Assembly: GCA_026692845.1 (NCBI GenBank)
Contig: JAPLNM010000129.1
Coordinates: 1-64,000, forward strand
Origin: Planctomycetota bacterium
Lineage (GTDB): Bacteria > Planctomycetota > Planctomycetia > Pirellulales > Pirellulaceae
Reading direction: 5' to 3'
DNA length: 64,000 nt
Shown here: piece by piece, positions 1 to 64,000 of the stretch
How the letters are laid out: each line of letters opens with the position of its first letter
Position numbering within the stretch: position 1 is the stretch's first letter
Translations under genes and position numbers: made by a program
The notes under the pieces: model-generated
Told to the model about the DNA's origin: nothing
The model's input: the letters and a program-made list of their open reading frames with translations, nothing else
Databases searched by the model: none

Positions 1-106
1 GCTTCGACGCTTCGCGATTAACATCCTTAGCCTGGACACTTCGAAAGAAAGCACTCGGAAGAAGCGAAAACGAGCAGCTTGGGACGAAAACTATCTCCTA
101 AACTGC
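1..106. other. Short window edge with no recognisable gene
   Basis: Downstream of the truncated ceramidase-like gene I find no open frame that continues the ceramidase family on the minus strand, and no start of another gene. The stretch may be residual pseudogene or intergenic DNA. Confidence 0.3.
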
Positions 107-508
107 CTAGCAGCAATCATTTAAGATGCGGTTGCCCTGCCCGCTACCTAACCCGAGGTAGCAGCAGGCAACGCCAAACAATAGACTCATCGCAGGGGTG
201 CAAACTAAATAATTGCCTTCCACCGAGCCTGAATGCTGTCGATCATGAAACGCCAATGCAAGGCTATAGAATCCGACGAGCACATACGCAAGATTGGACC
301 AAGTGTTGGCTCGGGTTCGAAACAGATCCTCGGGGTGGATTCGCTCCGAATAGCCCGGATTCCTAAATTCATGGCTCTGGACCCAAGCTTGCCAAAAGCC
401 TTGCCCGCGATAACGATCACCGACCGACACCAATAAAAGGATGAGGATCAAGAGTCCACCCCAAGCGACGGAGTGAACCCAAAGGGGAAGTCTGTCACGC
501 TGTTTCAT
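107..508 (-). pseudogene. Truncated ceramidase-like membrane protein
   Basis: The 133-residue reading frame opens with a membrane segment (about residues 10-30), then SERIHPEDLFRTRANTWSNL and a second hydrophobic stretch ending LLFGVACCYLGLGSG. This matches the N-terminal half of the alkaline ceramidase / CREST-like membrane hydrolases. In that family GSG is followed by a Phe-His-Ala-Ser type motif and several more helices. Here the frame runs into QGNRILNDCC and stops, and the other two frames also stop within about 50 bases. The catalytic His/Asp residues are therefore missing. The ATG at 508 lies 7 bases after the stop of the esterase, so it was probably co-transcribed with it. I read it as a decayed or truncated gene; a sequencing frameshift is possible but would not remove the extra stops. 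Confidence 0.6.
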
Positions 509-515
509 GGAACGA

Positions 516-1577
516 TTATTTGTCGCTGAAATCCTGCCACATCCAGACCAAGGTATCGGCGAGAGTGTGCTCGAAAACCTTGCGCTCGCAGTGCTTTGAA
601 TCGAGGCTATAAACATAGCGGTATTCATAGCCTTTGGCCGCAAGCGATTTGGCAGTCCGTTCGTTGGCCATCACCCAATTGTGGTAGGACTCCTCAGGGT
701 CGTTGAATCGCAGGTCTTTGTCGGCCACATGCGTGAAGATTCGCAAGGGCTTTTTCTCTGAGGTCTCAATAAGCTTCATGCTGGAGTGGTACTCCCATGC
801 CCCCAACGGAAGCTTCGCTTCTTCGGCTGCATCATCGTCTTGTTGATCGACGAAGGTTCCTGAATAGGTGATCAAGCGTCGGAACAGATCAGGCCGAAAC
901 CAACCCATCGACAAGGCGGCCGCTCCACCGGAACTGCAGCCCATGGCGGCGCGTGCAGAGGGATCGTCGGTCAGTGCGAGATTTGGATATGCGGCGCGAA
1001 TTTCGGTGTTTCCAAGCACGGCAGCAAAAACCTCTTGGTGGACGAAATTGGCTAACCGATCGGACATCGTATCGTACTCCAATCCCCGCTGACTTCCCTT
1101 TCCGTCGTTCCCACCATTCTCGATGCTGATGGCGATGAACGCAGGGAGTTTGCGCTGTGGGTCCTTGGATACTGTCAGATTGTCCAACGCGTTGCGGACT
1201 AGATTCAGGTTGCTCGGTCCATCGTGCATGACAAGCACTGGAGCTTTGGTTCCGTCGCGATATGCGGCTGGGATGTAGACGAAGATCTTCCGTTCCTTAC
1301 GGACCTCTTTCTTCGGATCCAGTGTCGAGTCAGTCCCAGCGAAGAATTTGCTCTCAGCCAGGGGCATTCGAAACTCAAACTGCTTGCCCTTGGGGTTTCC
1401 TCGATCGCTTAGGTCTGGATCCAAGCGGTACTCTGGCCCTACCACGAAGTCGCCATTGCCTGGTCCATAGGCTTTCTTTGGCGCGATGTCCTGCGCTTTG
1501 GCTCGGTCGCTACCTTCAAACCCTATCGTTCCGACAGCCATCGCCATGGCGAGGAAACCTGAAACACGATTTGTCAT
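516..1577 (-). CDS. Secreted esterase of the enterochelin-esterase-like alpha/beta hydrolase family
   Basis: A 353-residue protein from the ATG at 1577. That start gives MTNRVSGFLAMAMAVG, a plausible signal peptide; a longer frame to 1646 adds an unlikely N-terminus. The body contains RKIFVYIPAAYRDG and VLVMHDGP, then the nucleophile elbow GCSSGGAAAL (serine near residue 220) and a late histidine in DSKHCERKVFEHTL. These fit the Fes / esterase D-like superfamily, exported to the periplasm. The true substrate cannot be told from sequence: family members cleave siderophore esters, feruloyl or acetyl esters, or glycerate esters. The carbohydrate genes nearby favour a polysaccharide-linked ester, but that is inference. 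Confidence 0.8.
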   Translation of the reverse strand: MTNRVSGFLAMAMAVGTIGFEGSDRAKAQDIAPKKAYGPGNGDFVVGPEYRLDPDLSDRGNPKGKQFEFRMPLAESKFFAGTDSTLDPKKEVRKERKIFVYIPAAYRDGTKAPVLVMHDGPSNLNLVRNALDNLTVSKDPQRKLPAFIAISIENGGNDGKGSQRGLEYDTMSDRLANFVHQEVFAAVLGNTEIRAAYPNLALTDDPSARAAMGCSSGGAAALSMGWFRPDLFRRLITYSGTFVDQQDDDAAEEAKLPLGAWEYHSSMKLIETSEKKPLRIFTHVADKDLRFNDPEESYHNWVMANERTAKSLAAKGYEYRYVYSLDSKHCERKVFEHTLADTLVWMWQDFSDK

Positions 1578-1671
1578 TTCTACTCCGACATTGGAAAGGA
1601 TCGATGAAACGCGAAAACATCTATGATATCTTACTTGAGGACGCATTGCATTCGAGCGACAACGCGATGCT

Positions 1672-1686
1672 GAGTACGAGTACGAG
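1672..1686. repeat. Short GAGTAC tandem repeat in a divergent promoter region
   Basis: The hexamer GAGTAC occurs twice head to tail, followed by a partial third copy, in the 225-base gap between the divergent esterase and lactonase genes. It could be replication slippage or a regulator site; nothing in the sequence decides. Confidence 0.3.
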
Positions 1687-1802
1687 AAAACGCACGAACA
1701 AAGTGGTGCACCAAAGCCGCCGCCGGTGCGTTGTTAACTTTTAGAATCGTGGTCTCCGGCGGCATTGGTGACCACGGTCGGTATGCGGGGGAACGCAAGA
1801 GA

Positions 1803-2813
1803 ATGAACATCGATCCAAACGAATCGGGGATAGGCTTCGAGAGCAACCGCCGTGATTTCCTGAGGCTTGGCGCGAAAGCCTTGGGAGTGACCGTCGCTGG
1901 AGGTTCGCTCTTTGGGGCGCGAAATGGGCCCAGTTCCCATTGGGCAAGAGGTACCGATACCGCTTTAGAAATCATCGACTGCCACACCCATTTTTATGAT
2001 CCAAGTCGTCCTCAGGGGGTCCCTTGGCCGCCGAAAGACTCCAGTTTGTACCGTACGGTACTGCCGCAGGATCTTCGGGATTTAGAGATGTATCGACCGA
2101 TCACTGGCACGGTGATTGTCGAGGCAAGCGAATGGATCGAGGACAACCAGTGGTTGCTCGAACTTGCCCAAGCGGATCCTTTTATCGTGGGGATTGTTGG
2201 GCGATTGGATCCGACATCGGGAGTCTTTGCAGAGCAGCTTGAGCGTTTTGCTGCCAACGAACTGTACCGGGGCATCCGTATTTGGGAGGATCGAGCCAAA
2301 TCGCTTTTGGATCGAAACGAGCTTGAGCCTTTCGAGCGGATGGCCCGCCAGGGCATATCTGCGGATCTCAATGGTGGTCCTGAAACGGTTTGGGTGGTCG
2401 ATTCGCTTGCCAAGCGAGTCCCGGACTTGACGATTGTCTTGAATCACATCGGCAATGTTGCAATCACTTCCGAAGCGCCGCCTGAGGGTTGGAAGGTAGC
2501 GATTCGCGCCGCGGCGAAGCATCCGAACGTGTATTGCAAGATCTCGGCATTGGTCGAAGGTGCAGCCAGGGACTCGAAAAAGGCTCCTGGTGACTTGGAG
2601 TTCTACCGACCGACACTCGATGTGGTGTGGGATGCTTTTGGCGAGGACAAAGTCATCTACGGTAGCAATTGGCCGGTCTGTGAATTCGCGGCCGACTACA
2701 AGACGGTGCAGCGATTGTCGATGGACTATGCGAGCCAAAGGGGTCAAGGTGCCCTTGAGAAATTCTGCGCCACGAATTCCTCGAAGGCTTACCGGTGGAT
2801 TTCACGACGTTGA
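1803..2813 (+). CDS. Amidohydrolase-2 family TIM-barrel protein, L-fucono-/rhamnono-lactonase-like
   Basis: 336 residues. The start at 1803 places a Tat-like leader, RRDFLRLGAKALGVTVAGG, at residues 16-34, so export is likely. The barrel begins with IIDCHTHFYDPSRPQGVPWP, the metal-binding HxH strand of the amidohydrolase-2 family, and ends with VIYGSNWPVCEFAADY, typical of L-fuconolactonase, rhamnonolactonase and 2-pyrone-4,6-dicarboxylate lactonase relatives. These open a sugar lactone or a related cyclic ester using a single metal. The gene runs away from the secreted esterase and precedes a glucose-dehydrogenase-like gene by 114 bases. That pairing (dehydrogenase makes a lactone, lactonase opens it) fits an oxidative sugar route. 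The exact sugar is unknown, and the export signal is unusual for a cytoplasmic pathway enzyme. Confidence 0.8.
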   Translation: MNIDPNESGIGFESNRRDFLRLGAKALGVTVAGGSLFGARNGPSSHWARGTDTALEIIDCHTHFYDPSRPQGVPWPPKDSSLYRTVLPQDLRDLEMYRPITGTVIVEASEWIEDNQWLLELAQADPFIVGIVGRLDPTSGVFAEQLERFAANELYRGIRIWEDRAKSLLDRNELEPFERMARQGISADLNGGPETVWVVDSLAKRVPDLTIVLNHIGNVAITSEAPPEGWKVAIRAAAKHPNVYCKISALVEGAARDSKKAPGDLEFYRPTLDVVWDAFGEDKVIYGSNWPVCEFAADYKTVQRLSMDYASQRGQGALEKFCATNSSKAYRWISRR

Positions 2814-2927
2814 ACCGTTTTGCCGTTGGGACTAACGGGTTCTAGAGGCTATACTTTTGGGTGCCTTTTTATGGCTGTGTTTTTGTGGATAGGTTCTTTC
2901 CTGAAACTCTGCTGAGACTTTGCATTT

Positions 2928-4031
2928 ATGAAAGCGATTGCCGTACGTCCTGGGACTCCCAACAGCGTTCACCAACGGGATATTCCTGAGCCCAAATTGG
3001 ACTCGATCAAGGATGGGAAAGGGGTTTTGGTCAAGGTGCTCAAGGTTGGTGTCGACGCGACGGATCGTGAAATCAATGACGCGTTGTACGGCAACGCTCC
3101 CCCGGGAGATGATTACTTGGTGCTTGGGCATGAATCCTTTGGTCTAGTCATCGAGGTTGGCGCCAATGTTCGCAACATTCGGGTTGGGGACTATGTCACG
3201 GCCACCGTACGTCGTCCTGGCGGATCGATCTACGATAAGATCGGGACTTACGACATGACCAGCGAAGAGACCTACTATGAGCGAGGGATCAATCTTCTGC
3301 ATGGTTATTTGACCGAGTACTTTGTCGACCATGAGGACTACATTGTTCGGGTCCCCAAGGGGCTCAAGAACTTGCACGTTCTCATGGAGCCGATGAGTTG
3401 TGCGGCCAAGGCGATCCAGCAGGCTTACGAAGCCCAGCGCCGCATGAAGGTATGGAGTCCTAAACGGGCCTTCGTGATGGGTGCAGGGCAAATCGGCTTG
3501 CTCTCGACGCTTGTCTTGCGTCTGAAGGGTTTGGAGGTATTCACTTTGGCACGTGCCAAGGGTCCACATTTAAAAAGTTCGATTGTCGAAGGGATGGAAG
3601 CGACCTACATTGCGACTTCCGAGACGAGCTTGGAGGAGTTGACCAAGAAGGTTGGCAAAGCGGACATCATTGTCGATGCGACTGGATCGTCGAAGATCGC
3701 TTTTGGTGCCATGGAGTGCCTCGCCCATAACGGGGCTTTGGTATGGACGAGCATCACTGGTGGAAAGAACACGACCGAGGTCCATTCGGACAAGATCAAT
3801 ATCGAATGGGTATTGGGCAACAAGCTTTTGCTCGGGAGCGTCAATGCCAACCGGGAGCATTTCGAATCGGGAATCCGCGATTTGGCACTTGGCGAAGTCA
3901 TGTTTCCAGGCGTGCTCGAGAAGATCTTGACCAACCCCGTTGAAGGCTTGGACCAGTACCAGGAGATGATGCGGTTGCTGGTCGAGGACACCAGCGCACT
4001 GAAGGTCTACGTCAATGTCGCGGATGCTTGA
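2928..4031 (+). CDS. Zinc-dependent MDR dehydrogenase, archaeal-type glucose 1-dehydrogenase-like
   Basis: 367 residues, close to the family length. GVDATDREI (residues 41-49), GHESFG (about 69-74) and VRRPGG / ERGI...HGYLTEYF follow the archaeal glucose-1-dehydrogenase pattern. Most MDR enzymes have Cys at the first catalytic zinc position; here it is Asp43, as in the haloarchaeal enzyme. The lobe that holds a structural zinc in other members has no cysteines. The nucleotide fold has MGAGQIG near residue 186, and an Arg shortly after the second strand (TLARAKG) is compatible with NADP. It should oxidise an aldose at C1 to the lactone in the cytoplasm. The lactonase upstream supports this; substrate preference is not readable. 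Confidence 0.8.
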
Positions 4032-4105
4032 TCGATTCCCGAAAACTTAAAAGCTCCTAAAGCTACCTAACGCTTCGATTCGCTTGACTACCAGGAGTAG
4101 CCCTT

Positions 4106-5620
4106 ATGCAGTGGTTGATCACAATCGCAATCGTGCTTGCGTCGCTGGCGCTAGTGGTGTTCAAATTTTGGCGTTTTTGGCTCGAGTTCAGCGGGCTTTG
4201 GTCCTCGGACCGGAGCGATCAGGAAGCTTCTCGGAGTAGCAAGCCGAGTTGTTATGGTTGTTCGGGTACCGGCACGAGCGAGTCGGACTTGGGGATCCGG
4301 ATCAAGCCGTTGGTGCAACTGGGTGGGAAGACCCAACGGGCCTTAGTGGCTAACTTTTTTTTGCATACGGCCATTGGGGGCGTGGTGTACGGCCAAGAGA
4401 TACGACCACCGAACTATGACGAGTCGATCGCCTCGAAGTACAAGCTTGGATCTGTCTTGGCAGGACCCCAAGGTCAGCTTATCGAATCGAAGGATCAGTG
4501 GCCTGGGCATCGGCAGTATTTGTTGGATCTGTTTGCCGATCAGGAGTATGGATACGCACCGCAGGCCTCGGTAGACGTCCGTTTTGAGGTGCTTGACGAC
4601 GGCCAAGCGGTTTTAGCAGGAGAGCTCAAACCGGGGATTCGGCGAAGGCAAATTGCGGTTTATTTGGAAAGGAACGGCAAGCAGGTCCGAATCGACTTGC
4701 TGGTTTGGTCTCCGACCGACGGTCCGAAAGCCCCTTGTTTTCTCGGTTTGAATTTTCGCGGGAATCAATCCACGTGCGACGACCCCAAGGTTCGGCTGAC
4801 AAGCAGTTGGTGCGATAGCCGCAATCCTGGAGTTGTCGAGAATCGAGCCACCGAGGAGAGTCGGGCGAATCAATCGGAGCGTTGGCCGATCGCGCGGATC
4901 CTCGAGGGTGGGTTTGCTGTCGCGACGGCTCATTACAGCGACATCGATCCGGATTATGACGATGGGTTTGAGAATGGTGTCCATGGTTTGTTCCCGGAGC
5001 ATCGGAGCGATTCTGAGCACCCGAATCGTTGGGGTTCGATTGCTGCTTGGGCATGGGGGCTATCGAGGCTAGCCGATGTCTTGGAGAAGCTCGAGGGGAT
5101 TGATCCCAAGGGGTTGATGGTCGTGGGTCATTCACGGTTGGGTAAAACGGCGTTATGGGCTGGGGCGACCGACGAACGATTTGGATTGGTCGTCTCGAAC
5201 AACTCCGGTTGCGGCGGAGCGGCGCTGAGTCAACGCGTCTATGGCGAATCGGTCGCGAGGATCAACACGTCGTTTCCGCATTGGTTCAATCGAAATTTTC
5301 GCAAGTACAACGATCGCGAGGACCAGATGCTTTTCGATCAGCACCAATTGATCGCAGCGATTGCCCCTAGGCCTGTTTACATCGCAAGTGCAAGCAATGA
5401 CAAGTGGGCCGATCCGTTAGGGGAACTGCTGTCGGGTCATTATGCATCGAGCGCCTATCGCTTGCATGGCAAGCAAGGTTTAGATGCCCAAGTTTTGCCG
5501 GCGGTCAACACTCCGATCGGCGACGGAGCGATCGGCTATCATCTTCGCCAAGGGGATCACGATCTGCTGGAGTACGATTGGCAGCAGTTCATGGTTTTTG
5601 CAAGGCGGAATGGGTTCTAG
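4106..5620 (+). CDS. Glucuronoyl-esterase-like (CE15-type) hydrolase with a fused N-terminal membrane anchor
   Basis: 504 residues. From about residue 95 on it is a CE15-type alpha/beta hydrolase: GHSRLGKTALWAGATDERFG carries the nucleophile serine (about residue 343), followed by NNSGCGGAALSQR, IAPRPVYIASASNDKWADP and the histidine motif RQGDHDLLEYDW. CE15 enzymes cut ester links between glucuronic acid on xylan and lignin alcohols. The first 90 residues are different: a membrane helix (5-20), a CYGC motif, the phrase IKPLVQLG, then a second hydrophobic stretch HTAIGGVVYGQ that looks like the esterase's own signal peptide. So a small Cys-containing membrane protein appears joined in front of the esterase. 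A run of eight T (4355-4362) lies at the junction. No ATG gives a clean esterase-only start. Confidence 0.75.
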   Translation: MQWLITIAIVLASLALVVFKFWRFWLEFSGLWSSDRSDQEASRSSKPSCYGCSGTGTSESDLGIRIKPLVQLGGKTQRALVANFFLHTAIGGVVYGQEIRPPNYDESIASKYKLGSVLAGPQGQLIESKDQWPGHRQYLLDLFADQEYGYAPQASVDVRFEVLDDGQAVLAGELKPGIRRRQIAVYLERNGKQVRIDLLVWSPTDGPKAPCFLGLNFRGNQSTCDDPKVRLTSSWCDSRNPGVVENRATEESRANQSERWPIARILEGGFAVATAHYSDIDPDYDDGFENGVHGLFPEHRSDSEHPNRWGSIAAWAWGLSRLADVLEKLEGIDPKGLMVVGHSRLGKTALWAGATDERFGLVVSNNSGCGGAALSQRVYGESVARINTSFPHWFNRNFRKYNDREDQMLFDQHQLIAAIAPRPVYIASASNDKWADPLGELLSGHYASSAYRLHGKQGLDAQVLPAVNTPIGDGAIGYHLRQGDHDLLEYDWQQFMVFARRNGF

Positions 5621-5638
5621 AGGCTTTGCTCATGCCGA

Positions 5639-7135
5639 TCAGCTTAGGTGCGAGGCGATTTTGTTGAACGATTCGTCCCAGGCCTCTGGTGATTTCGGTT
5701 CGTAGACATCGATGGAGCTGGTTTGGAGCATCCAAGCTCTGGCCTCTCCGACGTTTTTGAATCTGCCCAGAGCGAGCATTTGCGAGATGACGTTTCCTAA
5801 CGCAGTGGCTTCGACAGGTCCGGCAACGACGGTACGGTTGCACGCATCGGCGGTCATTTGGCACAGGAGTTGATTTCGAACACCTCCACCGACGATGTGG
5901 ATCGTTTCGATAGAATAGCCTAGGAGGTCTTCGAGCATACCCAAGCAGATTCGGTATCGCATGGCGAGCGACTCGAGGATGCTTCGGACGATGGCACCGT
6001 CGGTGTTCGGAGTGGTTTGGCCGGATTGTCGGAAGTATCCGACGACTGCATCGAGCATGTCCTCGGGAGCGATGAAGGCAGGGTTTTGGACATCGATCCA
6101 GTGGGCTAGCGGTTTGGCTTCGCTCGCCAGAGTCGCCAGCGTCGTCCAATCGTAGGGTTTACCCCGTCGCTGCCAACTTGCACGGCATTGCTGCAAAGGC
6201 CACAGTCCGGCGATATTTTTCAGAAGTCGAACGGTTCCGTTGGCGCCTCCTTCGTTGGTGAAATTCAATTGGGAGCATTTCGCGTTCAAGCGAGGTTGGC
6301 TAAGTTCGACCCCCATGAGCGACCATGTACCGCTGCTGATGTAGCACCAATTGGGTTTCGATTCGGAGAATCCTTTGGCAGGGACGGCCAGTACGGCCGC
6401 ACCGGTATCGTGCGTGGCTGGCACGATGGTTTTGGCTCGTTGCGAGAGTCCGGTAAGGTTTCGCAGTTGGGATCGGACCGACCCTAGCGAGCAGCCCGGT
6501 TGGACCGGGGTACGGAAAAGCTTTTCGGGGATACCGAGTTTATCGAGGATTTTCGACGACCATCCTAGGCCACCGGGTTGCATCATTTGGGTTGTCGATG
6601 CATTGGTGAATTCATTGACCTTTTCGCCCGTGAGCATCCAGTGAAAGAAATCGGGGATCATCAGGAAGCGGTCGGCAATATCGAGGATAGGGGAGTTTTC
6701 GACGCGCATGCTGTAGAGTTGGTAGAGCGAATTGATCTCCATGAATTGGATGCCGGTTTCTTGGAAGATCTCGTCACGACTTATTTTTTTGAACGCATGG
6801 TCCATCATTCCGCGGGTTCGTGGGTCGCGGTAGCAGAAGGCAGGACCGACGAGGTCATCGTTTCGGTCAAGCAGAACGTAGTCGACACCCCAGGTATCGA
6901 CTCCTAAGCTTACGATGCGGTCGCGGTGTTCTTCGACCGCTTTGCCTATGCCGATTTCCACTTCTTTCCAAAGCGACAGCAGGTTCCAAAGCAATCGGTT
7001 GCCGACAGCTAGAGGGGCGTTTTCGAAGCGGTGAACATCTTTGAGTTGGATCATATCACCTCGCAGTTCGGCTGCGATGACACGTCCGCCGGAGGCACCT
7101 AGATCGATGGCTAATGCGATGTCGGGTTGGTCCAT
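5639..7135 (-). CDS. rhaB: Rhamnulokinase (FGGY family)
   Basis: 498 residues, the usual length. DLGASGGRVIAAEL is the phosphate-1 loop, RLLWNLLSLW and GVDTWGVDYVLLD are characteristic of rhamnulokinases, and GGGVRNQLLCQMTAD is the adenosine-binding motif of the second domain. It phosphorylates L-rhamnulose to L-rhamnulose-1-phosphate in the cytoplasm. The gene starts 16 bases after the transglutaminase-like gene on the same strand, so it is probably the last gene of that transcript. Neither RhaA isomerase nor RhaD aldolase is in the window. It converges on the CE15 esterase with an 18-base gap. Confidence 0.9.
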   Translation of the reverse strand: MDQPDIALAIDLGASGGRVIAAELRGDMIQLKDVHRFENAPLAVGNRLLWNLLSLWKEVEIGIGKAVEEHRDRIVSLGVDTWGVDYVLLDRNDDLVGPAFCYRDPRTRGMMDHAFKKISRDEIFQETGIQFMEINSLYQLYSMRVENSPILDIADRFLMIPDFFHWMLTGEKVNEFTNASTTQMMQPGGLGWSSKILDKLGIPEKLFRTPVQPGCSLGSVRSQLRNLTGLSQRAKTIVPATHDTGAAVLAVPAKGFSESKPNWCYISSGTWSLMGVELSQPRLNAKCSQLNFTNEGGANGTVRLLKNIAGLWPLQQCRASWQRRGKPYDWTTLATLASEAKPLAHWIDVQNPAFIAPEDMLDAVVGYFRQSGQTTPNTDGAIVRSILESLAMRYRICLGMLEDLLGYSIETIHIVGGGVRNQLLCQMTADACNRTVVAGPVEATALGNVISQMLALGRFKNVGEARAWMLQTSSIDVYEPKSPEAWDESFNKIASHLS

Positions 7136-7151
7136 GGTAGAGAAAAACGTT

Positions 7152-9632
7152 TTAAGAGGAAGTTAAGGAATTGATTTTCTTTTTTAGTCCCGAGCCGATC
7201 GCATCTTCCAAGCACTTTAGGGTCGCTTGGATCGAATTGGCTTGGGATTCATCGAGCGTATCGTGTTGGCCGAATCGTTTTGCATAAAACGCTGAGGACA
7301 GATCGGATAGATCGAGGTCTAGTTGAGCGAGTTTGAGTCGTGAGGAGGCAAGTTGAAGGAATTCCTGGGGCGTTTGGTGGGATTGCCTGCGCATGCCAAG
7401 GGTGCGTAGGAGTTTGGTGAGTTTCTCGTAGAATTCCACCCTGGAGTAGCTTTTGCGTCGCAGCAATGATTTTCGGTGCAAGCGTTTTGGGATGAGGTTT
7501 GGAAAGAGTCTTTGGATCGCTTTGAAAAGCACAAGCAGGCTTGCAGCGATCGCGATGAAGCCAAGCGCGACTCTCCAGGAGAACCATCGATCCGGGGAGA
7601 GGAAACCGCCGACGAATCGACTCGATTGCATGCGAGACAGGAGGGTTTGAAGTTGAATCCAGAATTTCGCGTAGGTTCCTTGGGAGGAATCGCCAAAAAG
7701 CGAGAACAAACCACCTTGGCGAGATTTGTCCATATTGATGACCATTTCGTCCCAGAAGTCCTGCATGGCGTCAAAAGTCTGAGAGCTTGAGCTACGGAAG
7801 CTTCCACCGGCGTTGGATCCGTCGACCGGTGGTGTGGGGTCTAGGCGAAGCCAGATCCCATTTTTGGACCACTTCTGGACCGGAATTCCTGCGCGAACTT
7901 CGGGAGGAGCCTGAGCGACTTCATCGATTGTGAAGTAGGCTTCGACCCAGACGTGAGCATGGCTTTGGGAGACTTGAAAGTACCCACCGATCTCGTTGTA
8001 TTCGCTAGGTCGAAATCCGACGACAAGCCGAGTCGGGATACCTTGGGAGCGAAGCATCAGAGCCAGAGCGCTTGCGAAGTACTGGCAGTGACCTCGTTTC
8101 TTGTTGAGCAAAAAATCTGCGATCGGGTCGATTCCGGAGTCTCGGGGGCCTGTCAGGGATAGGGTGTACTCAAACTGTTGGCTGTCGGCCAAGTGGTTTT
8201 CCAGGAAGATGGCCTTGGTGAGTTTGCCTTCGAGTGGCTTTTCGCTGAGGGAGAAAATTCGGTTGATTTCCGGTCGGATCAGTTCGAGGGTGGCCGGGAA
8301 ATCCAGGATAGAGTTTCCGTAGGTGTTGAAGGAGTTGGGTTGTTTTTCTTCGTACACATCGGCTTGGTCCTCGAGCACAGGGGACTCTTGTCCACCGACA
8401 AAGGCGTAGGTCAAAAAAGAATAGCGGCGTTTTGGTGGGTTCGACGCAGCGAAACTGCTTCGAGGATCGAGCAGACGCCAGTCGCGTCGTCCAGAGAGGA
8501 AAGGAGATTTTTCGATTTGCGCGTAGGGCGGAAGCGAGCAGACGACGGGTCCGAAGGGAGAACGTTCGGCGACATTGACTCGGACGCAGTCGCGAAGTTT
8601 GATCATTTCGCTGTCACACTCTTGCTGATTGATCAAGTCTCGCAGGTCGCTTTGTTTGGGGCTGTAGTTGTCGCGGTCGCTTGGCTGCCAAAAGCCTCGG
8701 CCAGGTCCGTCGATGTAGCGATGGACGACCGTCCCACGGATGTAGGGTGGCTGGTTGGGCCTATAGGTTTTGGCGGTCGTTTCATGGATCATGCTCATTC
8801 GGAAAGCGGGTGATTCATTCCTAAGCAACTCGCCTACAAACTGCAGAGAGATTTGTTCGCTGAATCCGATACGACTTCCGCCCCAGCCGAGTCCTTCGCC
8901 GTCGAAGGACTCCGAGTAGAGTCGTGGGAGCATGTAAAAGTAGCCGATAGAAAACAGCAGCATCGAAAGGGCAAAGGGAAAGATGCTCGACGTCCAGCGG
9001 CTTGGCCGAAACTCCTCGGTCGGGCCGAAGTTCGATTGCGTCCCGCTGGCGAAAAGCTGCAATCCTGAGACCCCGCGACTCGGAACCTTTTCGACCCCTA
9101 TCCAATGCAGCAGCCGTGTGAAGATCGACGTGGATTCCGAGTGGGTTTCGTTGTGACGCTGGTAGGATGCGAACTCGGCCAGTGCGATCAGTGCAGCGCT
9201 GCCGACGGCAAGTACAGGCAGCATCAAGACACCATAAAGGACGTTGTCGTTGACCAAGGTGGCGACGACCAATTCGAGCAGTAAAAAGATCCCCCACTGC
9301 TCGAAGACCCGCTTCTCTTTACGTTGGAAATACAGCGGCAATTGGACATAAACCAGCAAGTTCCCAACCCATAAAAGTTGGTTGGATCGCATCTGCGTGA
9401 GGTACTCGTAGCCCGCGAGCAATGCGCCGGCGATCATGCCGACATAGACCAAGAATTTCGGCAAATACAGCAGCCCGAGCCTATCGGTGCAAAAGTAAGC
9501 AGCCAAAGCGCAGGTGCAAACCAGAATCGGCAAGTACCAAGACTCTTGGCCTAATCCCAGCAGGATCGAAGCGATCGCTGAGAACAGCACAAAGCAGAAC
9601 GAGAGCCTTCGAAAATTCTTTTGTTGGATCAT
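7152..9632 (-). CDS. TgpA-like membrane transglutaminase (DUF3488 / transglutaminase core / DUF4129)
   Basis: 826 residues. The order is five to six N-terminal membrane helices (residues 10-165), another helix at about 215-235, a large periplasmic part, a helix near 690-710 and a cytoplasmic tail. The periplasmic core carries the transglutaminase/protease triad: Cys in RGHCQYFASAL (about 513), His in SQSHAHVWVEAYF and Asp in LRLDPTPP. The tail FYEKLTKLLRTLG...TPQEF is the DUF4129-type motif. This is the architecture of TgpA of Pseudomonas, essential there but with unsettled substrate. In other bacteria it sits beside MoxR-ATPase and DUF58 genes; none is here. The prepilin peptidase gene ends 19 bases upstream and rhaB follows. 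Confidence 0.88.
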   Translation of the reverse strand: MIQQKNFRRLSFCFVLFSAIASILLGLGQESWYLPILVCTCALAAYFCTDRLGLLYLPKFLVYVGMIAGALLAGYEYLTQMRSNQLLWVGNLLVYVQLPLYFQRKEKRVFEQWGIFLLLELVVATLVNDNVLYGVLMLPVLAVGSAALIALAEFASYQRHNETHSESTSIFTRLLHWIGVEKVPSRGVSGLQLFASGTQSNFGPTEEFRPSRWTSSIFPFALSMLLFSIGYFYMLPRLYSESFDGEGLGWGGSRIGFSEQISLQFVGELLRNESPAFRMSMIHETTAKTYRPNQPPYIRGTVVHRYIDGPGRGFWQPSDRDNYSPKQSDLRDLINQQECDSEMIKLRDCVRVNVAERSPFGPVVCSLPPYAQIEKSPFLSGRRDWRLLDPRSSFAASNPPKRRYSFLTYAFVGGQESPVLEDQADVYEEKQPNSFNTYGNSILDFPATLELIRPEINRIFSLSEKPLEGKLTKAIFLENHLADSQQFEYTLSLTGPRDSGIDPIADFLLNKKRGHCQYFASALALMLRSQGIPTRLVVGFRPSEYNEIGGYFQVSQSHAHVWVEAYFTIDEVAQAPPEVRAGIPVQKWSKNGIWLRLDPTPPVDGSNAGGSFRSSSSQTFDAMQDFWDEMVINMDKSRQGGLFSLFGDSSQGTYAKFWIQLQTLLSRMQSSRFVGGFLSPDRWFSWRVALGFIAIAASLLVLFKAIQRLFPNLIPKRLHRKSLLRRKSYSRVEFYEKLTKLLRTLGMRRQSHQTPQEFLQLASSRLKLAQLDLDLSDLSSAFYAKRFGQHDTLDESQANSIQATLKCLEDAIGSGLKKKINSLTSS

Positions 9633-9651
9633 TTGCCAGTGCCTAGTCCCT

Positions 9652-10899
9652 TCAACGCCGATCCATTCCTGTCCATCGTTTTAGCCGATGGATGGTCCAT
9701 AGCAATCCACCAAGGATTATCAGCAGGATCGCCAGGGCCAAAGGAGCGATGACTCCAGAAATCATCCATTCGTGGCAATAGTCCCAGGTTCTCTGCCAGT
9801 TAAGCATCAGAAACGCGGTAGCGGCGCTAAGGTACGGGCCGAACGGAGTTCGGCTATTTCCTGTTGCTAAAAAGCTTGAAAGAACGATCAGTATCCCAAA
9901 AAGGGGTGCCAGAAAGAAGGCGAACCATACGATTTGCCAACCAAAAAAAGCCCCGACCATCGACATCAATGTCACGTCGCCGAATCCCAAAGCCTCTTGG
10001 CCGAGAATCTCGCCAGCGATCATGCGAAAGGCCCAGACCAATAACCCGCCGAGCCACATTCCGATCAAGGCGCTACAGAGCCTCATCCAGGGGTGGCGTT
10101 CCAGTTGGTAGTAGGCGATGAAGATGCAGACCCAACCGATGATCGTCAAGCATGTGATGAGCTTGCGATTTCCACTACGCCAATAACTAGCCCACGCATA
10201 CCAGAAGGCCTTGCGGTACCCGCGTCGATTAATCCATCGGAAATCCACTAAGGATGTACACCAAACCGTCCAGGTGGCCAATGCGATTCCAAGGCCAAGC
10301 CAACCGCTTTGCTGCCAACTCTCTGGAAATAACTCTGGAGAATTCGCATGAAGCGAACGGAGCACCTTAAAGGGCGGTACGGCGATATGGACCGTCTCGA
10401 GCCAATTCCAGCCGACCAAAAAGGTGGAACCCAATAAGCCTAAAAGGGTCCCCGGGATCGTGATTGCGTCGGGAATGGTGTACTCATCGAAGTCGATGAA
10501 CGTCGCGATGGCAAGAAGCGTCAGAAGGCTCGCATAGGCGATGAATTGATGCAGTTGGATGGGTCCATCGGTAAACCGTTCTGGCAACGTGTATCTGCGA
10601 TCAATGTAGATATAGAGGGCCAGAAAAAGCCATGGGACGAGCAATTCGATGAGCAAAGGGCGTACCCAGAACCATTTCCCAAACACCGAGCAATCATCGG
10701 CGCGACGGGAACGAAGCAACCAACCGACGGCCGGCAGACGCTCCGAGATGCTCAGTCGCGTGGTCCGATCGGGCCGTTTTTGCCAAGGGGAAACAGGCAA
10801 GGAAGTGTAAGCCAGCGCGTAGATGCAATGGTTGATCCCAATGCTCGCCAAAACACCGATTCCCAAAAGCAGCAGAGAGGTCCCAGGATTGTCGAACAT
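9652..10899 (-). CDS. Type IV prepilin peptidase (A24 family), cysteine-poor form
   Basis: 415 residues from the ATG at 10899, which starts MFDNPGTSLLLLGIGVLAS; a longer frame adds 19 polar residues with no merit. Several membrane helices are visible. The two catalytic aspartates of the aspartic prepilin peptidases are present: DFDEYTIPD (about residue 140) and the GxGD motif in EALGFGDVTLM (about 300). The N-terminal region reads SISERLPAVGWLLRSRRADD then WVRPLLIELL, which keeps the PVLGWL / RYPLVELL skeleton but lacks the two CxxC pairs that bind zinc in PilD. Methylation ability is therefore doubtful. It would process pilin or pseudopilin leaders at the inner membrane. No pilin gene is in the window. 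Confidence 0.85.
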   Translation of the reverse strand: MFDNPGTSLLLLGIGVLASIGINHCIYALAYTSLPVSPWQKRPDRTTRLSISERLPAVGWLLRSRRADDCSVFGKWFWVRPLLIELLVPWLFLALYIYIDRRYTLPERFTDGPIQLHQFIAYASLLTLLAIATFIDFDEYTIPDAITIPGTLLGLLGSTFLVGWNWLETVHIAVPPFKVLRSLHANSPELFPESWQQSGWLGLGIALATWTVWCTSLVDFRWINRRGYRKAFWYAWASYWRSGNRKLITCLTIIGWVCIFIAYYQLERHPWMRLCSALIGMWLGGLLVWAFRMIAGEILGQEALGFGDVTLMSMVGAFFGWQIVWFAFFLAPLFGILIVLSSFLATGNSRTPFGPYLSAATAFLMLNWQRTWDYCHEWMISGVIAPLALAILLIILGGLLWTIHRLKRWTGMDRR

Positions 10900-11023
10900 C
10901 TCTAATTGGCTTTCGTGTTGTAAAAGGTTGCTTGCCGGACCGCAAAACCCTCCCATTATAGAGTACTACGGATGCCGAGTCGTCGGGTTTCGGATCGAAG
11001 TTGCACAAGGTTATTCCTGAGCG

Positions 11024-11608
11024 TTATTCCGGGAGACTTTTATGGGCACTGGTTTTAGGAGCACTGGGTAAAGCATCGGCATCGAGCCACCAGGTCGCAA
11101 TTTTGCTTGCGAGGGCTTCGGGGCTTGAAGATCCCGTTGGGACGATCAGGTCGGCTAGATTTCGATAGATGGGCTCTCGCACTCGAAGCACCGATTCGAT
11201 TTCCTCGACGACCCCTAGGCCGGTCAAGCTCGGACGCCCTGATCCTTGGGTTTGGTCGGCTGAAAGTCGCATCGCTAGGACATCCACAGGGCAATCGAGC
11301 CAGACGATCTTTCCGGTGCTGCGAAGTATCGCTTGATTTGCCGGATCCAAGACAGCCCCTCCGCCGAGCGAAACGACCTGCCGAGGTGTTTTTGCTACTG
11401 TGCAAATCGTATGGCTTTCGATGTGGCGAAAATCCTTTTCGCCGACACGAATGAAGAAAGAAGCGATCGGCTCACCCAAGATTGCCTCGATCGATTGGTC
11501 GGTATCAATCCAATCGTATCCCAGGGCAGATGCTAGGAAGGGGGCAATGGAAGTCTTTCCACTGCCGCGGTAGCCGATCAAGTAGATATTCGCAAGAAGA
11601 TCCGCCAC
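11024..11608 (-). CDS. aroK: Shikimate kinase
   Basis: 194 residues. IGYRGSGKTSIAPFLASALG is the Walker A loop, DWIDTDQSIEAI contains the shikimate-binding DxD region, GEKDFRHIES and VSLGGGAVLDP supply the substrate-binding Arg and GGG, and VWLDCPVDVLAMRL leads into the lid with RPSL. The product phosphorylates shikimate at the 3-hydroxyl in the chorismate pathway. The gene begins 10 bases after rplU on the same strand, so the two are probably co-transcribed. In many bacteria rpmA (L27) follows rplU; here aroK takes that place. Confidence 0.93.
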   Translation of the reverse strand: MADLLANIYLIGYRGSGKTSIAPFLASALGYDWIDTDQSIEAILGEPIASFFIRVGEKDFRHIESHTICTVAKTPRQVVSLGGGAVLDPANQAILRSTGKIVWLDCPVDVLAMRLSADQTQGSGRPSLTGLGVVEEIESVLRVREPIYRNLADLIVPTGSSSPEALASKIATWWLDADALPSAPKTSAHKSLPE

Positions 11609-11618
11609 AAGTGGCCGA

Positions 11619-11933
11619 CTAGGCGTTGATCGATTTGATCATGATGCGAGTGTATTTTTGTCGGTGACCGGTCCGGGCGTCGAAGTTCTTGCGTCGACTG
11701 AACTTCTGAATAAAGACCTTCTTGCCTTGTTCCAAACCGATGACTTCTGCAGTGACTTTGGCGCCCAATACGTTGGGATGGCCAAGTTTCAGACCGGAGT
11801 CAGCGCCGATGGCCAAAACGCGATCGAATTCGATGCTATCGCCGGTCTCAGCGGTTTCTCGGTAGTCGATGTCTACGAGTAAGCCTTCGGTTACTTTGTA
11901 CTGTCTTCCACCGTCACAGATAATTGCGTACAT
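11619..11933 (-). CDS. rplU: 50S ribosomal protein L21
   Basis: 104 residues, the normal size. It starts MYAIICDGGRQYKVTEG, the L21 N-terminal signature, and contains KVFIQKFSRRKNFDARTGHR and TRIMIKSI, the conserved C-terminal RNA-binding part. L21 binds 23S rRNA domain VI. It is the first gene of a minus-strand run leading to aroK and the prepilin peptidase gene. L27, usually adjacent, is not found. Confidence 0.96.
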   Translation of the reverse strand: MYAIICDGGRQYKVTEGLLVDIDYRETAETGDSIEFDRVLAIGADSGLKLGHPNVLGAKVTAEVIGLEQGKKVFIQKFSRRKNFDARTGHRQKYTRIMIKSINA

Positions 11934-12071
11934 GGCAATCCACGCCGATCCAAAAAAAAGAAATTCGAGTAAGGGAATCCGCCGAGGGTAGGAATTTCAA
12001 GGTCCAGGAGTCTAGTCGAGACGGTCGATAACGTCGAGTCCTTTTTGGAATTTCTGGTCTGGAAAACCCAT

Positions 12072-12095
12072 CCTTTGGTAGGGACTATCCAAAGG
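12072..12095 (+). promoter_or_regulatory. Hairpin in the pcrA leader
   Basis: CCTTTGGTAG and CTATCCAAAGG pair into a ten-base-pair stem with one bulged T and a GGA loop, ending 24 bases before the pcrA start codon. It could affect helicase translation or be chance; no T-run follows, so it is not a standard terminator. Confidence 0.35.
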
Positions 12096-12119
12096 CCCTG
12101 AGTTGGCTACATTTCGCAC

Positions 12120-14174
12120 ATGGGTCAGTTAAATCCAGCACAATCAGAAGCCGTAGCCACTTTAGAGGGGCCTCTGCTGGTCCTCGCCGGGGCCGGGACA
12201 GGGAAAACCCGCGTTATCACCTTTCGAGTAGCTAATCTAATAAAGCACGGGACCGCTGCGGATCGGATCCTTGCGGTGACCTTCACCAACAAAGCTGCCA
12301 TGGAGATGCAGGAGCGGATTTCTGGGCAATTGAAGTTGCCCAAGCGAGTCCGCAGGGGTCAGCCTGCACCGGCTCGACCGCAGATCGGCACGTTCCATTC
12401 GCATTGCGTACAGATCCTTAAGCGTTGGACCGGGGAGCTTGGATATCCCGATCGGTTCACGATTTACGATCGCAGCGATGCCGAGAGTGTGGCGCGAACG
12501 GTACTCAGGGAGATACGCGTTGCGGAGAGCACTTTGTCGCCGTCGGATTTTTTGAACATTGTCAGCCGGTGGAAGAATGCTGGAGTTCGGCCGGAGAATG
12601 CCGACAGTGCAGCGACGAGCGATCAGGAGCATATCGCTGCGAGTGGATTTCGGCGTTACCAGCGCGCCTTGAAGTTGCAGGCCGCTTTTGATTTTGACGA
12701 CTTATTGGTGTTTGCCGAGCAGCTTTTGGTGGAGAACCCGAAGGTACGCTTGGCCGAAGCGGGCCGTTACGATCATGTGTTGGTCGACGAGTATCAAGAC
12801 ACCAACGGCTGTCAGTATCGGATCATCAAGGCATTGGCGCAGGGGCATCGGAATCTTTGTGTCGTTGGGGATGACGATCAGTCCATTTATGGATGGCGCG
12901 GCGCCGAGGTTCGACACATCTTGAATTTCCGTCAGGATTGGCCCGAGGCCAAGGTGGTTCGGTTGGAGGACAACTATCGTTCGACCGATGCGATCTTGAC
13001 GATGTCCAACCGATTGATCGCCTTTAATCGCGAGCGGCATGAAAAGGTCTTGCGTCCTGCGCGTCCGAATGGCAAGCCACCGAAGGTCTTGCAGTTTCCC
13101 GACGAGAACGAGGAGGCCAAGGGTGTCGTCGAGGAGATCGCCGAGCGCCTGAGGCTCGACAAAACCGTTTCTCCTGGTGATTTTGCGATCCTGTTTCGCA
13201 CCAACGAGCAACCTCGCCCCTTCGAGATGGAGCTTCGCAAACGCAAGGTGCCCTACATGATTACCGGGTCGCAGTCCTTTTTCGATCGCAAAGAGGTTCG
13301 TGATGTTTTGGCTTATTTGCGTTGGATCGATTCGCCGGACGATGAATTGGCGTTTCTGAGAGTGATCAACGTACCACCGCGTGGGATGGGAGCCGGAAGC
13401 GTCGATAAGCTGCTCAAGCAAGCCGTAGCGACATCGACGAGCGTATGGAAGGTCATGCATGATGAGGCCTTTAGCGCATCGTTGCCCACCGCGGCGCAGG
13501 GTGGAATCGCGAGTCTCAAAGACTTGCAGAGTCGGTTCAAAGCCCAATTCGATGGCCAGTTGTCGGCTGGTCAGGATCCGAGCCAAGCACCGAGCATGAC
13601 CGAGGTACTGATCAAGCTGATCGATGATTTAAAATATCGCGAGGAGATCCAGCGGTTGTATGCACAGCCCGAGGAGGCAGCGATGCGGATCGGATCGCTT
13701 GAGTCGGTGCTCAATGCGATAGCCCAGTACGAGGAATCGGCTTCGGATCCTAAGCTCGATGATTTTTTGGCATCGATCGTCTTGTCGGGTCGCGAGTATG
13801 GTTCGGGTAAAGACAAGCAGCGGGGTCTGAATGCCGTTTCGTTGATGACCTACCACAGCGCCAAAGGCTTGGAGTTTCCCATCGTGTACATGATTGGGAT
13901 GGAGGAAGGGGTATTGCCGCACCGCCGATCGATTTCTGGCGAGATCGATTCGGTCGATGAAGAGCGACGCCTATGTTATGTCGGCGTGACGCGAGCCCAA
14001 GACGAGCTGACGCTGTCGCTTCCTCAGAGCCGCTTCAAGTGGGGCAAGCCGCGTCCTACGTATCCGAGCCGATTCCTATACGAGCTGACTGGCCAGGGGG
14101 ACCATCCCAACCGCATCAAGTCGATTCAGGCCGCGGCGCAAGAAGCCAAGAAGTCGGGCCGTGCGAAGCGATAA
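12120..14174 (+). CDS. pcrA: UvrD/PcrA-type 3'-5' DNA helicase
   Basis: 684 residues, a little shorter than typical PcrA. All superfamily 1 motifs are seen in order: LNPAQSEAV (Q motif), LAGAGTGKTRVITFRVANLI (Walker A), VLVDEYQDTN (Walker B), VVGDDDQSIYGWRGAE (III), RLEDNYRST (IV), YHSAKGLEFPIVYMIGMEEG (V) and YVGVTRAQDELTLSL (VI). It unwinds DNA 3' to 5' in repair, including removal of UvrABC products, and in clearing replication obstacles. The C-terminal tail is short and Lys/Arg-rich. The gene stands alone on the plus strand, with aroK-rplU diverging upstream. Confidence 0.94.
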   Translation: MGQLNPAQSEAVATLEGPLLVLAGAGTGKTRVITFRVANLIKHGTAADRILAVTFTNKAAMEMQERISGQLKLPKRVRRGQPAPARPQIGTFHSHCVQILKRWTGELGYPDRFTIYDRSDAESVARTVLREIRVAESTLSPSDFLNIVSRWKNAGVRPENADSAATSDQEHIAASGFRRYQRALKLQAAFDFDDLLVFAEQLLVENPKVRLAEAGRYDHVLVDEYQDTNGCQYRIIKALAQGHRNLCVVGDDDQSIYGWRGAEVRHILNFRQDWPEAKVVRLEDNYRSTDAILTMSNRLIAFNRERHEKVLRPARPNGKPPKVLQFPDENEEAKGVVEEIAERLRLDKTVSPGDFAILFRTNEQPRPFEMELRKRKVPYMITGSQSFFDRKEVRDVLAYLRWIDSPDDELAFLRVINVPPRGMGAGSVDKLLKQAVATSTSVWKVMHDEAFSASLPTAAQGGIASLKDLQSRFKAQFDGQLSAGQDPSQAPSMTEVLIKLIDDLKYREEIQRLYAQPEEAAMRIGSLESVLNAIAQYEESASDPKLDDFLASIVLSGREYGSGKDKQRGLNAVSLMTYHSAKGLEFPIVYMIGMEEGVLPHRRSISGEIDSVDEERRLCYVGVTRAQDELTLSLPQSRFKWGKPRPTYPSRFLYELTGQGDHPNRIKSIQAAAQEAKKSGRAKR

Positions 14175-14240
14175 GACCACCCGGGCAGCACCGAGCCACA
14201 GGACAAAGCCCCATGGCGTTGATGAAGCGGCGTTGGGACA

Positions 14241-14262
14241 AAGCCGTTTGGGTTTACGGCTT
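14241..14262. terminator. Possible bidirectional hairpin between pcrA and the HD gene
   Basis: AAGCCGT and ACGGCTT form a seven-pair stem with an eight-base loop at the convergent ends of pcrA and the HD-domain gene; the loop and right arm include the HD stop codon. No clear T-run follows on either strand, so terminator function is weakly supported. Confidence 0.3.
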
Positions 14263-14787
14263 GCCAAGCCTCATGGCCTCGATGTACTGAGTTCGTGTCA
14301 GATGGCCATTGAGGAACCGGTGGGACAGGATGTAGCGTTCGAGTCGATGCGTATCCTCGAGTCGCAGTTCGTTTCGGTACTTGACTCTACCGATGGCATA
14401 GTTGTCTTCGAGATCCGCGATTTTCACTTCCTTGGCGATCGGATCGTCGGCCAGTGCCAGGATGTATTCGGCGTAATCGATTTCGGCAGCATGGGTCAGA
14501 CGTTCGACGCTTTGAGTGACGCTCGGGCAGATACCTGCTCGGATCAAATCCTCTGCGGTGGCGGTTGTATCTTCGAGAATATCGTGCAATAACCCCGCTT
14601 GTTTGGCCGATGTGGAATTGCACCCAAGCATGACCCGCACCAGGTGCAGGACGTACGCAGCGCCGTCGGCATCGCGTTGGCCACGATGGTAGCGCAGTGC
14701 CAGCTCCAAGGCGACTTCGATGGCTTGCGCGTTCTGTTCGGTCGGTATCACGGTCGGTATCACGGTCGGTATCACGGTCGGTATCAT
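14254..14787 (-). CDS. Small HD-domain phosphohydrolase, Mesh1/SpoT-hydrolase-like
   Basis: 177 residues. LELALRYHRGQRDADGAAY then VLHLVRVM, LLHDILEDT and KIADLEDN follow the metal-binding H...HD...D pattern of the hydrolase half of RelA/SpoT proteins. There is no synthetase or regulatory domain, so it resembles the small alarmone hydrolases (Mesh1-type) that remove pyrophosphate from (p)ppGpp or dephosphorylate NADPH. The start is ATG 14787, within a 12-base tandem repeat; a longer frame to 15210 is only the shadow of the epimerase gene. The protein begins MIPTVIPTVIPTVIPTEQ. The epimerase gene ends 35 bases upstream on the same strand. Substrate not established. Confidence 0.8.
   Translation of the reverse strand: MIPTVIPTVIPTVIPTEQNAQAIEVALELALRYHRGQRDADGAAYVLHLVRVMLGCNSTSAKQAGLLHDILEDTTATAEDLIRAGICPSVTQSVERLTHAAEIDYAEYILALADDPIAKEVKIADLEDNYAIGRVKYRNELRLEDTHRLERYILSHRFLNGHLTRTQYIEAMRLGKP
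14740..14787 (-). repeat. Four 12-base tandem repeats covering the start codon of the HD gene
   Basis: On the minus strand the unit is RTGATACCGACC, present four times without interruption: first with ATG, then three times with GTG. It encodes (M/V)IPT four times. Each copy offers an in-frame start codon, and copy-number change would not shift the frame. Confidence 0.9.
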
Positions 14788-14822
14788 CGTGCAGCAGATG
14801 GCCTCCAGGTAGGTTCGAAGGA

Positions 14823-15800
14823 TCAGGTCAGGATGTTCTGTTTTCGCATCCAGCCGATGGCATCGGCGATTGATTCTTGGACGGGTCGGATACGGTAGCC
14901 CAATTGATCGATGGCGCGTTGGCTTGAGTACCAATGGTATTGCGATGACATCGCGATGGCTGCGGAGTTGACCAAGGGTTCTTTGCCGGTGATTTTTCCC
15001 AGGCAATCTCCTGCAGTTCCGGCTAGGAATTTCCCTGGTCCTCGGAGGTAGGTCCATGGAGCGCGTTTGCCGAACTGCCGAGCGATTTCCTGCCAGAGTT
15101 GAAAATAGGACCAGTTTTCGCCTGCTAGGACATAGCGGGAGCCTGCGGGTGCATGTTCGATCGCAGCGAGCATCGCGGTGGCCACATCGCGGGGGTCGCA
15201 GATGCTGCAACCGCCTGATGGAGCCAGCGGTGGGGCTCCGTTGCGTAGATCTTGGATCATTCGTCCGCTGCTAGGTTTCCAGTCCCAGGGACCGAGCATG
15301 AATCCTGGATAGACGATGACCGCATCGAGACCCTTGGCGATGGCTTGATGGACGCACTGTTCTGCGGCGCGTTTAGAAACGACGTAGGTGCAGGGGACTT
15401 GTCCATCCCCGGGAGTTTGTTCATCGGCCGGATGGGCTTGGGAGCCGATAGCAAGTGTATTGACGGTTGAGACGTGGATGAAACGAGCTTGGTGCTTTTG
15501 GGCCAATCGAACAGCGTTGCGCGTGCCGGATTCGTTGGTGTGGATTCCTTCATCGCGTTGGCTCCACCCGATGTGGATGTGCGCCGCTGAGTGGATCACC
15601 GCGTCGAAGCGTCCCTTGAGCGTATCGAGTGAATCCCAATGGGTGATATCGGCGTCGAGTTTTTCGACATCCAGATCACCGAGGGCTATTGCGTTCGATG
15701 CATTTCTGGAAATACCGACGACTTGGTAACCCCGATCGATCGCCAGTCGAGTCACGTTGTTACCGAGCAAGCCGGTCGCACCGGTGACTGCAATTCTCAT
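14823..15800 (-). CDS. NAD-dependent epimerase/dehydratase (extended SDR, dihydroflavonol-reductase-like)
   Basis: 325 residues from the ATG at 15800; the longer frame to 15875 adds an unlikely leader. MRIAVTGATGLLGNNVTRLA is the TGxxGxxG cofactor motif; LDADITHWDSL, VIHSAAHIHIGWSQRD and the catalytic YVVSKRAAEQ (YxxxK) follow in the usual SDR order. AGENWSYFQLWQEIARQFGKR is typical of the atypical dihydroflavonol-4-reductase-like bacterial group. It acts in the cytoplasm on a hydroxylated or sugar-like substrate that I cannot name. The HD-domain gene is next in the same direction. Confidence 0.85.
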   Translation of the reverse strand: MRIAVTGATGLLGNNVTRLAIDRGYQVVGISRNASNAIALGDLDVEKLDADITHWDSLDTLKGRFDAVIHSAAHIHIGWSQRDEGIHTNESGTRNAVRLAQKHQARFIHVSTVNTLAIGSQAHPADEQTPGDGQVPCTYVVSKRAAEQCVHQAIAKGLDAVIVYPGFMLGPWDWKPSSGRMIQDLRNGAPPLAPSGGCSICDPRDVATAMLAAIEHAPAGSRYVLAGENWSYFQLWQEIARQFGKRAPWTYLRGPGKFLAGTAGDCLGKITGKEPLVNSAAIAMSSQYHWYSSQRAIDQLGYRIRPVQESIADAIGWMRKQNILT

Positions 15801-15928
15801 TGAAACACACTCATGCAAACAATGGCCTAGGGTCGATCTACGGGACCCAAGCCTCAGCCCAAGTCCCCTGACCATAAGATCTTACCAAAGAAACCGTAAA
15901 ACTAGAGGTCCGCAGGGGATAGGAATCC

Positions 15929-15937
15929 TGATATAAT
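15929..15937 (+). promoter_or_regulatory. Extended -10 promoter element before the ABC exporter operon
   Basis: TGATATAAT is a perfect extended -10 (TGnTATAAT) 47 bases before the ATG at 15985. No good -35 hexamer is seen at the normal distance, as expected for extended -10 promoters. Confidence 0.45.
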
Positions 15938-15984
15938 CCCAAGTCGCGCACCATCAACTTGTCCTACGACTGAACCGCTAGCGT

Positions 15985-16728
15985 ATGCCGATCATCGAAG
16001 TAAGAAACCTGACGAAACAATTCGGAGCCGGGGAACTGGCAGTCGAAGTACTCAAGGGGGTGAACTTGCAGATCGAGGCCGGCGAGTTCGTCGCGCTGAT
16101 GGGTCCGAGCGGTTCAGGAAAAAGTACGTTGATGAACATAATCGGCGGGATCGAACCGCCGAGTACCGGTCAAGTACTTTTGGACGGCGTGGACATCGGG
16201 CAGCTCGACGACGACCAGCGCACCTTGTTGCGTCGTCGCCGAGTCGGGTTTATTTTTCAAGCTTTCAATCTGATTCCGACGCTCAATGCGATCGAAAACG
16301 TCGCGCTTCCGTTGCAACTCGACGGGGTGCCTTGGAAGCAAGCTCAGGAGCGGGCGCAGATCGCGCTACAGCGCGTGGAGATGGGCCATCGGATCGACCA
16401 TGTTCCGTCGAAGCTTTCGGGGGGTGAGCAACAGCGTGTTGCCATCGCTCGGGCGCTGGCCATTGAACCTGTGATTCTTCTAGCCGACGAACCGACGGGA
16501 AATCTCGACTCGCGTCAAAGCAGTCGCGTGACGGAGTTGCTTCGCGACCTAGCCATGTACACACGTCAGACGATCATCATGGTCACCCACGATGCGACGG
16601 TAGCTAGAACTGCATTTCGGCTTTTGAAGTTCAAGGATGGGAATATCGAACGCGACATTGCCCAAGAGGACTTCGAAGCCAACGCGTCGGTCTTCCACGC
16701 ATCCTCGGTTCAAAACGCAACGGGTTGA
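15985..16728 (+). CDS. ABC exporter ATPase, LolD/MacB-type
   Basis: 247 residues. [16 protein letters not shown] (Walker A), [23 protein letters not shown] (Q-loop region of the LolD/MacB class), [15 protein letters not shown] (signature), [12 protein letters not shown] (Walker B with D-loop) and VTHDATVAR (H-loop) are all intact. This class pairs with FtsX-fold permeases and works as a mechanotransmission transporter that extracts lipoproteins or drives periplasmic partners. The cognate permease gene follows about 50 bases on, so the two form an operon. Confidence 0.93.
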
Positions 16729-16749
16729 ACTCCCGAGGTAGATGCTCTT

Positions 16750-16779
16750 TAGGCAACCAGGCTCACTAGGCAACCAGGC
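16750..16779 (+). repeat. 13-base direct repeat in front of the permease start
   Basis: TAGGCAACCAGGC occurs twice (16750-16762 and 16767-16779), spaced 17 bases, directly before the ATG at 16781. An alternative ATG at 16742 would put the repeat in the coding sequence. Confidence 0.7.
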
Positions 16780-16780
16780 A

Positions 16781-19354
16781 ATGACTCTATCGAGACTTTC
16801 ACTCCGGGAACTTCAAAGCCGACCGGCTCGATCGTTGCTGACTCTCCTGAGTATCATCATCGGAGCTGGTGCGATCGTTGCGACTTATATCGCCTCGGAC
16901 AGTGCAAGACTCGCCCAGCGGGCGATGGTTCAAAATGTCACCGGCAATGCGCAGCTTGAGGTCCAAGCCGCCGGGGGGGGCTCGTTCGACATTCGAGACG
17001 TGTTGTTCCTCAAAGAGATCCCTGGGGTATCGGTCATCTCCCCGTCGGTACGTCGGTACTCGACACTCTCGACGCTCGACGAGCAAGGCAAGCCGGATCG
17101 CAAGCTGCGCGTGCAGCTTCTAGGGGTCGATTTCGATGAGGATCGCAAGGTTCGCAACGTGGAATATATCGCCGGAAAGGATCCTTACGCGGCCTCTTTT
17201 TCCGATCTCCAAGACGAACAGAAAACCGCAGCCTTAGAGCCGGAGGTTTGGTGCGACGAAGGGCTGGCAAAATCCGCTAGGCTGTCGATAGGTCAAGAGA
17301 TCAAGTTGCTGACCAAGACGGGAAACCAGTCGGCCAAGATCGTTGGCTTTATCAAATCCAACACGGCTGCTTCGGCGTTTCAATCGGCGGTTCTATTAGC
17401 ACCTACGCGAACGATCCAGAAATGGACTCGCTCGACGAATAAACTCGATCTTGTGCAGTTGATGATCGAGGATCCCAAGCAGGTCGAGCCGATTCGAGAG
17501 CAGATCGCTGGGAAGTTGCCTGAGGGGGTCTATGTTCGAGAACCCCCGATGCGCAGCGAGCTAGCCAATGAGAGCACCGTAGCGATCCAACGTGGGCTCT
17601 TGATCGCGACGATTTTCTCGTTGGTGATGGCCGGTTTCATCATCTTCAATACATTCCAAATGAATGTTGGGGAGCGCCGTCGACAGCTGGGAATCCTCAG
17701 GGCCATCGGTACGACGCGAAAGCAGATCCTGACGATGGTCCTGCGCGAAGCGGCGGTATTGGGGATCGTCGGCAGCGTCCTGGGTTGCTTGCTAGGCTAC
17801 CTTGGAGCCGATTTGCTGAACCAATCGACGGCGAGTCTTTTGGGGATTTCGATTCCAAGCAGTGGCGTTTCCATCGCGCCGATTGCGATCGCGATCGGTT
17901 GCGGATTTTTCGTTTCGTTGCTCGGTGCGTTTTTACCTGCGTTGACCGCCGCGCGCGCATCGCCTTCGGATGCCATGAAGAGTGTCTCCCAAACCGATTC
18001 CAAGGCGCTTTGGGCAGCATGGTTCCTCGGCGGCTGGATCATCATCGCATTGGGACTGTTCATCTTTTGGGCGTCGACCTATGGACTCATATCGGTTCGG
18101 TTGGGAACCTTCGGCATTGTGATGGTGATCCTCGGTGTGATTCTCCTTTTGCCAGCTTCCTTGCCCTGGTTGACCAAGATTGCCGCAGCCCCCTTGATGG
18201 TTTGGATGCCAGTGGAAGCTTCGTTGGCCCGCCGGCAAGTTCTGCGGCATCCGGGCCGAGCGGCGATGACCATCGGCATTCTATTGGTCGCCATGGCGAT
18301 GGGTTTAGGAATGGCCTTTACGATTTTGGACAACATTCGCGACGTGCAGTTTTGGTACAAACGGACGATCGTCGGGGATTTCTTTGTCCGCGCAGCGATG
18401 CCCGACATGAGTAGCGGCCATGCTGCGGATATGCCTGAGGGTTTCCCCGAAAAAGTAGCTGCACTCGACGGGGTTCTCCTGAGCGACACGATGCGTTTCG
18501 TCAGCGCCAGGTCCGGTGAACTGAGCGTGATTGTGATCGTCCGAGAATTCAATTCCTCGACCCAAGACTACTTTGATTTGGTGCAAGGCCAAGCAGATCA
18601 GGTTCTCCGAGGGATCCAAGACGGGCAGGTCGTTCTCGGATCGGTTCTTGCCGAGCGGGCGCAATTGAAAGTCGGCGATCAGATGGAGTTGGAAACCAAC
18701 GAGGGGAAGATCAAGATCCCGATTGCCGGCGTGACCAACGAATACCTTGCCGGTGGCCTGACGCTTTACATGCAGTCCCAGCAGGCCAAGCGGTTGCTCA
18801 GCGTCGAGGGGACCGATGCGGTGATCGTCCGGGCCGATCCATCGAAGCGGAGCGAAGTCAAGCAAGCGTTGCTCAAACTCGCAGATGCCGAGGGCCTCAT
18901 GGTCCAATCGTTCCAAGAGATGGCCGACATGGTCGAAAACATGATTAGCGGTGTGGTCGGGGGGCTTTGGGTCGTCTTGGCCCTCGGGGCAGTGATCGCG
19001 GCCTTTGGATTGATCAACACGCTTGCGATGAATATCTTGGAACAGACCCGCGAAATCGGGATGCTGCGTGTCGTGGCCATGACACGCCAGCAGGTTCGAA
19101 AAATGATTTTGGCACAAGCGCTCATCATGGCGATCATTGGGATCCTTCCGGGAATGATCCTGGGCGTCGGGGTCGCTGCCGCGATGAACTTGAGCACACT
19201 GATCGTCACGGGGCATGCGGTCCGATTCCAGTTGTACCCAGGCTTTATGGCTGCGGCATTGGTCGCCGAAATAGTCATTGTGATTCTATCGGCGATGTTC
19301 CCTGCGGAGCGCGCTGCTCGATTGAACCTTGCGAAAGCCATGCAGTACGAGTAA
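16781..19354 (+). CDS. ABC exporter permease with two FtsX modules
   Basis: 857 residues. The protein starts LSLRELQSRPARSLLTLLSIIIGAGAIVATYIASD, the first helix of the FtsX/LolC/MacB permease fold, followed by a periplasmic MacB-like domain. Three helices come near residues 265-410 (ATIFSLVMAGFIIFNTFQMN, VLGIVGSVLGCLLGYLGADL). A second module starts near 500 (RRQVLRHPGRAAMTIGILLVAMAMG) with its own periplasmic domain and three C-terminal helices ending FPAERAARLNLAKAMQYE. This double-FtsX layout resembles YbbP-type permeases. It works with the ATPase gene just upstream. The cargo is unknown. An upstream in-frame ATG at 16742 is possible; I prefer 16781 because the protein then begins at the conserved helix. 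Confidence 0.88.
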   Translation: MTLSRLSLRELQSRPARSLLTLLSIIIGAGAIVATYIASDSARLAQRAMVQNVTGNAQLEVQAAGGGSFDIRDVLFLKEIPGVSVISPSVRRYSTLSTLDEQGKPDRKLRVQLLGVDFDEDRKVRNVEYIAGKDPYAASFSDLQDEQKTAALEPEVWCDEGLAKSARLSIGQEIKLLTKTGNQSAKIVGFIKSNTAASAFQSAVLLAPTRTIQKWTRSTNKLDLVQLMIEDPKQVEPIREQIAGKLPEGVYVREPPMRSELANESTVAIQRGLLIATIFSLVMAGFIIFNTFQMNVGERRRQLGILRAIGTTRKQILTMVLREAAVLGIVGSVLGCLLGYLGADLLNQSTASLLGISIPSSGVSIAPIAIAIGCGFFVSLLGAFLPALTAARASPSDAMKSVSQTDSKALWAAWFLGGWIIIALGLFIFWASTYGLISVRLGTFGIVMVILGVILLLPASLPWLTKIAAAPLMVWMPVEASLARRQVLRHPGRAAMTIGILLVAMAMGLGMAFTILDNIRDVQFWYKRTIVGDFFVRAAMPDMSSGHAADMPEGFPEKVAALDGVLLSDTMRFVSARSGELSVIVIVREFNSSTQDYFDLVQGQADQVLRGIQDGQVVLGSVLAERAQLKVGDQMELETNEGKIKIPIAGVTNEYLAGGLTLYMQSQQAKRLLSVEGTDAVIVRADPSKRSEVKQALLKLADAEGLMVQSFQEMADMVENMISGVVGGLWVVLALGAVIAAFGLINTLAMNILEQTREIGMLRVVAMTRQQVRKMILAQALIMAIIGILPGMILGVGVAAAMNLSTLIVTGHAVRFQLYPGFMAAALVAEIVIVILSAMFPAERAARLNLAKAMQYE

Positions 19355-19431
19355 CTTGAGAGGCCAGGAGTTGCCTAGTGGATTTTCCAAGCTAGGACGT
19401 TTGACCTTTTGCTGCTTGAGGGAAATACGCG

Positions 19432-19797
19432 TTGGGCTCTGAAGCGTTGAAATTGATCCAAGTCGAGAATTTCATTGAGATTACGACTACTTTTCCAGAC
19501 GACCTGATCGCCGATGACATCGCGGAGGTTTTGGTTCTCGGGCGATTGGTGGCTTGTGCCCAAGTCTCCGGACCGGTGAAAAGCACTTACCTTTGGAAGG
19601 GTCGCTACGAGCAGAGTTTCGAATACAAACTTCGCTTGAAAACGACGCTGGAACGAATGCCAGCGGTCATCGAATTGCTGCGTTCTCGGCATCCTTATGA
19701 AGTCCCTGAGGTCACCGCTCGGCGGATCGAGTGGGTCTCGGAGGATTACGCTCAATGGTTGGTTCAATCCACTGCATCTTCGATCGACCCGACTTAG
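19432..19797 (+). CDS. cutA: CutA-family protein (divalent cation tolerance)
   Basis: 121 residues from a TTG start at 19432, preceded by GAGGG nine bases upstream; no ATG exists in frame. Features of the trimeric CutA1 fold are present: a strand IEITTTFPD, LGRLVACAQVSGPVKSTYLWKG (the conserved ACA...SxYxWxG segment), KLRLKTT, and the C-terminal HPYEVPEVTARRIEWVSEDY. CutA binds copper and other divalent cations in some species, though its physiological role is debated. It lies about 2.4 kb before the metal-efflux lipoprotein gene on the same strand, which may or may not be meaningful. Confidence 0.9.
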   Translation: MGSEALKLIQVENFIEITTTFPDDLIADDIAEVLVLGRLVACAQVSGPVKSTYLWKGRYEQSFEYKLRLKTTLERMPAVIELLRSRHPYEVPEVTARRIEWVSEDYAQWLVQSTASSIDPT

Positions 19798-19850
19798 GAA
19801 ATCGGTTTGAAAAATTGGTTTTCCGTGGGGTATCGTTGTGAGTTCGCAAC

Positions 19851-19888
19851 GACAAGGAAGTTGAACAGTAAGTTGACAAGGAAGTTGA
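19851..19888 (+). repeat. 14-base direct repeat before the MFS gene
   Basis: GACAAGGAAGTTGA occurs at 19851-19864 and 19875-19888, with a related AGTTGA between. It lies just upstream of the chosen GTG start, and the second copy contributes the GAGGA ribosome-binding site. Confidence 0.6.
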
Positions 19889-19902
19889 GGAACGATACGA
19901 CG

Positions 19903-21129
19903 GTGGAACAGAAGTTATCTTGGATCGAGCGACTCGAGTTGATGACGCTCTTGTTCCTACACGGCATGGCATTAGCCACTTGGTTTGTGCCTTTGGGGAC
20001 GGTTCTCCAGGCATCGGGGTTAGGGGCTTGGACACCCTATGCGTTTGGAGCCTCAGCCATCGCGGCACTGCTGTCCCCGTTGTTTTTTGGTGCGATGGCG
20101 GATCGTTCGGTGCCCCCTATTCGCGTGTTGCGTTGGGTATGCTTAGGTTCCGGCGTACTTTCGCTGATGACTGCCTATGCGTTGGGGCAGGGTGCCAGTG
20201 GATGGAATGTCTGGATATTGATTCAATCGCAGGCACTTGTGAGCGTCCCGACCAACAGCCTTTCAGGCTCGATTGTTTTGGCTCGCGTGGCCAATTCGCA
20301 TGGCCAATTCGGTGCGATCCGAGCCATGGGTACGGCCGGTTGGATGGTAGGCTGTTGGATTGTCAGCGGTTTGCACTTGGATGCAAGTCCCAGCACGTTT
20401 GAGCTGAGCGGTGGTCTATGGTTCGTTTTGGCGGTCTACACGTTGCTCCTACCTGCCGGAGTGATACCCATGGGTGGGGCTAAACGACTGACGTTGCGTC
20501 AACGCTTTGGCCTCGATGCGCTTTCGTTGCTTAAAGTGCATGATCATCGAGTGATTTTTGCGACCGCGGCGCTCGTGGCCATCCCGTTTTCGGCTTTCTA
20601 TCCGTACACCCCTAGCCACATGAAGGATTTAGGGATGGAGCGGACCAGCGCGTGGATGTCGATCGGACAGGTCATCGAGGTTGGGATCATGATTACCATC
20701 GGAGGTTTCATGGTCGAATGGAAGCTCAAGCGTGTCATTCTGATCGGGCTCTTTTCAGGTTTGCTCCGTTATTTATTTTATGCGATGGATTCACAACTCC
20801 CGCTGCTTCTGGGCGTGGCGCTGCATGGAATGGCCTTTACGTTCACTTATATTTCTACCCAGATCTACCTAGCTCGACGGATTGCCCCCGAATGGCGAAC
20901 CCGAGCCCAAGCGTTATTGAGTTTGCTCGTCGGAGGGGTCGGAAATCTCACGGGCTATCTGGTCACCGGAACTTGGCTGCATTGGTGCACGGAGGATTCC
21001 AAAGTGAATTGGCAGCCCTATTGGCTAGGACTGGACCTTTTGGTCCTCGTCGTTTTGGTTTACTTTGCGATCAGCTACCAAGGAGAAAAGAAAGCCTTCG
21101 GATTGGGAACTCCCGAGAAGCTGTCTTGA
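19903..21129 (+). CDS. MFS transporter, nucleoside:H+ symporter-like
   Basis: 408 residues from a GTG at 19903 with GAGGA 11 bases before; a TTG at 19807 would add 32 residues containing the repeated segment. About twelve hydrophobic segments are visible. Segments such as LMTLLFLHGMALATWFVPLG, ALVSVPTNSLSGSIVLARV and FGAIRAMGTAGWMVGCWIV resemble the NupG / nucleoside proton symporter family (Nuc_H_symport). It should import a nucleoside or similar small solute across the inner membrane. The substrate is inferred from family resemblance only. It is followed by the Cys-rich secreted protein gene of the metal locus after 32 bases. Confidence 0.8.
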   Translation: MEQKLSWIERLELMTLLFLHGMALATWFVPLGTVLQASGLGAWTPYAFGASAIAALLSPLFFGAMADRSVPPIRVLRWVCLGSGVLSLMTAYALGQGASGWNVWILIQSQALVSVPTNSLSGSIVLARVANSHGQFGAIRAMGTAGWMVGCWIVSGLHLDASPSTFELSGGLWFVLAVYTLLLPAGVIPMGGAKRLTLRQRFGLDALSLLKVHDHRVIFATAALVAIPFSAFYPYTPSHMKDLGMERTSAWMSIGQVIEVGIMITIGGFMVEWKLKRVILIGLFSGLLRYLFYAMDSQLPLLLGVALHGMAFTFTYISTQIYLARRIAPEWRTRAQALLSLLVGGVGNLTGYLVTGTWLHWCTEDSKVNWQPYWLGLDLLVLVVLVYFAISYQGEKKAFGLGTPEKLS

Positions 21130-21161
21130 TTGCATCGTTGTTTTTGAATAACCTTAAAGGT

Positions 21162-21653
21162 ATGAATGGCAATGCGATCCGATACGCACTGATTTTCGCG
21201 ACCTTGCTCCAGCAGACAGCAGGGGCTGTTTGTTGCTGTGGTTTTGCAAACGTGACCTTGGGTTCTGAGACCCGGCATTGGGCCGTCAGCTCGAAGGAAA
21301 CCGACACGAAAAGTCCTAGGTTAAGTTGCAGCAGGTGCAAGAGCAACGCCAGGAGCATGAAGGCTCAGGATCTCCAAGCCCGTAGCGGCGCAGAGGTGTG
21401 TTCGAACGGGTGCCACTGTCGGTTGGTCAATTCGCAGGTCGCTGTTCAACGCGATCGCATGGAGCTTAAGTGCTATTCGCGATGGCTCGGCAGCGGATTT
21501 TGGACCTGCGTTTTCCTGGTTCCACCTGGACGGGACGACCTAGCTTGCCGCCTTTCGCTCTTAGGCGGTCCACTTTCGTCATCAGGCCAGCTTAATGCTG
21601 CGCCGTTTTCAATGATCGCTCGGCTTTCATGGCTTAGCGTCTGGATGATTTGA
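21162..21653 (+). CDS. Small Cys-rich secreted protein of the metal-efflux locus
   Basis: 163 residues, not recognised as a named family. It begins MNGNAIRYALIFATLLQQTAGA, a good signal peptide, followed at once by CCCGFANV. Further cysteines come in pairs and clusters: CSRC, CSNGCHC, KCYSRW and WTC. The C-terminal third is hydrophobic with few charges. The clustering of Cys with His suggests metal binding in the periplasm, and the gene directly precedes the lipoprotein, adaptor and RND pump genes on the same strand. ATG 21162 is preceded by AAAGG. A role as metal sensor or chaperone is inference. Confidence 0.6.
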   Translation: MNGNAIRYALIFATLLQQTAGAVCCCGFANVTLGSETRHWAVSSKETDTKSPRLSCSRCKSNARSMKAQDLQARSGAEVCSNGCHCRLVNSQVAVQRDRMELKCYSRWLGSGFWTCVFLVPPGRDDLACRLSLLGGPLSSSGQLNAAPFSMIARLSWLSVWMI

Positions 21654-21704
21654 TTCGGAACGATCCTCGGCTGTTCCATCTAAATTCTTAGCAGGCGGTG
21701 CGTT

Positions 21705-21715
21705 TGCGTTACGCA
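21705..21715. promoter_or_regulatory. Small palindrome upstream of the metal-efflux operon
   Basis: TGCGT-T-ACGCA is a perfect inverted repeat about 105 bases before the lipoprotein start; a possible operator for a dimeric regulator. Short enough to occur by chance. Confidence 0.25.
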
Positions 21716-21747
21716 TCTGGCCAGCGGAAAACTCTTTGCATCGCTCG

Positions 21748-21771
21748 GATCGGTCGATCGGTCGATCGATC
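21748..21771 (+). repeat. Three tandem 8-mers GATCGGTC before the lipoprotein gene
   Basis: GATCGGTC, GATCGGTC and GATCGATC are head to tail, ending 48 bases before ATG 21820, in the expected promoter/leader of the metal-efflux operon. Confidence 0.5.
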
Positions 21772-21819
21772 CTGACGCAATCCACCGACGAAACCAACTT
21801 AACTCCCACAAGGTGTACG

Positions 21820-22680
21820 ATGAGAAACCCTTTAATCCTAAAGCAACTCTTGGCAGTGGCCATAGGGATCGTCTTAACAAACTCGGGCTGCAATCAAAAA
21901 TCGGAGAATCAAGCCAACGACCGACAACCGATCGGGAAACCAACCGACAACCCTGTTTCCGACCATCAGCACCAGCATGCCGAGGCGTTCCACGGAGGGA
22001 CCATCGTCTCGCTGGGGGCCGATAGCTACCATGCCGAAGCGTTGCTCGAATCGAACGGGACCTTGAGGCTATTCATGCTCGGCAGAGATGATACGAGAGT
22101 TCAGGAAGTCGACTTGCAAACGATCAAGGCGTATGCCAAGCAAGCCGAGGACCTTGAGGTGAAGAACTTGGAGCTCACGCCAGATCCGCAACCGGGGGAT
22201 AGTGCAGGCAAGACCTCTCAATTCGTTGCGGCCATTCCAGCCGATTTGCTCGGCAAATCGATTCGTATCACGATCCCCAATTTGGTGATTTCCGGGGAAC
22301 GCTTCCGGGTCGCATTGGACCTTGCAGCCAACGATAGCCAGTCTACCCATGAGCCGATGGGCAAACCGGTAGTTTCCGGCGATGAGGATGCGCTGTATTT
22401 GACTCCGGGTGGCAAGTACACTTCCGAGGACATAGCAGCCAATGGCAAGACGGTTCCTACGGTGAAATTCAAGGGCATACGCTCCAATCATGACGACAAG
22501 CCCATGCCGGGCGATAGGATCTGTCCGATCTCGAAGACCAAGGCGAACGATCAATTCCTTTGGGTGATCGATGGCAAATCCTATACCTTTTGCTGCCCTC
22601 CTTGCATCGACGAATACGTTCGGTTGGCCAAAGAGCAACCCGATTCGCTTCTTGCACCTGAGGCCTTTATCAAGGAGTAG
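21820..22680 (+). CDS. His/Cys-motif lipoprotein of the metal-efflux operon
   Basis: 286 residues. The ATG at 21820 gives MRNPLILKQLLAVAIGIVLT then NSGC, a lipobox-like cleavage site, so the protein is probably lipid-anchored. After a short linker it has DHQHQHAEAFHGGTIVSLG with YHAEALLE; this His-rich pattern recurs in planctomycete proteins beside RND metal pumps. Near the C-terminus, GDRICPISKTKAND and GKSYTFCCPPCIDEYVRLA form two Cys pairs like a YHS/TRASH-type metal-binding module. A role as periplasmic metal carrier or sensor for the pump is inferred. The stop lies four bases before the GTG of the adaptor, so the genes are translationally close. Confidence 0.75.
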   Translation: MRNPLILKQLLAVAIGIVLTNSGCNQKSENQANDRQPIGKPTDNPVSDHQHQHAEAFHGGTIVSLGADSYHAEALLESNGTLRLFMLGRDDTRVQEVDLQTIKAYAKQAEDLEVKNLELTPDPQPGDSAGKTSQFVAAIPADLLGKSIRITIPNLVISGERFRVALDLAANDSQSTHEPMGKPVVSGDEDALYLTPGGKYTSEDIAANGKTVPTVKFKGIRSNHDDKPMPGDRICPISKTKANDQFLWVIDGKSYTFCCPPCIDEYVRLAKEQPDSLLAPEAFIKE

Positions 22681-22684
22681 AGCC

Positions 22685-24949
22685 GTGTCGCTGAAGTCAC
22701 CTATGCTATGGCTTGCATGGCTCATACTCGCTGGATCGATCGCAGCGCACGAAGGGCACCAAGCGCTGCCGACCAAAGGGGTCGAAATACAACCTCAAAG
22801 TGGAACGTTGGTGCTAAGCGCGTCGGCTCGCGGCGCACTTGCGATTCAGACCGAGGAAGTAGCGCAGCGTCCGGTGCGCCGTTTCCTGAGTGCCTTTGGG
22901 AATTTGGTGGTGCCTTGGAATAACCATGCGATGGTAGGATCCAGTCTCGAAGGCCGGGTCGTTTCGATTTCGGCAATTGCGGGCCAGACGGTTCAGATCG
23001 GCCAGAGTGTCGCGGAAATCGAATCACCGAAGATCGAGTCCTTTCAACGAGAGATACGGGATTTGATTGCAGGCCTGCGATTGGATAAGCAGTTGCTTCA
23101 AGGGGCGCAGGAGGCTAGCACAAGTGGAGCGATACCGATGGCTCGTCTCCTGGAGCTTCAAACGTCCCTATTCCAACGCGAGACGGCTTTGACCATTGCG
23201 AAAGCCAAATGGAAAGGGCTCGGACTTGAGCGTTCCGATTTTGAACGAATGATTGCCAACCCAGACGTCAATCCATCGGTACGTTTGTCGCTTCGGAGTC
23301 CTATTTCTGGAACGATTTTGCACACCGATTTGACGGTGGGGAAATTCGTTAATCTCAAAGAGCACGTTTTGGAGGTGATCGACCTATCGACCCTGTGGCT
23401 GCGCATCGACATCTTGGAAAAAGATTTATCGCGGATTCAGGTAGGCGACGCTGTGGAGTTTTATCCCACAAGCGGTTCGGGAAAAGCGATCCTTGGTACC
23501 TTGAAAGTGATTGAAAAAAGCCTTGACCCAGTCACGCATCTTGCGACGGCTTGGGTCGATCTTCCCAATGGAACCCTTCAGATCGCACCGCTACTTCCCG
23601 GGATGACGGGACAAGTAAAGATCGGTGCACAGAGCACTGTTCCGAAGCTTTCGATTCCGAAATCGGCGTTGGTCCGAGACGGAGCCGAGCGATTCGTTTT
23701 GGTTGAGCAGGAACGCAACGAGAAAGCGTCGGTGTTTCGCAAGATTCCCTTAGCGATAGGAGCACAAAGTGGCGGGATGTGCGAGGTTACGCGAGGGGAA
23801 TTGGTACCCGGGGATCGGGTTTTGACCCAAGGCAGTCGGCAGCTTGGGCATCTTTTCACGCAAGGCGTCTTGAAGCTCAGTCCTGAAGCGGCCGTCGATA
23901 TTGGGCTCAAGACACAAAGCGTTCAGCCGTTGCGGGTTTCCACGACACTCTCGGTCGACGGGGTCGTGAGTCTACCTCCGTCAAAACTTGCCCGAGTCTC
24001 CTCTCAGCTTTCAGGCAGGGTCCATCAAATCCTGATCGATCGTTCGGCGAACGTACGCAAGGGGCAAGCCTTGGCGCTGCTTTCTAGCCCGGAGTTCCAG
24101 GAATTGCAGCTCGATTGCATTCAAGCCAATTTGGAAGTGCGGTTTCGTGAATCTGTTTTGAAAAATATTCGCCAAGGAGGAACCTCGATTCCCCAACGCC
24201 AACGGATTGAAACCGAAAATCAATTGGTTTCGGCTCAAAATCAATTGGAGAATCTAACTCGTCAACTGCGGTTGCTCGGGATAGGCCAAGAGGAGCTCGA
24301 AGCGATGCTTCAATCGCAGCAGATATCGGAATACTATCGGGTTTTAGCGCCCATCGACGGAGTTGTGGTTGGATTTCATAAAGCGATTGGGCATATCGTT
24401 TCGGCCGACGAGGAGCTCTTCGAGATACACGACAACTCCGAGCGATTGGTTGAAGTGTTCGTCTCGGAGAAGGACGCAAATCGGATCCGCAATGGGCAGA
24501 CGCTACGATGCCGATCCTTGGCCGAAGAAGATCGCAGTTATCCGGGCACGGTGATCAGCAGTGGTCAGTCGCTGAGCAATCGCGGTCAGACCCTTTCGGT
24601 ATGGGCCAATGTCCAATTCGATGACGATTCGGTTGTCTTTTACAACATGCTCTGCAGGATTTCGATCGAACTTTCGGAAAGTGCCGATGGGTCGGATGCG
24701 AAGGATGCTTCGGATGCTTTAAGCGATCATTCTGCCATGCTTGCGATTCCTTTGACGAGCGTTTTGCAGGAGGGGAGCCAGACCTACGTATTTATCGCAT
24801 TGACCGATGGGATCGTTGAGCGTCGCCGTGTTAGGCTTGGACACCGCGATGATAGGCATGTGGAGGTGCTCTGGGGCTTGAGTCCGCAGGAAACGGTAGT
24901 GGTTCAGGGGGTTGCGGCCCTGCAGACCGGGTTTGCAGCGATTCAATAA
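22685..24949 (+). CDS. Membrane-fusion protein of an RND metal efflux pump, tandem double adaptor
   Basis: 754 residues, about twice the normal 350-420 of CusB/CzcB. GTG 22685 with AAGGAG before it gives a signal peptide LWLAWLILAGSIAAHEGHQA. Module 1 (about residues 30-395) has GSSLEGRVVSISAIAGQTV and GQSVAEIESPKIESFQ (lipoyl half), a helical hairpin, a second lipoyl half SPISGTILHTDLTVGKFV, a beta-barrel and a membrane-proximal domain. Module 2 (about 400-754) repeats the order: SSQLSGRVHQILIDRSANVRK, GQALALLSSPEFQELQ, a hairpin rich in Gln/Glu/Leu, APIDGVVVGFHKAIGHIV and a barrel. The segment SESADGSDAKDASDAL is a low-complexity insert. This adaptor links the RND pump to an outer-membrane channel. 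The stop is 11 bases before the pump gene. Confidence 0.88.
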   Translation: MSLKSPMLWLAWLILAGSIAAHEGHQALPTKGVEIQPQSGTLVLSASARGALAIQTEEVAQRPVRRFLSAFGNLVVPWNNHAMVGSSLEGRVVSISAIAGQTVQIGQSVAEIESPKIESFQREIRDLIAGLRLDKQLLQGAQEASTSGAIPMARLLELQTSLFQRETALTIAKAKWKGLGLERSDFERMIANPDVNPSVRLSLRSPISGTILHTDLTVGKFVNLKEHVLEVIDLSTLWLRIDILEKDLSRIQVGDAVEFYPTSGSGKAILGTLKVIEKSLDPVTHLATAWVDLPNGTLQIAPLLPGMTGQVKIGAQSTVPKLSIPKSALVRDGAERFVLVEQERNEKASVFRKIPLAIGAQSGGMCEVTRGELVPGDRVLTQGSRQLGHLFTQGVLKLSPEAAVDIGLKTQSVQPLRVSTTLSVDGVVSLPPSKLARVSSQLSGRVHQILIDRSANVRKGQALALLSSPEFQELQLDCIQANLEVRFRESVLKNIRQGGTSIPQRQRIETENQLVSAQNQLENLTRQLRLLGIGQEELEAMLQSQQISEYYRVLAPIDGVVVGFHKAIGHIVSADEELFEIHDNSERLVEVFVSEKDANRIRNGQTLRCRSLAEEDRSYPGTVISSGQSLSNRGQTLSVWANVQFDDDSVVFYNMLCRISIELSESADGSDAKDASDALSDHSAMLAIPLTSVLQEGSQTYVFIALTDGIVERRRVRLGHRDDRHVEVLWGLSPQETVVVQGVAALQTGFAAIQ

Positions 24950-24960
24950 AGGCATCGGAA

Positions 24961-27900
24961 ATGTTCGATCGACTCATACGCTTTTCACTGGATCATCGAC
25001 CACTGGTTTTGTTTTTGGCGGTGGTGTGTGCCTGTGGAGGACTGTGGGAACTTGCGCGAATTCCGATGGATGTTTTTCCTGATTTGAACCGTCCGACGGT
25101 GGCGATCATGACCGAAGCGCCGGGATTGGCTCCTGAGGAGGTCGAACTGCTAGTGACTCGACCCTTAGAGTACGCAATGAATGGGTTGACTGGGGTCGAG
25201 AGGATTCGATCGGCATCGGGGATAGGGCTATCGATCGTATGGGTCGAATTCGGATGGGGAACCGAAATCTATCGTGATCGTCAGATCGTCTTTGAGAGAT
25301 TGGCCACGGCGCGGGAACGGATGGCTGCTGGTACCAATCCGACGATTGCACCGGTTTCGTCGATCATGGGAGAGATCTTGCTGCTAGGGATTCGCCCGTC
25401 GACTCGAATGCGCCAAGTCGGGGGTGAAGATCCGTCGAAAGAGCGAGAGCTTCAGATGGCGATGCGAACCTTTGGCGAGTTTCGGCTTCGCAATCGTTTG
25501 ATGTCGATCCAAGGGGTATCTCAGGTAACCGTCATGGGAGGGATTCTAAAGCAGTACCAGGTCGTCACGTCTCCTGAACGACTCGCTTCGCAAAATATCA
25601 CGCTTGGTCAACTCAGCGCTGCGATTGAAAAAGCCAATGTGCTTTCCGGTGGTGGACTGATGGTACGCGACACCGAGGAATCGATATTGCGGATCAGTGG
25701 CCAATCGCTTTCGCTCAGCGACATCGAGGAGACTCCGGTGATTTGGCGAGAGCAACGTCCCGTGTTGGTTCGCGAAGTTGCCGATGTGCGATTTGGGGGG
25801 CCGATTCAACGCGGGGACGCAGCAGTGCGCGTACGAGACACGCAGAGCAATCGAATCGAGGGTGGCCAAGGGGTCATCCTTGCGGTCCAAAAGCAACCGG
25901 GAGTCGACACCCTTGTGCTGGATCGCAAAATCCAACTGGCGTTGGATTCGATCCAGCTCGAGTTGCCCGAGGGGATGGAATTGGAGCGGCGTTTATTCCA
26001 GCAATCGAGTTTCATCGCGTCGGCCGTTTCGAACGTTTCCGAAGCGGTACAGGACGGGGCGATCTGGGTGGTAGTGATTTTGTTTGTGTTTCTATGGAAC
26101 TTTCGCGTCAGCATTTGTTCTTTGATCGCCATGCCATTATCGATCTTGATGACATTCTTGGTATTTCGATATATGGGAGCCACGATCAACACCATGACGC
26201 TTGGCGGGATCGCAGTAGCGATTGGGGATTTGGTCGACGATTCGATTGTCGACGTTGAAAACATCTTTCGCAGGCTCAAGGAGAATCAACAGCGGATCGA
26301 GGGCGAACGTCAACGTCCGCTCGAGGTGGTCTATCAAGCGTCTAGGGAGGTCCGAGGATCGATCGTCTATGCGACGATGATTGTGGTGTTGGTGGTCATT
26401 CCACTGTTTGGTTTATCTGGGCTTGAAGGGCGAATATTCGCACCTTTGGGCGTTTCCTATATTGTTTCCTTGGTTTGTTCGCTTTTGGTTTCTCTGACGG
26501 TCACTCCTGTAGTCGCGTCGTATCTTCTGCCACGGGCACAATTCCTATTGGACCAACGCGAGACGATCGTAGTGCGTGGGCTCAAAGCGATCGTTCGAAG
26601 GGTTTTGGAATGGACATTGGATCACACCGGTTGGGTATTCGGCGCGACCGCCTTGGGGGTGCTCCTTTCCATAGTCGCAGTTTCGTGGATGGGTGGCTCG
26701 TTCCTTCCTGAGTTTCATGAGGGAAGTTACACCGTCAATTTGCAATGTTCTCCGGGGTCAAGTTTGCAGGAGAGTCGTCGCGTGGCCCAGCGGTGCGAAC
26801 AGATGCTTTTGGAGATACCGGAAGTCGTTTCGCTATCGAGGCGGACGGGGCGTGCTGAACTCGACGAGCATGCCGAAGGAGTCCACTCCTCGGAGATCGA
26901 CATACAGACGCTGCCGAGTCGAGTGGCACTGCGAGGTTTTTGGCCGGCCTTGGCTCGCCGCATCCCCGGCTTGCAACACCTAGGATATCGGGTCCAAGGA
27001 CGCCCCTCGGAAAAGGTGATCGAGCAGATACGCGACACGGTAACGCGTATCCCCGGGGTCCAAGTCAACATTGGCCAACCGATCTCCCATCGTTTGGACC
27101 ATATCATGTCGGGGGTGCGAGCGCAGATCGCTGTGAAAGCCTTCGGGGAGGACCTTCGGCAACTTCGCGAGTTCAGTCATGATATTCTCGATGCGATCGG
27201 GCAGGTACCGGGTGTGGTGGATTTGCAAGCCGAGCCGCAGGTGGAGATATCGCAGATTCGCCTGCAGATCAAGCGTCAAGAAGCGGCAAGGTATGGCCTG
27301 AGCCCTGGCGACTTGGCCGACTTGCTCCAGACAGCTTACAAGGGTCGGATCGTTTCGCAGGTTCTCGATGGGGAGCAGTTCCATGACTTGGTCGTCTGGT
27401 ATGACGAAGAGTCCCGTAGTTCCCCTGAGAGGATTCAGTCAACGATTCTCGACACCCCCTCTGGGCGTCGGGTTTCGTTGGGTCAGGTCGCTGAGGTGCT
27501 CGATACGACTGGCCCGAACACCATCCATCGCGAAGGTGTTCAGCGCCGGATCGTGGTGCAATGCAACGTGCAAGGGCGTGATTTATCGAGTGTGGTCCAT
27601 GACATTCAGGCAAGATTGAAACCCACCGAGGAGCGAATGGCTCGACTCGCCGGGAGTTATCGCTTGGAGGTCGGCGGGCAGTTTGAAGCCCAGCAGCAAG
27701 CCAACGCGCGTCTGGCGCTTTTTGGCTCGTTGGCGATCATCGCGATCGTGTTGTTGCTCTATCAGTGCTTGAATTCGTGGTCTGCTGCGTTCCAAATCTT
27801 GGTCAATGTTCCGCTTGCTGCAATCGGCGCGGTGGCCATGCTCTTGTGGTTCCAGAGGCCTGACCCATCGGTATTTACAGGGGTGCCTTGGTGGTCCTGG

Positions 27901-28284
27901 CCGATCGTATGGGTGCAATCGATCACGCTCTCGGTAGCCCACTGGGTTGGCTTTATCACGCTCTTAGGGATTGTCAGTCGCAATGGGATTTTGATGATTT
28001 CGCACTACCAGCATTTGATGAAATACGAGGCAGAAGCCTTTAGCAAGGAGATGATCATCCGAGGGAGTCTTGAGCGACTCACGCCGGTGATGATGACCGC
28101 GTTTACGAGTTTCGTCGGACTTTTGCCGTTGCTGATGGGGGCCGATGAATCGGGCAAGGAGATTTTGCATCCGTTGTCGGTGGTGGTCTTTGGGGGGATG
28201 TTGTCCTCGACGATCCTCGATCAATTGGTCACCCCTGCGCTGTACTGGCGGTTTGGGGACCGATCCAGCAAGCGGCCTGATTGA
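24961..28284 (+). CDS. RND heavy-metal efflux pump, CzcA/CusA-type
   Basis: 1107 residues, a typical length. LARIPMDVFPDLNRPTVAIMTEAPGLAPEEVE is preceded by the first membrane helix; the helix-4 motif reads GGIAVAIGDLVDDSIVDVENIFRRL, with acidic residues for proton relay. Other marks are VVILFVFLWNFRVSICSLIAMPLSILMTF, FLPEFHEGSYTVNL at the second porter domain, GFITLLGIVSRNGILMISHY and LVTPALYWRFGD. It belongs to the HME-RND family, which exports Cu, Ag, Zn, Co, Ni or Cd in exchange for protons. The helix-4 motif differs from classical CusA or CzcA, so the metal is not assigned. It forms an operon with the adaptor. Confidence 0.92.
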   Translation: MFDRLIRFSLDHRPLVLFLAVVCACGGLWELARIPMDVFPDLNRPTVAIMTEAPGLAPEEVELLVTRPLEYAMNGLTGVERIRSASGIGLSIVWVEFGWGTEIYRDRQIVFERLATARERMAAGTNPTIAPVSSIMGEILLLGIRPSTRMRQVGGEDPSKERELQMAMRTFGEFRLRNRLMSIQGVSQVTVMGGILKQYQVVTSPERLASQNITLGQLSAAIEKANVLSGGGLMVRDTEESILRISGQSLSLSDIEETPVIWREQRPVLVREVADVRFGGPIQRGDAAVRVRDTQSNRIEGGQGVILAVQKQPGVDTLVLDRKIQLALDSIQLELPEGMELERRLFQQSSFIASAVSNVSEAVQDGAIWVVVILFVFLWNFRVSICSLIAMPLSILMTFLVFRYMGATINTMTLGGIAVAIGDLVDDSIVDVENIFRRLKENQQRIEGERQRPLEVVYQASREVRGSIVYATMIVVLVVIPLFGLSGLEGRIFAPLGVSYIVSLVCSLLVSLTVTPVVASYLLPRAQFLLDQRETIVVRGLKAIVRRVLEWTLDHTGWVFGATALGVLLSIVAVSWMGGSFLPEFHEGSYTVNLQCSPGSSLQESRRVAQRCEQMLLEIPEVVSLSRRTGRAELDEHAEGVHSSEIDIQTLPSRVALRGFWPALARRIPGLQHLGYRVQGRPSEKVIEQIRDTVTRIPGVQVNIGQPISHRLDHIMSGVRAQIAVKAFGEDLRQLREFSHDILDAIGQVPGVVDLQAEPQVEISQIRLQIKRQEAARYGLSPGDLADLLQTAYKGRIVSQVLDGEQFHDLVVWYDEESRSSPERIQSTILDTPSGRRVSLGQVAEVLDTTGPNTIHREGVQRRIVVQCNVQGRDLSSVVHDIQARLKPTEERMARLAGSYRLEVGGQFEAQQQANARLALFGSLAIIAIVLLLYQCLNSWSAAFQILVNVPLAAIGAVAMLLWFQRPDPSVFTGVPWWSWPIVWVQSITLSVAHWVGFITLLGIVSRNGILMISHYQHLMKYEAEAFSKEMIIRGSLERLTPVMMTAFTSFVGLLPLLMGADESGKEILHPLSVVVFGGMLSSTILDQLVTPALYWRFGDRSSKRPD

Positions 28285-28429
28285 GGTGAGCCGTTTCCAC
28301 CGACGATTGGTAACAGCGACCAATGGCAAAAGCGACCATTGCTAATTATGGATTATTCATTATCAATTAAAGCTACATTACCCCCTGCTTACCAGGGACG
28401 GATAGCCCCCAACCCCAGTCGATCGACCC

Positions 28430-30430
28430 ATGTCTGCCGCATTTGATTTTGATTCTTTTCTGGCCAATACCGGAAGCGATGTCGCTTTAAAAACCTCGGG
28501 AGCCGGTCCGGAAGGCTCCTTGCCACTGACCGACGAAATGCTTAGGACATGGTCCAGCGGGGATTTGTTCGGTTTTACCCAGAACGCTGGCATGGGTTGG
28601 GATCCGAAAAAGATGCTCGGCCCTCAGTTTTTGCTTTTGAGCACCCAAGGCGGATTGCGGGCTGAGGATGGTCGCCCGATTGCGTTGGGGTATCACACCG
28701 GGCACTGGGAGGTAGGGTTGTTGATGCGGGCAGCCGCCGAGTGGTTCTTCGAGAATGGCGGTGTGCCTTTCGCAGGATACGTCAGCGATCCTTGCGATGG
28801 CCGCACCCAAGGGACCACGGGGATGTTCGATTCGCTTCCTTACCGCAACGATGCGGCCATCGTCTTTCGGCGGTTGATCCGATCGCTACCGACGCGACGC
28901 GGCGTGCTCGGGGTAGCGACCTGCGACAAGGGGCTTCCGGCGATGATGCTTGCACTCGCCGGTGCATCGAACCTTCCGAGCATTGTCGTTCCTGGAGGGG
29001 TGACCCTGCCGGCACGCAATGCCGAGGGTCCCGAGGAGGATCTGGGTAAAGTCCAGACCATTGGGGCGCGGTACATCAATGGGATGATCTCGCTTGAAGA
29101 CGCTTCTGCGGCAGGCTGCAAAGCCTGTGGTTCGGCCGGTGGTGGTTGTCAGTTTTTAGGGACCGCCGCGACGAGCCAAGTCGTCGCAGAGGCTTTGGGC
29201 ATGACGGCCCCGCATGCGGCTTTGGCTCCCAGTGGCCAACCGGTATGGCTGGACATCGCTAGGCAATCGGCCAAGATTCTCTGGGATCAGCATCAGCGGA
29301 AAGCCAAGCTTGCGGATATCCTTTGCGAGGATTCCTTTCACAACGCGATCGCCGTGCATGCAGCTTGCGGTGGCTCGACAAACTTGCTGCTGCATATTCC
29401 CGCCGTCGCGTTTGCGGCTGGAATTCAACGACCGAGCCTAGAAACTTGGACCGAATTGAATCGCCAAGTCACCCGATTTGTCGATGTGCTTCCCAATGGA
29501 CCTCAGTTCCATCCGACCCTTCGGCTGTTCCTTGCCGGCGGCGTCCCCGAAATCATGTGGCATCTGCGAGAGCTAGGGATCGCCAAATGCGACTGCAAAA
29601 CCGTCACCGGGATGACTTGGAATCAAATCCTGGATCGTTGGAAAGATTCTCCCCGGCGCAAGGCCATGCGGGAGTTGCTCAAAGCCCGCGACCATGTCGA
29701 TCCCGACGATGTGATCCTTCCTCCGCCAAAAGCCAAGCAGATGGGAATGACCAGCACCATATGCTTTCCCAAGGGCAACATCGCACCCGAGGGTTCTGTG
29801 ATTAAATCGACTGCGATCGACCCGAGCGTAGTCGACCCTGATGGCGTGTACCGAAAACAGGGACCGGCTCGTGTTTTTACGTCCGAAAAACAAGCCGTTG
29901 CAGCGGCCAAGGGTCAACATCCTCATCCGTTGAAAGCCGGCGACATTGTGGTCCTAATCGGCTGTGGGCCGATGGGTACTGGGATGGAAGAAACTTACCA
30001 ATTGACCAGCGTGCTTCGGTACCTAGAGTATGGCAAGCATGTCGCGGTGCTGACCGATGCTCGATTCTCGGGGGTAAGCACCGGGGCATGCATCGGCCAT
30101 ATCGGGCCCGAAGCGCTTGCCGGTGGCCCGATCGGCAAACTTCGCGATGGCGACCGGATCGAGATTACCATCGACCGAACCAGCTTGAATGCGAGCGTTC
30201 AATTTGTCGGTTGCGATGGAGCGATGTTTTCAGCCCAGCGAGGGAGCGAAATCCTCGCCGAGCGAGAGCCCCATTCGGGGCTTGCACCCGACCCCAGGCT
30301 TCCGACCGACACTCGATTATGGGCCGCATTGCAACGCGCCAGCGGTGGAACTTGGGGAGGCTGTGTCTACGATCCGGACCGGATCATCGAGTTGCTTGCT
30401 GCTGGGATCAAGGCGACCGAACCCCAATGA
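28430..30430 (+). CDS. IlvD/Edd-family dehydratase, YjhG/YagF-like (D-xylonate-type)
   Basis: 666 residues, close to YjhG/YagF (about 655) and longer than Edd or Ilv[21 protein letters not shown] is the hallmark N-terminus of the YjhG group. The iron-sulfur ligands are visible in [26 protein letters not shown] and [20 protein letters not shown]. Later [13 protein letters not shown] and [36 protein letters not shown] match the C-terminal swivelling domain. It dehydrates an aldonic acid, such as D-xylonate, to the 2-keto-3-deoxy acid in the cytoplasm. The stop codon overlaps the ATG of the following amidotransferase gene (ATGA), an odd functional pairing. Confidence 0.87.
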
Positions 30431-31032
30431 TTCTCCTGCTGGATAACTACGATAGTTTCGTCTACAACCTCGACCGTTATCTTCAGCGTCTTGGGCAAGC
30501 GACCTTGGTGCTGCGGAGCGATTCGATCGGATGCGAGGGCGTTGCTAGGCTAAGGCCATCGGCGATTGTGATTTCCCCGGGCCCAAAGGACCCTGACCAT
30601 GCAGGCTGCTCGATGGAAGTCATCCGTCGTTTTTGTGGATCGGTTCCGATTCTAGGTGTCTGCTTGGGGCATCAGGCCATCGGCCAAGCGTTGGGTGGCA
30701 AGATCGTTCGAGCTTCCCAACCCATGCATGGCAAGGCGACCTTGATCCATCATGCGAGCGATCGATTGCTCAAGGGATTACCCAAGGAGTTTCAGGTCGG
30801 CCGCTACCACTCCCTGGCGATCGATCCGACGAGTCTGCCATCGACCTTGATGCCGACGGCTTGGACCAGCGATGGCACCATCATGGCCATCGAGCACACC
30901 GAGCATCCGGTCTTCGGGGTTCAGTTTCACCCCGAGTCGATTTTGACTCAGTACGGCTATCGCATTCTGAGCAACTTCTTAATCAGTGCAGGACTAAGCT
31001 CCGCACCGATTCCGCTTTCGGATCTTGCGTAG
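30427..31032 (+). CDS. Anthranilate/aminodeoxychorismate synthase glutamine amidotransferase
   Basis: 201 residues. [20 protein letters not shown] is the TrpG/PabA start. [20 protein letters not shown] holds the nucleophile Cys (near residue 77), and [18 protein letters not shown] contains the His-Glu of the class I amidotransferase triad. It releases ammonia from glutamine for TrpE or PabB, neither of which is in the window. TrpG and PabA cannot be told apart from this sequence. ATG 30427 overlaps the upstream dehydratase stop, so translation is probably coupled. It converges with the ABC-2 permease gene after 8 bases. Confidence 0.92.
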
Positions 31033-31040
31033 CCTAGGAG

Positions 31041-32861
31041 TTACTCCTCCTGCTGCATCTTGCCACGACCGAACGAGAATTCGAATTCGCTCAGCGCCGG
31101 GATCAGCATCGCAGCGGTGGCAAACGCGTACGACACGACCACCGTGGAAAAGACCGTTAGCTCTTGATCTCGAAGAATAAAACTGGTGATGGAAAAGAAG
31201 GTCAGAAAGGGTAGTAAAAACGAAGTCAGAGCGATCGCTGGTGACGGGTTGCGATTGCCGATGGCCAAGTACAAACCGGTCCCGCCACCGAGGATGATCA
31301 ACAAGAAGGGGGCCAATTGCCGACCAAACGAGCCACGGAACATCAGCATGATCAGCATGCACGTTGCAACTCCCAGGAACAGAAAGAAGACCGTCCCGAG
31401 GCTCGTGCCGATCGCGGTTCGACTTTGGTAGTAGATCATCCCGCAGTGGATTCCCAGCATGCACACAAACAGGTCCATGACCAACATCGCGATGACCGAG
31501 AAGATCAGATTTTCTGTAGAAAGTCCACCATAGAACCAGGGTATCAACAGCAGGAGAATCGGCAGCAGGACCATCTCCTTCATCACGTAGAGGACCCCGA
31601 GGATCTTGCCGAAAATGAAATCCACGGGAGTGATTTCCGTGACCAACAGCAGGTCTAGGGCTCCGCCGTCGCGCTCGTTGGTAACCGAGTTTACCGCCAG
31701 AGCATTGATCAAAATCAAAGAGAACACCAGTAGCGGCGCGACGATCGTAACGGCCGGAGCCACCAATTGCTCCTGGTACCCACGGTCGGCCATTGAGCCG
31801 GGTCCACCACGGGCGATTTGAAACAAGCCGAATGCCACGCAGGCAGCCAAAATTAGATAGGCAACGCGAATGATCAAGACTTTCTTGCCGTAAGCCCAAG
31901 TCCGCATCTCACGCCAAAGGATCGGGTTCGACCACATCGGACGCGGGTCGCGACTCTTCCACGACTTGACGGCCCGTGAGCCTGAGGGAACCTCTGCTCC
32001 AACGACATCGCTCGATTCGCTCACGCTATCGGAGTACTCGGCGGAAACCTTGCGTCGCTCGCGATTGGGGTTCCAGACCCGAAGTCTTAAGATCGAGAGT
32101 CCCATGAGCAAAACCGCACTTCCAAGCAGGACCGTGGAGCTCACGATCGCCTGCTCCCATACCCCGAGAGGCGAGGCGCTGATACTGCGAAGAATGGGTT
32201 GGGAGACTTGCCATACAGCCCGAATCGGACTCAATGCCGTCGCGAAATCGGGAGATATTCCGGGGATGGTGCCCAAGCGGATCGCTTCGCCGGCGGCGAG
32301 CCAAATAGCGACCGCCAAAAGTGTCACTGCGATGGCCTGAAAGGTCTTCTCCCGCCAAAACGCAATCGTCGCTCCTAAAGAGCATGTCAAAATGATCGTG
32401 CTAGCCGTGATCAGAGCGACACTTGCGGATTGTTCGAGCGATACCCCTCCGAGCAAAGGAGGTAGAAAAAGTATGGGGGTAACGGCGAGCAACGCGTTGA
32501 ATGCCCCCAAGAGTCCCGAGCCAACTTTCCCCAAGACGACCTCGGAATTGCTCAGCGAAGTCATCAAAAGCAACGTCAGAGTCTGCTTGTCCTTCTCGTG
32601 GCTTACGGCCGTGACCCCTGCCAGGGCCCCAAGGAACATCAGGACAAACAATTGGAAAGGAGCGATCAGTTGGAAAATCAGGACCCCGAAACGTGCCAAA
32701 TCCCCAGCATTCTGAACCGGTTGAACCCCGGCCAGCAGCAGCCAAGTTGTGCTGATGATCGCAAAGACCATCACGAGGAAAACCACCCGCGCAGCAAAGT
32801 GTCGAGGGCGGCGTGGTAAAACGGCGGTTTCGCGTTGAAAAATCGGTCCGATCATAGACAT
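31041..32861 (-). CDS. ABC-2-type transport permease with two membrane halves
   Basis: 606 residues. Roughly twelve hydrophobic helices are arranged in two sets. Each set has the ABC-2 pattern of a polar cytoplasmic segment: AGVTAVSHEKDKQTLTLLLM in the first half and NSVTNERDGGALDLLLVTEI in the second, i.e. ExxxxTLxLLL-type coupling motifs. This duplicated form is common in planctomycetes. The partner ATPase is not adjacent: the gene is flanked by a convergent amidotransferase gene and a long intergenic region. The function is export of an unknown substrate. Confidence 0.85.
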   Translation of the reverse strand: MSMIGPIFQRETAVLPRRPRHFAARVVFLVMVFAIISTTWLLLAGVQPVQNAGDLARFGVLIFQLIAPFQLFVLMFLGALAGVTAVSHEKDKQTLTLLLMTSLSNSEVVLGKVGSGLLGAFNALLAVTPILFLPPLLGGVSLEQSASVALITASTIILTCSLGATIAFWREKTFQAIAVTLLAVAIWLAAGEAIRLGTIPGISPDFATALSPIRAVWQVSQPILRSISASPLGVWEQAIVSSTVLLGSAVLLMGLSILRLRVWNPNRERRKVSAEYSDSVSESSDVVGAEVPSGSRAVKSWKSRDPRPMWSNPILWREMRTWAYGKKVLIIRVAYLILAACVAFGLFQIARGGPGSMADRGYQEQLVAPAVTIVAPLLVFSLILINALAVNSVTNERDGGALDLLLVTEITPVDFIFGKILGVLYVMKEMVLLPILLLLIPWFYGGLSTENLIFSVIAMLVMDLFVCMLGIHCGMIYYQSRTAIGTSLGTVFFLFLGVATCMLIMLMFRGSFGRQLAPFLLIILGGGTGLYLAIGNRNPSPAIALTSFLLPFLTFFSITSFILRDQELTVFSTVVVSYAFATAAMLIPALSEFEFSFGRGKMQQEE

Positions 32862-32934
32862 CAGTCTAACGAACGGTGGGAATCCAAGCTATATCTAGCC
32901 TCGCAAATCCAAGTCGGATGCGACTTACAGTGTA

Positions 32935-32956
32935 GAGCCATTGTCCCCAATGGCTC
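32935..32956. repeat. Hairpin 1: nine-pair stem with TCCC loop
   Basis: GAGCCATTG (32935-32943), TCCC, CAATGGCTC (32948-32956) form a perfect stem-loop. Its loop is the reverse complement of the loop of hairpin 2, and the central 12 bases ATTGTCCCCAAT recur inverted there. Confidence 0.8.
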
Positions 32957-33032
32957 CCCGACGACGCGCAGGAGAGGCTTCTTACGGCTGTTCGGCTGTT
33001 TTATAGTACTTTCTGCGGTGGTCTCAGGTTCT

Positions 33033-33054
33033 GATCGATTGGGGACAATCGATC
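33033..33054. repeat. Hairpin 2: nine-pair stem with GGGA loop
   Basis: GATCGATTG (33033-33041), GGGA, CAATCGATC (33046-33054) form a perfect stem-loop with a GNRA-type loop on the plus strand. The core ATTGGGGACAAT is the exact inverse of that in hairpin 1, 98 bases away. Confidence 0.8.
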
Positions 33055-33248
33055 AACCATTGGTACCCGACGCAAGAAAAGTCGCAGGGGGGGCGGTTTT
33101 ATTAGGCTGGCTGATTCGGCTAGCAGGTGTTAGACGTTCTGTAAATGAGCTATACGAACCTTTGTTTTCTGGTTATTGTCAAGAAGTTTATCGAATTGCA
33201 TTTCATCGTTTTGCTCCGAGCTTTGCGCCTCTAAAAAGGTTTTGGGTC

Positions 33249-33674
33249 GTGCCCGCCACATTTCACTTTACGCATGAACAAGCTCGATCGATGTTGCCAC
33301 TGCTTCGCCTGATTGTGGCAGACATTTCGTTGTCGCATCGCGAGCTTACCGATCGCCGCTCGCATTTGCGAAGGATGCTCCGAAGTCACCAGGGCAAGCC
33401 TAGGTTCCAGGTCTACGATCAGGAGATTGTAGAAATGCAGAAGGAGTTGGCTGATGAATCGAGGCATTTGGACGAATACATCAGCGAACTCGAGCGCCTC
33501 GGTGTGGTTCTTCGTTCGGCCCATGAGGGAATCGTCGACTTCCCAACCTCGATCGACGATCGACACGCTTTTTTCACTTGGCAGATGGGCCAGGATGACA
33601 TCAGTGATTTTCATTGGCACGATGAATCGACTGCGGACCGCCGCAGGCTAGCCTCGACGACCCCTGAGGTCTAA
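33249..33674 (+). CDS. DUF2203 family protein
   Basis: 141 residues from a GTG at 33249, preceded by AAAGG; this start lies just before FTHEQARSMLPLLRLIVADI, the conserved beginning of DUF2203. The middle is a long charged helical region, probably a coiled coil (residues 30-85), and the end has GIVDFPTSIDDRHAFFTWQM and DFHWHDE, the family's acidic/aromatic C-terminal signature. The function of the family is unknown; it is a small cytoplasmic protein. The longer open frame upstream is probably noncoding. A MazG-like gene follows 41 bases on. Confidence 0.8.
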   Translation: MPATFHFTHEQARSMLPLLRLIVADISLSHRELTDRRSHLRRMLRSHQGKPRFQVYDQEIVEMQKELADESRHLDEYISELERLGVVLRSAHEGIVDFPTSIDDRHAFFTWQMGQDDISDFHWHDESTADRRRLASTTPEV

Positions 33675-33715
33675 AGGGTTTGGATCGAAAGCAAGGGCTC
33701 TGGATTCGATCGATC

Positions 33716-34069
33716 ATGGAAAAACCCCAAGAGCCACTCTCGCTGAACGAATTGCAGCAGACGGTCGATCAATGGATCCACACGATTGGGGTTCGATACT
33801 TCTCCGAATTGACCAATGTTGCGGTATTGATGGAAGAAGTTGGGGAGCTGGCAAGGATTTTTGCGAGAACTTATGGCGATCAGAGCTTTAAAAAGAGCGA
33901 CCCTGCCTACAATCTCCCTGACGAGATGGCCGATGTCCTATTTGTCTTGGTCTGTTTGGCGAATCAAACCGGAGTTGACTTAGAGTCGGCCATGCGAGCC
34001 AACCTTTTGAAGAAGACCCAGCGGGACATCGATCGTCATCGAGAAAACCCGAAGCTCCAAGGGCCATGA
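33716..34069 (+). CDS. MazG-like nucleotide pyrophosphohydrolase
   Basis: 117 residues from ATG 33716. SLNELQQTVDQWIHTIGVRYFSELTNVAVLMEEVGEL carries the EExGE metal-binding helix, and LPDEMADVLFVLVCLANQTG gives the second ExxD helix of the all-alpha NTP-PPase superfamily. The size fits single-domain MazG/iMazG proteins that hydrolyse non-standard or excess nucleoside triphosphates. It sits in a plus-strand group with the DUF2203, QueD and CheY-like genes. Confidence 0.87.
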   Translation: MEKPQEPLSLNELQQTVDQWIHTIGVRYFSELTNVAVLMEEVGELARIFARTYGDQSFKKSDPAYNLPDEMADVLFVLVCLANQTGVDLESAMRANLLKKTQRDIDRHRENPKLQGP

Positions 34070-34103
34070 GTCTTTGTCTCCAACGAACCAAGGAAACGCA
34101 TTT

Positions 34104-34583
34104 ATGAACCTAACGATCATGCGTCGCATCAAGTTTTGCGCCGGTCACCGCTTGTACCACCATGGTGGCAAGTGCGAGAATTTTCACGGGCACAATTACG
34201 TGTGTGATTTCTTTGTCACCAGTGAAACCCAGGATTCGGTTGGCAGGGTGATCGACTTTTCGGACCTTAAGTCCCGGTGTAAAGGTTGGATTGACGAGCA
34301 CTGGGATCATAGTTTCTTGATCTTCAAAGACGACGAAAACGCGATCCAAGCCTTGAAGATGGTCACACCCTATCGATTGTTCGTTTTACCCTACAATCCG
34401 ACGGCCGAAAACATGGCCAAGTACTTGCTCGAGGAGGTTTGCCCGGTGATCCTTCAAGGGAGCGGAGCGCTGGCGACGCACGTGAGGATTTGGGAAACCG
34501 ACGAGTCGTATGCAGAGGCGCGTATCGATTTACGCGATGGCGCGATCTCGACGAGCTATCAGGAAGCGATCGCGGGGGATTAG
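34104..34583 (+). CDS. 6-pyruvoyl-tetrahydropterin synthase / QueD family protein
   Basis: 159 residues. ATG 34104 follows AAGGAAA, which decides the start over an earlier in-frame ATG. FCAGHRLYHHGGKCENFHGHNY holds the three zinc histidines and the catalytic Cys four residues before HGH. DFSDLKSRCKGWIDEHWDHSFL and PYNPTAENMAKYL with VRIWETDESYAEA complete the T-fold signature. QueD makes carboxy-tetrahydropterin for queuosine; PTPS makes pyruvoyl-tetrahydropterin. The CxxxHGH spacing favours QueD, but no queC or queE lies nearby. Confidence 0.85.
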   Translation: MNLTIMRRIKFCAGHRLYHHGGKCENFHGHNYVCDFFVTSETQDSVGRVIDFSDLKSRCKGWIDEHWDHSFLIFKDDENAIQALKMVTPYRLFVLPYNPTAENMAKYLLEEVCPVILQGSGALATHVRIWETDESYAEARIDLRDGAISTSYQEAIAGD

Positions 34584-34591
34584 GACCGACG

Positions 34592-34975
34592 ATGGAACCA
34601 ACAAACCAGCAGGCAAGCGTACTTTTTATCGGCAACGACTTGATGTTTCAGTCAAGGATTTCATCGGCTTGCAGGCAATTGGGATTGCCGCTTGAGGTGA
34701 TTCGAAATCCGCAATCACTCGGCGGTGATCCGCCGAGTGATTCTGCTGGTCCGAGTTTGATCGTCGTGGATTTGGGCTTAGTGAATCTCGATCTTGCAGA
34801 GGTGCTTACCTCTGGTCGAAAGGTTTGGCCGACGTCCAAGTGGCTTGGGTATGGAGCGCATGTGCAAGCCGATCGGCTCGATATGGCAACGGAACTTGGG
34901 CTCGATAGGGTGATGACACGAGGCCAGTTTGACCGGGATATGGTTCGGGTGCTCCAGGGGCTTATAGGGACCTAG
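34592..34975 (+). CDS. Stand-alone CheY-like protein
   Basis: 127 residues from ATG 34592, eight bases after the QueD-family stop. The pattern [20 protein letters not shown], then [18 protein letters not shown] and [20 protein letters not shown], matches alternate strands and helices of a receiver fold, with VVDLG in the place of the phosphoacceptor strand. The acidic pair at the first strand is reduced to a single Asp and the late Thr/Lys are not obvious, so phosphorylation is doubtful. No output domain. Similar small receiver-like proteins occur in planctomycetes with unknown role. Its 3' end overlaps the convergent cysNC gene by four bases. Confidence 0.65.
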
Positions 34976-36909
34976 GTCTTGAACACACCGCGATCGGCCA
35001 GCAGTTTGAGGACGAGTTCTACGCAGGTCTGGACCGAATTTTTTCCCGAATCGACGACCAAATCTGCTTTTTCGGGGGCTTCGTACACAGCGCTGACCCC
35101 TGGGAAGTTCGGAAGCACGCCAGCTTGGGCTTTGGCGTAGTGACCTTTGGAGTCACGTGCGATGCGGACCTGTTCATCGGCGGTCAGGTGCACGACGAGG
35201 AATTTTTCTTTACCGACGAGTTCTGCGACGCGGGCGCGGATCGATTCGCTAGGGGCGACAAAAGCAGCCAGGCAGATAAGCCCAGCGTCGTTCATGATGC
35301 GAGCGATATGGGCAGAGCGTCGGAGGTTCTCGCTTCGATCCTCGACAGAGAACCCAAGGTCTTGGTTGACTCCGCTGCGCATTTTTTCGCCGTCGAGGAC
35401 CATCACGGCGCGACCTTGGTCGAACAAGGCGCGTTCGACGGCTCTGGCGATGGTTGATTTTCCGGTTCCGGTAAGACCAGTAAAGAGGACTGTGGTGGGA
35501 GATTGACCGAATCGAGCGGACCGTTCTTGGGGGTTGACCTCGGTCATCGACTCGGTTTTGCCCGTGTCTTGTTCGGTCGATTCCCAAGCGGCTTTGGGTC
35601 TAGCGGTATCTCGGTCGGTGATCATCCCGGCTCCAACGGTCGCATTGGTAAGTCGATCGATGATGATGAAGGCACCGGTCGAGCGATTTCGTTTGTAGGC
35701 GTCGAAATAGATCGATTGGCTCAGGGTGATCGAGCAACGACCGATCTCGTTCAGGTGCAACTCGGGTGCAGGGGAGCGGTGGAGCGTATTGACATCGACT
35801 CGGTATCGGAGCGAATCGATTTGGCCGGGAATGGTTTGCGACGTGTGTTTGAACAGATAGGTCTTGCCTGGCAGGAGTGCATCGGCGTTGAGCCAAACGA
35901 TGGTCGCATCGAATTGATTCGAGGATTTTGGTACGTTGCCTGGTCGAACGATCATATCGCCGCGTGAGCAATCGACTTCGTCGTCGAGGACCACGGTGAG
36001 CGATTGGGGGCAAAAGGCTTCGTCCAAGTCGCCATCTTGGGTCACCAAGCGTTTGACTCGGCTGGTCCGCTTCGATGGCAGGACCATGATTTCGTCACCT
36101 TTGCGTAGGATACCTGAAGCGATTGTGCCGCAGAACCCACGAAAATCTAGATTGGGTCGATTGACGTATTGGATCGGCAGGCGGAAGTCTTCGAGGTTTC
36201 GATCCGAGCCGATGTAGACCGACTCGAGGAAATTCATCAGGGTATTGCCTCGGTACCAGGGCATATTCGGGCTTGGGTCGACGACGTTTTCGCCGTGGAG
36301 TGCAGCCAAGGGGATGAAATGCAGATCGGGCAGGTCGAGTCTGGAAACGAACTGTTTGTAGTCCTCGCAAATCTCATCGAATCTAGCTTGGCTATAGTTG
36401 ACCAGATCCATTTTATTGATCGTCACGACGACGTGTCGGATGCCCAGGAGCGACACGATGAAGCTATGGCGTTTGGTTTGCGTCAGAACGCCGTGTCTTG
36501 CGTCGATCAGGATAATCGCAAGATCGGCAGTCGAGGCGCCGGTAGCCATGTTGCGGGTGTATTGTTCATGGCCGGGAGTATCGGCGATGATGAATTTGCG
36601 TTTGGCGGTCGAGAAATACCGGTAAGCCACATCGATGGTGATTCCCTGTTCGCGTTCGGCTCTGAGGCCATCGGTGACCAGTGCCGGATCGAATTTGCCG
36701 CCGGTCGTGCCGTGGACTTTGCTTTCTTTTTCGAGTTGGGCTAGCTGATCTTCGTAGATCATCTTGCTATCGTACAGGAGCCTACCGATCAACGTGCTCT
36801 TTCCGTCGTCGACGCTTCCGCAGGTGATGAATCGCAATAATTCTTTGCGTTCGTGTTGTTCGAGGTAGGCCAAGATATCCTTGGCGATCAGGTCACTTTG
36901 GTGGGACAT
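34972..36909 (-). CDS. cysNC: Bifunctional sulfate adenylyltransferase subunit 1 / APS kinase
   Basis: 645 residues from ATG 36909, one base after the cysD stop. Residues 25-450 are a translational-GTPase domain: [20 protein letters not shown] (G1), [15 protein letters not shown] (G2), [17 protein letters not shown] (G3) and NKMDLV (G4). Residues about 470-645 are APS kinase: [37 protein letters not shown] and [16 protein letters not shown]. With CysD it makes APS from sulfate and ATP, driven by GTP hydrolysis, and the C-terminal half makes PAPS. That supports sulfate assimilation and sulfation reactions. Confidence 0.94.
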
Positions 36910-36910
36910 C

Positions 36911-37822
36911 TTAGAAGTATCCTTGCATCTTTTTGAGTTCCATACCGGCACCGCCACCGTCTTTATCGATCACGCGGCCTTGCCTTTCGGAAGTTTTCGT
37001 CAGGAGCATTTCCTGGATGATTTCGGGTAGCGTGGTTGCATTGGACTCCACGGCGCCTGTCAGTGGCCAGCATCCGAGGGTACGGAACCGGACCATTTTG
37101 TGTTCGAGCACTTCGCCTTCGCGGAGTTTGAATCGATCGTCATTGGGGCTGATCAAGACACCGTTGCGTTCGACGACGGGTCGTTTTTTGGCTAGGTAGA
37201 GATCTGGAATGGGTATGTTTTCCAGGTAGATGTACTGCCAGACGTCCAGTTCGGTCCAGTTTGACAAGGGGAAGACACGGATGCTCTCTTGTGGGTTGAC
37301 TCGGCAGTTGTATAGGTTCCACAGTTCGGGCCGTTGGTTCTTGGGGTCCCAACGATGGAATTTATCGCGAAAGGAAAACACGCGCTCTTTGGCTCGGGAT
37401 TTTTCTTCATCGCGTCTGGCGCCACCGAAGGCTGCATCGAAGCCGTATTTGCTCAGGGAGGCTTTGAGAGAATCGGTCTTCATGACCTCGGTGTGTTTGT
37501 CGCTATTTTCGAACGGATCAATCCCGAGTTTGAGGCCATCGTGATTGATGTTCACGAGCAATTCGATGCCGAGTTGATTTTTCACGTAGGAGTCGCGAAA
37601 CTCGATCATCTCTCGGAATTTCCAGGTCGTATCGACGTGGAGGAAGGGAAAAGGTGGTTTGCCTGGGTAGAAGGCTTTGAGTGCAAGGTGTGTCATGACG
37701 GCCGAGTCTTTACCGATGGAGTAAAGCATGACAGGCTTTTTGAATTCGGCGGCCACCTCTCGGATGACGTGGATGCTTTCGGATTCGAGTTGTTTTAAGT
37801 GGGTCAGGTTGTAGGAATTCAT
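36911..37822 (-). CDS. cysD: Sulfate adenylyltransferase subunit 2
   Basis: 303 residues, the standard size. [19 protein letters not shown] then [20 protein letters not shown] (PP-loop SxGKDS), [20 protein letters not shown] and [20 protein letters not shown] are characteristic of CysD. It adenylates sulfate with the CysN GTPase. The gene starts the cysD-cysNC operon; its stop is immediately followed by the cysNC ATG. The promoter must lie in the 220 bases shared with the fusA terminator. Confidence 0.95.
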
Positions 37823-37964
37823 TGGGGGCTCACTGATGGAGGACGGCCATGGCCGATCTTTAGTACTGAATTCTGGGGTGCTAGGTCAACGGAATTGGGA
37901 CCGAAAACCTACGCTTCGGCATTGGATTATTTGCCTGATGCGTTTTCCAACGCTGGATGGACTT

Positions 37965-37998
37965 GAAAAAAAAGACGCAAACCCGAGGGCTGCGTCTT
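37965..37998 (-). terminator. Rho-independent terminator of fusA
   Basis: On the minus strand, AAGACGCA and TGCGTCTT pair around an 11-base loop (37972-37998) and are followed by a run of eight T (37966-37973, read on the minus strand), 45 bases after the fusA stop codon. Confidence 0.85.
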
Positions 37999-38042
37999 TG
38001 AGGTTTCGATGAAATCGCCATGGGCTTGCAACCCAACGGGCT

Positions 38043-40136
38043 TTAGGCCTTGGCTCTTGCGGCTAGTTGCTTTTTACGTTCGTTGATGATGTCATCTTGA
38101 AGGCTTCTTGGAACGGCCGAGTAGCGGGCCAATTCCATAGCGAATGTTCCTTGACCCTTGGTCATGCTTCGCAGGTCGGTGGCATATCCGAAGGTATTTG
38201 CCAGGGGGACTTCGGCGGTGATGTAGGAAACACCGTCACGAGCGTCTGTATTGTTGACAAGACCGCGTCGGGAGATGACGTCGCCTACGACCGAACCTTG
38301 GTCGTTTTCGGGGCATTCGATATCGCACTTCATGATCGGTTCGAGGAGCATGGGGCTTGAGGCCCGCATGGTTTCTCGGAAGCAATCGCACGCGGCGATG
38401 TAGAAGGCCCGTTCGCTTGAATCGACGTCGTGGTAGCTACCGTCTTCGAGATCGATTTTGACACCGACGACAGGGAATTCGGCAAGGGGACCTTTGAACA
38501 TCGAGTCGCGGAAGCCTTTTTCAACAGGTGGGATGAACTGTTTGGGGATTCGTCCACCGGTGACGTTGTCTTCGAAAACGAACGTCTTTTCGCCTTCGGG
38601 GTCCATGGGGGATAGTTTGCCGACGATGTGGGCAAATTGTCCGGATCCACCGGTTTGCTTTTTGTGTTTGTAGTTGAATTCCTGGGGTTGACCGGGAGTT
38701 TCGCGGTAGCTGACTTTAGGAGCACCGACTTGGACTTCAACTTTATATTCCCGACGCATGCGTTCGACGTAGATATCCAGGTGGAGTTCACCCATTCCGC
38801 AGATGATCGTTTCGCTGGTTTCTTCGTCGTTGTAGACTTGGAACGTAGGATCTTCTTTTCGGAAGCGGTTGAGTGCCTTGCTCATTTTATCCGCATCGGC
38901 GCGGCTAGCGGGAGTCACTGCGACCTTGATGACCGGTTCGGGGACGAACATACTTTCGAGGGTACAGAAGTCGCGGTCGTTGCTATAGGTTTCGCCGCTG
39001 GCGCAGTCGATCCCCATGATTGCAACGATATCGCCGGCTTCTGCGATATCGATTTCTTCGCGTTTGTCGGCGTGCATGCGGACGATCCGACTGAAGCGTT
39101 CTTTCTTGCTCGTGCGTTGGTTGACATAAATCTCACCCTTGGCGATTTTGCCTTGGTAGATCCGCATGAAGGTTAGCTGACCGAATGGGTCTTCGACGAT
39201 TTTGAAAGCCATTCCGACGAAGGGCAATTCGGTGTCGGGTTTGAGGGTGAGTTTTTCTTCTTCTTTGCCGACTTTGCGAGCCGAGATTTCGCGTTCTAGG
39301 GGGCTAGGCAGGTAGCGTAGAACGGCGTTGAGAAGGAGTTGAACCCCTTTATTTTTGTAAGCGGATCCGCAGAACACAGGAGTGATCTTGAGTGCTTGGG
39401 TTGCATCTTTGCAGGCTTGGTAGATCAGATCGACGGGGACCTCTTGTTCGTTGAACAGCAGTTCGACGAGTTGTTCGTTGAAGTCCGACAGGCCGTCGAG
39501 CATCTTCTGACGCATTTCCTTGGCCTTGGCCAAGTAAGCAGCGGGGATTTCCTCTTCTCGGACTTCTTCACCGTCCTTGCCATCGAAGTAGAAGGCCTTC
39601 ATGGTGGGCAGATCAATGACAGCTTCGAAGGTTTCCCCGGCTCCGATGGGAATTTGCATCATGATTGCGTTGCAATGGAGCTTTTCGCGAACCTGTTGGG
39701 CGACGCGATAGGCATCTGCGCCGGTGCGGTCCATTTTGTTGACGAACGCCAAGCGAGGAACTTTGTAGCGCCGCATTTGTCGATCGACCGTCAGGGACTG
39801 GCTCTGAACGCCACCGACGGAACACAGGACGAGCACCGCACCGTCGAGGACGCGTAGCGAACGTTCGACTTCGATGGTAAAGTCGACGTGTCCTGGGGTG
39901 TCGATCAGATTGATAATGTTGTCGTGCCATAGCAACTGGGTGGCTGCCGAGGTAATGGTAATACCCCGTTCCTTTTCCAATTCCATGTAATCCATCGTGG
40001 CTCCGTCTCCGTCGCCTTTGACTTCTTCGATCTTATGGATACGACCTGCGTAGAACAGGATCCGTTCGCTAAGGGTGGTTTTGCCCGAGTCGATGTGAGC
40101 ACTGATGCCGATGTTGCGTAATTTGGTTAGGTCCAT
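38043..40136 (-). CDS. fusA: Elongation factor G
   Basis: 697 residues. GISAHIDSGKTTLSERILFY (G1), KERGITITSAAT (G2), DTPGHVDFTIEVERSLRVLD (G3) and NKMDRTGA (G4) are intact, followed by domain II, SETIICGMGELHLDIYVERM (domain III), and the domain IV/V signature GGRIPKQFIPPVEKG. It drives ribosomal translocation. Genomes of this group often carry more than one EF-G, so this may be the main or a second copy; the sequence alone does not settle it. No rpsL-rpsG-tuf genes are adjacent. A strong terminator ends the gene. Confidence 0.95.
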   Translation of the reverse strand: MDLTKLRNIGISAHIDSGKTTLSERILFYAGRIHKIEEVKGDGDGATMDYMELEKERGITITSAATQLLWHDNIINLIDTPGHVDFTIEVERSLRVLDGAVLVLCSVGGVQSQSLTVDRQMRRYKVPRLAFVNKMDRTGADAYRVAQQVREKLHCNAIMMQIPIGAGETFEAVIDLPTMKAFYFDGKDGEEVREEEIPAAYLAKAKEMRQKMLDGLSDFNEQLVELLFNEQEVPVDLIYQACKDATQALKITPVFCGSAYKNKGVQLLLNAVLRYLPSPLEREISARKVGKEEEKLTLKPDTELPFVGMAFKIVEDPFGQLTFMRIYQGKIAKGEIYVNQRTSKKERFSRIVRMHADKREEIDIAEAGDIVAIMGIDCASGETYSNDRDFCTLESMFVPEPVIKVAVTPASRADADKMSKALNRFRKEDPTFQVYNDEETSETIICGMGELHLDIYVERMRREYKVEVQVGAPKVSYRETPGQPQEFNYKHKKQTGGSGQFAHIVGKLSPMDPEGEKTFVFEDNVTGGRIPKQFIPPVEKGFRDSMFKGPLAEFPVVGVKIDLEDGSYHDVDSSERAFYIAACDCFRETMRASSPMLLEPIMKCDIECPENDQGSVVGDVISRRGLVNNTDARDGVSYITAEVPLANTFGYATDLRSMTKGQGTFAMELARYSAVPRSLQDDIINERKKQLAARAKA

Positions 40137-40328
40137 AGTCTTCTTAATTCACCCGCAGAAAACGAAAAAGTCCGTCATTTTCTAGTAATTGACGAGAGAA
40201 GAGTTTACAGAACTCCCGGTTTAGGAAAAGACCAAATCGAGGGTTACTCGACGGCATCGAGCGAACTAAAATGCCCTCGATCAAGAACGTAACTCTCTGC
40301 GAACAACACCTTTTTTGTGAGACTGGGC

Positions 40329-40994
40329 ATGCGGCAATGGATCGACTGGATTTTGCATGTCGACAAGCACCTTCGGGAGTTGATGGATGCTGCTGGAGCG
40401 CCGTGGCTTTACACGATTCTTTTTTTGATCGTTTTTTGTGAGACCGGACTGGTTGTTTTGCCGTTTTTGCCTGGGGATTCATTGCTTTTTGCTGCCGGAT
40501 CGCTCTGTGCGATCGATGGCAGTCCGATGAGCATTTGGGTTTTGTGGCCGTTGCTCATCGTCGCTGCGATCCTGGGAGACGCGGTCAATTACTGGATTGG
40601 ATTCAAGGCCGGCCCGACGGTTTTTCGGAGTCAAACGTCGAGGTGGTTTCATCGCGAGCACTTGGACCGAGCCCAGCGTTTTTACGATCGATACGGTGCG
40701 AAAACCATCCTATTAGCGCGTTTTGTCCCCATTGTTCGGACGTTTGCCCCGTTTGTCGCCGGGATCGGCAAAATGAACTTTTTGAAGTTCTGGCTTTATA
40801 ACATCACCGGCGGGATAGTTTGGGTCACCCTGTTTCTTTTTGCCGGATACCTCTTGGCCAAGGTGGTTTGGATTCAGAAGAATTTTTTCCTGGTGACCAT
40901 CGGTATCATTTTCCTGAGTGTTCTTCCGATCGTTTGGGAGCTATGGCAGGAAAAACGCCGAAAGGCCTCGCAAACTCGATCCGAAGGGCCCTGA
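40329..40994 (+). CDS. DedA-family membrane protein
   Basis: 221 residues from ATG 40329 (a GTG 12 bases upstream is an alternative). FCETGLVVLPFLPGDSLLFAAG is the DedA E/P/G-D motif, and GDAVNYWIGFKAG, FYDRYGAKTILLARFVPIVRTFAPFVAGIG carry the conserved F.R..P.VR motif. Membrane segments are seen near residues 22-45, 68-92, 150-170 and 180-205. DedA proteins act as lipid scramblases or undecaprenyl-phosphate recyclers in the inner membrane. The gene is followed by a beta-CASP nuclease gene after 81 bases. Confidence 0.92.
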   Translation: MRQWIDWILHVDKHLRELMDAAGAPWLYTILFLIVFCETGLVVLPFLPGDSLLFAAGSLCAIDGSPMSIWVLWPLLIVAAILGDAVNYWIGFKAGPTVFRSQTSRWFHREHLDRAQRFYDRYGAKTILLARFVPIVRTFAPFVAGIGKMNFLKFWLYNITGGIVWVTLFLFAGYLLAKVVWIQKNFFLVTIGIIFLSVLPIVWELWQEKRRKASQTRSEGP

Positions 40995-41020
40995 GCTCGG
41001 CTCGGCTCTTTTGGATCGAG

Positions 41021-41029
41021 TGGTATACT
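41021..41029 (+). promoter_or_regulatory. Possible extended -10 promoter
   Basis: TGGTATACT matches TGnTATAAT in all but one position and lies 46 bases before the ATG at 41076. No -35 was identified. Confidence 0.3.
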
Positions 41030-41075
41030 GCATGCCTATGCTTTTGCAGGATAGTTCTCAGGAGAATCCTTTTCC

Positions 41076-42470
41076 ATGGAAATCGTTCATCACGGCGGAT
41101 ACTTGGGTGTCACCGGTTCTTGCCACCAACTCCACTTGGATACCTCGCGGTCGATCCTGATCGATTGTGGATCTTTCCAAGGTGCCGATGCGAAGCGCCA
41201 CAGTTCGCCGCAAATCGATTTTCCGCTCGACGGAATCGAGGCTCTGTTGCTCACGCACGTGCACATCGACCACATCGGACGGATCCCTTATTTGATCGAG
41301 GCCGGGTTCCACCGTCCGATCTATTGCACGCCTCCGACGGCCAAATTCCTGCCGGTGATGCTCGAGGATGCGATTCGCCTGGGCATGACCCGCAACAAAA
41401 AGGTGGTTGGGAGTTTGCTCAAGTCGATCACGGATTTGATCCATCCGGTCCCGTACGGCAAATGGAATCGCGTGTCTGGTAACGCCGAATTTCGTTTTTC
41501 GACCGCAGGTCATATTCTTGGTGCCGCGGTGATCGAAGTCCGCAACAAGGACACTTGGATCTGCTTTAGCGGAGATCTCGGCTCGCGTTGCACCCCCATC
41601 CTCAACCCGCCTGTGTCTCCGGAGCGAGCCGATATTCTCGTTCTCGAAAGCACCTATGGAGATCGGATTCACGAAGGACGCGAGAGCCGCATGCAGCGTC
41701 TCGAAGCGATCTTGGTCGAGACGCTCGAAAATCGCGGCGTGACCTTGATCCCCGCTTTTAGCCTCGGACGGACCCAGGAACTGCTATTCGAGCTGAATCA
41801 AATCATCGAAGGGATCGGCAAGAAACACGGAAGTTCCGCCCTGAACGCTTACGACATCATCGTCGACTCGCCCTTAGCGATCAAGTTGACCGACATCTAT
41901 GAGCAGATGGAACCCTATTGGAGCCAGGAAGCCCGAGAGGTGCTGACCGTCGACAGCCAGCCGTTTGTCTTCAACAACCTTATCGAGATCGACCGGGCCG
42001 GAGAGTCCGCGGGGAATCTTGAGTACCTCAAGCGATCTGGAAAACCTGCGATCGTCATCGCCGGTAGCGGGATGTGCACCGGTGGCCGGATCGTTGAGTA
42101 TCTCAAAGCCTTTCTTCATCGACCCAATACCGACATCGTTTTTGTCGGATACCAAGCGACCGGAACGCCGGGCCGAGCGATCCAAGAATGCGAATTAGGC
42201 AAGTGCTCGGTCCGTATCGACCATCAGGAATTCCCTGTTCGAGCCAAGACGCACACTCTGAGCGGATACTCCGCACACGCCGATCAATTGGACTTGATCA
42301 AGTTTGTCCAAGGCATCCCGACGCCTCCGAAAGAGATCCGTTTGGTACACGGCGAAGAGCACGCCAAGGAAGCCTTCCAGAAGAAGCTCCAAGAACTCGG
42401 CTACAACGCGACCTATTTCAAGAACGAACATGCCGATGGCCCCATCCGCGAAACTCAAGACAGGGAATAG
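41076..42470 (+). CDS. Beta-CASP metallo-beta-lactamase RNA exonuclease-like protein
   Basis: 464 residues. LLTHVHIDHIGRIPYLIEAG is the HxHxDH zinc motif, HILGAAVIEV supplies the next His, and FSGDLGSRCTPIL the Asp. The beta-CASP part shows VLESTYGDRIHEG, VTLIPAFSLGRTQELLFEL, VIAGSGMCTGGRIVEYL and the C-terminal SGYSAHADQLDLIKFV plus LVHGEEHAKEAFQKKL. This is the YSH1/CPSF-73-like bacterial group, generally thought to process or degrade RNA in the cytoplasm. The uvrA gene begins 10 bases after the stop. Confidence 0.92.
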   Translation: MEIVHHGGYLGVTGSCHQLHLDTSRSILIDCGSFQGADAKRHSSPQIDFPLDGIEALLLTHVHIDHIGRIPYLIEAGFHRPIYCTPPTAKFLPVMLEDAIRLGMTRNKKVVGSLLKSITDLIHPVPYGKWNRVSGNAEFRFSTAGHILGAAVIEVRNKDTWICFSGDLGSRCTPILNPPVSPERADILVLESTYGDRIHEGRESRMQRLEAILVETLENRGVTLIPAFSLGRTQELLFELNQIIEGIGKKHGSSALNAYDIIVDSPLAIKLTDIYEQMEPYWSQEAREVLTVDSQPFVFNNLIEIDRAGESAGNLEYLKRSGKPAIVIAGSGMCTGGRIVEYLKAFLHRPNTDIVFVGYQATGTPGRAIQECELGKCSVRIDHQEFPVRAKTHTLSGYSAHADQLDLIKFVQGIPTPPKEIRLVHGEEHAKEAFQKKLQELGYNATYFKNEHADGPIRETQDRE

Positions 42471-42480
42471 TCTCCCATCG

Positions 42481-44943
42481 ATGCAGATACGCGGTGCGGC
42501 GACCCACAACCTTCGCCACATCGATATCGATCTGCCACGCGGCCAGTTGATCGTACTGACGGGAGTCAGCGGTAGCGGCAAAAGCTCCCTGGCGTTCGAT
42601 ACCCTCTTTGCCGAAAGCCAGCGTCAGTACCTCCAGAGCCTCTCGAGTTACACCCGTCAGTTCCTCGACCAATTGGAGCGACCTAAACTCGACTCGGTCC
42701 GCGGCCTGCAACCGTGCTTGAGCATCGATCAATCGCAGGGAGTCCAAAGCCCTCGGAGCACCGTCGGGACGATCACCGAGGTCTACGACTACTTCAGACT
42801 ACTGATGGCGCGCGTTGCGATTCCCTCGTGCTATCAGTGCAACGAGCCAATCCTGCGGCAGTCCTCCGAAGCGATCGTCGGGGCTGTGATACAAGCCGTC
42901 GCAGGGACCAAACTGACGATCATGGCTCCGATGGTCCTGGACCGAAAAGGAGCGCATGCGGAGATCTTTAGCAAGATCGAAAAGGCCGGTTTGCTCAAGG
43001 TCCGAGTCGATGGAGAGATTTTTGAACTCGACGAAATTCCCAAACTTGCGGTTCGCAAGGAACACACCATCGAAGCGATCGTCGATCGCATCGTGGTCCG
43101 CCAAGACAGCCACGAACGGATCGAAAAAGCGATCCTCACCGCATTGCAATTGACCTCGGGGCTCGTTCGTACCTTGGCCGACGACCAAGAGCATCTCTAC
43201 TCGACCCGATTTGCCTGCGTGCGATGCTCAATCAGCTTGCCGGAGATCGAACCGAGAACCTTTAGTTTCAACAGCGCCTACGGGGCATGTCCCAAATGCG
43301 AAGGCTACGGAGCGATCGGGGAGTCCAAAGAGACCAGATGTCCGATGTGCCAAGGCACTAGGCTCAAACGCGAATCGCTCGCAATCCGCTTGGAAAATCT
43401 TTCGATCGCCGAAATCACCTCCAAGACCATCGAGGAGCTGCGTGTTTGGCTCAAGGGCTTGAGCTGGGATTCCGAGCGACAAAAGATCGCCCAACCGATC
43501 CTCCAGGAAATCTTGCCTCGCTTGGAGTATCTCGATCAGGTCGGTCTGGGATACCTATCGCTGGATCGTCCAGGTCAAACCCTCAGCGGTGGCGAGTTGC
43601 AACGCGTCCGCTTGGCAACCAGCGTGGGAACCGGACTGACCGGAGTATGCTATGTTCTGGATGAACCCTCGATCGGCCTGCATGCCCGCGATACCGAGCG
43701 ACTCATCGGGATCCTCCGGTCCCTGCAGTCCAAGGGCAATAGCATCGTCGTTGTCGAACACGACGAATCGATGATGCGGGCTGCCGACCTGGTCGTCGAC
43801 ATGGGACCCGGTGCCGGGACCCTAGGGGGATGTGTCGTTGCCCAAGGGCCCTTGGACCAGATTCTCGATGCACCCGGTTCGCTCACGGGCAAGTATCTAT
43901 CGCCGGGCTACCAGATGCGACCGAAGACCCGCAAAACGGTCGAAAAAAAACACCCCATGCTCCGCATCGAGGGGGTCTGCAAAAACAACCTTCATGACCT
44001 TAGCGTCGAGTTTCCTATCGGTCGATTGATCGCCATCAGCGGAGTCAGCGGCAGTGGCAAAAGCACCTTGATTCACGATACCTTGGTCCCTGCACTCACC
44101 GGTTGGCTAACCGATTCGAAGAAGTCCTCGGAGCATTGGCGAGGGCTCCAAGGAGCCGATGCGATCGAACGGCTTTTGGAGATCGATCAATCGCCGATCG
44201 GACGCACACCTCGGAGCACCCCTGCGACGTATTGCGGATTGTGGGATTCGGTGCGCAAAGCTTACGCTGCGAGCCGCGATGCGAAAATCCGAGGCTACCA
44301 AGCCAATCGATTCAGCTTCAACGCCGGCGACGGACGCTGCGATACCTGCGGCGGTGCCGGGCGCGTCAAGCTCGAAATGAGCTTTCTCGAACAAGTCGAT
44401 GTGCCTTGTGCGGCCTGCAACGGCAAACGATTCAATCGATCAACCCTTTCGGTCCGATTCAAAGACAAGAACATCGCGGAGGTCTTGGAAATGCCGATCG
44501 ATCAAGCCGCTGAGTTTTTTCAGAATGTGCCGGATCTTCAAAATGCATTGGAGTGCCTGCAATCGGTCGGACTCGGGTACCTGACGCTCGGTCAGCGTTC
44601 CACAACCCTCAGCGGCGGTGAAGCGCAGCGCATCAAGCTTGCGACCGAACTGCAAAAGAAATCCACTGGAAAAACCTTGTACGTCCTCGATGAACCGACC
44701 ACAGGACTCCATCTTGCGGATATCGAGCGTGTCGTTAAGCTCCTGCTGGGGCTTGTGGAAAAAGGAAACACCGTGATCGTCGTCGAGCACCAACTCGATT
44801 TGATCTCTTGCTGCGACTGGATCATCGATCTTGGGCCCGAGGGTGGGGCCAAGGGTGGAAAGATCGTCGGGGTCGGAACCCCCGAGCAAATCGCCCAACT
44901 CTCTACGCCCACGGGCGATGCGCTGCGTGGGTTCCTCGGATAG
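42481..44943 (+). CDS. uvrA: Excinuclease ABC subunit A lacking the insertion domain
   Basis: 820 residues; normal UvrA is about 940. The start MQIRGAATHNLRHIDIDLPR at 42481 aligns with the family; an upstream ATG (42430) would overlap the previous gene. Both ATPase modules are complete: GVSGSGKSSLAFDTLFAESQ, then LSGGELQRVRLATSVGTGL and YVLDEPSIGLH; and [35 protein letters not shown] and YVLDEPTTGLH. Zinc pairs CYQC, CVRC, CPKC, CPMC and, in the second half, CDTC and CAAC are present. The UvrB-binding region (LTIMAPMVLDRKGAHAEIF...) is kept. Between CPKC and CPMC only about 14 residues remain where UvrA normally has some 95. It recognises DNA damage with UvrB. Confidence 0.9.
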   Translation: MQIRGAATHNLRHIDIDLPRGQLIVLTGVSGSGKSSLAFDTLFAESQRQYLQSLSSYTRQFLDQLERPKLDSVRGLQPCLSIDQSQGVQSPRSTVGTITEVYDYFRLLMARVAIPSCYQCNEPILRQSSEAIVGAVIQAVAGTKLTIMAPMVLDRKGAHAEIFSKIEKAGLLKVRVDGEIFELDEIPKLAVRKEHTIEAIVDRIVVRQDSHERIEKAILTALQLTSGLVRTLADDQEHLYSTRFACVRCSISLPEIEPRTFSFNSAYGACPKCEGYGAIGESKETRCPMCQGTRLKRESLAIRLENLSIAEITSKTIEELRVWLKGLSWDSERQKIAQPILQEILPRLEYLDQVGLGYLSLDRPGQTLSGGELQRVRLATSVGTGLTGVCYVLDEPSIGLHARDTERLIGILRSLQSKGNSIVVVEHDESMMRAADLVVDMGPGAGTLGGCVVAQGPLDQILDAPGSLTGKYLSPGYQMRPKTRKTVEKKHPMLRIEGVCKNNLHDLSVEFPIGRLIAISGVSGSGKSTLIHDTLVPALTGWLTDSKKSSEHWRGLQGADAIERLLEIDQSPIGRTPRSTPATYCGLWDSVRKAYAASRDAKIRGYQANRFSFNAGDGRCDTCGGAGRVKLEMSFLEQVDVPCAACNGKRFNRSTLSVRFKDKNIAEVLEMPIDQAAEFFQNVPDLQNALECLQSVGLGYLTLGQRSTTLSGGEAQRIKLATELQKKSTGKTLYVLDEPTTGLHLADIERVVKLLLGLVEKGNTVIVVEHQLDLISCCDWIIDLGPEGGAKGGKIVGVGTPEQIAQLSTPTGDALRGFLG

Positions 44944-44985
44944 CTTCGCAAAACAAAAGATAGCAAAGCTGGCACGGAGACTTCG

Positions 44986-45771
44986 ATGTCCTTGGAAAAG
45001 ACCGATGCAGTGGTTCTCAAAACCGTCGAGTGGAGCGAGACGAGTCTGATCGTCACGCTCTTTACCAAGGACTTTGGGAAGATTTCGGCGATCGCCAAGG
45101 GTGCTCGTCGTCTGAAAAGCCCCTTTGAATCTGCTCTTGACCTTCTATCCCTTTCCTCCGTAGTGTTCTTGAAGAAGTCGGGAGAGTCCCTGGACTTGCT
45201 GACCGAAGCGAAATTGCAACGGCGGTTTCGTTCGGCACAGGTAGGACTTTTACCCCTTTACTGCGGATACTATGCGGGTGAGGTGATCAACGCACTTACG
45301 GAAAACCACGAGCCTATTGCAGGTTTGATGGAATCGCTGTGCCTGACACTTCAAGAGCTTGATCGCCAAGCGAGTCCTGCATGGACCATCCTTGATTTTG
45401 AACTCCAAACAATCCAACGGCTCGGGCACATGCCGAGCTGGAGATGGTGTGTGGCATGCGGAGAAGAGATCGAAACCGATCGGCAATCGATTGCCTTCAG
45501 TCCAACCGGTGGGGGAGTGGTATGCACAAACTGCACACCTACTCAGCGCGGTTATTTGCGCATCGGCCGTCAAACCTTACAGATTCTCGAATCGCGAGCC
45601 AGGAAGCTCAGCGGATCGGATCCGGCGCGAATGGTTTCCGAGCAGTCCCCCCCTGCAATCCTGGCTCTGAGCGTTCGAGCCGAGCTTCGGCTCGTTATGG
45701 AGCAGATCATCGTGAGTCTTTCGGAACGGCGATTGCGAATGCTCGATTTCCTCGAGGACCTCAAGCGCTAA
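44986..45771 (+). CDS. recO: DNA repair protein RecO
   Basis: 261 residues. EKTDAVVLKTVEWSETSLIVTLFTKDFGKISAIAKGARR is the N-terminal OB fold of RecO, with KSPFESALDLLSL next. The C-terminal half is helical with a zinc site: WCVACGEE and GGGVVCTNC. RecO anneals SSB-coated single strands and helps load RecA with RecR. The gene follows uvrA after 42 bases and precedes the outer-membrane lipoprotein gene by 8 bases. Confidence 0.93.
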   Translation: MSLEKTDAVVLKTVEWSETSLIVTLFTKDFGKISAIAKGARRLKSPFESALDLLSLSSVVFLKKSGESLDLLTEAKLQRRFRSAQVGLLPLYCGYYAGEVINALTENHEPIAGLMESLCLTLQELDRQASPAWTILDFELQTIQRLGHMPSWRWCVACGEEIETDRQSIAFSPTGGGVVCTNCTPTQRGYLRIGRQTLQILESRARKLSGSDPARMVSEQSPPAILALSVRAELRLVMEQIIVSLSERRLRMLDFLEDLKR

Positions 45772-45779
45772 GATGCGCG

Positions 45780-47090
45780 GTGACTTTGGTCCTGCTGGTT
45801 TTGTCTTTACCTGGCTGCAAGATTTTTAGCCCGTGGCAAGAAGACGAATATTCGCGAGCCAAGAATTCCATTGAAGGCTATGAGGACAAGGAAGGCAATT
45901 GGATTCGTCCCGAAGGCTCCCGAGCCGACAAGGCGATGAACTCCGATGTCCCCAAAATATTCCGTAAAATCCCTGGGTTAGGCGATCGCAAAGTCGACAA
46001 AGAACTCGCTCGAGAAAAACTCCAAGAGGCCAACGGCTACTATCAAGCCGGCACGAGTTCTGAGGGGGATGAACGCAAGGAACTCTTGCGCAAAGCGGCT
46101 GCGACTTACATCGAAGCCGGGAAAAATTGGTCAAGTAGTTCCCTTGAGCAAGATGCCTATTACATGGCTGGAGAATCCTATTTCTTCGCCGAAGACTACC
46201 CCAAGGCAGAGAACTACTACGTCAAATTGATCAAGGAATACCCTCGCACGCGTTACCAAGATCGCGTCGACCAGCGGCGAATGGAGATCGGGAACTACTG
46301 GCTCCAATTCCCCGATAAATTCTACAATGTCAATTGGACCGACAAAAAGCGGCCTTGGAATGACACGCAAAGTCATGGCAAACGGGTCCTAGAAAAAATG
46401 CTTCTCGACAGCCCAACCGGCCGACTGGCCGATGATGCGACCATGGACATCGCCAATACAGAGTTCAAACGCGAGAATTGGAACGAAGCCCTCGATCGCT
46501 ATCGCGACTTGATCTCGGTCTATACCGACAGCCCACACCAATTCGACGCGCATTTCCTCGGGGCCAAATCCGCGCTACTGGCCTACCAAGGCCCCCAGTA
46601 TTCTTCGGAACCGTTGGAACAAGCCGACAAACTGCTCAAGCAAATGGTTCGTCAGTTTCAAAAGCAATCCAGCGAGCGCAAAGAGCCGATTGCCGAAATG
46701 CTTGCCGAGGTCCAGTACCGACAAGCCGAACGGCTCTATGAAGAAGCGACCTATCGGAACAACAAGCAGGAGTATGCCGCGGCGATCGTCTACTGCGATC
46801 GGATCGTGGGTGACTACCCAGATACTCCCTATGCCCAAAAGGCCCAAGAAATCATCGATAAAGCCGAGGGCAAGCCGTCGGTTCCTACCCCTTACATGCA
46901 CTGGATGACTTACGTTTTTCCAACGCGAGACAAGGTCACACCGCTGCTCAAGCCCACCGAACAAGAAGCGGCCCAGCGTCAAGCCTTGATCACGCGAACC
47001 GGTCCTAAAGCGACGTCCAACCCGCTCGATCCGATGGCAGGGGATTCCCAAGTCCGAACGGCGGGCAGTTTAGAACCCGTCAATCGGTGA
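45780..47090 (+). CDS. BamD-like TPR lipoprotein
   Basis: 436 residues from a GTG at 45780; no ATG is in frame nearby, and the ATG at 45773 is in another frame. The very short leader VTLVLLVLSLPGC has an LPGC lipobox-like end, so lipid attachment is likely. TPR-like repeats follow: SSSLEQDAYYMAGESYFFAE with YPKAENYYVKLIKEYPRTRY resembles BamD/YfiO, and further repeats at DDATMDIANTEFKRENWNEA and YAAAIVYCDRIVGDYPDTPY extend it beyond the E. coli form. It should take part in beta-barrel assembly at the outer membrane. The stop overlaps the LptE-like start (TGATG). Confidence 0.8.
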   Translation: MTLVLLVLSLPGCKIFSPWQEDEYSRAKNSIEGYEDKEGNWIRPEGSRADKAMNSDVPKIFRKIPGLGDRKVDKELAREKLQEANGYYQAGTSSEGDERKELLRKAAATYIEAGKNWSSSSLEQDAYYMAGESYFFAEDYPKAENYYVKLIKEYPRTRYQDRVDQRRMEIGNYWLQFPDKFYNVNWTDKKRPWNDTQSHGKRVLEKMLLDSPTGRLADDATMDIANTEFKRENWNEALDRYRDLISVYTDSPHQFDAHFLGAKSALLAYQGPQYSSEPLEQADKLLKQMVRQFQKQSSERKEPIAEMLAEVQYRQAERLYEEATYRNNKQEYAAAIVYCDRIVGDYPDTPYAQKAQEIIDKAEGKPSVPTPYMHWMTYVFPTRDKVTPLLKPTEQEAAQRQALITRTGPKATSNPLDPMAGDSQVRTAGSLEPVNR

Positions 47091-47623
47091 TGCCCATGGC
47101 TGCTCGACTCGAATCGCTGCTTATTGCCCTGACGATGGTCATGGCCACCGGCTGTTTTGGGTACCGAATCGGGACTCGCAATGTTTACCGAACGGATGTT
47201 CGCACAATCAATGTACCCATCGTTCGGAGCGATAGTTTTCGACCCGAGTTGGGCGTGCAATTGACCGAAGCGGTCCAAAAGGAAATCGAGCGCCGTACTC
47301 CGTATAAAATGGCTGATAACTCCGTGGCCGATTCGATCCTTTCGATCCGATTGACCAGCGACTCCAAGCGGGTCATCGCCGAGACCAACACCGACGAACC
47401 GAGACTCTTGGAAGCCGTCGTCGCAGTGGAACTGAATTGGACCGACCGACGTGGCATGAATCTCGTCTCGACACGGTTTCTCCCACCGGGTGAAATCACC
47501 CATTATTTCGCTGAACGCACCGACTTTGTTCCCGAAGCGGGTCAGTCGATCTCCACAGCCTTCCAACGCAATGCAGAGCGATTGGCCAACCACATCGTCG
47601 ATCAAATGGAAACGCGTTGGTAA
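47090..47623 (+). CDS. LptE-family lipoprotein
   Basis: 177 residues. A signal peptide LLIALTMVMATG is followed by C at the lipobox, then FGYRIGTRNVYRTDVRTINV. VPIVRSDSFRPELGVQLTEAV with EIERRTPYKMAD matches the planctomycete LptE-like proteins: a bacterial lipoprotein that plugs LptD and helps insert lipopolysaccharide into the outer membrane. Its place between a BamD-like gene and lspA supports an envelope role. The ATG overlaps the upstream stop codon by one base. Confidence 0.8.
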   Translation: MPMAARLESLLIALTMVMATGCFGYRIGTRNVYRTDVRTINVPIVRSDSFRPELGVQLTEAVQKEIERRTPYKMADNSVADSILSIRLTSDSKRVIAETNTDEPRLLEAVVAVELNWTDRRGMNLVSTRFLPPGEITHYFAERTDFVPEAGQSISTAFQRNAERLANHIVDQMETRW

Positions 47624-47644
47624 ACCAACCTATTGAGCACTCGA

Positions 47645-48199
47645 ATGATCCTAAGCCGCATCCTGGTTTTCAGCCTCCTTGCAACCCTAGGAACGGGCCT
47701 TGACCTGCTCACCAAGGATCGGATCTTTGCCTTCAAGGGCCTCCCAGGAGAGCAACCGCCATCTTGGTGGATCGAAAACTATTTTGGGATCGAAACGGCC
47801 GTCAATCAAGGTGCTGTCTTTGGGCTCGGACAAGGCTACGGTTGGCTATTTGCTATCGTCTCGATCGCCGCGATCCTCGGGCTTGCATCGTGGCTGTTTC
47901 TCTACTCCGCCTGCCGTTCGTTGTGGCTGACAGTCACCCTAGGGCTAGTCACGGGCGGGATTTTAGGGAACCTTTACGACCGACTCAATCTGCATCGCTT
48001 GCCGGTGCCGTTCGCCGGCGGAGTTCGGGACTGGATTCTCTTGCGCTACGGCCAGTACACATGGCCGAACTTCAACATCGCCGACAGTCTCTTGGTCGCC
48101 GGGGCGATCATGCTTGCCGTCTATTCGTTGTTCCTGGCCGACGCCCCAGGCGATTCGGTCGGCCCAGGCGATGTAGCAGGATCTGCACCCAAGCAGTGA
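47645..48199 (+). CDS. lspA: Lipoprotein signal peptidase (signal peptidase II)
   Basis: 184 residues from ATG 47645; a TTG four codons upstream is an alternative. Four hydrophobic segments are present, with DLLTKDRIF, YFGIETAVNQGAVFGLGQG (the NxGAxF motif), GGILGNLYDRLNL and NFNIADSLLVAGA, the last two carrying the catalytic aspartates. It removes lipoprotein leaders in the inner membrane. It ends the recO-bamD-lptE run, whose lipoproteins are its likely substrates. The tail after the last helix repeats PGD (DAPGDSVGPGDVAG). Confidence 0.92.
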   Translation: MILSRILVFSLLATLGTGLDLLTKDRIFAFKGLPGEQPPSWWIENYFGIETAVNQGAVFGLGQGYGWLFAIVSIAAILGLASWLFLYSACRSLWLTVTLGLVTGGILGNLYDRLNLHRLPVPFAGGVRDWILLRYGQYTWPNFNIADSLLVAGAIMLAVYSLFLADAPGDSVGPGDVAGSAPKQ

Positions 48200-48201
48200 G
48201 T

Positions 48202-48651
48202 CTAAGGATGCTCCAAGAGAACCCGGACTTGCTTGCGAAGCTCTTTGGCCATCGAGGTGAGTTGCTCGGATTGAAGTTTACTCTCAGGATGTTGGCTATC
48301 GCGCTCCCTCGCCTCTTGCTCGAGGAACCTAGCCGATTTGAGCATCGACTCGGCGGCTCGATGTTTTCGCGAAACGCCCGATCGTTTGGATCCCTTTTGC
48401 CATGGGGTTGCTTTCGCCGTACCGGCGGATTCTCCCGTGGATCGTTCTTGGTCCAAGCGAGGTAGCTTGCCCATCCTCTCTTGGATCGATTGGAGCAGCG
48501 GGTCCTTTGGATCGATCCTGCGAATTTCCGGAATCTCTGCATTTGGCAGAGTTGGTGGCTCAGGAGGTTGCTCACCGGCCGACACGAGCAGATGGGAGCA
48601 GGCGATCATCCAAGCCAAGTGTAGCGCCCATCCGATCCTTGCACGATGCAT
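48202..48651 (-). CDS. Small secreted protein of unknown function
   Basis: 149 residues. MHRARIGWALHLAWMIACSHLLVSAGE is a probable signal peptide, then a proline-rich stretch PPEPPTLPNAEIPEI and a charged, mostly helical region with SRKHRAAESMLKSARFLEQE. No family recognised. The pattern of hydrophobic residues in LKSARFLEQEARERD and LTSMAKELRKQVRVL suggests a short coiled coil. It converges with lspA, leaving two bases between the stop codons. Confidence 0.55.
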   Translation of the reverse strand: MHRARIGWALHLAWMIACSHLLVSAGEQPPEPPTLPNAEIPEIRRIDPKDPLLQSIQERMGKLPRLDQERSTGESAGTAKATPWQKGSKRSGVSRKHRAAESMLKSARFLEQEARERDSQHPESKLQSEQLTSMAKELRKQVRVLLEHP

Positions 48652-48786
48652 CAGAGAATCTCCTTATTGCGTTCTAAAATCTGTAAAACCCAACTTGCCA
48701 GTCGATGGTATTTGAATCGTCGGTGGTACTTGAATCGTTGCTGAAGTATATCCTGTGCGTGTTTTCGTACCACGGAACTCGGAGCG

Positions 48787-50535
48787 TTATTTGAGTTTGT
48801 CGAGCCAGGTGCACAATTGCTTGGAAGTCTTGGTGTTCAAGACCTGATTCTTGAGAATGCCGGCCCTTCGTGCGACCCCGATACCGTACTTCATCAAGTC
48901 GAGGTTGCCGATGGAGTGTGCATCGGTATTGATCACGATCATTACCCCGGCCTGGGCGGCCGCTGCGGCTTGCAGATCGTTGAGGTCCAGACGCATGGGA
49001 TTGGCGTTGATTTCCAGACATTTTCCATGCTCCTTGGCCGCCTGGATCACTGCGGTGAGATCGAACTCGTAGGCAGCTCTGCGGGAGATCAATCGACCTG
49101 AGGGATGGGAAATCGAGTGCACATTCCTGTGGGCGATCGCGCCGATGATCCGGTCGGTGATCTCTTGCCTGGACTGCTTGAACCCAAAATGGATGCTTGC
49201 AGTCACCCAGTCGGCTTTGGCCAAGCATTCATCGGATAGGTCCAGCGAGCCGTCTTCGAGAATGTCGCACTCGATTCCTTTCAGGAGCGTCAATCGACCG
49301 TCCAGTTCGGGCTTGATCCGATCAACAGAGGCCCATTGCTCTTGGACTTGGACTTCATCGAGCCCGCGTGCGATGCTGACCCGTTTGGAGTGGTCGGTAA
49401 TCGCGATGTACTCGAGTCCCCGTTCGATGGCAGCCTGGACCATCGCATCGAGAGTGTCGCTTCCGTCGGTCGAGTCGGTGTGCATATGCAAATCGCCGCG
49501 GATATCCGAGAGTTTGATCAAGTGCTCGAGGCGCTCGTCAAGGTCCTTTTGGAACTCATAGCGATTTTCGCGCAGTTCGGGGGGGATCCAAGGCATCTGG
49601 ATCGCTTGGTAAAGGCTTTCTTCGTCCTTGCCTGCGATTGCAACCGAAGGGTCCTCTTCGCGAAACACGCCGTACTCGCTGATTTTCAGGCCTAGGGATT
49701 TGGCCAGCGATCGAACGTGGACGTTGTGTTCTTTGCTGCCGGTAAAGTATTGAAGAGCCGCACCCCAGCAGGATTCCTCCACGACGCGCAAATCGACTTG
49801 GAAGGCCCCGGTAATACGGATGCTCATTTTGGTGTCTCCTCGGGCTAGGACTTCGGCGATGCCAGGGAATTCGGCGAACCGATCCATGACTTCGGCGGGG
49901 GAATTGCTTACGACAAGGATATCCAAATCCCCGACAGTTTCTTTGCTGCGTCGGTAGCTTCCGGCGAAATCCAATCGCTCGACGGCCTTGCATTTCGAGA
50001 AGTGGCCCCTGAGTCTTTGCGTGAGACGATCGGCATCATCGATTCCCAATCGCTCGGCGGCTTGGGAGACGATATCGATATTTTGCAAAATGCTTTGTTG
50101 GGTTTTAGGGCCAAAACCTTTTAGTTCCGCGACGCTTCCTTGCAAACAGGCTTGTTTCAGGGAGTTCAGATCCATCACACCGAGTTCCTGATGAAGCTTC
50201 ATCGCTTTCTTAGCACCCAGGCCGGGGACTTTCATCACATCGCGGAGGGTCGTTGGGACTTCTTGGCGAATTTTCTCTAAGGCTGGGATCGAACCGGTCA
50301 GAACGGCGACTTTGGATTTCTCTGCGAGCGTCGCGCCGATGCCATCGACCGAGGTGAGGTCATAGCCTTGGGCGATGAGTTCCTCGACAGGTTGAGGGAG
50401 TCCTTGGATGGCCGCAGCGCCGCTGCGATAGGCGCGGATTCGGAAAGCATTCTCGCCGGACAGTTCGAGCAAATCGGCCAATTCTTCGAAGAGGCTCGCT
50501 AGCTGCTCGTTGGAGATATTCGGTTTGCTGGTCAT
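48787..50535 (-). CDS. polX: Family X DNA polymerase with PHP exonuclease domain
   Basis: 582 residues from ATG 50535; the longer frame adds 18 residues with no merit. ISNEQLASLFEELADLLELSGENAFRIRAYR and PQPVEELIAQGYDLTSVDGIG are the helix-hairpin-helix part. RLDFAGSYRRSKETVGDLDILV carries the nucleotidyltransferase GS and DxD motif. The PHP domain begins DLHMHTDSTDGSDTLDAMVQ, followed by YIAITDHSKR and NANPMRLDLND. PolX fills short gaps and has 3'-5' exonuclease activity in base-excision repair. The start overlaps the stop of the glycosyltransferase gene by four bases (ATGA). Confidence 0.93.
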   Translation of the reverse strand: MTSKPNISNEQLASLFEELADLLELSGENAFRIRAYRSGAAAIQGLPQPVEELIAQGYDLTSVDGIGATLAEKSKVAVLTGSIPALEKIRQEVPTTLRDVMKVPGLGAKKAMKLHQELGVMDLNSLKQACLQGSVAELKGFGPKTQQSILQNIDIVSQAAERLGIDDADRLTQRLRGHFSKCKAVERLDFAGSYRRSKETVGDLDILVVSNSPAEVMDRFAEFPGIAEVLARGDTKMSIRITGAFQVDLRVVEESCWGAALQYFTGSKEHNVHVRSLAKSLGLKISEYGVFREEDPSVAIAGKDEESLYQAIQMPWIPPELRENRYEFQKDLDERLEHLIKLSDIRGDLHMHTDSTDGSDTLDAMVQAAIERGLEYIAITDHSKRVSIARGLDEVQVQEQWASVDRIKPELDGRLTLLKGIECDILEDGSLDLSDECLAKADWVTASIHFGFKQSRQEITDRIIGAIAHRNVHSISHPSGRLISRRAAYEFDLTAVIQAAKEHGKCLEINANPMRLDLNDLQAAAAAQAGVMIVINTDAHSIGNLDLMKYGIGVARRAGILKNQVLNTKTSKQLCTWLDKLK

Positions 50536-51698
50536 GGGATTTGGCTTTGCGCTGCGCGCTGGAGGATTCCCGAGAGGGATTGGATCCAATGTTCGAGGTT
50601 GTGATGTTTTAGAACGTGGTTATAAGCCAGTTCGGCTCGTGTTGTCCACTTGTTTGGATTCTCAAATCGGTCGATCATCGAGACGAGCAAACCTGAGATG
50701 CTTGCCACAGGGACCAGTTCGCCCAGGGGCTCTGCACGCAGGTATTCCCCAGCTCCTTGTTCGGTGTTGGTCGCAAGGATCGGGCAACGGCAGAGCATGG
50801 CCTCGAGCATCACATTCGGAAGCCCTTCGTAGTGGGAGGGCAGGACAAACAAGTCCCCTTGCTTGAGCAGAGGGTAAGGGTTCGACATATGACCGTGGAG
50901 AAAGGCGCAATCGTTGAGGTTGAGTTCACGGATCCGATTTTCGAGGGATTGCCGAAGTGGTCCTTCTCCAGCGATATGCAGTTGGTAGTTTTTGCCGCAA
51001 TTGGCCACGAGCAGTGCGAAGGCTTCGAGCAATTCCGGATGCCCTTTTTCCGTTCCGAGCCTACCGATGGCGACGATTTTTTTTGCAGGTTCGGTCCAGG
51101 TGGGCAGACCGATGGCTTGTTGGGATTTCGCCTCGATGGTTTTGATATCGATCGGGCTTGGAACGATTTCGAATCGGCTCATCGGGATGCGATAGAAGTC
51201 CGCAGCCGATTGGGCGGTCCCTTGCGAGACACTCAGGAGGGCTTGGCTAGCCGCATAAGCTTTTGCCAGACGGTGTCGCTTGATCCATCGCCAGCGGTTA
51301 TCGCGACGCATGACGTCAAATTGTGGGGGGGAAACGATGGTCGAAACCCGCGCGCAGTGGGCTTCGAGACACGCTGGCCCGCTGATCATCGTCATGTGGA
51401 AGAGGCGATCGTAGAGTACTTCGATGCCTTGGGTGCGGATATGGTTTGCTAGGTGTTGGATTTGCTGGCGGTGGATGCGGCCTGGCCAGTTGATTTTGGG
51501 GCTTGGCCGATCGGTCCAGAACGCCGTCATGGAGCAGTCTTCCGGGATCTGATTTATCAGTGGACCGGTAGCACGCAGTAGGTAAAGCCAGGGTTCGAAC
51601 AGCGAACGGTCGAGGCCCTTGAGCAGATAGAGCAGTTGGCGTTCACTTCCACCGCCGTCCATGGTCGAGGAGCAAAACAAGACGCGGATACGATTCAT
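50532..51698 (-). CDS. Group 4 glycosyltransferase
   Basis: 388 residues from ATG 51698, which begins MNRIRVLFCSSTMDGGGSER, the usual N-terminal loop of GT4 enzymes; the long frame beyond it is not conserved. The donor domain shows KKIVAIGRLGTEKGHPELLEAF, LHIAGEGPLRQSLENRI and the EGLPNVMLEAMLCRCPILAT motif with the E...E residues. It should transfer a sugar from an activated nucleotide donor to a glycan or lipid in the cytoplasm. Sugar and acceptor unknown. It is translationally linked to polX. Confidence 0.9.
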   Translation of the reverse strand: MNRIRVLFCSSTMDGGGSERQLLYLLKGLDRSLFEPWLYLLRATGPLINQIPEDCSMTAFWTDRPSPKINWPGRIHRQQIQHLANHIRTQGIEVLYDRLFHMTMISGPACLEAHCARVSTIVSPPQFDVMRRDNRWRWIKRHRLAKAYAASQALLSVSQGTAQSAADFYRIPMSRFEIVPSPIDIKTIEAKSQQAIGLPTWTEPAKKIVAIGRLGTEKGHPELLEAFALLVANCGKNYQLHIAGEGPLRQSLENRIRELNLNDCAFLHGHMSNPYPLLKQGDLFVLPSHYEGLPNVMLEAMLCRCPILATNTEQGAGEYLRAEPLGELVPVASISGLLVSMIDRFENPNKWTTRAELAYNHVLKHHNLEHWIQSLSGILQRAAQSQIP

Positions 51699-51882
51699 GC
51701 GGTTTGAGTCAAGCGGTGTGGTCCAATCTGTGTGGAGCCCGGGAGTGTTGATCGAGTGGTTTTGGGGGCTATTGTACTGAATTCCTGCTGGATGACTTGC
51801 CCGGATGACTTGCATAGGGCAGCCAGTCCTGAGTATCTTCACACGCGACCGATGATTCAAGGTTTTTTTCAGGAGTTGGCCG

Positions 51883-52245
51883 ATGGAAGTGATCAATCGA
51901 GAGACGTGCGAGCCCTTTGTGACCAAGGATGGATCGACGATACGTGAGCTTTTATCGCATCGTAATTCTGGGATTCGGAATCAGAGTTTGGCCGAGGCGA
52001 CCGTACCGCCGGGGGTGCTTACTGAGCGTCACCATCATCCTGAAACCGAGGAGATATACTATATTTTGGCTGGGACTGGTCGCATGCAGATCGAGGGTCA
52101 GACCCGTGAAGTTGGGCCTGGCGATGCGGTGGCGATTCGGCCAGGATGCTCGCACTGCATCCAGAACACAGGCTCGGAGGACTTGGTCTTTCTGTGCTCT
52201 TGTGCGCCGGGTTATGAACACACCGATACGGTTTTGGAAAGGTAA
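51883..52245 (+). CDS. Cupin-domain protein
   Basis: 120 residues. TERHHHPETEEIYYILAGTGRMQIEG is cupin motif 1 (metal-binding His, His and Glu) and PGDAVAIRPGCSHCIQNTGSEDL is motif 2 with the last His. It is a single small barrel that may bind a metal and act as an isomerase, dioxygenase or sensor. The sequence gives no substrate. ATG 51883 is chosen as the first in-frame start before the conserved part; GGAG upstream supports it. Confidence 0.87.
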   Translation: MEVINRETCEPFVTKDGSTIRELLSHRNSGIRNQSLAEATVPPGVLTERHHHPETEEIYYILAGTGRMQIEGQTREVGPGDAVAIRPGCSHCIQNTGSEDLVFLCSCAPGYEHTDTVLER

Positions 52246-52292
52246 AATTCTAAAAGGTAAAACAAGATGGCAGTCTTGGGGGGCGATGGTCC

Positions 52293-52967
52293 ATGGTCGA
52301 TTACATAAGACTAGCGTTGGGATTGATCCCGCTGGGCATCTACTTGCTGGTGATGGGTATTTTGGCTATGCGTCGCAGGCCGACGCTGTTGACTTCTGGC
52401 CAAGAAGCCTTGCAGTTGGGATTTGCATTGATGGGGTTTGCATTGATTGGCCCGATCGAATTGTTTTTCCCTACCGGTGCTTATGCGGCTTTGGGCCACT
52501 GGACATGGCTGCTGCTTATCGCGTTGTATGGTTTGTTCGTGTTGCTCTTTGCGTTGCAACGCAAACCCGCTTGGACCGTTCTTGGATTGGATAGCCAAGG
52601 GTTGCAAAACGTTCTTCAAGTGGCGCTTCGGGAAGGCAACATCGAGCATGATTGGTTAGGCAGTCACCTGCAGATCCCGGGGTGGGAAGTGCAAGCGATG
52701 ATCGAACCGAGTCGAGGTTTCAAGAACGTATCGCACCTGAATGCAACCGGTAAGCAACGCAATATTTTGGGTTGGTACCAACTCGAGAGGCTAGTGGTTT
52801 CGTCCCCTTTGTTTTCGCAAACCAGGAGTCCGGCAAAGTCCCCGCGTTGGGTCCAGGCTGGTCTGCTCGTAGTCCTCGGGGTCCTTTGCTTGGCTCTCGC
52901 CGCACTTTGGATCGACAAAGACATGGAACGCTTGCAGCGGCTTATCTCCCAAATCCTGATCGGTTAG
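52293..52967 (+). CDS. Membrane protein of unknown function
   Basis: 224 residues, no family recognised. An N-terminal segment LALGLIPLGIYLLVMGILAM, two hydrophobic stretches LQLGFALMGFALIGPIELFF and WTWLLLIALYGLFVLLFALQ, a soluble part of about 80 residues (LGLDSQGLQNVLQVALRE...) and a final helix LLVVLGVLCLALAALW are visible. It follows the cupin gene by 47 bases in the same direction. Confidence 0.7.
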   Translation: MVDYIRLALGLIPLGIYLLVMGILAMRRRPTLLTSGQEALQLGFALMGFALIGPIELFFPTGAYAALGHWTWLLLIALYGLFVLLFALQRKPAWTVLGLDSQGLQNVLQVALREGNIEHDWLGSHLQIPGWEVQAMIEPSRGFKNVSHLNATGKQRNILGWYQLERLVVSSPLFSQTRSPAKSPRWVQAGLLVVLGVLCLALAALWIDKDMERLQRLISQILIG

Positions 52968-53021
52968 ATGCTTGAGAAGTTGCGTCGCATCCGCAACGGA
53001 GGCCGATGAATGAACAGAGCG

Positions 53022-54668
53022 TCAGATACCAAGCAGTTGCTTCCATTTGGCTTGGAGCGCAGGATTGACGACATTTGCGTTCTGGGTCAGAGCCAAGTCG
53101 TTGAGCTTAGTTAGGTACTTGATCAAATCTTGTTTATTGCCCGCATCGATCGATTCCTGGAAACGGAGTTGATAGAGATAGATGGATTGGTGGTTTTTCT
53201 CTTCTGCAGCCAGAAGGGATTTATCAGCGTCCTGTATTCGACCATGAAAGCGGTACATACGGGACTTGATTTCGAGCAGCAACGGGTCGGAGGTTTTCAT
53301 GTAGAGTCGATGGGCCGATTCCACATAGACTCTCCCAACGTCCTCGTAGGAGATTGTCGATCGCTTTCCTTTATCGACCGAAAACCAGATTGAAATCAGG
53401 AGCGAATCGGCGCCGATATCGTTGGGGAATTCTTTTCGGAATCGCATCATTCGAGCATTGAGTTGACCCGGGTCGAGGGTTGCGGCTTCTGCGATTTCCG
53501 CCAGTCGCTTTGCTCGGGGCTCGGAGATCGATTGAATGAACCTACGAATCTCGGCGATTGTGTAGATTTGATCCTCTCTGTTTCTAAAAAAAACTGAGCC
53601 TGCTAGGGAGCGATCGGCCAGAGTTTGGTATTCACCGAAAAAGTCTGTGAAACGCGTTTTCTCCTCGTCGGGCATGGCTTGTGGATCGCCCCGAGAGTTG
53701 TCTTGCGTAACTCGACTCAAAGGGACATCTGCTGGAATACCGATTAGGTCGTTGCAGACGACTTGCTCGGTATCACCTTGGAAAACGAGTACTAGGTAAC
53801 CAAACCTGGGAGTCAGAAGCAGTTGCTTGGGTGTGGATTGATCGTTAATCGATAGGATATCCGAAAAGTTGGTAGTCGACGGCTCGGAGTTTGTTCGAAA
53901 GACATCTTTGGTAGCTTTGGAAATTTCCTCTTGGCTGAGGATTTGACGGCACGCCAGGATCCAATCACCAGAGTTTACTGTCATGGAAAGAGGTTCATAG
54001 AAATACCTTACCAGGACCCCTAGTTGACGGTCGGTTTGATGGAACCCGAGAACCCTCCAGTGGCTACTTGCGGTATTGCCCTGGGAGGAGAGAGAATCGA
54101 CCGGTAAGGTCTTGAGGTATTCGACGAGAATATTGCCGTTGGCAGAAGGCGCTGTTTTACTTGAAAGATCTACCCGTTGCCAGAAGGCAGATGGGTTCAT
54201 CGAGGCCCCGAGGCCTGAAATGTCTTCGGCTAGGGCTTGAATATCCACACCCTGAGGGATTTTGGAAAAGGGGGTTTGCCAATTTCCGTTGGCGGACCAC
54301 AAGGAAGACGTTTGGGCTATTTGAGGAACGGGTGGAGGTGGTTCTTGGACCTTCTGCGTCGACGGCAATGGATCGATTGGGTTTTGTAATGCTTCCTGTC
54401 TTTGAAACCAATCTCGCAAATCGTTTCGGACCAGAGCAAAGTTGAGGATGGCAGAGACTGCGGCCAGAGAAATAAGCCAAACGAGAATCCTCTTTCCGGC
54501 AACCCTTTTGACGGTTTTGGCGCCTTGGCGATCCCCCAGGGCATCGCCGATATCAGGTGGCGGGCCACCCATCGTAAGTACAACACCGCATTCCGGGCAA
54601 TTGATCTTGGTTCCGGATTCGACGTAGGCACGAACGTACGTTCCACAACGACACACGACGTCAGGCAT
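53022..54668 (-). CDS. Zinc-ribbon-tagged membrane protein of unknown function
   Basis: 548 residues. The N-terminus MPDVVCRCGTYVRAYVESG with INCPECGVVL is a zinc-ribbon of the CxC...CxxC kind, common on planctomycete membrane proteins. A single helix LVWLISLAAVSAILNFALV follows at residues 62-80, then a large extracytoplasmic part. There is no catalytic motif I can name; the region around residues 380-520 has helical, TPR-like character (LLEIKSRMYRFHGRIQDADK). Function unknown. Confidence 0.7.
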   Translation of the reverse strand: MPDVVCRCGTYVRAYVESGTKINCPECGVVLTMGGPPPDIGDALGDRQGAKTVKRVAGKRILVWLISLAAVSAILNFALVRNDLRDWFQRQEALQNPIDPLPSTQKVQEPPPPVPQIAQTSSLWSANGNWQTPFSKIPQGVDIQALAEDISGLGASMNPSAFWQRVDLSSKTAPSANGNILVEYLKTLPVDSLSSQGNTASSHWRVLGFHQTDRQLGVLVRYFYEPLSMTVNSGDWILACRQILSQEEISKATKDVFRTNSEPSTTNFSDILSINDQSTPKQLLLTPRFGYLVLVFQGDTEQVVCNDLIGIPADVPLSRVTQDNSRGDPQAMPDEEKTRFTDFFGEYQTLADRSLAGSVFFRNREDQIYTIAEIRRFIQSISEPRAKRLAEIAEAATLDPGQLNARMMRFRKEFPNDIGADSLLISIWFSVDKGKRSTISYEDVGRVYVESAHRLYMKTSDPLLLEIKSRMYRFHGRIQDADKSLLAAEEKNHQSIYLYQLRFQESIDAGNKQDLIKYLTKLNDLALTQNANVVNPALQAKWKQLLGI

Positions 54669-54788
54669 AGAATCTTAAGATAAAAACGTAGGACAATGGA
54701 TATGCAAAAGAGAGATAGCACGCCATCCGGGAATTTGAAGGTAACCTAACGGCCCATTGCAGTCAATCACTCCTTTGTTTTTCGATCG

Positions 54789-55727
54789 CTAGCCTTTGCT
54801 GCAAATTCCTAGGACCATTCCCTCATCGAGGTCAAAACGGCTTGCTGGTTCCAAATACCCCCTTCGGAGCAATGCGAGGCCTACCCAGAGCGGCTTGTCG
54901 TTTGGACTCGAGCCGGACTGCGTTGCCGAAGTGATCGAGCCGATCGATTTTCCGTTGAGCAGCAACTCCGTTGGTCTGTGAAATTCCCAAGCCGAGTCGG
55001 TCTGGAGTTCGATCCGTACGAGTTGTTTCTGGACCTGTCCCAATGCATCGAGCCTCGCTACGGTTTCTTGGCCCAAGTAGCATCCTTTGTTGAACGAAAT
55101 GGCCCGCGCGTCGATGCCGATCTCCTGTGGCAAATTCCGCTCGTCGATATCGACGCCATACCAAGGCCAAAAGCTTTGGATCCGCAGCAACTCCCAGTCT
55201 GTTCGCTCTTGCGTATCACTGGGTTGACAAAGGCTTGCCAAATGGGCGACCTCTGGACTCTGGGTTCCTGTTGTTGCCAAGACCAGCAGCGTTCTGGGCC
55301 CGAGCCATGGGACCGACACGATGACGGCTTGTTTTCCGAACCCATCCGAGCAGCCCTTGGCATCGAGCAACGCTGCGCTATGCGTTTGCAACCACGAGGA
55401 ATCGGGACTGAGTAGGTAGGCCTGAAACTCTTCGGAGGCGTCGCGGACGACCGCATCCTCGCGGATGATGTAGCGATCGATATGAGGGACCAATCGCTGG
55501 GCTTGCCCAGGCGACGAGATCCACAGCGTACGCGAATCGAGGCAAGCGACAACGCCATGCGAGATCGTCCGACCTTTGACGTCGAGCATGAAAGTTTCCT
55601 TGCTCTGCCCGGGCTCTAAGGCGCGTAGATCTTGGGTACACAGGTTGTTGAGGATCTTGTTGCGATCCACACCGGTCAATTCGATGACGGTCAGTTGACC
55701 GATGGAAAACCCTTCAGCAAGACTCAT
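54789..55727 (-). CDS. ygfZ: YgfZ-like folate-binding protein
   Basis: 312 residues. VDRNKILNNLCTQDLRALEPGQ and FMLDVKGRTISHGVV belong to the GcvT-like fold, and ISFNKGCYLGQETVARLDALG contains the diagnostic KGCYxGQE motif of YgfZ/Iba57. These proteins bind folate and help assemble or repair iron-sulfur clusters in enzymes such as radical-SAM proteins. The gene lies 6 bases after ychF on the same strand. Confidence 0.92.
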   Translation of the reverse strand: MSLAEGFSIGQLTVIELTGVDRNKILNNLCTQDLRALEPGQSKETFMLDVKGRTISHGVVACLDSRTLWISSPGQAQRLVPHIDRYIIREDAVVRDASEEFQAYLLSPDSSWLQTHSAALLDAKGCSDGFGKQAVIVSVPWLGPRTLLVLATTGTQSPEVAHLASLCQPSDTQERTDWELLRIQSFWPWYGVDIDERNLPQEIGIDARAISFNKGCYLGQETVARLDALGQVQKQLVRIELQTDSAWEFHRPTELLLNGKSIGSITSATQSGSSPNDKPLWVGLALLRRGYLEPASRFDLDEGMVLGICSKG

Positions 55728-55733
55728 AGGTTT

Positions 55734-56825
55734 TCAGACGTTGAATAGGAAGTGGCAGATATCTCCGTCCTGCATGATATAGCTCTTTCCTTCGGTCCGC
55801 ATCTTGCCGTTGGCACGGATTTCCTTTTCGTTGCTGAATTTTTCTAAATCCTCCAGCGCGTAGCACTCGCAACGGATGAAACCTCGTTCGAAGTCGGTGT
55901 GGATAACACCGGCGGCTTGGGGTGCGGTAGCACCGATGGGGATGGTCCAAGCTCGGATTTCTTTTTCACCGGCAGTGAAATAGCTTTGGAGTCCGAGGGT
56001 CTTGTAGGTTTGCCTAGCGACCGCCTGCAAGGCGGGTTCTTCGAGGCCTACTGCAGAGAGCATCTCGCTGCGATCGGGGTCCTCGAGTTCGGCGATTTCC
56101 GATTCGAGTTTGGCACATACAGGGACGACCAACGCTCCTTTCTTTGCCGCGAGCTCTCGGACGCGTTGGACCATGGGCCCTTGTCCATGCAGATCGCTTT
56201 CGTCGACGTTGGCGATGTAGAGGATAGGTTTGGCCGTCATGAGTCCGAAGCTGCGTATCGCCTTGGACTCTGTTTCATCGAGTTGGAGTGAGCGCAAGGG
56301 TTGTTCGGAGTTGAGGTGCTCTAAGCATTTTTGCATTACTCCAACGCGAAATTTGGCTTCTTTATCCCCAGTTCGCGCGGCGCGTTCGGCTTTGGGAATC
56401 GCCGTCTCGACGCTTTGGATATCGGAAAAGAGCAATTCCATTTCGATCGTTTCCATATCGGAAACCGGATCGATTTTACCGGCCACGTGGGTCACATCGG
56501 GATCTTCAAAGCATCGGACAACTTGCAAGATTGCATCGACCTCTCGAATGTGGCTTAGGAATTTATTCCCTAGCCCTTCTCCTTCGCTGGCTCCTTTGAC
56601 GATCCCGGCGATATCGACCAATTTGAACATCGCGGGGATGATCTTTTGGGTTTTGATAAAGTGCTCGATTCGACGGAGCCTAGCGTCGGGGATGCTGACA
56701 ATCCCCTCGTTGGGCTCGATCGTGCAAAACGGATAATTCGCAGCTTGTGCCCCCTGCGATCCGGTCAAGGCGTTGAACAAAGTGCTTTTTCCGACGTTGG
56801 GCAAACCTACAATTCCAGCTTCCAT
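55734..56825 (-). CDS. ychF: Ribosome-binding ATPase YchF
   Basis: 363 residues, the usual size. [35 protein letters not shown] is the P-loop of the Obg/YchF family; the non-canonical nucleotide motif [12 protein letters not shown] replaces the guanine-specific NKxD, consistent with ATP use. The C-terminal TGS domain [14 protein letters not shown], then [14 protein letters not shown], is complete. It binds ribosomes and is involved in translational stress responses. Middle gene of lysS-ychF-ygfZ. Confidence 0.95.
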
Positions 56826-56888
56826 CGACTTATCTTCCTGTTACCAATCGGTTTCCAATTTGCTGTTTCGTTCGACTTAGGATTCGAC

Positions 56889-58520
56889 TCAGGATTCATG
56901 CCGCAGCAGCGGGAAAAGAATCACGTCGCGGATGCTTCGTGAGTTCGTCAAGAGCATCACCAATCGATCGATTCCGATCCCTAGTCCACCTGCCGGGGGC
57001 ATACCGTATCTCAAGGCTCGGATAAAATCGCTATCCATCTTTGCCATCGAGTCTTCCTCGGGCATTCCCTCTAGCTGGGTCTTGAAGAGCGATTCCTGAA
57101 GGATCGGGTCGTTCAGCTCGGTATAAGCGTTTGCGAGTTCCATACCGTGGATGAAAAGCTCGAATCGCTCGGCGATATTGGGGTTCGTGGCGCTACGCTT
57201 CGTCAACGGGCAAAGGCTAGCAGGGTAGTCGGTTACAAAAATAGGACCCACCAGGGCGTCTTCGACTTTTTCCTCGAAGACCTCGCTGACGACCACGTCG
57301 GGATGCTTGCCCTGAGGATCCAAGCCAATCGCTTTAGCTAGTTTGGCGATTCCTTCGGTATCGTCGATCTTCAGTCCGGTGTGCTCTTGGAATAGCTCGG
57401 AGTAGGTTTTCCTTGCAAACGGAGGGGTAAAGTCAATCGCAAGATCGCCCCACATCAACTGGTAGCCTTGGCCGGTCGCCTCGATCGCTTCGACGATGAT
57501 TTGCTGGGTCAGATCCATCATGATTTTGTAGTCGGCATAAGCCCAATACAGTTCGATCATGGTGAACTCCGGGTTGTGCTTTGGGCTGATCCCTTCGTTG
57601 CGGTAGACTCGACCTATTTCGTAAACTCGCTCGATCCCGCCGACCATGAGCCGCTTTAAATGCAGTTCCAGGGCAATTCGCAGCACAAGCTTCATGTCCA
57701 AGGCGTTGTGGTGGGTCTGGAACGGTTTGGCGGCCGCTCCACCGGCGATCGTGTGGAGGGTTGGACCTTCGACCTCCACAAACGCATGCTTGGATAGCGT
57801 TTTGCGGATCGATTGGATGATTTTGGTTCGATTCAAAAACGTATGGAGCGACTCGGGGTTGTATGTCAGATCGACATAACGCATACGCTGTCGCAACTCT
57901 GGGTCTTGCAAGCCAGCATGCTTCTCGGGCGGTGGCTCAAGCGTCTTGGTCATGTAGTGAAGCTTCGATGCCAACACCGTCAACTCACCGGTGTTGGTCC
58001 GTCCAAGACGTCCGTCGACGCCGATCAAATCTCCAAAATCCAAAAGCTTCGTCAGCTCGAAATCTTCGTCCGGAAGATACCCCTTGGGGATCATCACTTG
58101 GATGTCACCGGTCAAGTCGCGGATGTTCAAGAAAACCAACTTGCCAGCCGTCCGCATCAGAAGAATTCGACCCGCGATGCGTACCAAAGGTCCAACTTCC
58201 TCGCCCTCTCCCTGCTGGGTCTTCCATGCCCGGTAATCGACCTGGGCCGGGCCATCGAAGTCGGGCAACTCGACGAGCGAACCGTCCTGTTTCTTGAATT
58301 GGACTTCAGGGGCTTTGGCCCGGACCGCATCGATGAAAAGGCGTTGGTCGAACCGATGACCCCAAGGGTCGATTCCCATGGCCTCGATCTTTTTGAGCTT
58401 TTCCAGCCGCGCTGCTTGATGCACCCCTAGTTCAGGTGAATTTCGGTCAGGTGAATTTCGGTCAGGTGAATTTCGTTCAGGAGAATTTTGCGAGCCAGAA
58501 TCGGACTTCGAGTCAGACAT
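56889..58520 (-). CDS. lysS: Lysyl-tRNA synthetase, class II
   Basis: 543 residues. The OB-fold anticodon part contains GRILLMRTAGKLVFLNIRDL; motif 2 appears as VYRNEGISPKHNPEFTMIEL, and motif 3 as GMPPAGGLGIGIDRLVMLLT. It charges tRNA-Lys in the cytoplasm. The length is above the usual 500 because of an N-terminal extension of about 35 residues, MSDSKSDSGSQNSPERNSPD and so on, made from a four-fold NSP[ED]R repeat. ychF and ygfZ follow on the same strand. Confidence 0.94.
   Translation of the reverse strand: MSDSKSDSGSQNSPERNSPDRNSPDRNSPELGVHQAARLEKLKKIEAMGIDPWGHRFDQRLFIDAVRAKAPEVQFKKQDGSLVELPDFDGPAQVDYRAWKTQQGEGEEVGPLVRIAGRILLMRTAGKLVFLNIRDLTGDIQVMIPKGYLPDEDFELTKLLDFGDLIGVDGRLGRTNTGELTVLASKLHYMTKTLEPPPEKHAGLQDPELRQRMRYVDLTYNPESLHTFLNRTKIIQSIRKTLSKHAFVEVEGPTLHTIAGGAAAKPFQTHHNALDMKLVLRIALELHLKRLMVGGIERVYEIGRVYRNEGISPKHNPEFTMIELYWAYADYKIMMDLTQQIIVEAIEATGQGYQLMWGDLAIDFTPPFARKTYSELFQEHTGLKIDDTEGIAKLAKAIGLDPQGKHPDVVVSEVFEEKVEDALVGPIFVTDYPASLCPLTKRSATNPNIAERFELFIHGMELANAYTELNDPILQESLFKTQLEGMPEEDSMAKMDSDFIRALRYGMPPAGGLGIGIDRLVMLLTNSRSIRDVILFPLLRHES
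58432..58491 (-). repeat. Four 15-base tandem repeats in the 5' end of lysS
   Basis: The plus-strand unit TCAGGTGAATTTCGG is found twice exactly, once with one change (58462-58476) and once degenerate (58477-58491). On the coding strand it encodes NSPER, NSPDR, NSPDR, NSPEL ahead of the conserved synthetase body. Confidence 0.9.
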
Positions 58521-58651
58521 TGTCTAAAATCCGTGGGAGGTTGAAAACCGAAAACCCGAGATTGTACGGGTTTACCCGGGAAAACCAAGCTCATTCGTAG
58601 ACGCTCTGACCTTACACTTGCCTACCGGCCGAGAAAACCGGCCGAGAAACA

Positions 58652-60001
58652 ATGGATTTATTTTCAAAAGTCGAGGAAGCCAACCGCCAAAGCGCCCAGC
58701 CTTTGGCTGCACGAATGCGGCCGGCAACCCTCGACCAAATGGTCGGACAGTCCCATATTCTGGCTCCCGGAAAGCTCCTGAGGCGACTGGTCGAAGCCCG
58801 TCGCGTCCAGTCGCTGCTGTTTTACGGCCCCCCCGGGACCGGAAAGACGACTCTGGCTCGACTCATCGCCGCAGAGACCCAAGCCGCCTTTCGACAAATC
58901 AATGCCGTGACCAGTGGGATCAAGGAATTGCGAGAAGCGCTCGACTGGGCACGCAGCGAACTGAGCGTCACGGGGTCTAGGCCGATTTTGTTTATCGACG
59001 AAATCCACCGCTTCAACCGCTCCCAGCAAGACGCCTTATTGCCTGACGTCGAATCGGGCACGATCGCTTTGGTCGGCGCGACGACCAGCAACCCGTTCTT
59101 TGCCGTCAACGGTGCTTTGCTAAGCCGCTCTCAGGTCTTCGAACTGCACCCGCTGTCGGATACGGAATTGCTCGGGCTGCTGCGCCGGGCTATCGCAGAT
59201 TCCCAAGCTGGCTTTGGGCGTTATGCGATCCAGGTCGACGACCGAGCCTTGCTCTACTGCGCCAGGATTGCCGAGGGAGACGCACGCCGCGCTCTGAACG
59301 CTTTAGAAATTGCAGTCCTGTCCTCGAATCGACTCCCGATCGAACTGACCGTTGAGCTGATGCAAGAGAGTATGCAGAAAAAGATTCTCCAGTTCGATCC
59401 CACCGGAGACCAACACTACGATATGGCTAGCGCTCTGATCAAAAGCCTTAGAGGATCCGATGCCGACGCTGCTTTGTACTGGCTTGCACGCGCGATCGAA
59501 AGCGGTGAGGAAATCCGATTCCTGACACGAAGACTCGTGATCTTTGCCAGCGAAGACATCGGCAATGCCGACCCCCATGCGTTGAGTCTTGCCGTCGCGA
59601 CGATGCAAGCCTGCGAATTCGTCGGACTCCCAGAATGCCAGTTGAATCTATCCCAAGCGGTGATTTACTTGGCCCTTGCTCCGAAAAGCAATTCCGCCAC
59701 GACGGCCATCATGGCCGCTCGCCATGAAGTCCAACAAGGGAATTTGATCCCTGTTCCAATCCACCTGCGCGATGGCCACTATGCGGGCTCCAAGCAGCTA
59801 GGCCACGGGGTCGGATACCAATATTCCCACAATGCGCCCGATGGCATTGCCTCCCAAGACTACTTGGGCGTCGATCGGCAGTTCTATCATCCGGTCGAAC
59901 GCGGCGCGGAGATCGAACTAGCGGGCCGCTATGAGGAGATTCGAAACAAACTCAAACCGACTTCCGAACGTCCCGATTCTTCGATGGAGAGCAAACCATG
60001 A
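58652..60001 (+). CDS. rarA: Replication-associated recombination protein A (RarA/MgsA)
   Basis: 449 residues. QPLAARMRPATLDQMVGQSH, LLFYGPPGTGKTTLARLIAA (Walker A), ILFIDEIHRFNRSQQDALLP (Walker B) and VGATTSNPFFAVNGALLSRS (sensor) give the AAA+ core. The C-terminal RarA domain contains GSDADAALYWLARAIESGEE, SEDIGNADPHALSL and GYQYSHNAPDGIASQDYL. It acts as a tetramer at stalled replication forks. It diverges from lysS across 131 bases, and its stop overlaps the next start (ATGA). Confidence 0.93.
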   Translation: MDLFSKVEEANRQSAQPLAARMRPATLDQMVGQSHILAPGKLLRRLVEARRVQSLLFYGPPGTGKTTLARLIAAETQAAFRQINAVTSGIKELREALDWARSELSVTGSRPILFIDEIHRFNRSQQDALLPDVESGTIALVGATTSNPFFAVNGALLSRSQVFELHPLSDTELLGLLRRAIADSQAGFGRYAIQVDDRALLYCARIAEGDARRALNALEIAVLSSNRLPIELTVELMQESMQKKILQFDPTGDQHYDMASALIKSLRGSDADAALYWLARAIESGEEIRFLTRRLVIFASEDIGNADPHALSLAVATMQACEFVGLPECQLNLSQAVIYLALAPKSNSATTAIMAARHEVQQGNLIPVPIHLRDGHYAGSKQLGHGVGYQYSHNAPDGIASQDYLGVDRQFYHPVERGAEIELAGRYEEIRNKLKPTSERPDSSMESKP

Positions 60002-61371
60002 GTCCTTCTTGCCGTCGATGGCACTGGGTACCTAGGACCCTTTTTTGGGCTTCGCTGGCATGCTTGTCCAGCTCGGTTCTGTGGGCCCAAATCCAAGAGC
60101 CAGCTGAAGTTCCAACTCAAGTGCCAGCCCAAGTGCCTCCGGGGAACATCTCGCTTAGGGAACGGATCGAATCGCTGTGCAAAGCGCTCGATGCCGACAA
60201 GGAAGATCAACGCGATAGCGCTGAAAAAGCACTGCTCGAAATCGGTCCCGATGCGCTCGAATTCCTCCCGCTACTCGACGACTTGGCCTCCGAGGAGTGG
60301 ACCATGCGCATCGAAAGGATTCGAGCTCGATTCATCCAGGACTCCGCCTTCGATTTCCATGAACCGGCCATGGTCAACCTCCAAGGAAATCTGAGCGTTT
60401 TCGAAGCCCTCGAAACGATCCAGAAACAAACTCGCAACCCCATCGGTCTCGACGCGTTTCGACGCCAAGACGCATTTCAAGAGAAGTTCGATTTCAACAT
60501 CCAAGGAGTGACCTTCTGGGAAGCCATCGACGAAGTGCTCGGAAAAATCGGCTGGCAGATTGCCCCCAAAGACGGCGCTGGTTTGGCGTTGGGACCGAAG
60601 TTCGTGATCCCAGAGGATCAATCCGAATTGCTCAAAGACTTGTCCAGCGAACCTCTGCCGGCAATCTACATCGGCATCCTCCGCATGCAACCGATTTCCC
60701 TGAGCAAGTCGATGAACTTTCTGGACCCCTTGCAAAGCACCGCCACGTTGGAATTCTCTTTGCACTGGGAACCCCGTTTCCATCCCGTCTTCGTCCGCTT
60801 CCCTATGGACAAATTGGTGGTCCGTACCGACGAGAGTCAATTGCTGCTGGTTCCGAAAGATCAGTCCAGTGAGTATGTTCCCTCGGGCTCCCAAATGATC
60901 ACCTCGATGCGTGTGATCAAACCGACACCATCAGCGTTGAAGATCGGATCCTGGAAAGGGGAACTGCAGATCGCCATACCGGGCCGACTTGCGACGATCG
61001 AATTCAACTCCCCAACGGAAAGCAGCGGTAAAACGCTTACCACCGGCGACATGAAGGTCGTGCTTGAGTCGGCTCGAAAGAATCGGGATTTGCAAGAGAT
61101 CCAAATCGGCGTATCGTTAGCCAACCAGCCCTCAAGCGATGTGCTCCAAGGCTGGATCGCCCTGACAGATGCCTACCTTTTGGACAAAGATGGGAAAAAG
61201 GTCGAACATGCCGGTTGGGCAACCACCAGACTTACCAAAAACGACATCGGCCTGAGTTATCTCTTCGATATCGAGGAAGACCTCAGCCAGTACCGTTTCG
61301 TCTACAAGGCTCCAGATTCGGTTATCCTCCAGACGGTCGACTACGAATTCAGTAACATTCCTTTCCCCTGA
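59998..61371 (+). CDS. Secreted protein of unknown function
   Basis: 457 residues. The first 30 residues (WVPRTLFWASLACLSSSVLWA) form a signal peptide. Then a short 12-base repeat encodes EVPTQVPAQVPPG. Residues 50-110 (SLRERIESLCKALDADKEDQ...) read as a HEAT-like helical pair, followed by beta-rich segments with NLQGNLSVFEALETIQKQTR and GVTFWEAIDEVLGKIGWQI, a fold seen in secretin-type N-terminal domains. No enzyme motif found. The ATG overlaps the rarA stop by four bases, so it is translationally coupled. Confidence 0.7.
   Translation: MSPSCRRWHWVPRTLFWASLACLSSSVLWAQIQEPAEVPTQVPAQVPPGNISLRERIESLCKALDADKEDQRDSAEKALLEIGPDALEFLPLLDDLASEEWTMRIERIRARFIQDSAFDFHEPAMVNLQGNLSVFEALETIQKQTRNPIGLDAFRRQDAFQEKFDFNIQGVTFWEAIDEVLGKIGWQIAPKDGAGLALGPKFVIPEDQSELLKDLSSEPLPAIYIGILRMQPISLSKSMNFLDPLQSTATLEFSLHWEPRFHPVFVRFPMDKLVVRTDESQLLLVPKDQSSEYVPSGSQMITSMRVIKPTPSALKIGSWKGELQIAIPGRLATIEFNSPTESSGKTLTTGDMKVVLESARKNRDLQEIQIGVSLANQPSSDVLQGWIALTDAYLLDKDGKKVEHAGWATTRLTKNDIGLSYLFDIEEDLSQYRFVYKAPDSVILQTVDYEFSNIPFP
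60109..60144 (+). repeat. Three imperfect 12-base repeats after the signal peptide
   Basis: GAAGTTCCAACT, CAAGTGCCAGCC and CAAGTGCCTCCG are head to tail, encoding EVPT, QVPA and QVPP just after the predicted signal peptide of the secreted protein. Confidence 0.6.
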
Positions 61372-61413
61372 GACATTGCTCCTCCTACTTTTGATCCACG
61401 AAACGGTTAGCAC

Positions 61414-62664
61414 ATGATCGATGCCCTTGCTTGGGACCCTGAGATGGAAAGCCCAGCGACGATCGCCATTCTCGGGGCAGGTCCGCTGGGGATCGAAACG
61501 GCCCTCTACGCACGCTTCCTGGGCTACCACGTCTCGATTTTTGAGACCCGACGCGTCGCACACCGGATGCTCGACTGGAACCTGCGACCCTTGGAGGAGC
61601 CTGCCAGCAACGTTACCACGAGTCTAGGGCTCGCAGCCCTACAGGCTCAGGATCCGACCTACCGGCCACCGGACCCGAGCCGAGTCTTCAACGGAAAACA
61701 GTACGCCGAAGAATACCTCTTGCCTCTAGCGAAAACCGACCTGCTCTTCGACGATATCCACTTCCTAAGCCCCGTGATCGATATCTCCCGTTTTCGTGTA
61801 GGAACTCAACCCCTCGCCGGACGCTTCGACGAGTATCCTTGGCAAGAACGTTGCAACGACGAATTCCGTATCTTGGTCGATGGCCGCCACCGGGGGACTT
61901 GGGTCTCGCGAGCCGATTGCATCATCGACTGCCGAGGCGATGGTACCCATCGCCTCGGGCTCGGTCCTGCCGGTGGACTGGCCATCGGTGAACTCGACGC
62001 GTGCAAGGCGTTTCTCGAGCATCTGCCAGACGATCGCAAATTCGATCCCAAAACGTACGATGCTCAAGCGATTCTCATCGTAGGTGCGACGCAGGATGCT
62101 TGTCGGACTCTGCGCGAATGCCTAGCCTATGCCCGCCACGAACGTCTGGTTTGGGTTCTGCCCCCGGCCCAAAGCGATGAAGCCGAATTCCTCGCAGACG
62201 CGAGGCTTGAATTGTCCCAACAGACCTCTCCGAGTTTCGTGATGATCGAAAGTTTAGGAGTCGAATCGATCAGCCCACAAGAAAACGGGGGATGGCAAGT
62301 CCGATTGCTCAAAGAGGACGACTCGAGCGTAGAACTCCAAGTCGATCGGATCGCAAGCAGGACCGACCCGCTGGAAACACTCCTTGGACCGACACTCCTT
62401 GCCTACAACCCCCAAGCATCCAGCTTCCTTGAGTCGGGTTTGCAGCAGTACGCTAGAGCGAATCCTTCGCAAGAAAAGTATCTTCGCTCCGCACGCGAGG
62501 TCCTAACGCCAGAACCCGGGTACTTTCGACTCCGGGCCGAGCGTCGGTGGGATGTCGCCTTCGAACGCCTCCGGAGCATCTTTGCCATTCTCGGAGGTCG
62601 CAGCGATTTGGACCTTTACGAAATCATGCGCAAGCAGCAATCGACGGCACCCGACGAAGCCTAA
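61414..62664 (+). CDS. FAD/NAD(P)-binding oxidoreductase-like protein
   Basis: 416 residues from ATG 61414. A Rossmann motif TIAILGAGPLGIETALYARFLGYHVSIFE (GxGxxG at about residues 22-27) is present near the N-terminus, and a second, looser one AILIVGATQDACRTLRECLA near 225. The region ADCIIDCRGDGTHRLGLGPAGGLAIGE resembles the returning FAD motif of the pyridine-nucleotide oxidoreductase class. I cannot name a substrate. Similar planctomycete proteins are annotated only as NAD(P)-binding. It follows the unknown secreted protein by 42 bases in the same direction. Confidence 0.72.
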   Translation: MIDALAWDPEMESPATIAILGAGPLGIETALYARFLGYHVSIFETRRVAHRMLDWNLRPLEEPASNVTTSLGLAALQAQDPTYRPPDPSRVFNGKQYAEEYLLPLAKTDLLFDDIHFLSPVIDISRFRVGTQPLAGRFDEYPWQERCNDEFRILVDGRHRGTWVSRADCIIDCRGDGTHRLGLGPAGGLAIGELDACKAFLEHLPDDRKFDPKTYDAQAILIVGATQDACRTLRECLAYARHERLVWVLPPAQSDEAEFLADARLELSQQTSPSFVMIESLGVESISPQENGGWQVRLLKEDDSSVELQVDRIASRTDPLETLLGPTLLAYNPQASSFLESGLQQYARANPSQEKYLRSAREVLTPEPGYFRLRAERRWDVAFERLRSIFAILGGRSDLDLYEIMRKQQSTAPDEA

Positions 62665-62665
62665 C

Positions 62666-63628
62666 TCACTCGTAGATTGGATAGTAGCAGCCGAAGGCTT
62701 GCTCACAGAAAGCGCCGGGATCATTGAAACGCTGTCCGCGATCGAACTGACCGATCGTGGCCATTTGCTGCTCGGTGAGTTCAAAGTCATGCAAACGGAG
62801 GTTTTCACCGAGTCGTTGGACCGTCTGGGTCTTGGGGATCACCGAAGTGCCACGCTGGATACCCCATCGTAGGACCACCTGGGCTGGCGTCCGTCCGACT
62901 TGTTGGGCAATCTTCTGAACGTCGGGTTGTTCCAAGACCGACTCGGAGGCCTTGGCCATCCCTAGCGAGACATAGGACGGTGCGCCAAGCGGACTAAAGG
63001 CCGTAAAGGCGATCTGCTCTTGTTGGCAGTAACGCAGGAGTTTCGTCTGCGTCAAATAAGGATGCGATTCGACTTGCAATACCCCCGGACGAATCCTGGC
63101 GTAGGACAACAGATCGCGGATCAGCGAGACACCAAAGTTGCTGACCCCTATGTTGCGAACCAGTCCAGCCTCGACAAGCCGTTCCATCGCTTCCCAGGTC
63201 TCGCCGATCGAGACAGGGTCTGGAATCATCTTCGGAGGGGCCGACTCGGGGTCGAAATACCAACCCGCAGGGTAGCGGTGTTCGAAGGGAACATATGCCA
63301 GTGCGATCGGGAAGTGGATCAGATACAAATCCAAATAGTCCAAACGCAGGTCCTTGAGACTCCTCTCACACGCGAGCCGAACGTGCTCTTTGCGGTGGAA
63401 GGTATTCCAAAGCTTGCTCGTGACCCAAAGCTCTTCGCGGCGACAGAGTCCATCCTGCAGGATCTTTTCTATCCCTTGTCCAACCTCCGGCTCATTGCCG
63501 TAATCCGAAGCGCAATCGAAGTGCCGATAACCGAGTTTGGCCGCCTGGACCGACAATTCTGCCGTCGATGCGTTGGGGATCTTCCAAAACCCTAATCCCA
63601 CCGAAGGTATGCAAAGTTGATTTTTCAT
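62666..63628 (-). CDS. Aldo/keto reductase, xylose-reductase-like
   Basis: 320 residues. SVGLGFWKIPNA, YRHFDCASDYGNEPEVGQGI with the catalytic Asp and Tyr, WVTSKLWNTFHR with the catalytic Lys and YLDLYLIHFPIAL with the His complete the AKR tetrad. GLVRNIGVSNFG and the C-terminal VIPKTQTVQRLGENL form the NADPH site. The long loop with YVPFEHRYPAGWYFDPES resembles D-xylose reductases. It reduces an aldose or other aldehyde with NADPH in the cytoplasm. The stop codon converges with the oxidoreductase stop with one base between them. Confidence 0.88.
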   Translation of the reverse strand: MKNQLCIPSVGLGFWKIPNASTAELSVQAAKLGYRHFDCASDYGNEPEVGQGIEKILQDGLCRREELWVTSKLWNTFHRKEHVRLACERSLKDLRLDYLDLYLIHFPIALAYVPFEHRYPAGWYFDPESAPPKMIPDPVSIGETWEAMERLVEAGLVRNIGVSNFGVSLIRDLLSYARIRPGVLQVESHPYLTQTKLLRYCQQEQIAFTAFSPLGAPSYVSLGMAKASESVLEQPDVQKIAQQVGRTPAQVVLRWGIQRGTSVIPKTQTVQRLGENLRLHDFELTEQQMATIGQFDRGQRFNDPGAFCEQAFGCYYPIYE

Positions 63629-63769
63629 AGTTTCTTGTACCGATGCAGGACGAATTCAGATGTTTCCCAAGGAAATCAAACCGGGCACAGAGCAAGCAGT
63701 ATTGCCTAGTGAGCCCGATTCGTTCAAGCTACTACTGGACTTGGATACCCCGTTTTTCGGAGAATCGTC

Positions 63770-64000
63770 GTGAAAAAGATTTTTGCCCAGGAAACCATCA
63801 ATCGGATGAATAAGGCCCCCAGGAACTTTACCAGTAAGATTTTCGCCCAAAAGTTTTTTTCCAGTGCGATCCTGGCTGGGCTAACTGCAAAGCGTTCGGG
63901 AATGCCGTTGGCACTTGCCTGCGCCATCCTCGGTATCCCTTTGGGGTGCTCGCCGGAGTCCAAAACCAAAGAAGTCAGCGCCGAAAGCAGCGGCTTTCGA
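63770..64000 (+). CDS. Start of a probable lipoprotein, cut by the window end
   Basis: An open plus-strand frame from a GTG at 63770 runs off the window without a stop. It encodes KKIFAQETINRMNKAPRN and later SKIFAQKFFSSAILAGL, a small internal repeat, and then a hydrophobic segment MPLALACAILGIPLGC ending in a lipobox-like PLGC, followed by SPESKTKE. Start candidates are GTG 63770, ATG 63806 and the ATG just before PLALACAI (63902); the last gives a normal-sized lipoprotein leader. The mature part is mostly beyond the window, so no function can be assigned. Confidence 0.5.
   Translation, partial: MKKIFAQETINRMNKAPRNFTSKIFAQKFFSSAILAGLTAKRSGMPLALACAILGIPLGCSPESKTKEVSAESSGFR

Follow-up and report, generated by a model that had tools for sequence, protein, structure and literature searches.

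A natural double periplasmic adaptor, with two complete modules in one chain, beside an HME-type RND pump of Planctomycetota

Periplasmic adaptors of tripartite pumps are known to act as six units for every three pump subunits, the functional unit being the dimer (PMC4446572, PMC4338810). Natural support for the adaptor dimer has come from the TriA/TriB pair and from the fused protein DSY0927 (PMC4446572, PMC4338810, PMC13328181), and CusB is seen on CusA as a trimer of dimers (PMC4446572). The window considered here, a stretch of 64,000 nucleotides from a planctomycete of the family Pirellulaceae, encodes a chain of 754 residues directly upstream of an RND pump. A sequence-only reading had proposed that this chain holds two complete adaptors. 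The locus thus raises the question of whether one gene can supply the adaptor dimer as a single covalent unit, from where its halves have come and what each of them might do in the pump.

The proposal of two complete adaptors is borne out by the sequence, by profile searches, by structure prediction and by 56 distinct homologues. Both motifs that had been quoted, one for each module, are present in the sequence. The Pfam family HlyD_D23 (PF16576) matches the protein in two stretches (E-value 2.8e-52; 177.6 bits against a cutoff of 30), as does the NCBIfam model RND_mfp, TIGR01730 (212.7 bits against a cutoff of 94.9), and every complete homologue likewise gives two full module matches. The two modules share a sequence identity of 21% over 303 residues (E-value 1e-16), and alignment of profile to profile runs end to end over 338 columns (E-value 3.8e-57), a likeness far beyond chance.

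An AlphaFold2 model of the window protein, for which the input included 21 homologues, has a pLDDT of 84.2 and a pTM of 0.72. As had been anticipated, two sets of lipoyl, hairpin and barrel domains are seen in it rather than one, and the membrane-proximal (MP) domain, which the earlier proposal had not listed among the parts, is also complete in both halves. In the model the hairpin helices span residues 115-146 and 152-178 in module 1 and residues 469-497 and 504-530 in module 2, and the modules are joined by a linker of about 8 residues between structured elements. When compared with structures in the PDB, residues 394-754 resemble CusB from the CusBA complex (Z 15.4), with an rmsd of 10.4 over 313 residues which indicates that the domain angles differ between the two. 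The first half resembles MacA (Z 15.3, rmsd 4.9 over 301 residues) and ZneB (Z 14.3). The tips of both hairpins align with the tips of ordinary adaptors. As regards the RLS tip motif, which serves in docking to the channel, module 1 has R-x3-L and the exact motif is absent from module 2; this motif is not universal among adaptors (PMC4446572). Of the features of the RND-type adaptor family, the window protein has a profile score above the cutoff, the four domains, each occurring twice, and an adjoining RND pump. The score for the CzcB/NccB adaptor subfamily TIGR00999 is below its cutoff (167.2 bits against 319.3).

The window stems from a genome assembled in 182 contigs, which might prompt the suspicion that two genes have been joined by the assembly, or that an ordinary single adaptor has been misread. 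This explanation is refuted, and we regard its probability as negligible, because 56 distinct double adaptors have been collected from independent genomes, including single-contig ones (G006, G192 and G424), and the model of the window protein has two full domain sets. The related genomes have also been searched for the halves as two separate genes. No such pair has been identified, and where copies are split or incomplete, in G011 and G012, they are cut by contig ends.

The features of the locus are collected in the table. The GTG codon at position 22,685 is better supported as the translation start than an ATG at 22,571, since the ATG would give an overlap of about 110 nucleotides with the upstream gene, whereas the GTG follows, at a spacing of 7 nucleotides, an AAGGAG that falls within the final codons of that gene. 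The start VSLK is also common to the window protein and its homologue of 87% identity.

Table. Features of the double adaptor locus (positions in the window) and the type B members of the family
Feature	Position	Strand	Basis
Small Cys-rich protein, QQTAGAVCCCG	21162..21653	+	Seen by eye; no Pfam family
Putative lipoprotein, lipobox-like LTNSGC, C-terminal CPIS...CCPPC segment	21820..22680	+	Homologue upstream in type A loci
Likely ribosome-binding site AAGGAG, just within the 3' end of the upstream gene	22672..22677	+	Reading of the sequence; inference
Double periplasmic adaptor, 754 aa, GTG start	22685..24949	+	ORF, HMM matches, half-versus-half alignment, AlphaFold model
Predicted signal peptide, residues 1-21	22685..22747	+	Hydrophobic N-terminal helix in model; position of conserved HEGH
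HEGH, residues 22-25, predicted mature N-terminus	22748..22759	+	HxxH conserved (55 of the 56 distinct double adaptors)
Adaptor module 1, residues 40-397	22802..23875	+	Alignments, profiles; model resembles ZneB and MacA
Module 1 helical hairpin, residues 115-178, tip near GAIPMAR	23027..23218	+	AlphaFold secondary structure; tip alignment
Adaptor module 2, residues 398-754	23876..24946	+	Alignments, profiles; residues 394-754 resemble CusB of CusBA
Module 2 helical hairpin, residues 469-530, tip near SIPQRQR	24089..24274	+	AlphaFold secondary structure; tip alignment
Module 2 membrane-proximal domain, C-terminal strands, residues ~685-754; absent from type B	24737..24946	+	Models, homologue comparison
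CusA/CzcA-family RND pump, 1107 aa, partner of the double adaptor	24961..28284	+	TIGR00914; co-occurrence
Type B double adaptors	L030-L033, L075-L077, L079, L082-L084

The adjoining pump is assigned to the HME family of CusA/CzcA-like RND proteins (TIGR00914) with a score barely over the cutoff (702.7 bits against 701.45), and its proton-relay helix carries VDDSIVDVEN. It is likely to export metal. A copper pump of the CusB type was considered and is rejected by the sequence: the CusB model NF007303 scores the window adaptor at 57.6 bits, under its cutoff of 390, and no methionine is found at the columns of the CusA triad (M573, M623 and M672) in the window pump or in the homologues shown. Copper as the substrate is nevertheless suggested by neighbouring genes in some genomes, where a CopA-like P-type ATPase is encoded close to the locus.

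The double adaptor is tied to one clade of pumps. Of the 37 pumps that share 56% identity or more with that of the window, 35 are adjoined by a double adaptor or by a piece of one cut by the contig end, and the remaining two (G019:C66 and G014:C366) start at a contig end. Four pumps of the sister clade, with identities of 46-48% (G041, G032, G042 and G033), are in contrast accompanied by single adaptors of 484-574 residues. The pump of G019:C66 (L175) is 93% identical to that of the window, and the double adaptor of the same genome shares an identity of only about 31% with the window protein; this pump may be a contaminant introduced by binning, or else an additional copy that was acquired. 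In G006 a pump beside a double adaptor (L047:11816-15241) is split into frames of 777 and 344 residues, with an in-frame TAG. It is perhaps a pseudogene, and a second intact copy is encoded in the same genome.

In the type A loci a homologue of the putative lipoprotein is encoded directly upstream of the adaptor in all 17 that have enough flanking sequence, and the RND pump follows downstream wherever the contig extends far enough. The Cys-rich C-terminal segment of the lipoprotein shows a weak likeness, under the Pfam cutoffs, to the metal-binding TRASH/YHS domains. In several related loci the gene for the lipoprotein is likewise preceded by one for a small protein with a CCC motif, similar to that of the window (for example L037:9020-9505 and L048:5691-6161). 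An ECF sigma factor together with a zf-HC2 anti-sigma factor has been identified near the operon in L048 (6530-7980), L041, L042, L045, L047 and L051, which suggests that expression of the operon may be under the control of stress. No gene for an outer-membrane channel was recognised in the neighbourhoods as judged by size and sequence, with few of the neighbours compared against Pfam. Genes of the OEP family are situated elsewhere in the genome from which the window stems.

Whether the halves had duplicated or had come from different adaptors is a question on which the phylogeny bears. In a tree with 32 single adaptors, the first and second modules of the double adaptors together form one clade (support 99/95), within which the first modules are grouped at 100/98 and the second modules at 85/28. 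When closer planctomycete single adaptors are added, the first modules again form one clade (100/98), the second modules are grouped at 98/94 with the exception of one unstable long-branch row, and 39 single adaptors are set apart as a separate clade (99/97). As the first modules and the second modules each hold together in the trees, the fusion is old and has been inherited as a unit, and the halves had parted before the divergence of the sampled planctomycetes.

A fusion of two adaptors of different origin, such as a gene pair of the TriA/TriB kind, would account for an identity of just 21% between the halves, and the sister relation of the halves is weakened once two Bacteroidota single adaptors and long branches enter the tree. 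Such an origin is considered unlikely, however, for the clade of both modules excludes the 32 single adaptors, and forcing the modules into one clade in the presence of 42 single adaptors is not rejected (AU test, p 0.45). Profiles of module 2 also score module 1 at E-values of 1e-35 to 1e-58, mostly above the single adaptors of the same genome (best about 1e-40), and a pair of separate genes has not been found. Duplication inside the family is therefore favoured and a union of two unrelated adaptors is not; a single old tandem duplication is the simplest origin, favoured by the sequences though not proven, with a fusion of two related genes as the less simple alternative.

That the two halves differ from each other, as the sequence-only reading had allowed, is supported mainly by a group of 11 among the 56 double adaptors, referred to here as type B, in which module 2 has lost its MP domain (model positions 1-24 and ~270-343). 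This speaks against equivalence of the two halves. In an AlphaFold model of a type B protein (pLDDT 82.1) module 2 stops once the barrel is complete, and a linker of about 30 residues is disordered; the lipoyl domain, the barrel and the hairpin of this module are still present. The MP domain of module 1 is kept in all the members of the family. This domain has been linked to substrate presentation and to activation of the transporter (PMC8277102). In the four type B loci inspected, the upstream gene encodes a small His-containing protein and not the lipoprotein. Residues peculiar to module 1 include D215 and H227, with His at position 227 in 92% of the first modules and in none of the single adaptors, while module 2 is looser at many sites that are conserved in module 1.

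A further sign that the halves differ is the HxxH motif. Present in 55 of the 56 double adaptors, it comes right behind a small residue where the signal peptide is predicted to end, and at this N-terminal place it is absent from the single adaptors in the compared set. Cleavage just before HxxH is a reading of the sequence, by which the mature chain of the window protein would begin with HEGH after export, and the motif could form an N-terminal metal site made up of the free amine and His1.

Taken together, we consider it probable that the adaptor of this HME-type RND tripartite pump of a Pirellula-like planctomycete is a covalent dimer, in which two full modules are joined head to tail through a short linker, most likely following an old tandem duplication. 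Three chains would encircle the pump trimer and so form the usual six-module ring, with modules 1 and 2 alternating, and the hairpin tips of both modules would contact a trimeric outer-membrane channel whose gene is situated at another place in the genome. Module 1 is likely to be the half that receives metal and stimulates the pump, since its MP domain is always kept and the single HxxH tail adjoins it. Module 2, with its MP domain lost in 11 of 56 proteins, is likely to serve chiefly in sealing and docking. The neighbouring lipoprotein may sense metal or hand it over. The position in the ring, the stoichiometry and the roles of the modules are inferred, and the usual six-unit ring on three pump subunits, now covalently paired, is the simplest reading, ahead of the different build of the tripartite pump that the sequence-only reading had raised.

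It is also conceivable that the modules are not placed side by side in one ring, with one of them in the ring and the other reaching a neighbouring complex or serving only to bind metal or as an anchor. The freer evolution of module 2 at many sites conserved in module 1, and the type B proteins in which this module has no MP domain, are what one would expect in that case. On the other hand, the lipoyl domain, the barrel and the hairpin are kept in both modules, in type B as well, the linker of about 8 residues in the window protein is short, and both modules are under purifying selection (dN/dS of 0.06-0.14 in both halves for pairs of close homologues of informative divergence). Such an arrangement is thus thought quite improbable, and the covalently paired ring is preferred. 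For the stricter form of that ring, with specialised modules in the order 1-2-1-2-1-2, one metal-loading tail and, in type B, one MP domain per pump subunit, the chances are placed slightly below even. If it holds, the pump would need three and not six membrane-proximal contacts, and the lineage would show in nature how two adaptor positions may split their work.

The idea of a fused adaptor has a precedent, as the fused dimeric adaptor DSY0927 of Desulfitobacterium hafniense is already on record. Like the window protein it is one chain with two adaptor units (PMC4446572, PMC4338810), but it belongs to a monoderm host and an ABC-type transporter, whereas an RND pump in a two-membrane cell is concerned here. 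Compared by description only, its halves belong to different adaptor types and the first of them lacks a coiled coil, while in the window protein each half has a hairpin and the two are related along their full length. TriA and TriB of TriABC-OpmH in Pseudomonas aeruginosa are, as here, two non-identical adaptors serving one RND pump, and different roles have been reported for them (PMC4338810, PMC13328181). They are encoded by separate genes, are 36% identical and belong to a drug pump, in contrast to the single gene, the identity of 21% between halves and the metal-type pump seen here. CusB of CusCFBA and ZneB share the fold of each half, and the pump is of the HME type here too. They are however single units, whereas the present adaptor is double, its pump has no methionine triad and the operon has no dedicated channel gene. 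Engineered tandem fusions of AcrA (Xu et al. 2011a, as cited in PMC4446572) are described there as covalent dimers functional in vivo; these are laboratory-made from two identical copies, and the window protein is natural with diverged copies. The open papers searched contain no description of fused double adaptors in RND pumps. A split of roles between the two adaptors flanking each RND subunit is hard to test with identical gene copies. In the double adaptor the halves are diverged and fixed in one chain, so that each can be mutated alone at a defined stoichiometry, and the type B proteins represent a natural experiment in which one membrane-proximal domain per pair has already been removed.

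The 56 distinct double adaptors are all encoded in Planctomycetota. Of 26 further genomes from the genus of the window, 23 encode them, and they occur in other families of the order too, with 33 positive among 296 genomes sampled within the order and 11 among 392 sampled within the phylum, other classes included. The spread is patchy, and even three genomes of the same genus (G003, G020 and G023) have no double adaptor. The closest named record is a metagenome-assembled genome of 'Pirellula sp.', which encodes the homologue with 87% identity and is the sole relative in a scan of genome contigs. In a plasmid collection the matches listed are all to single adaptors, with both halves of the query falling on the same 1-1.2 kb. 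One further adaptor (L119, in G040:C11) has a single module preceded by about 360 residues of unknown sequence.
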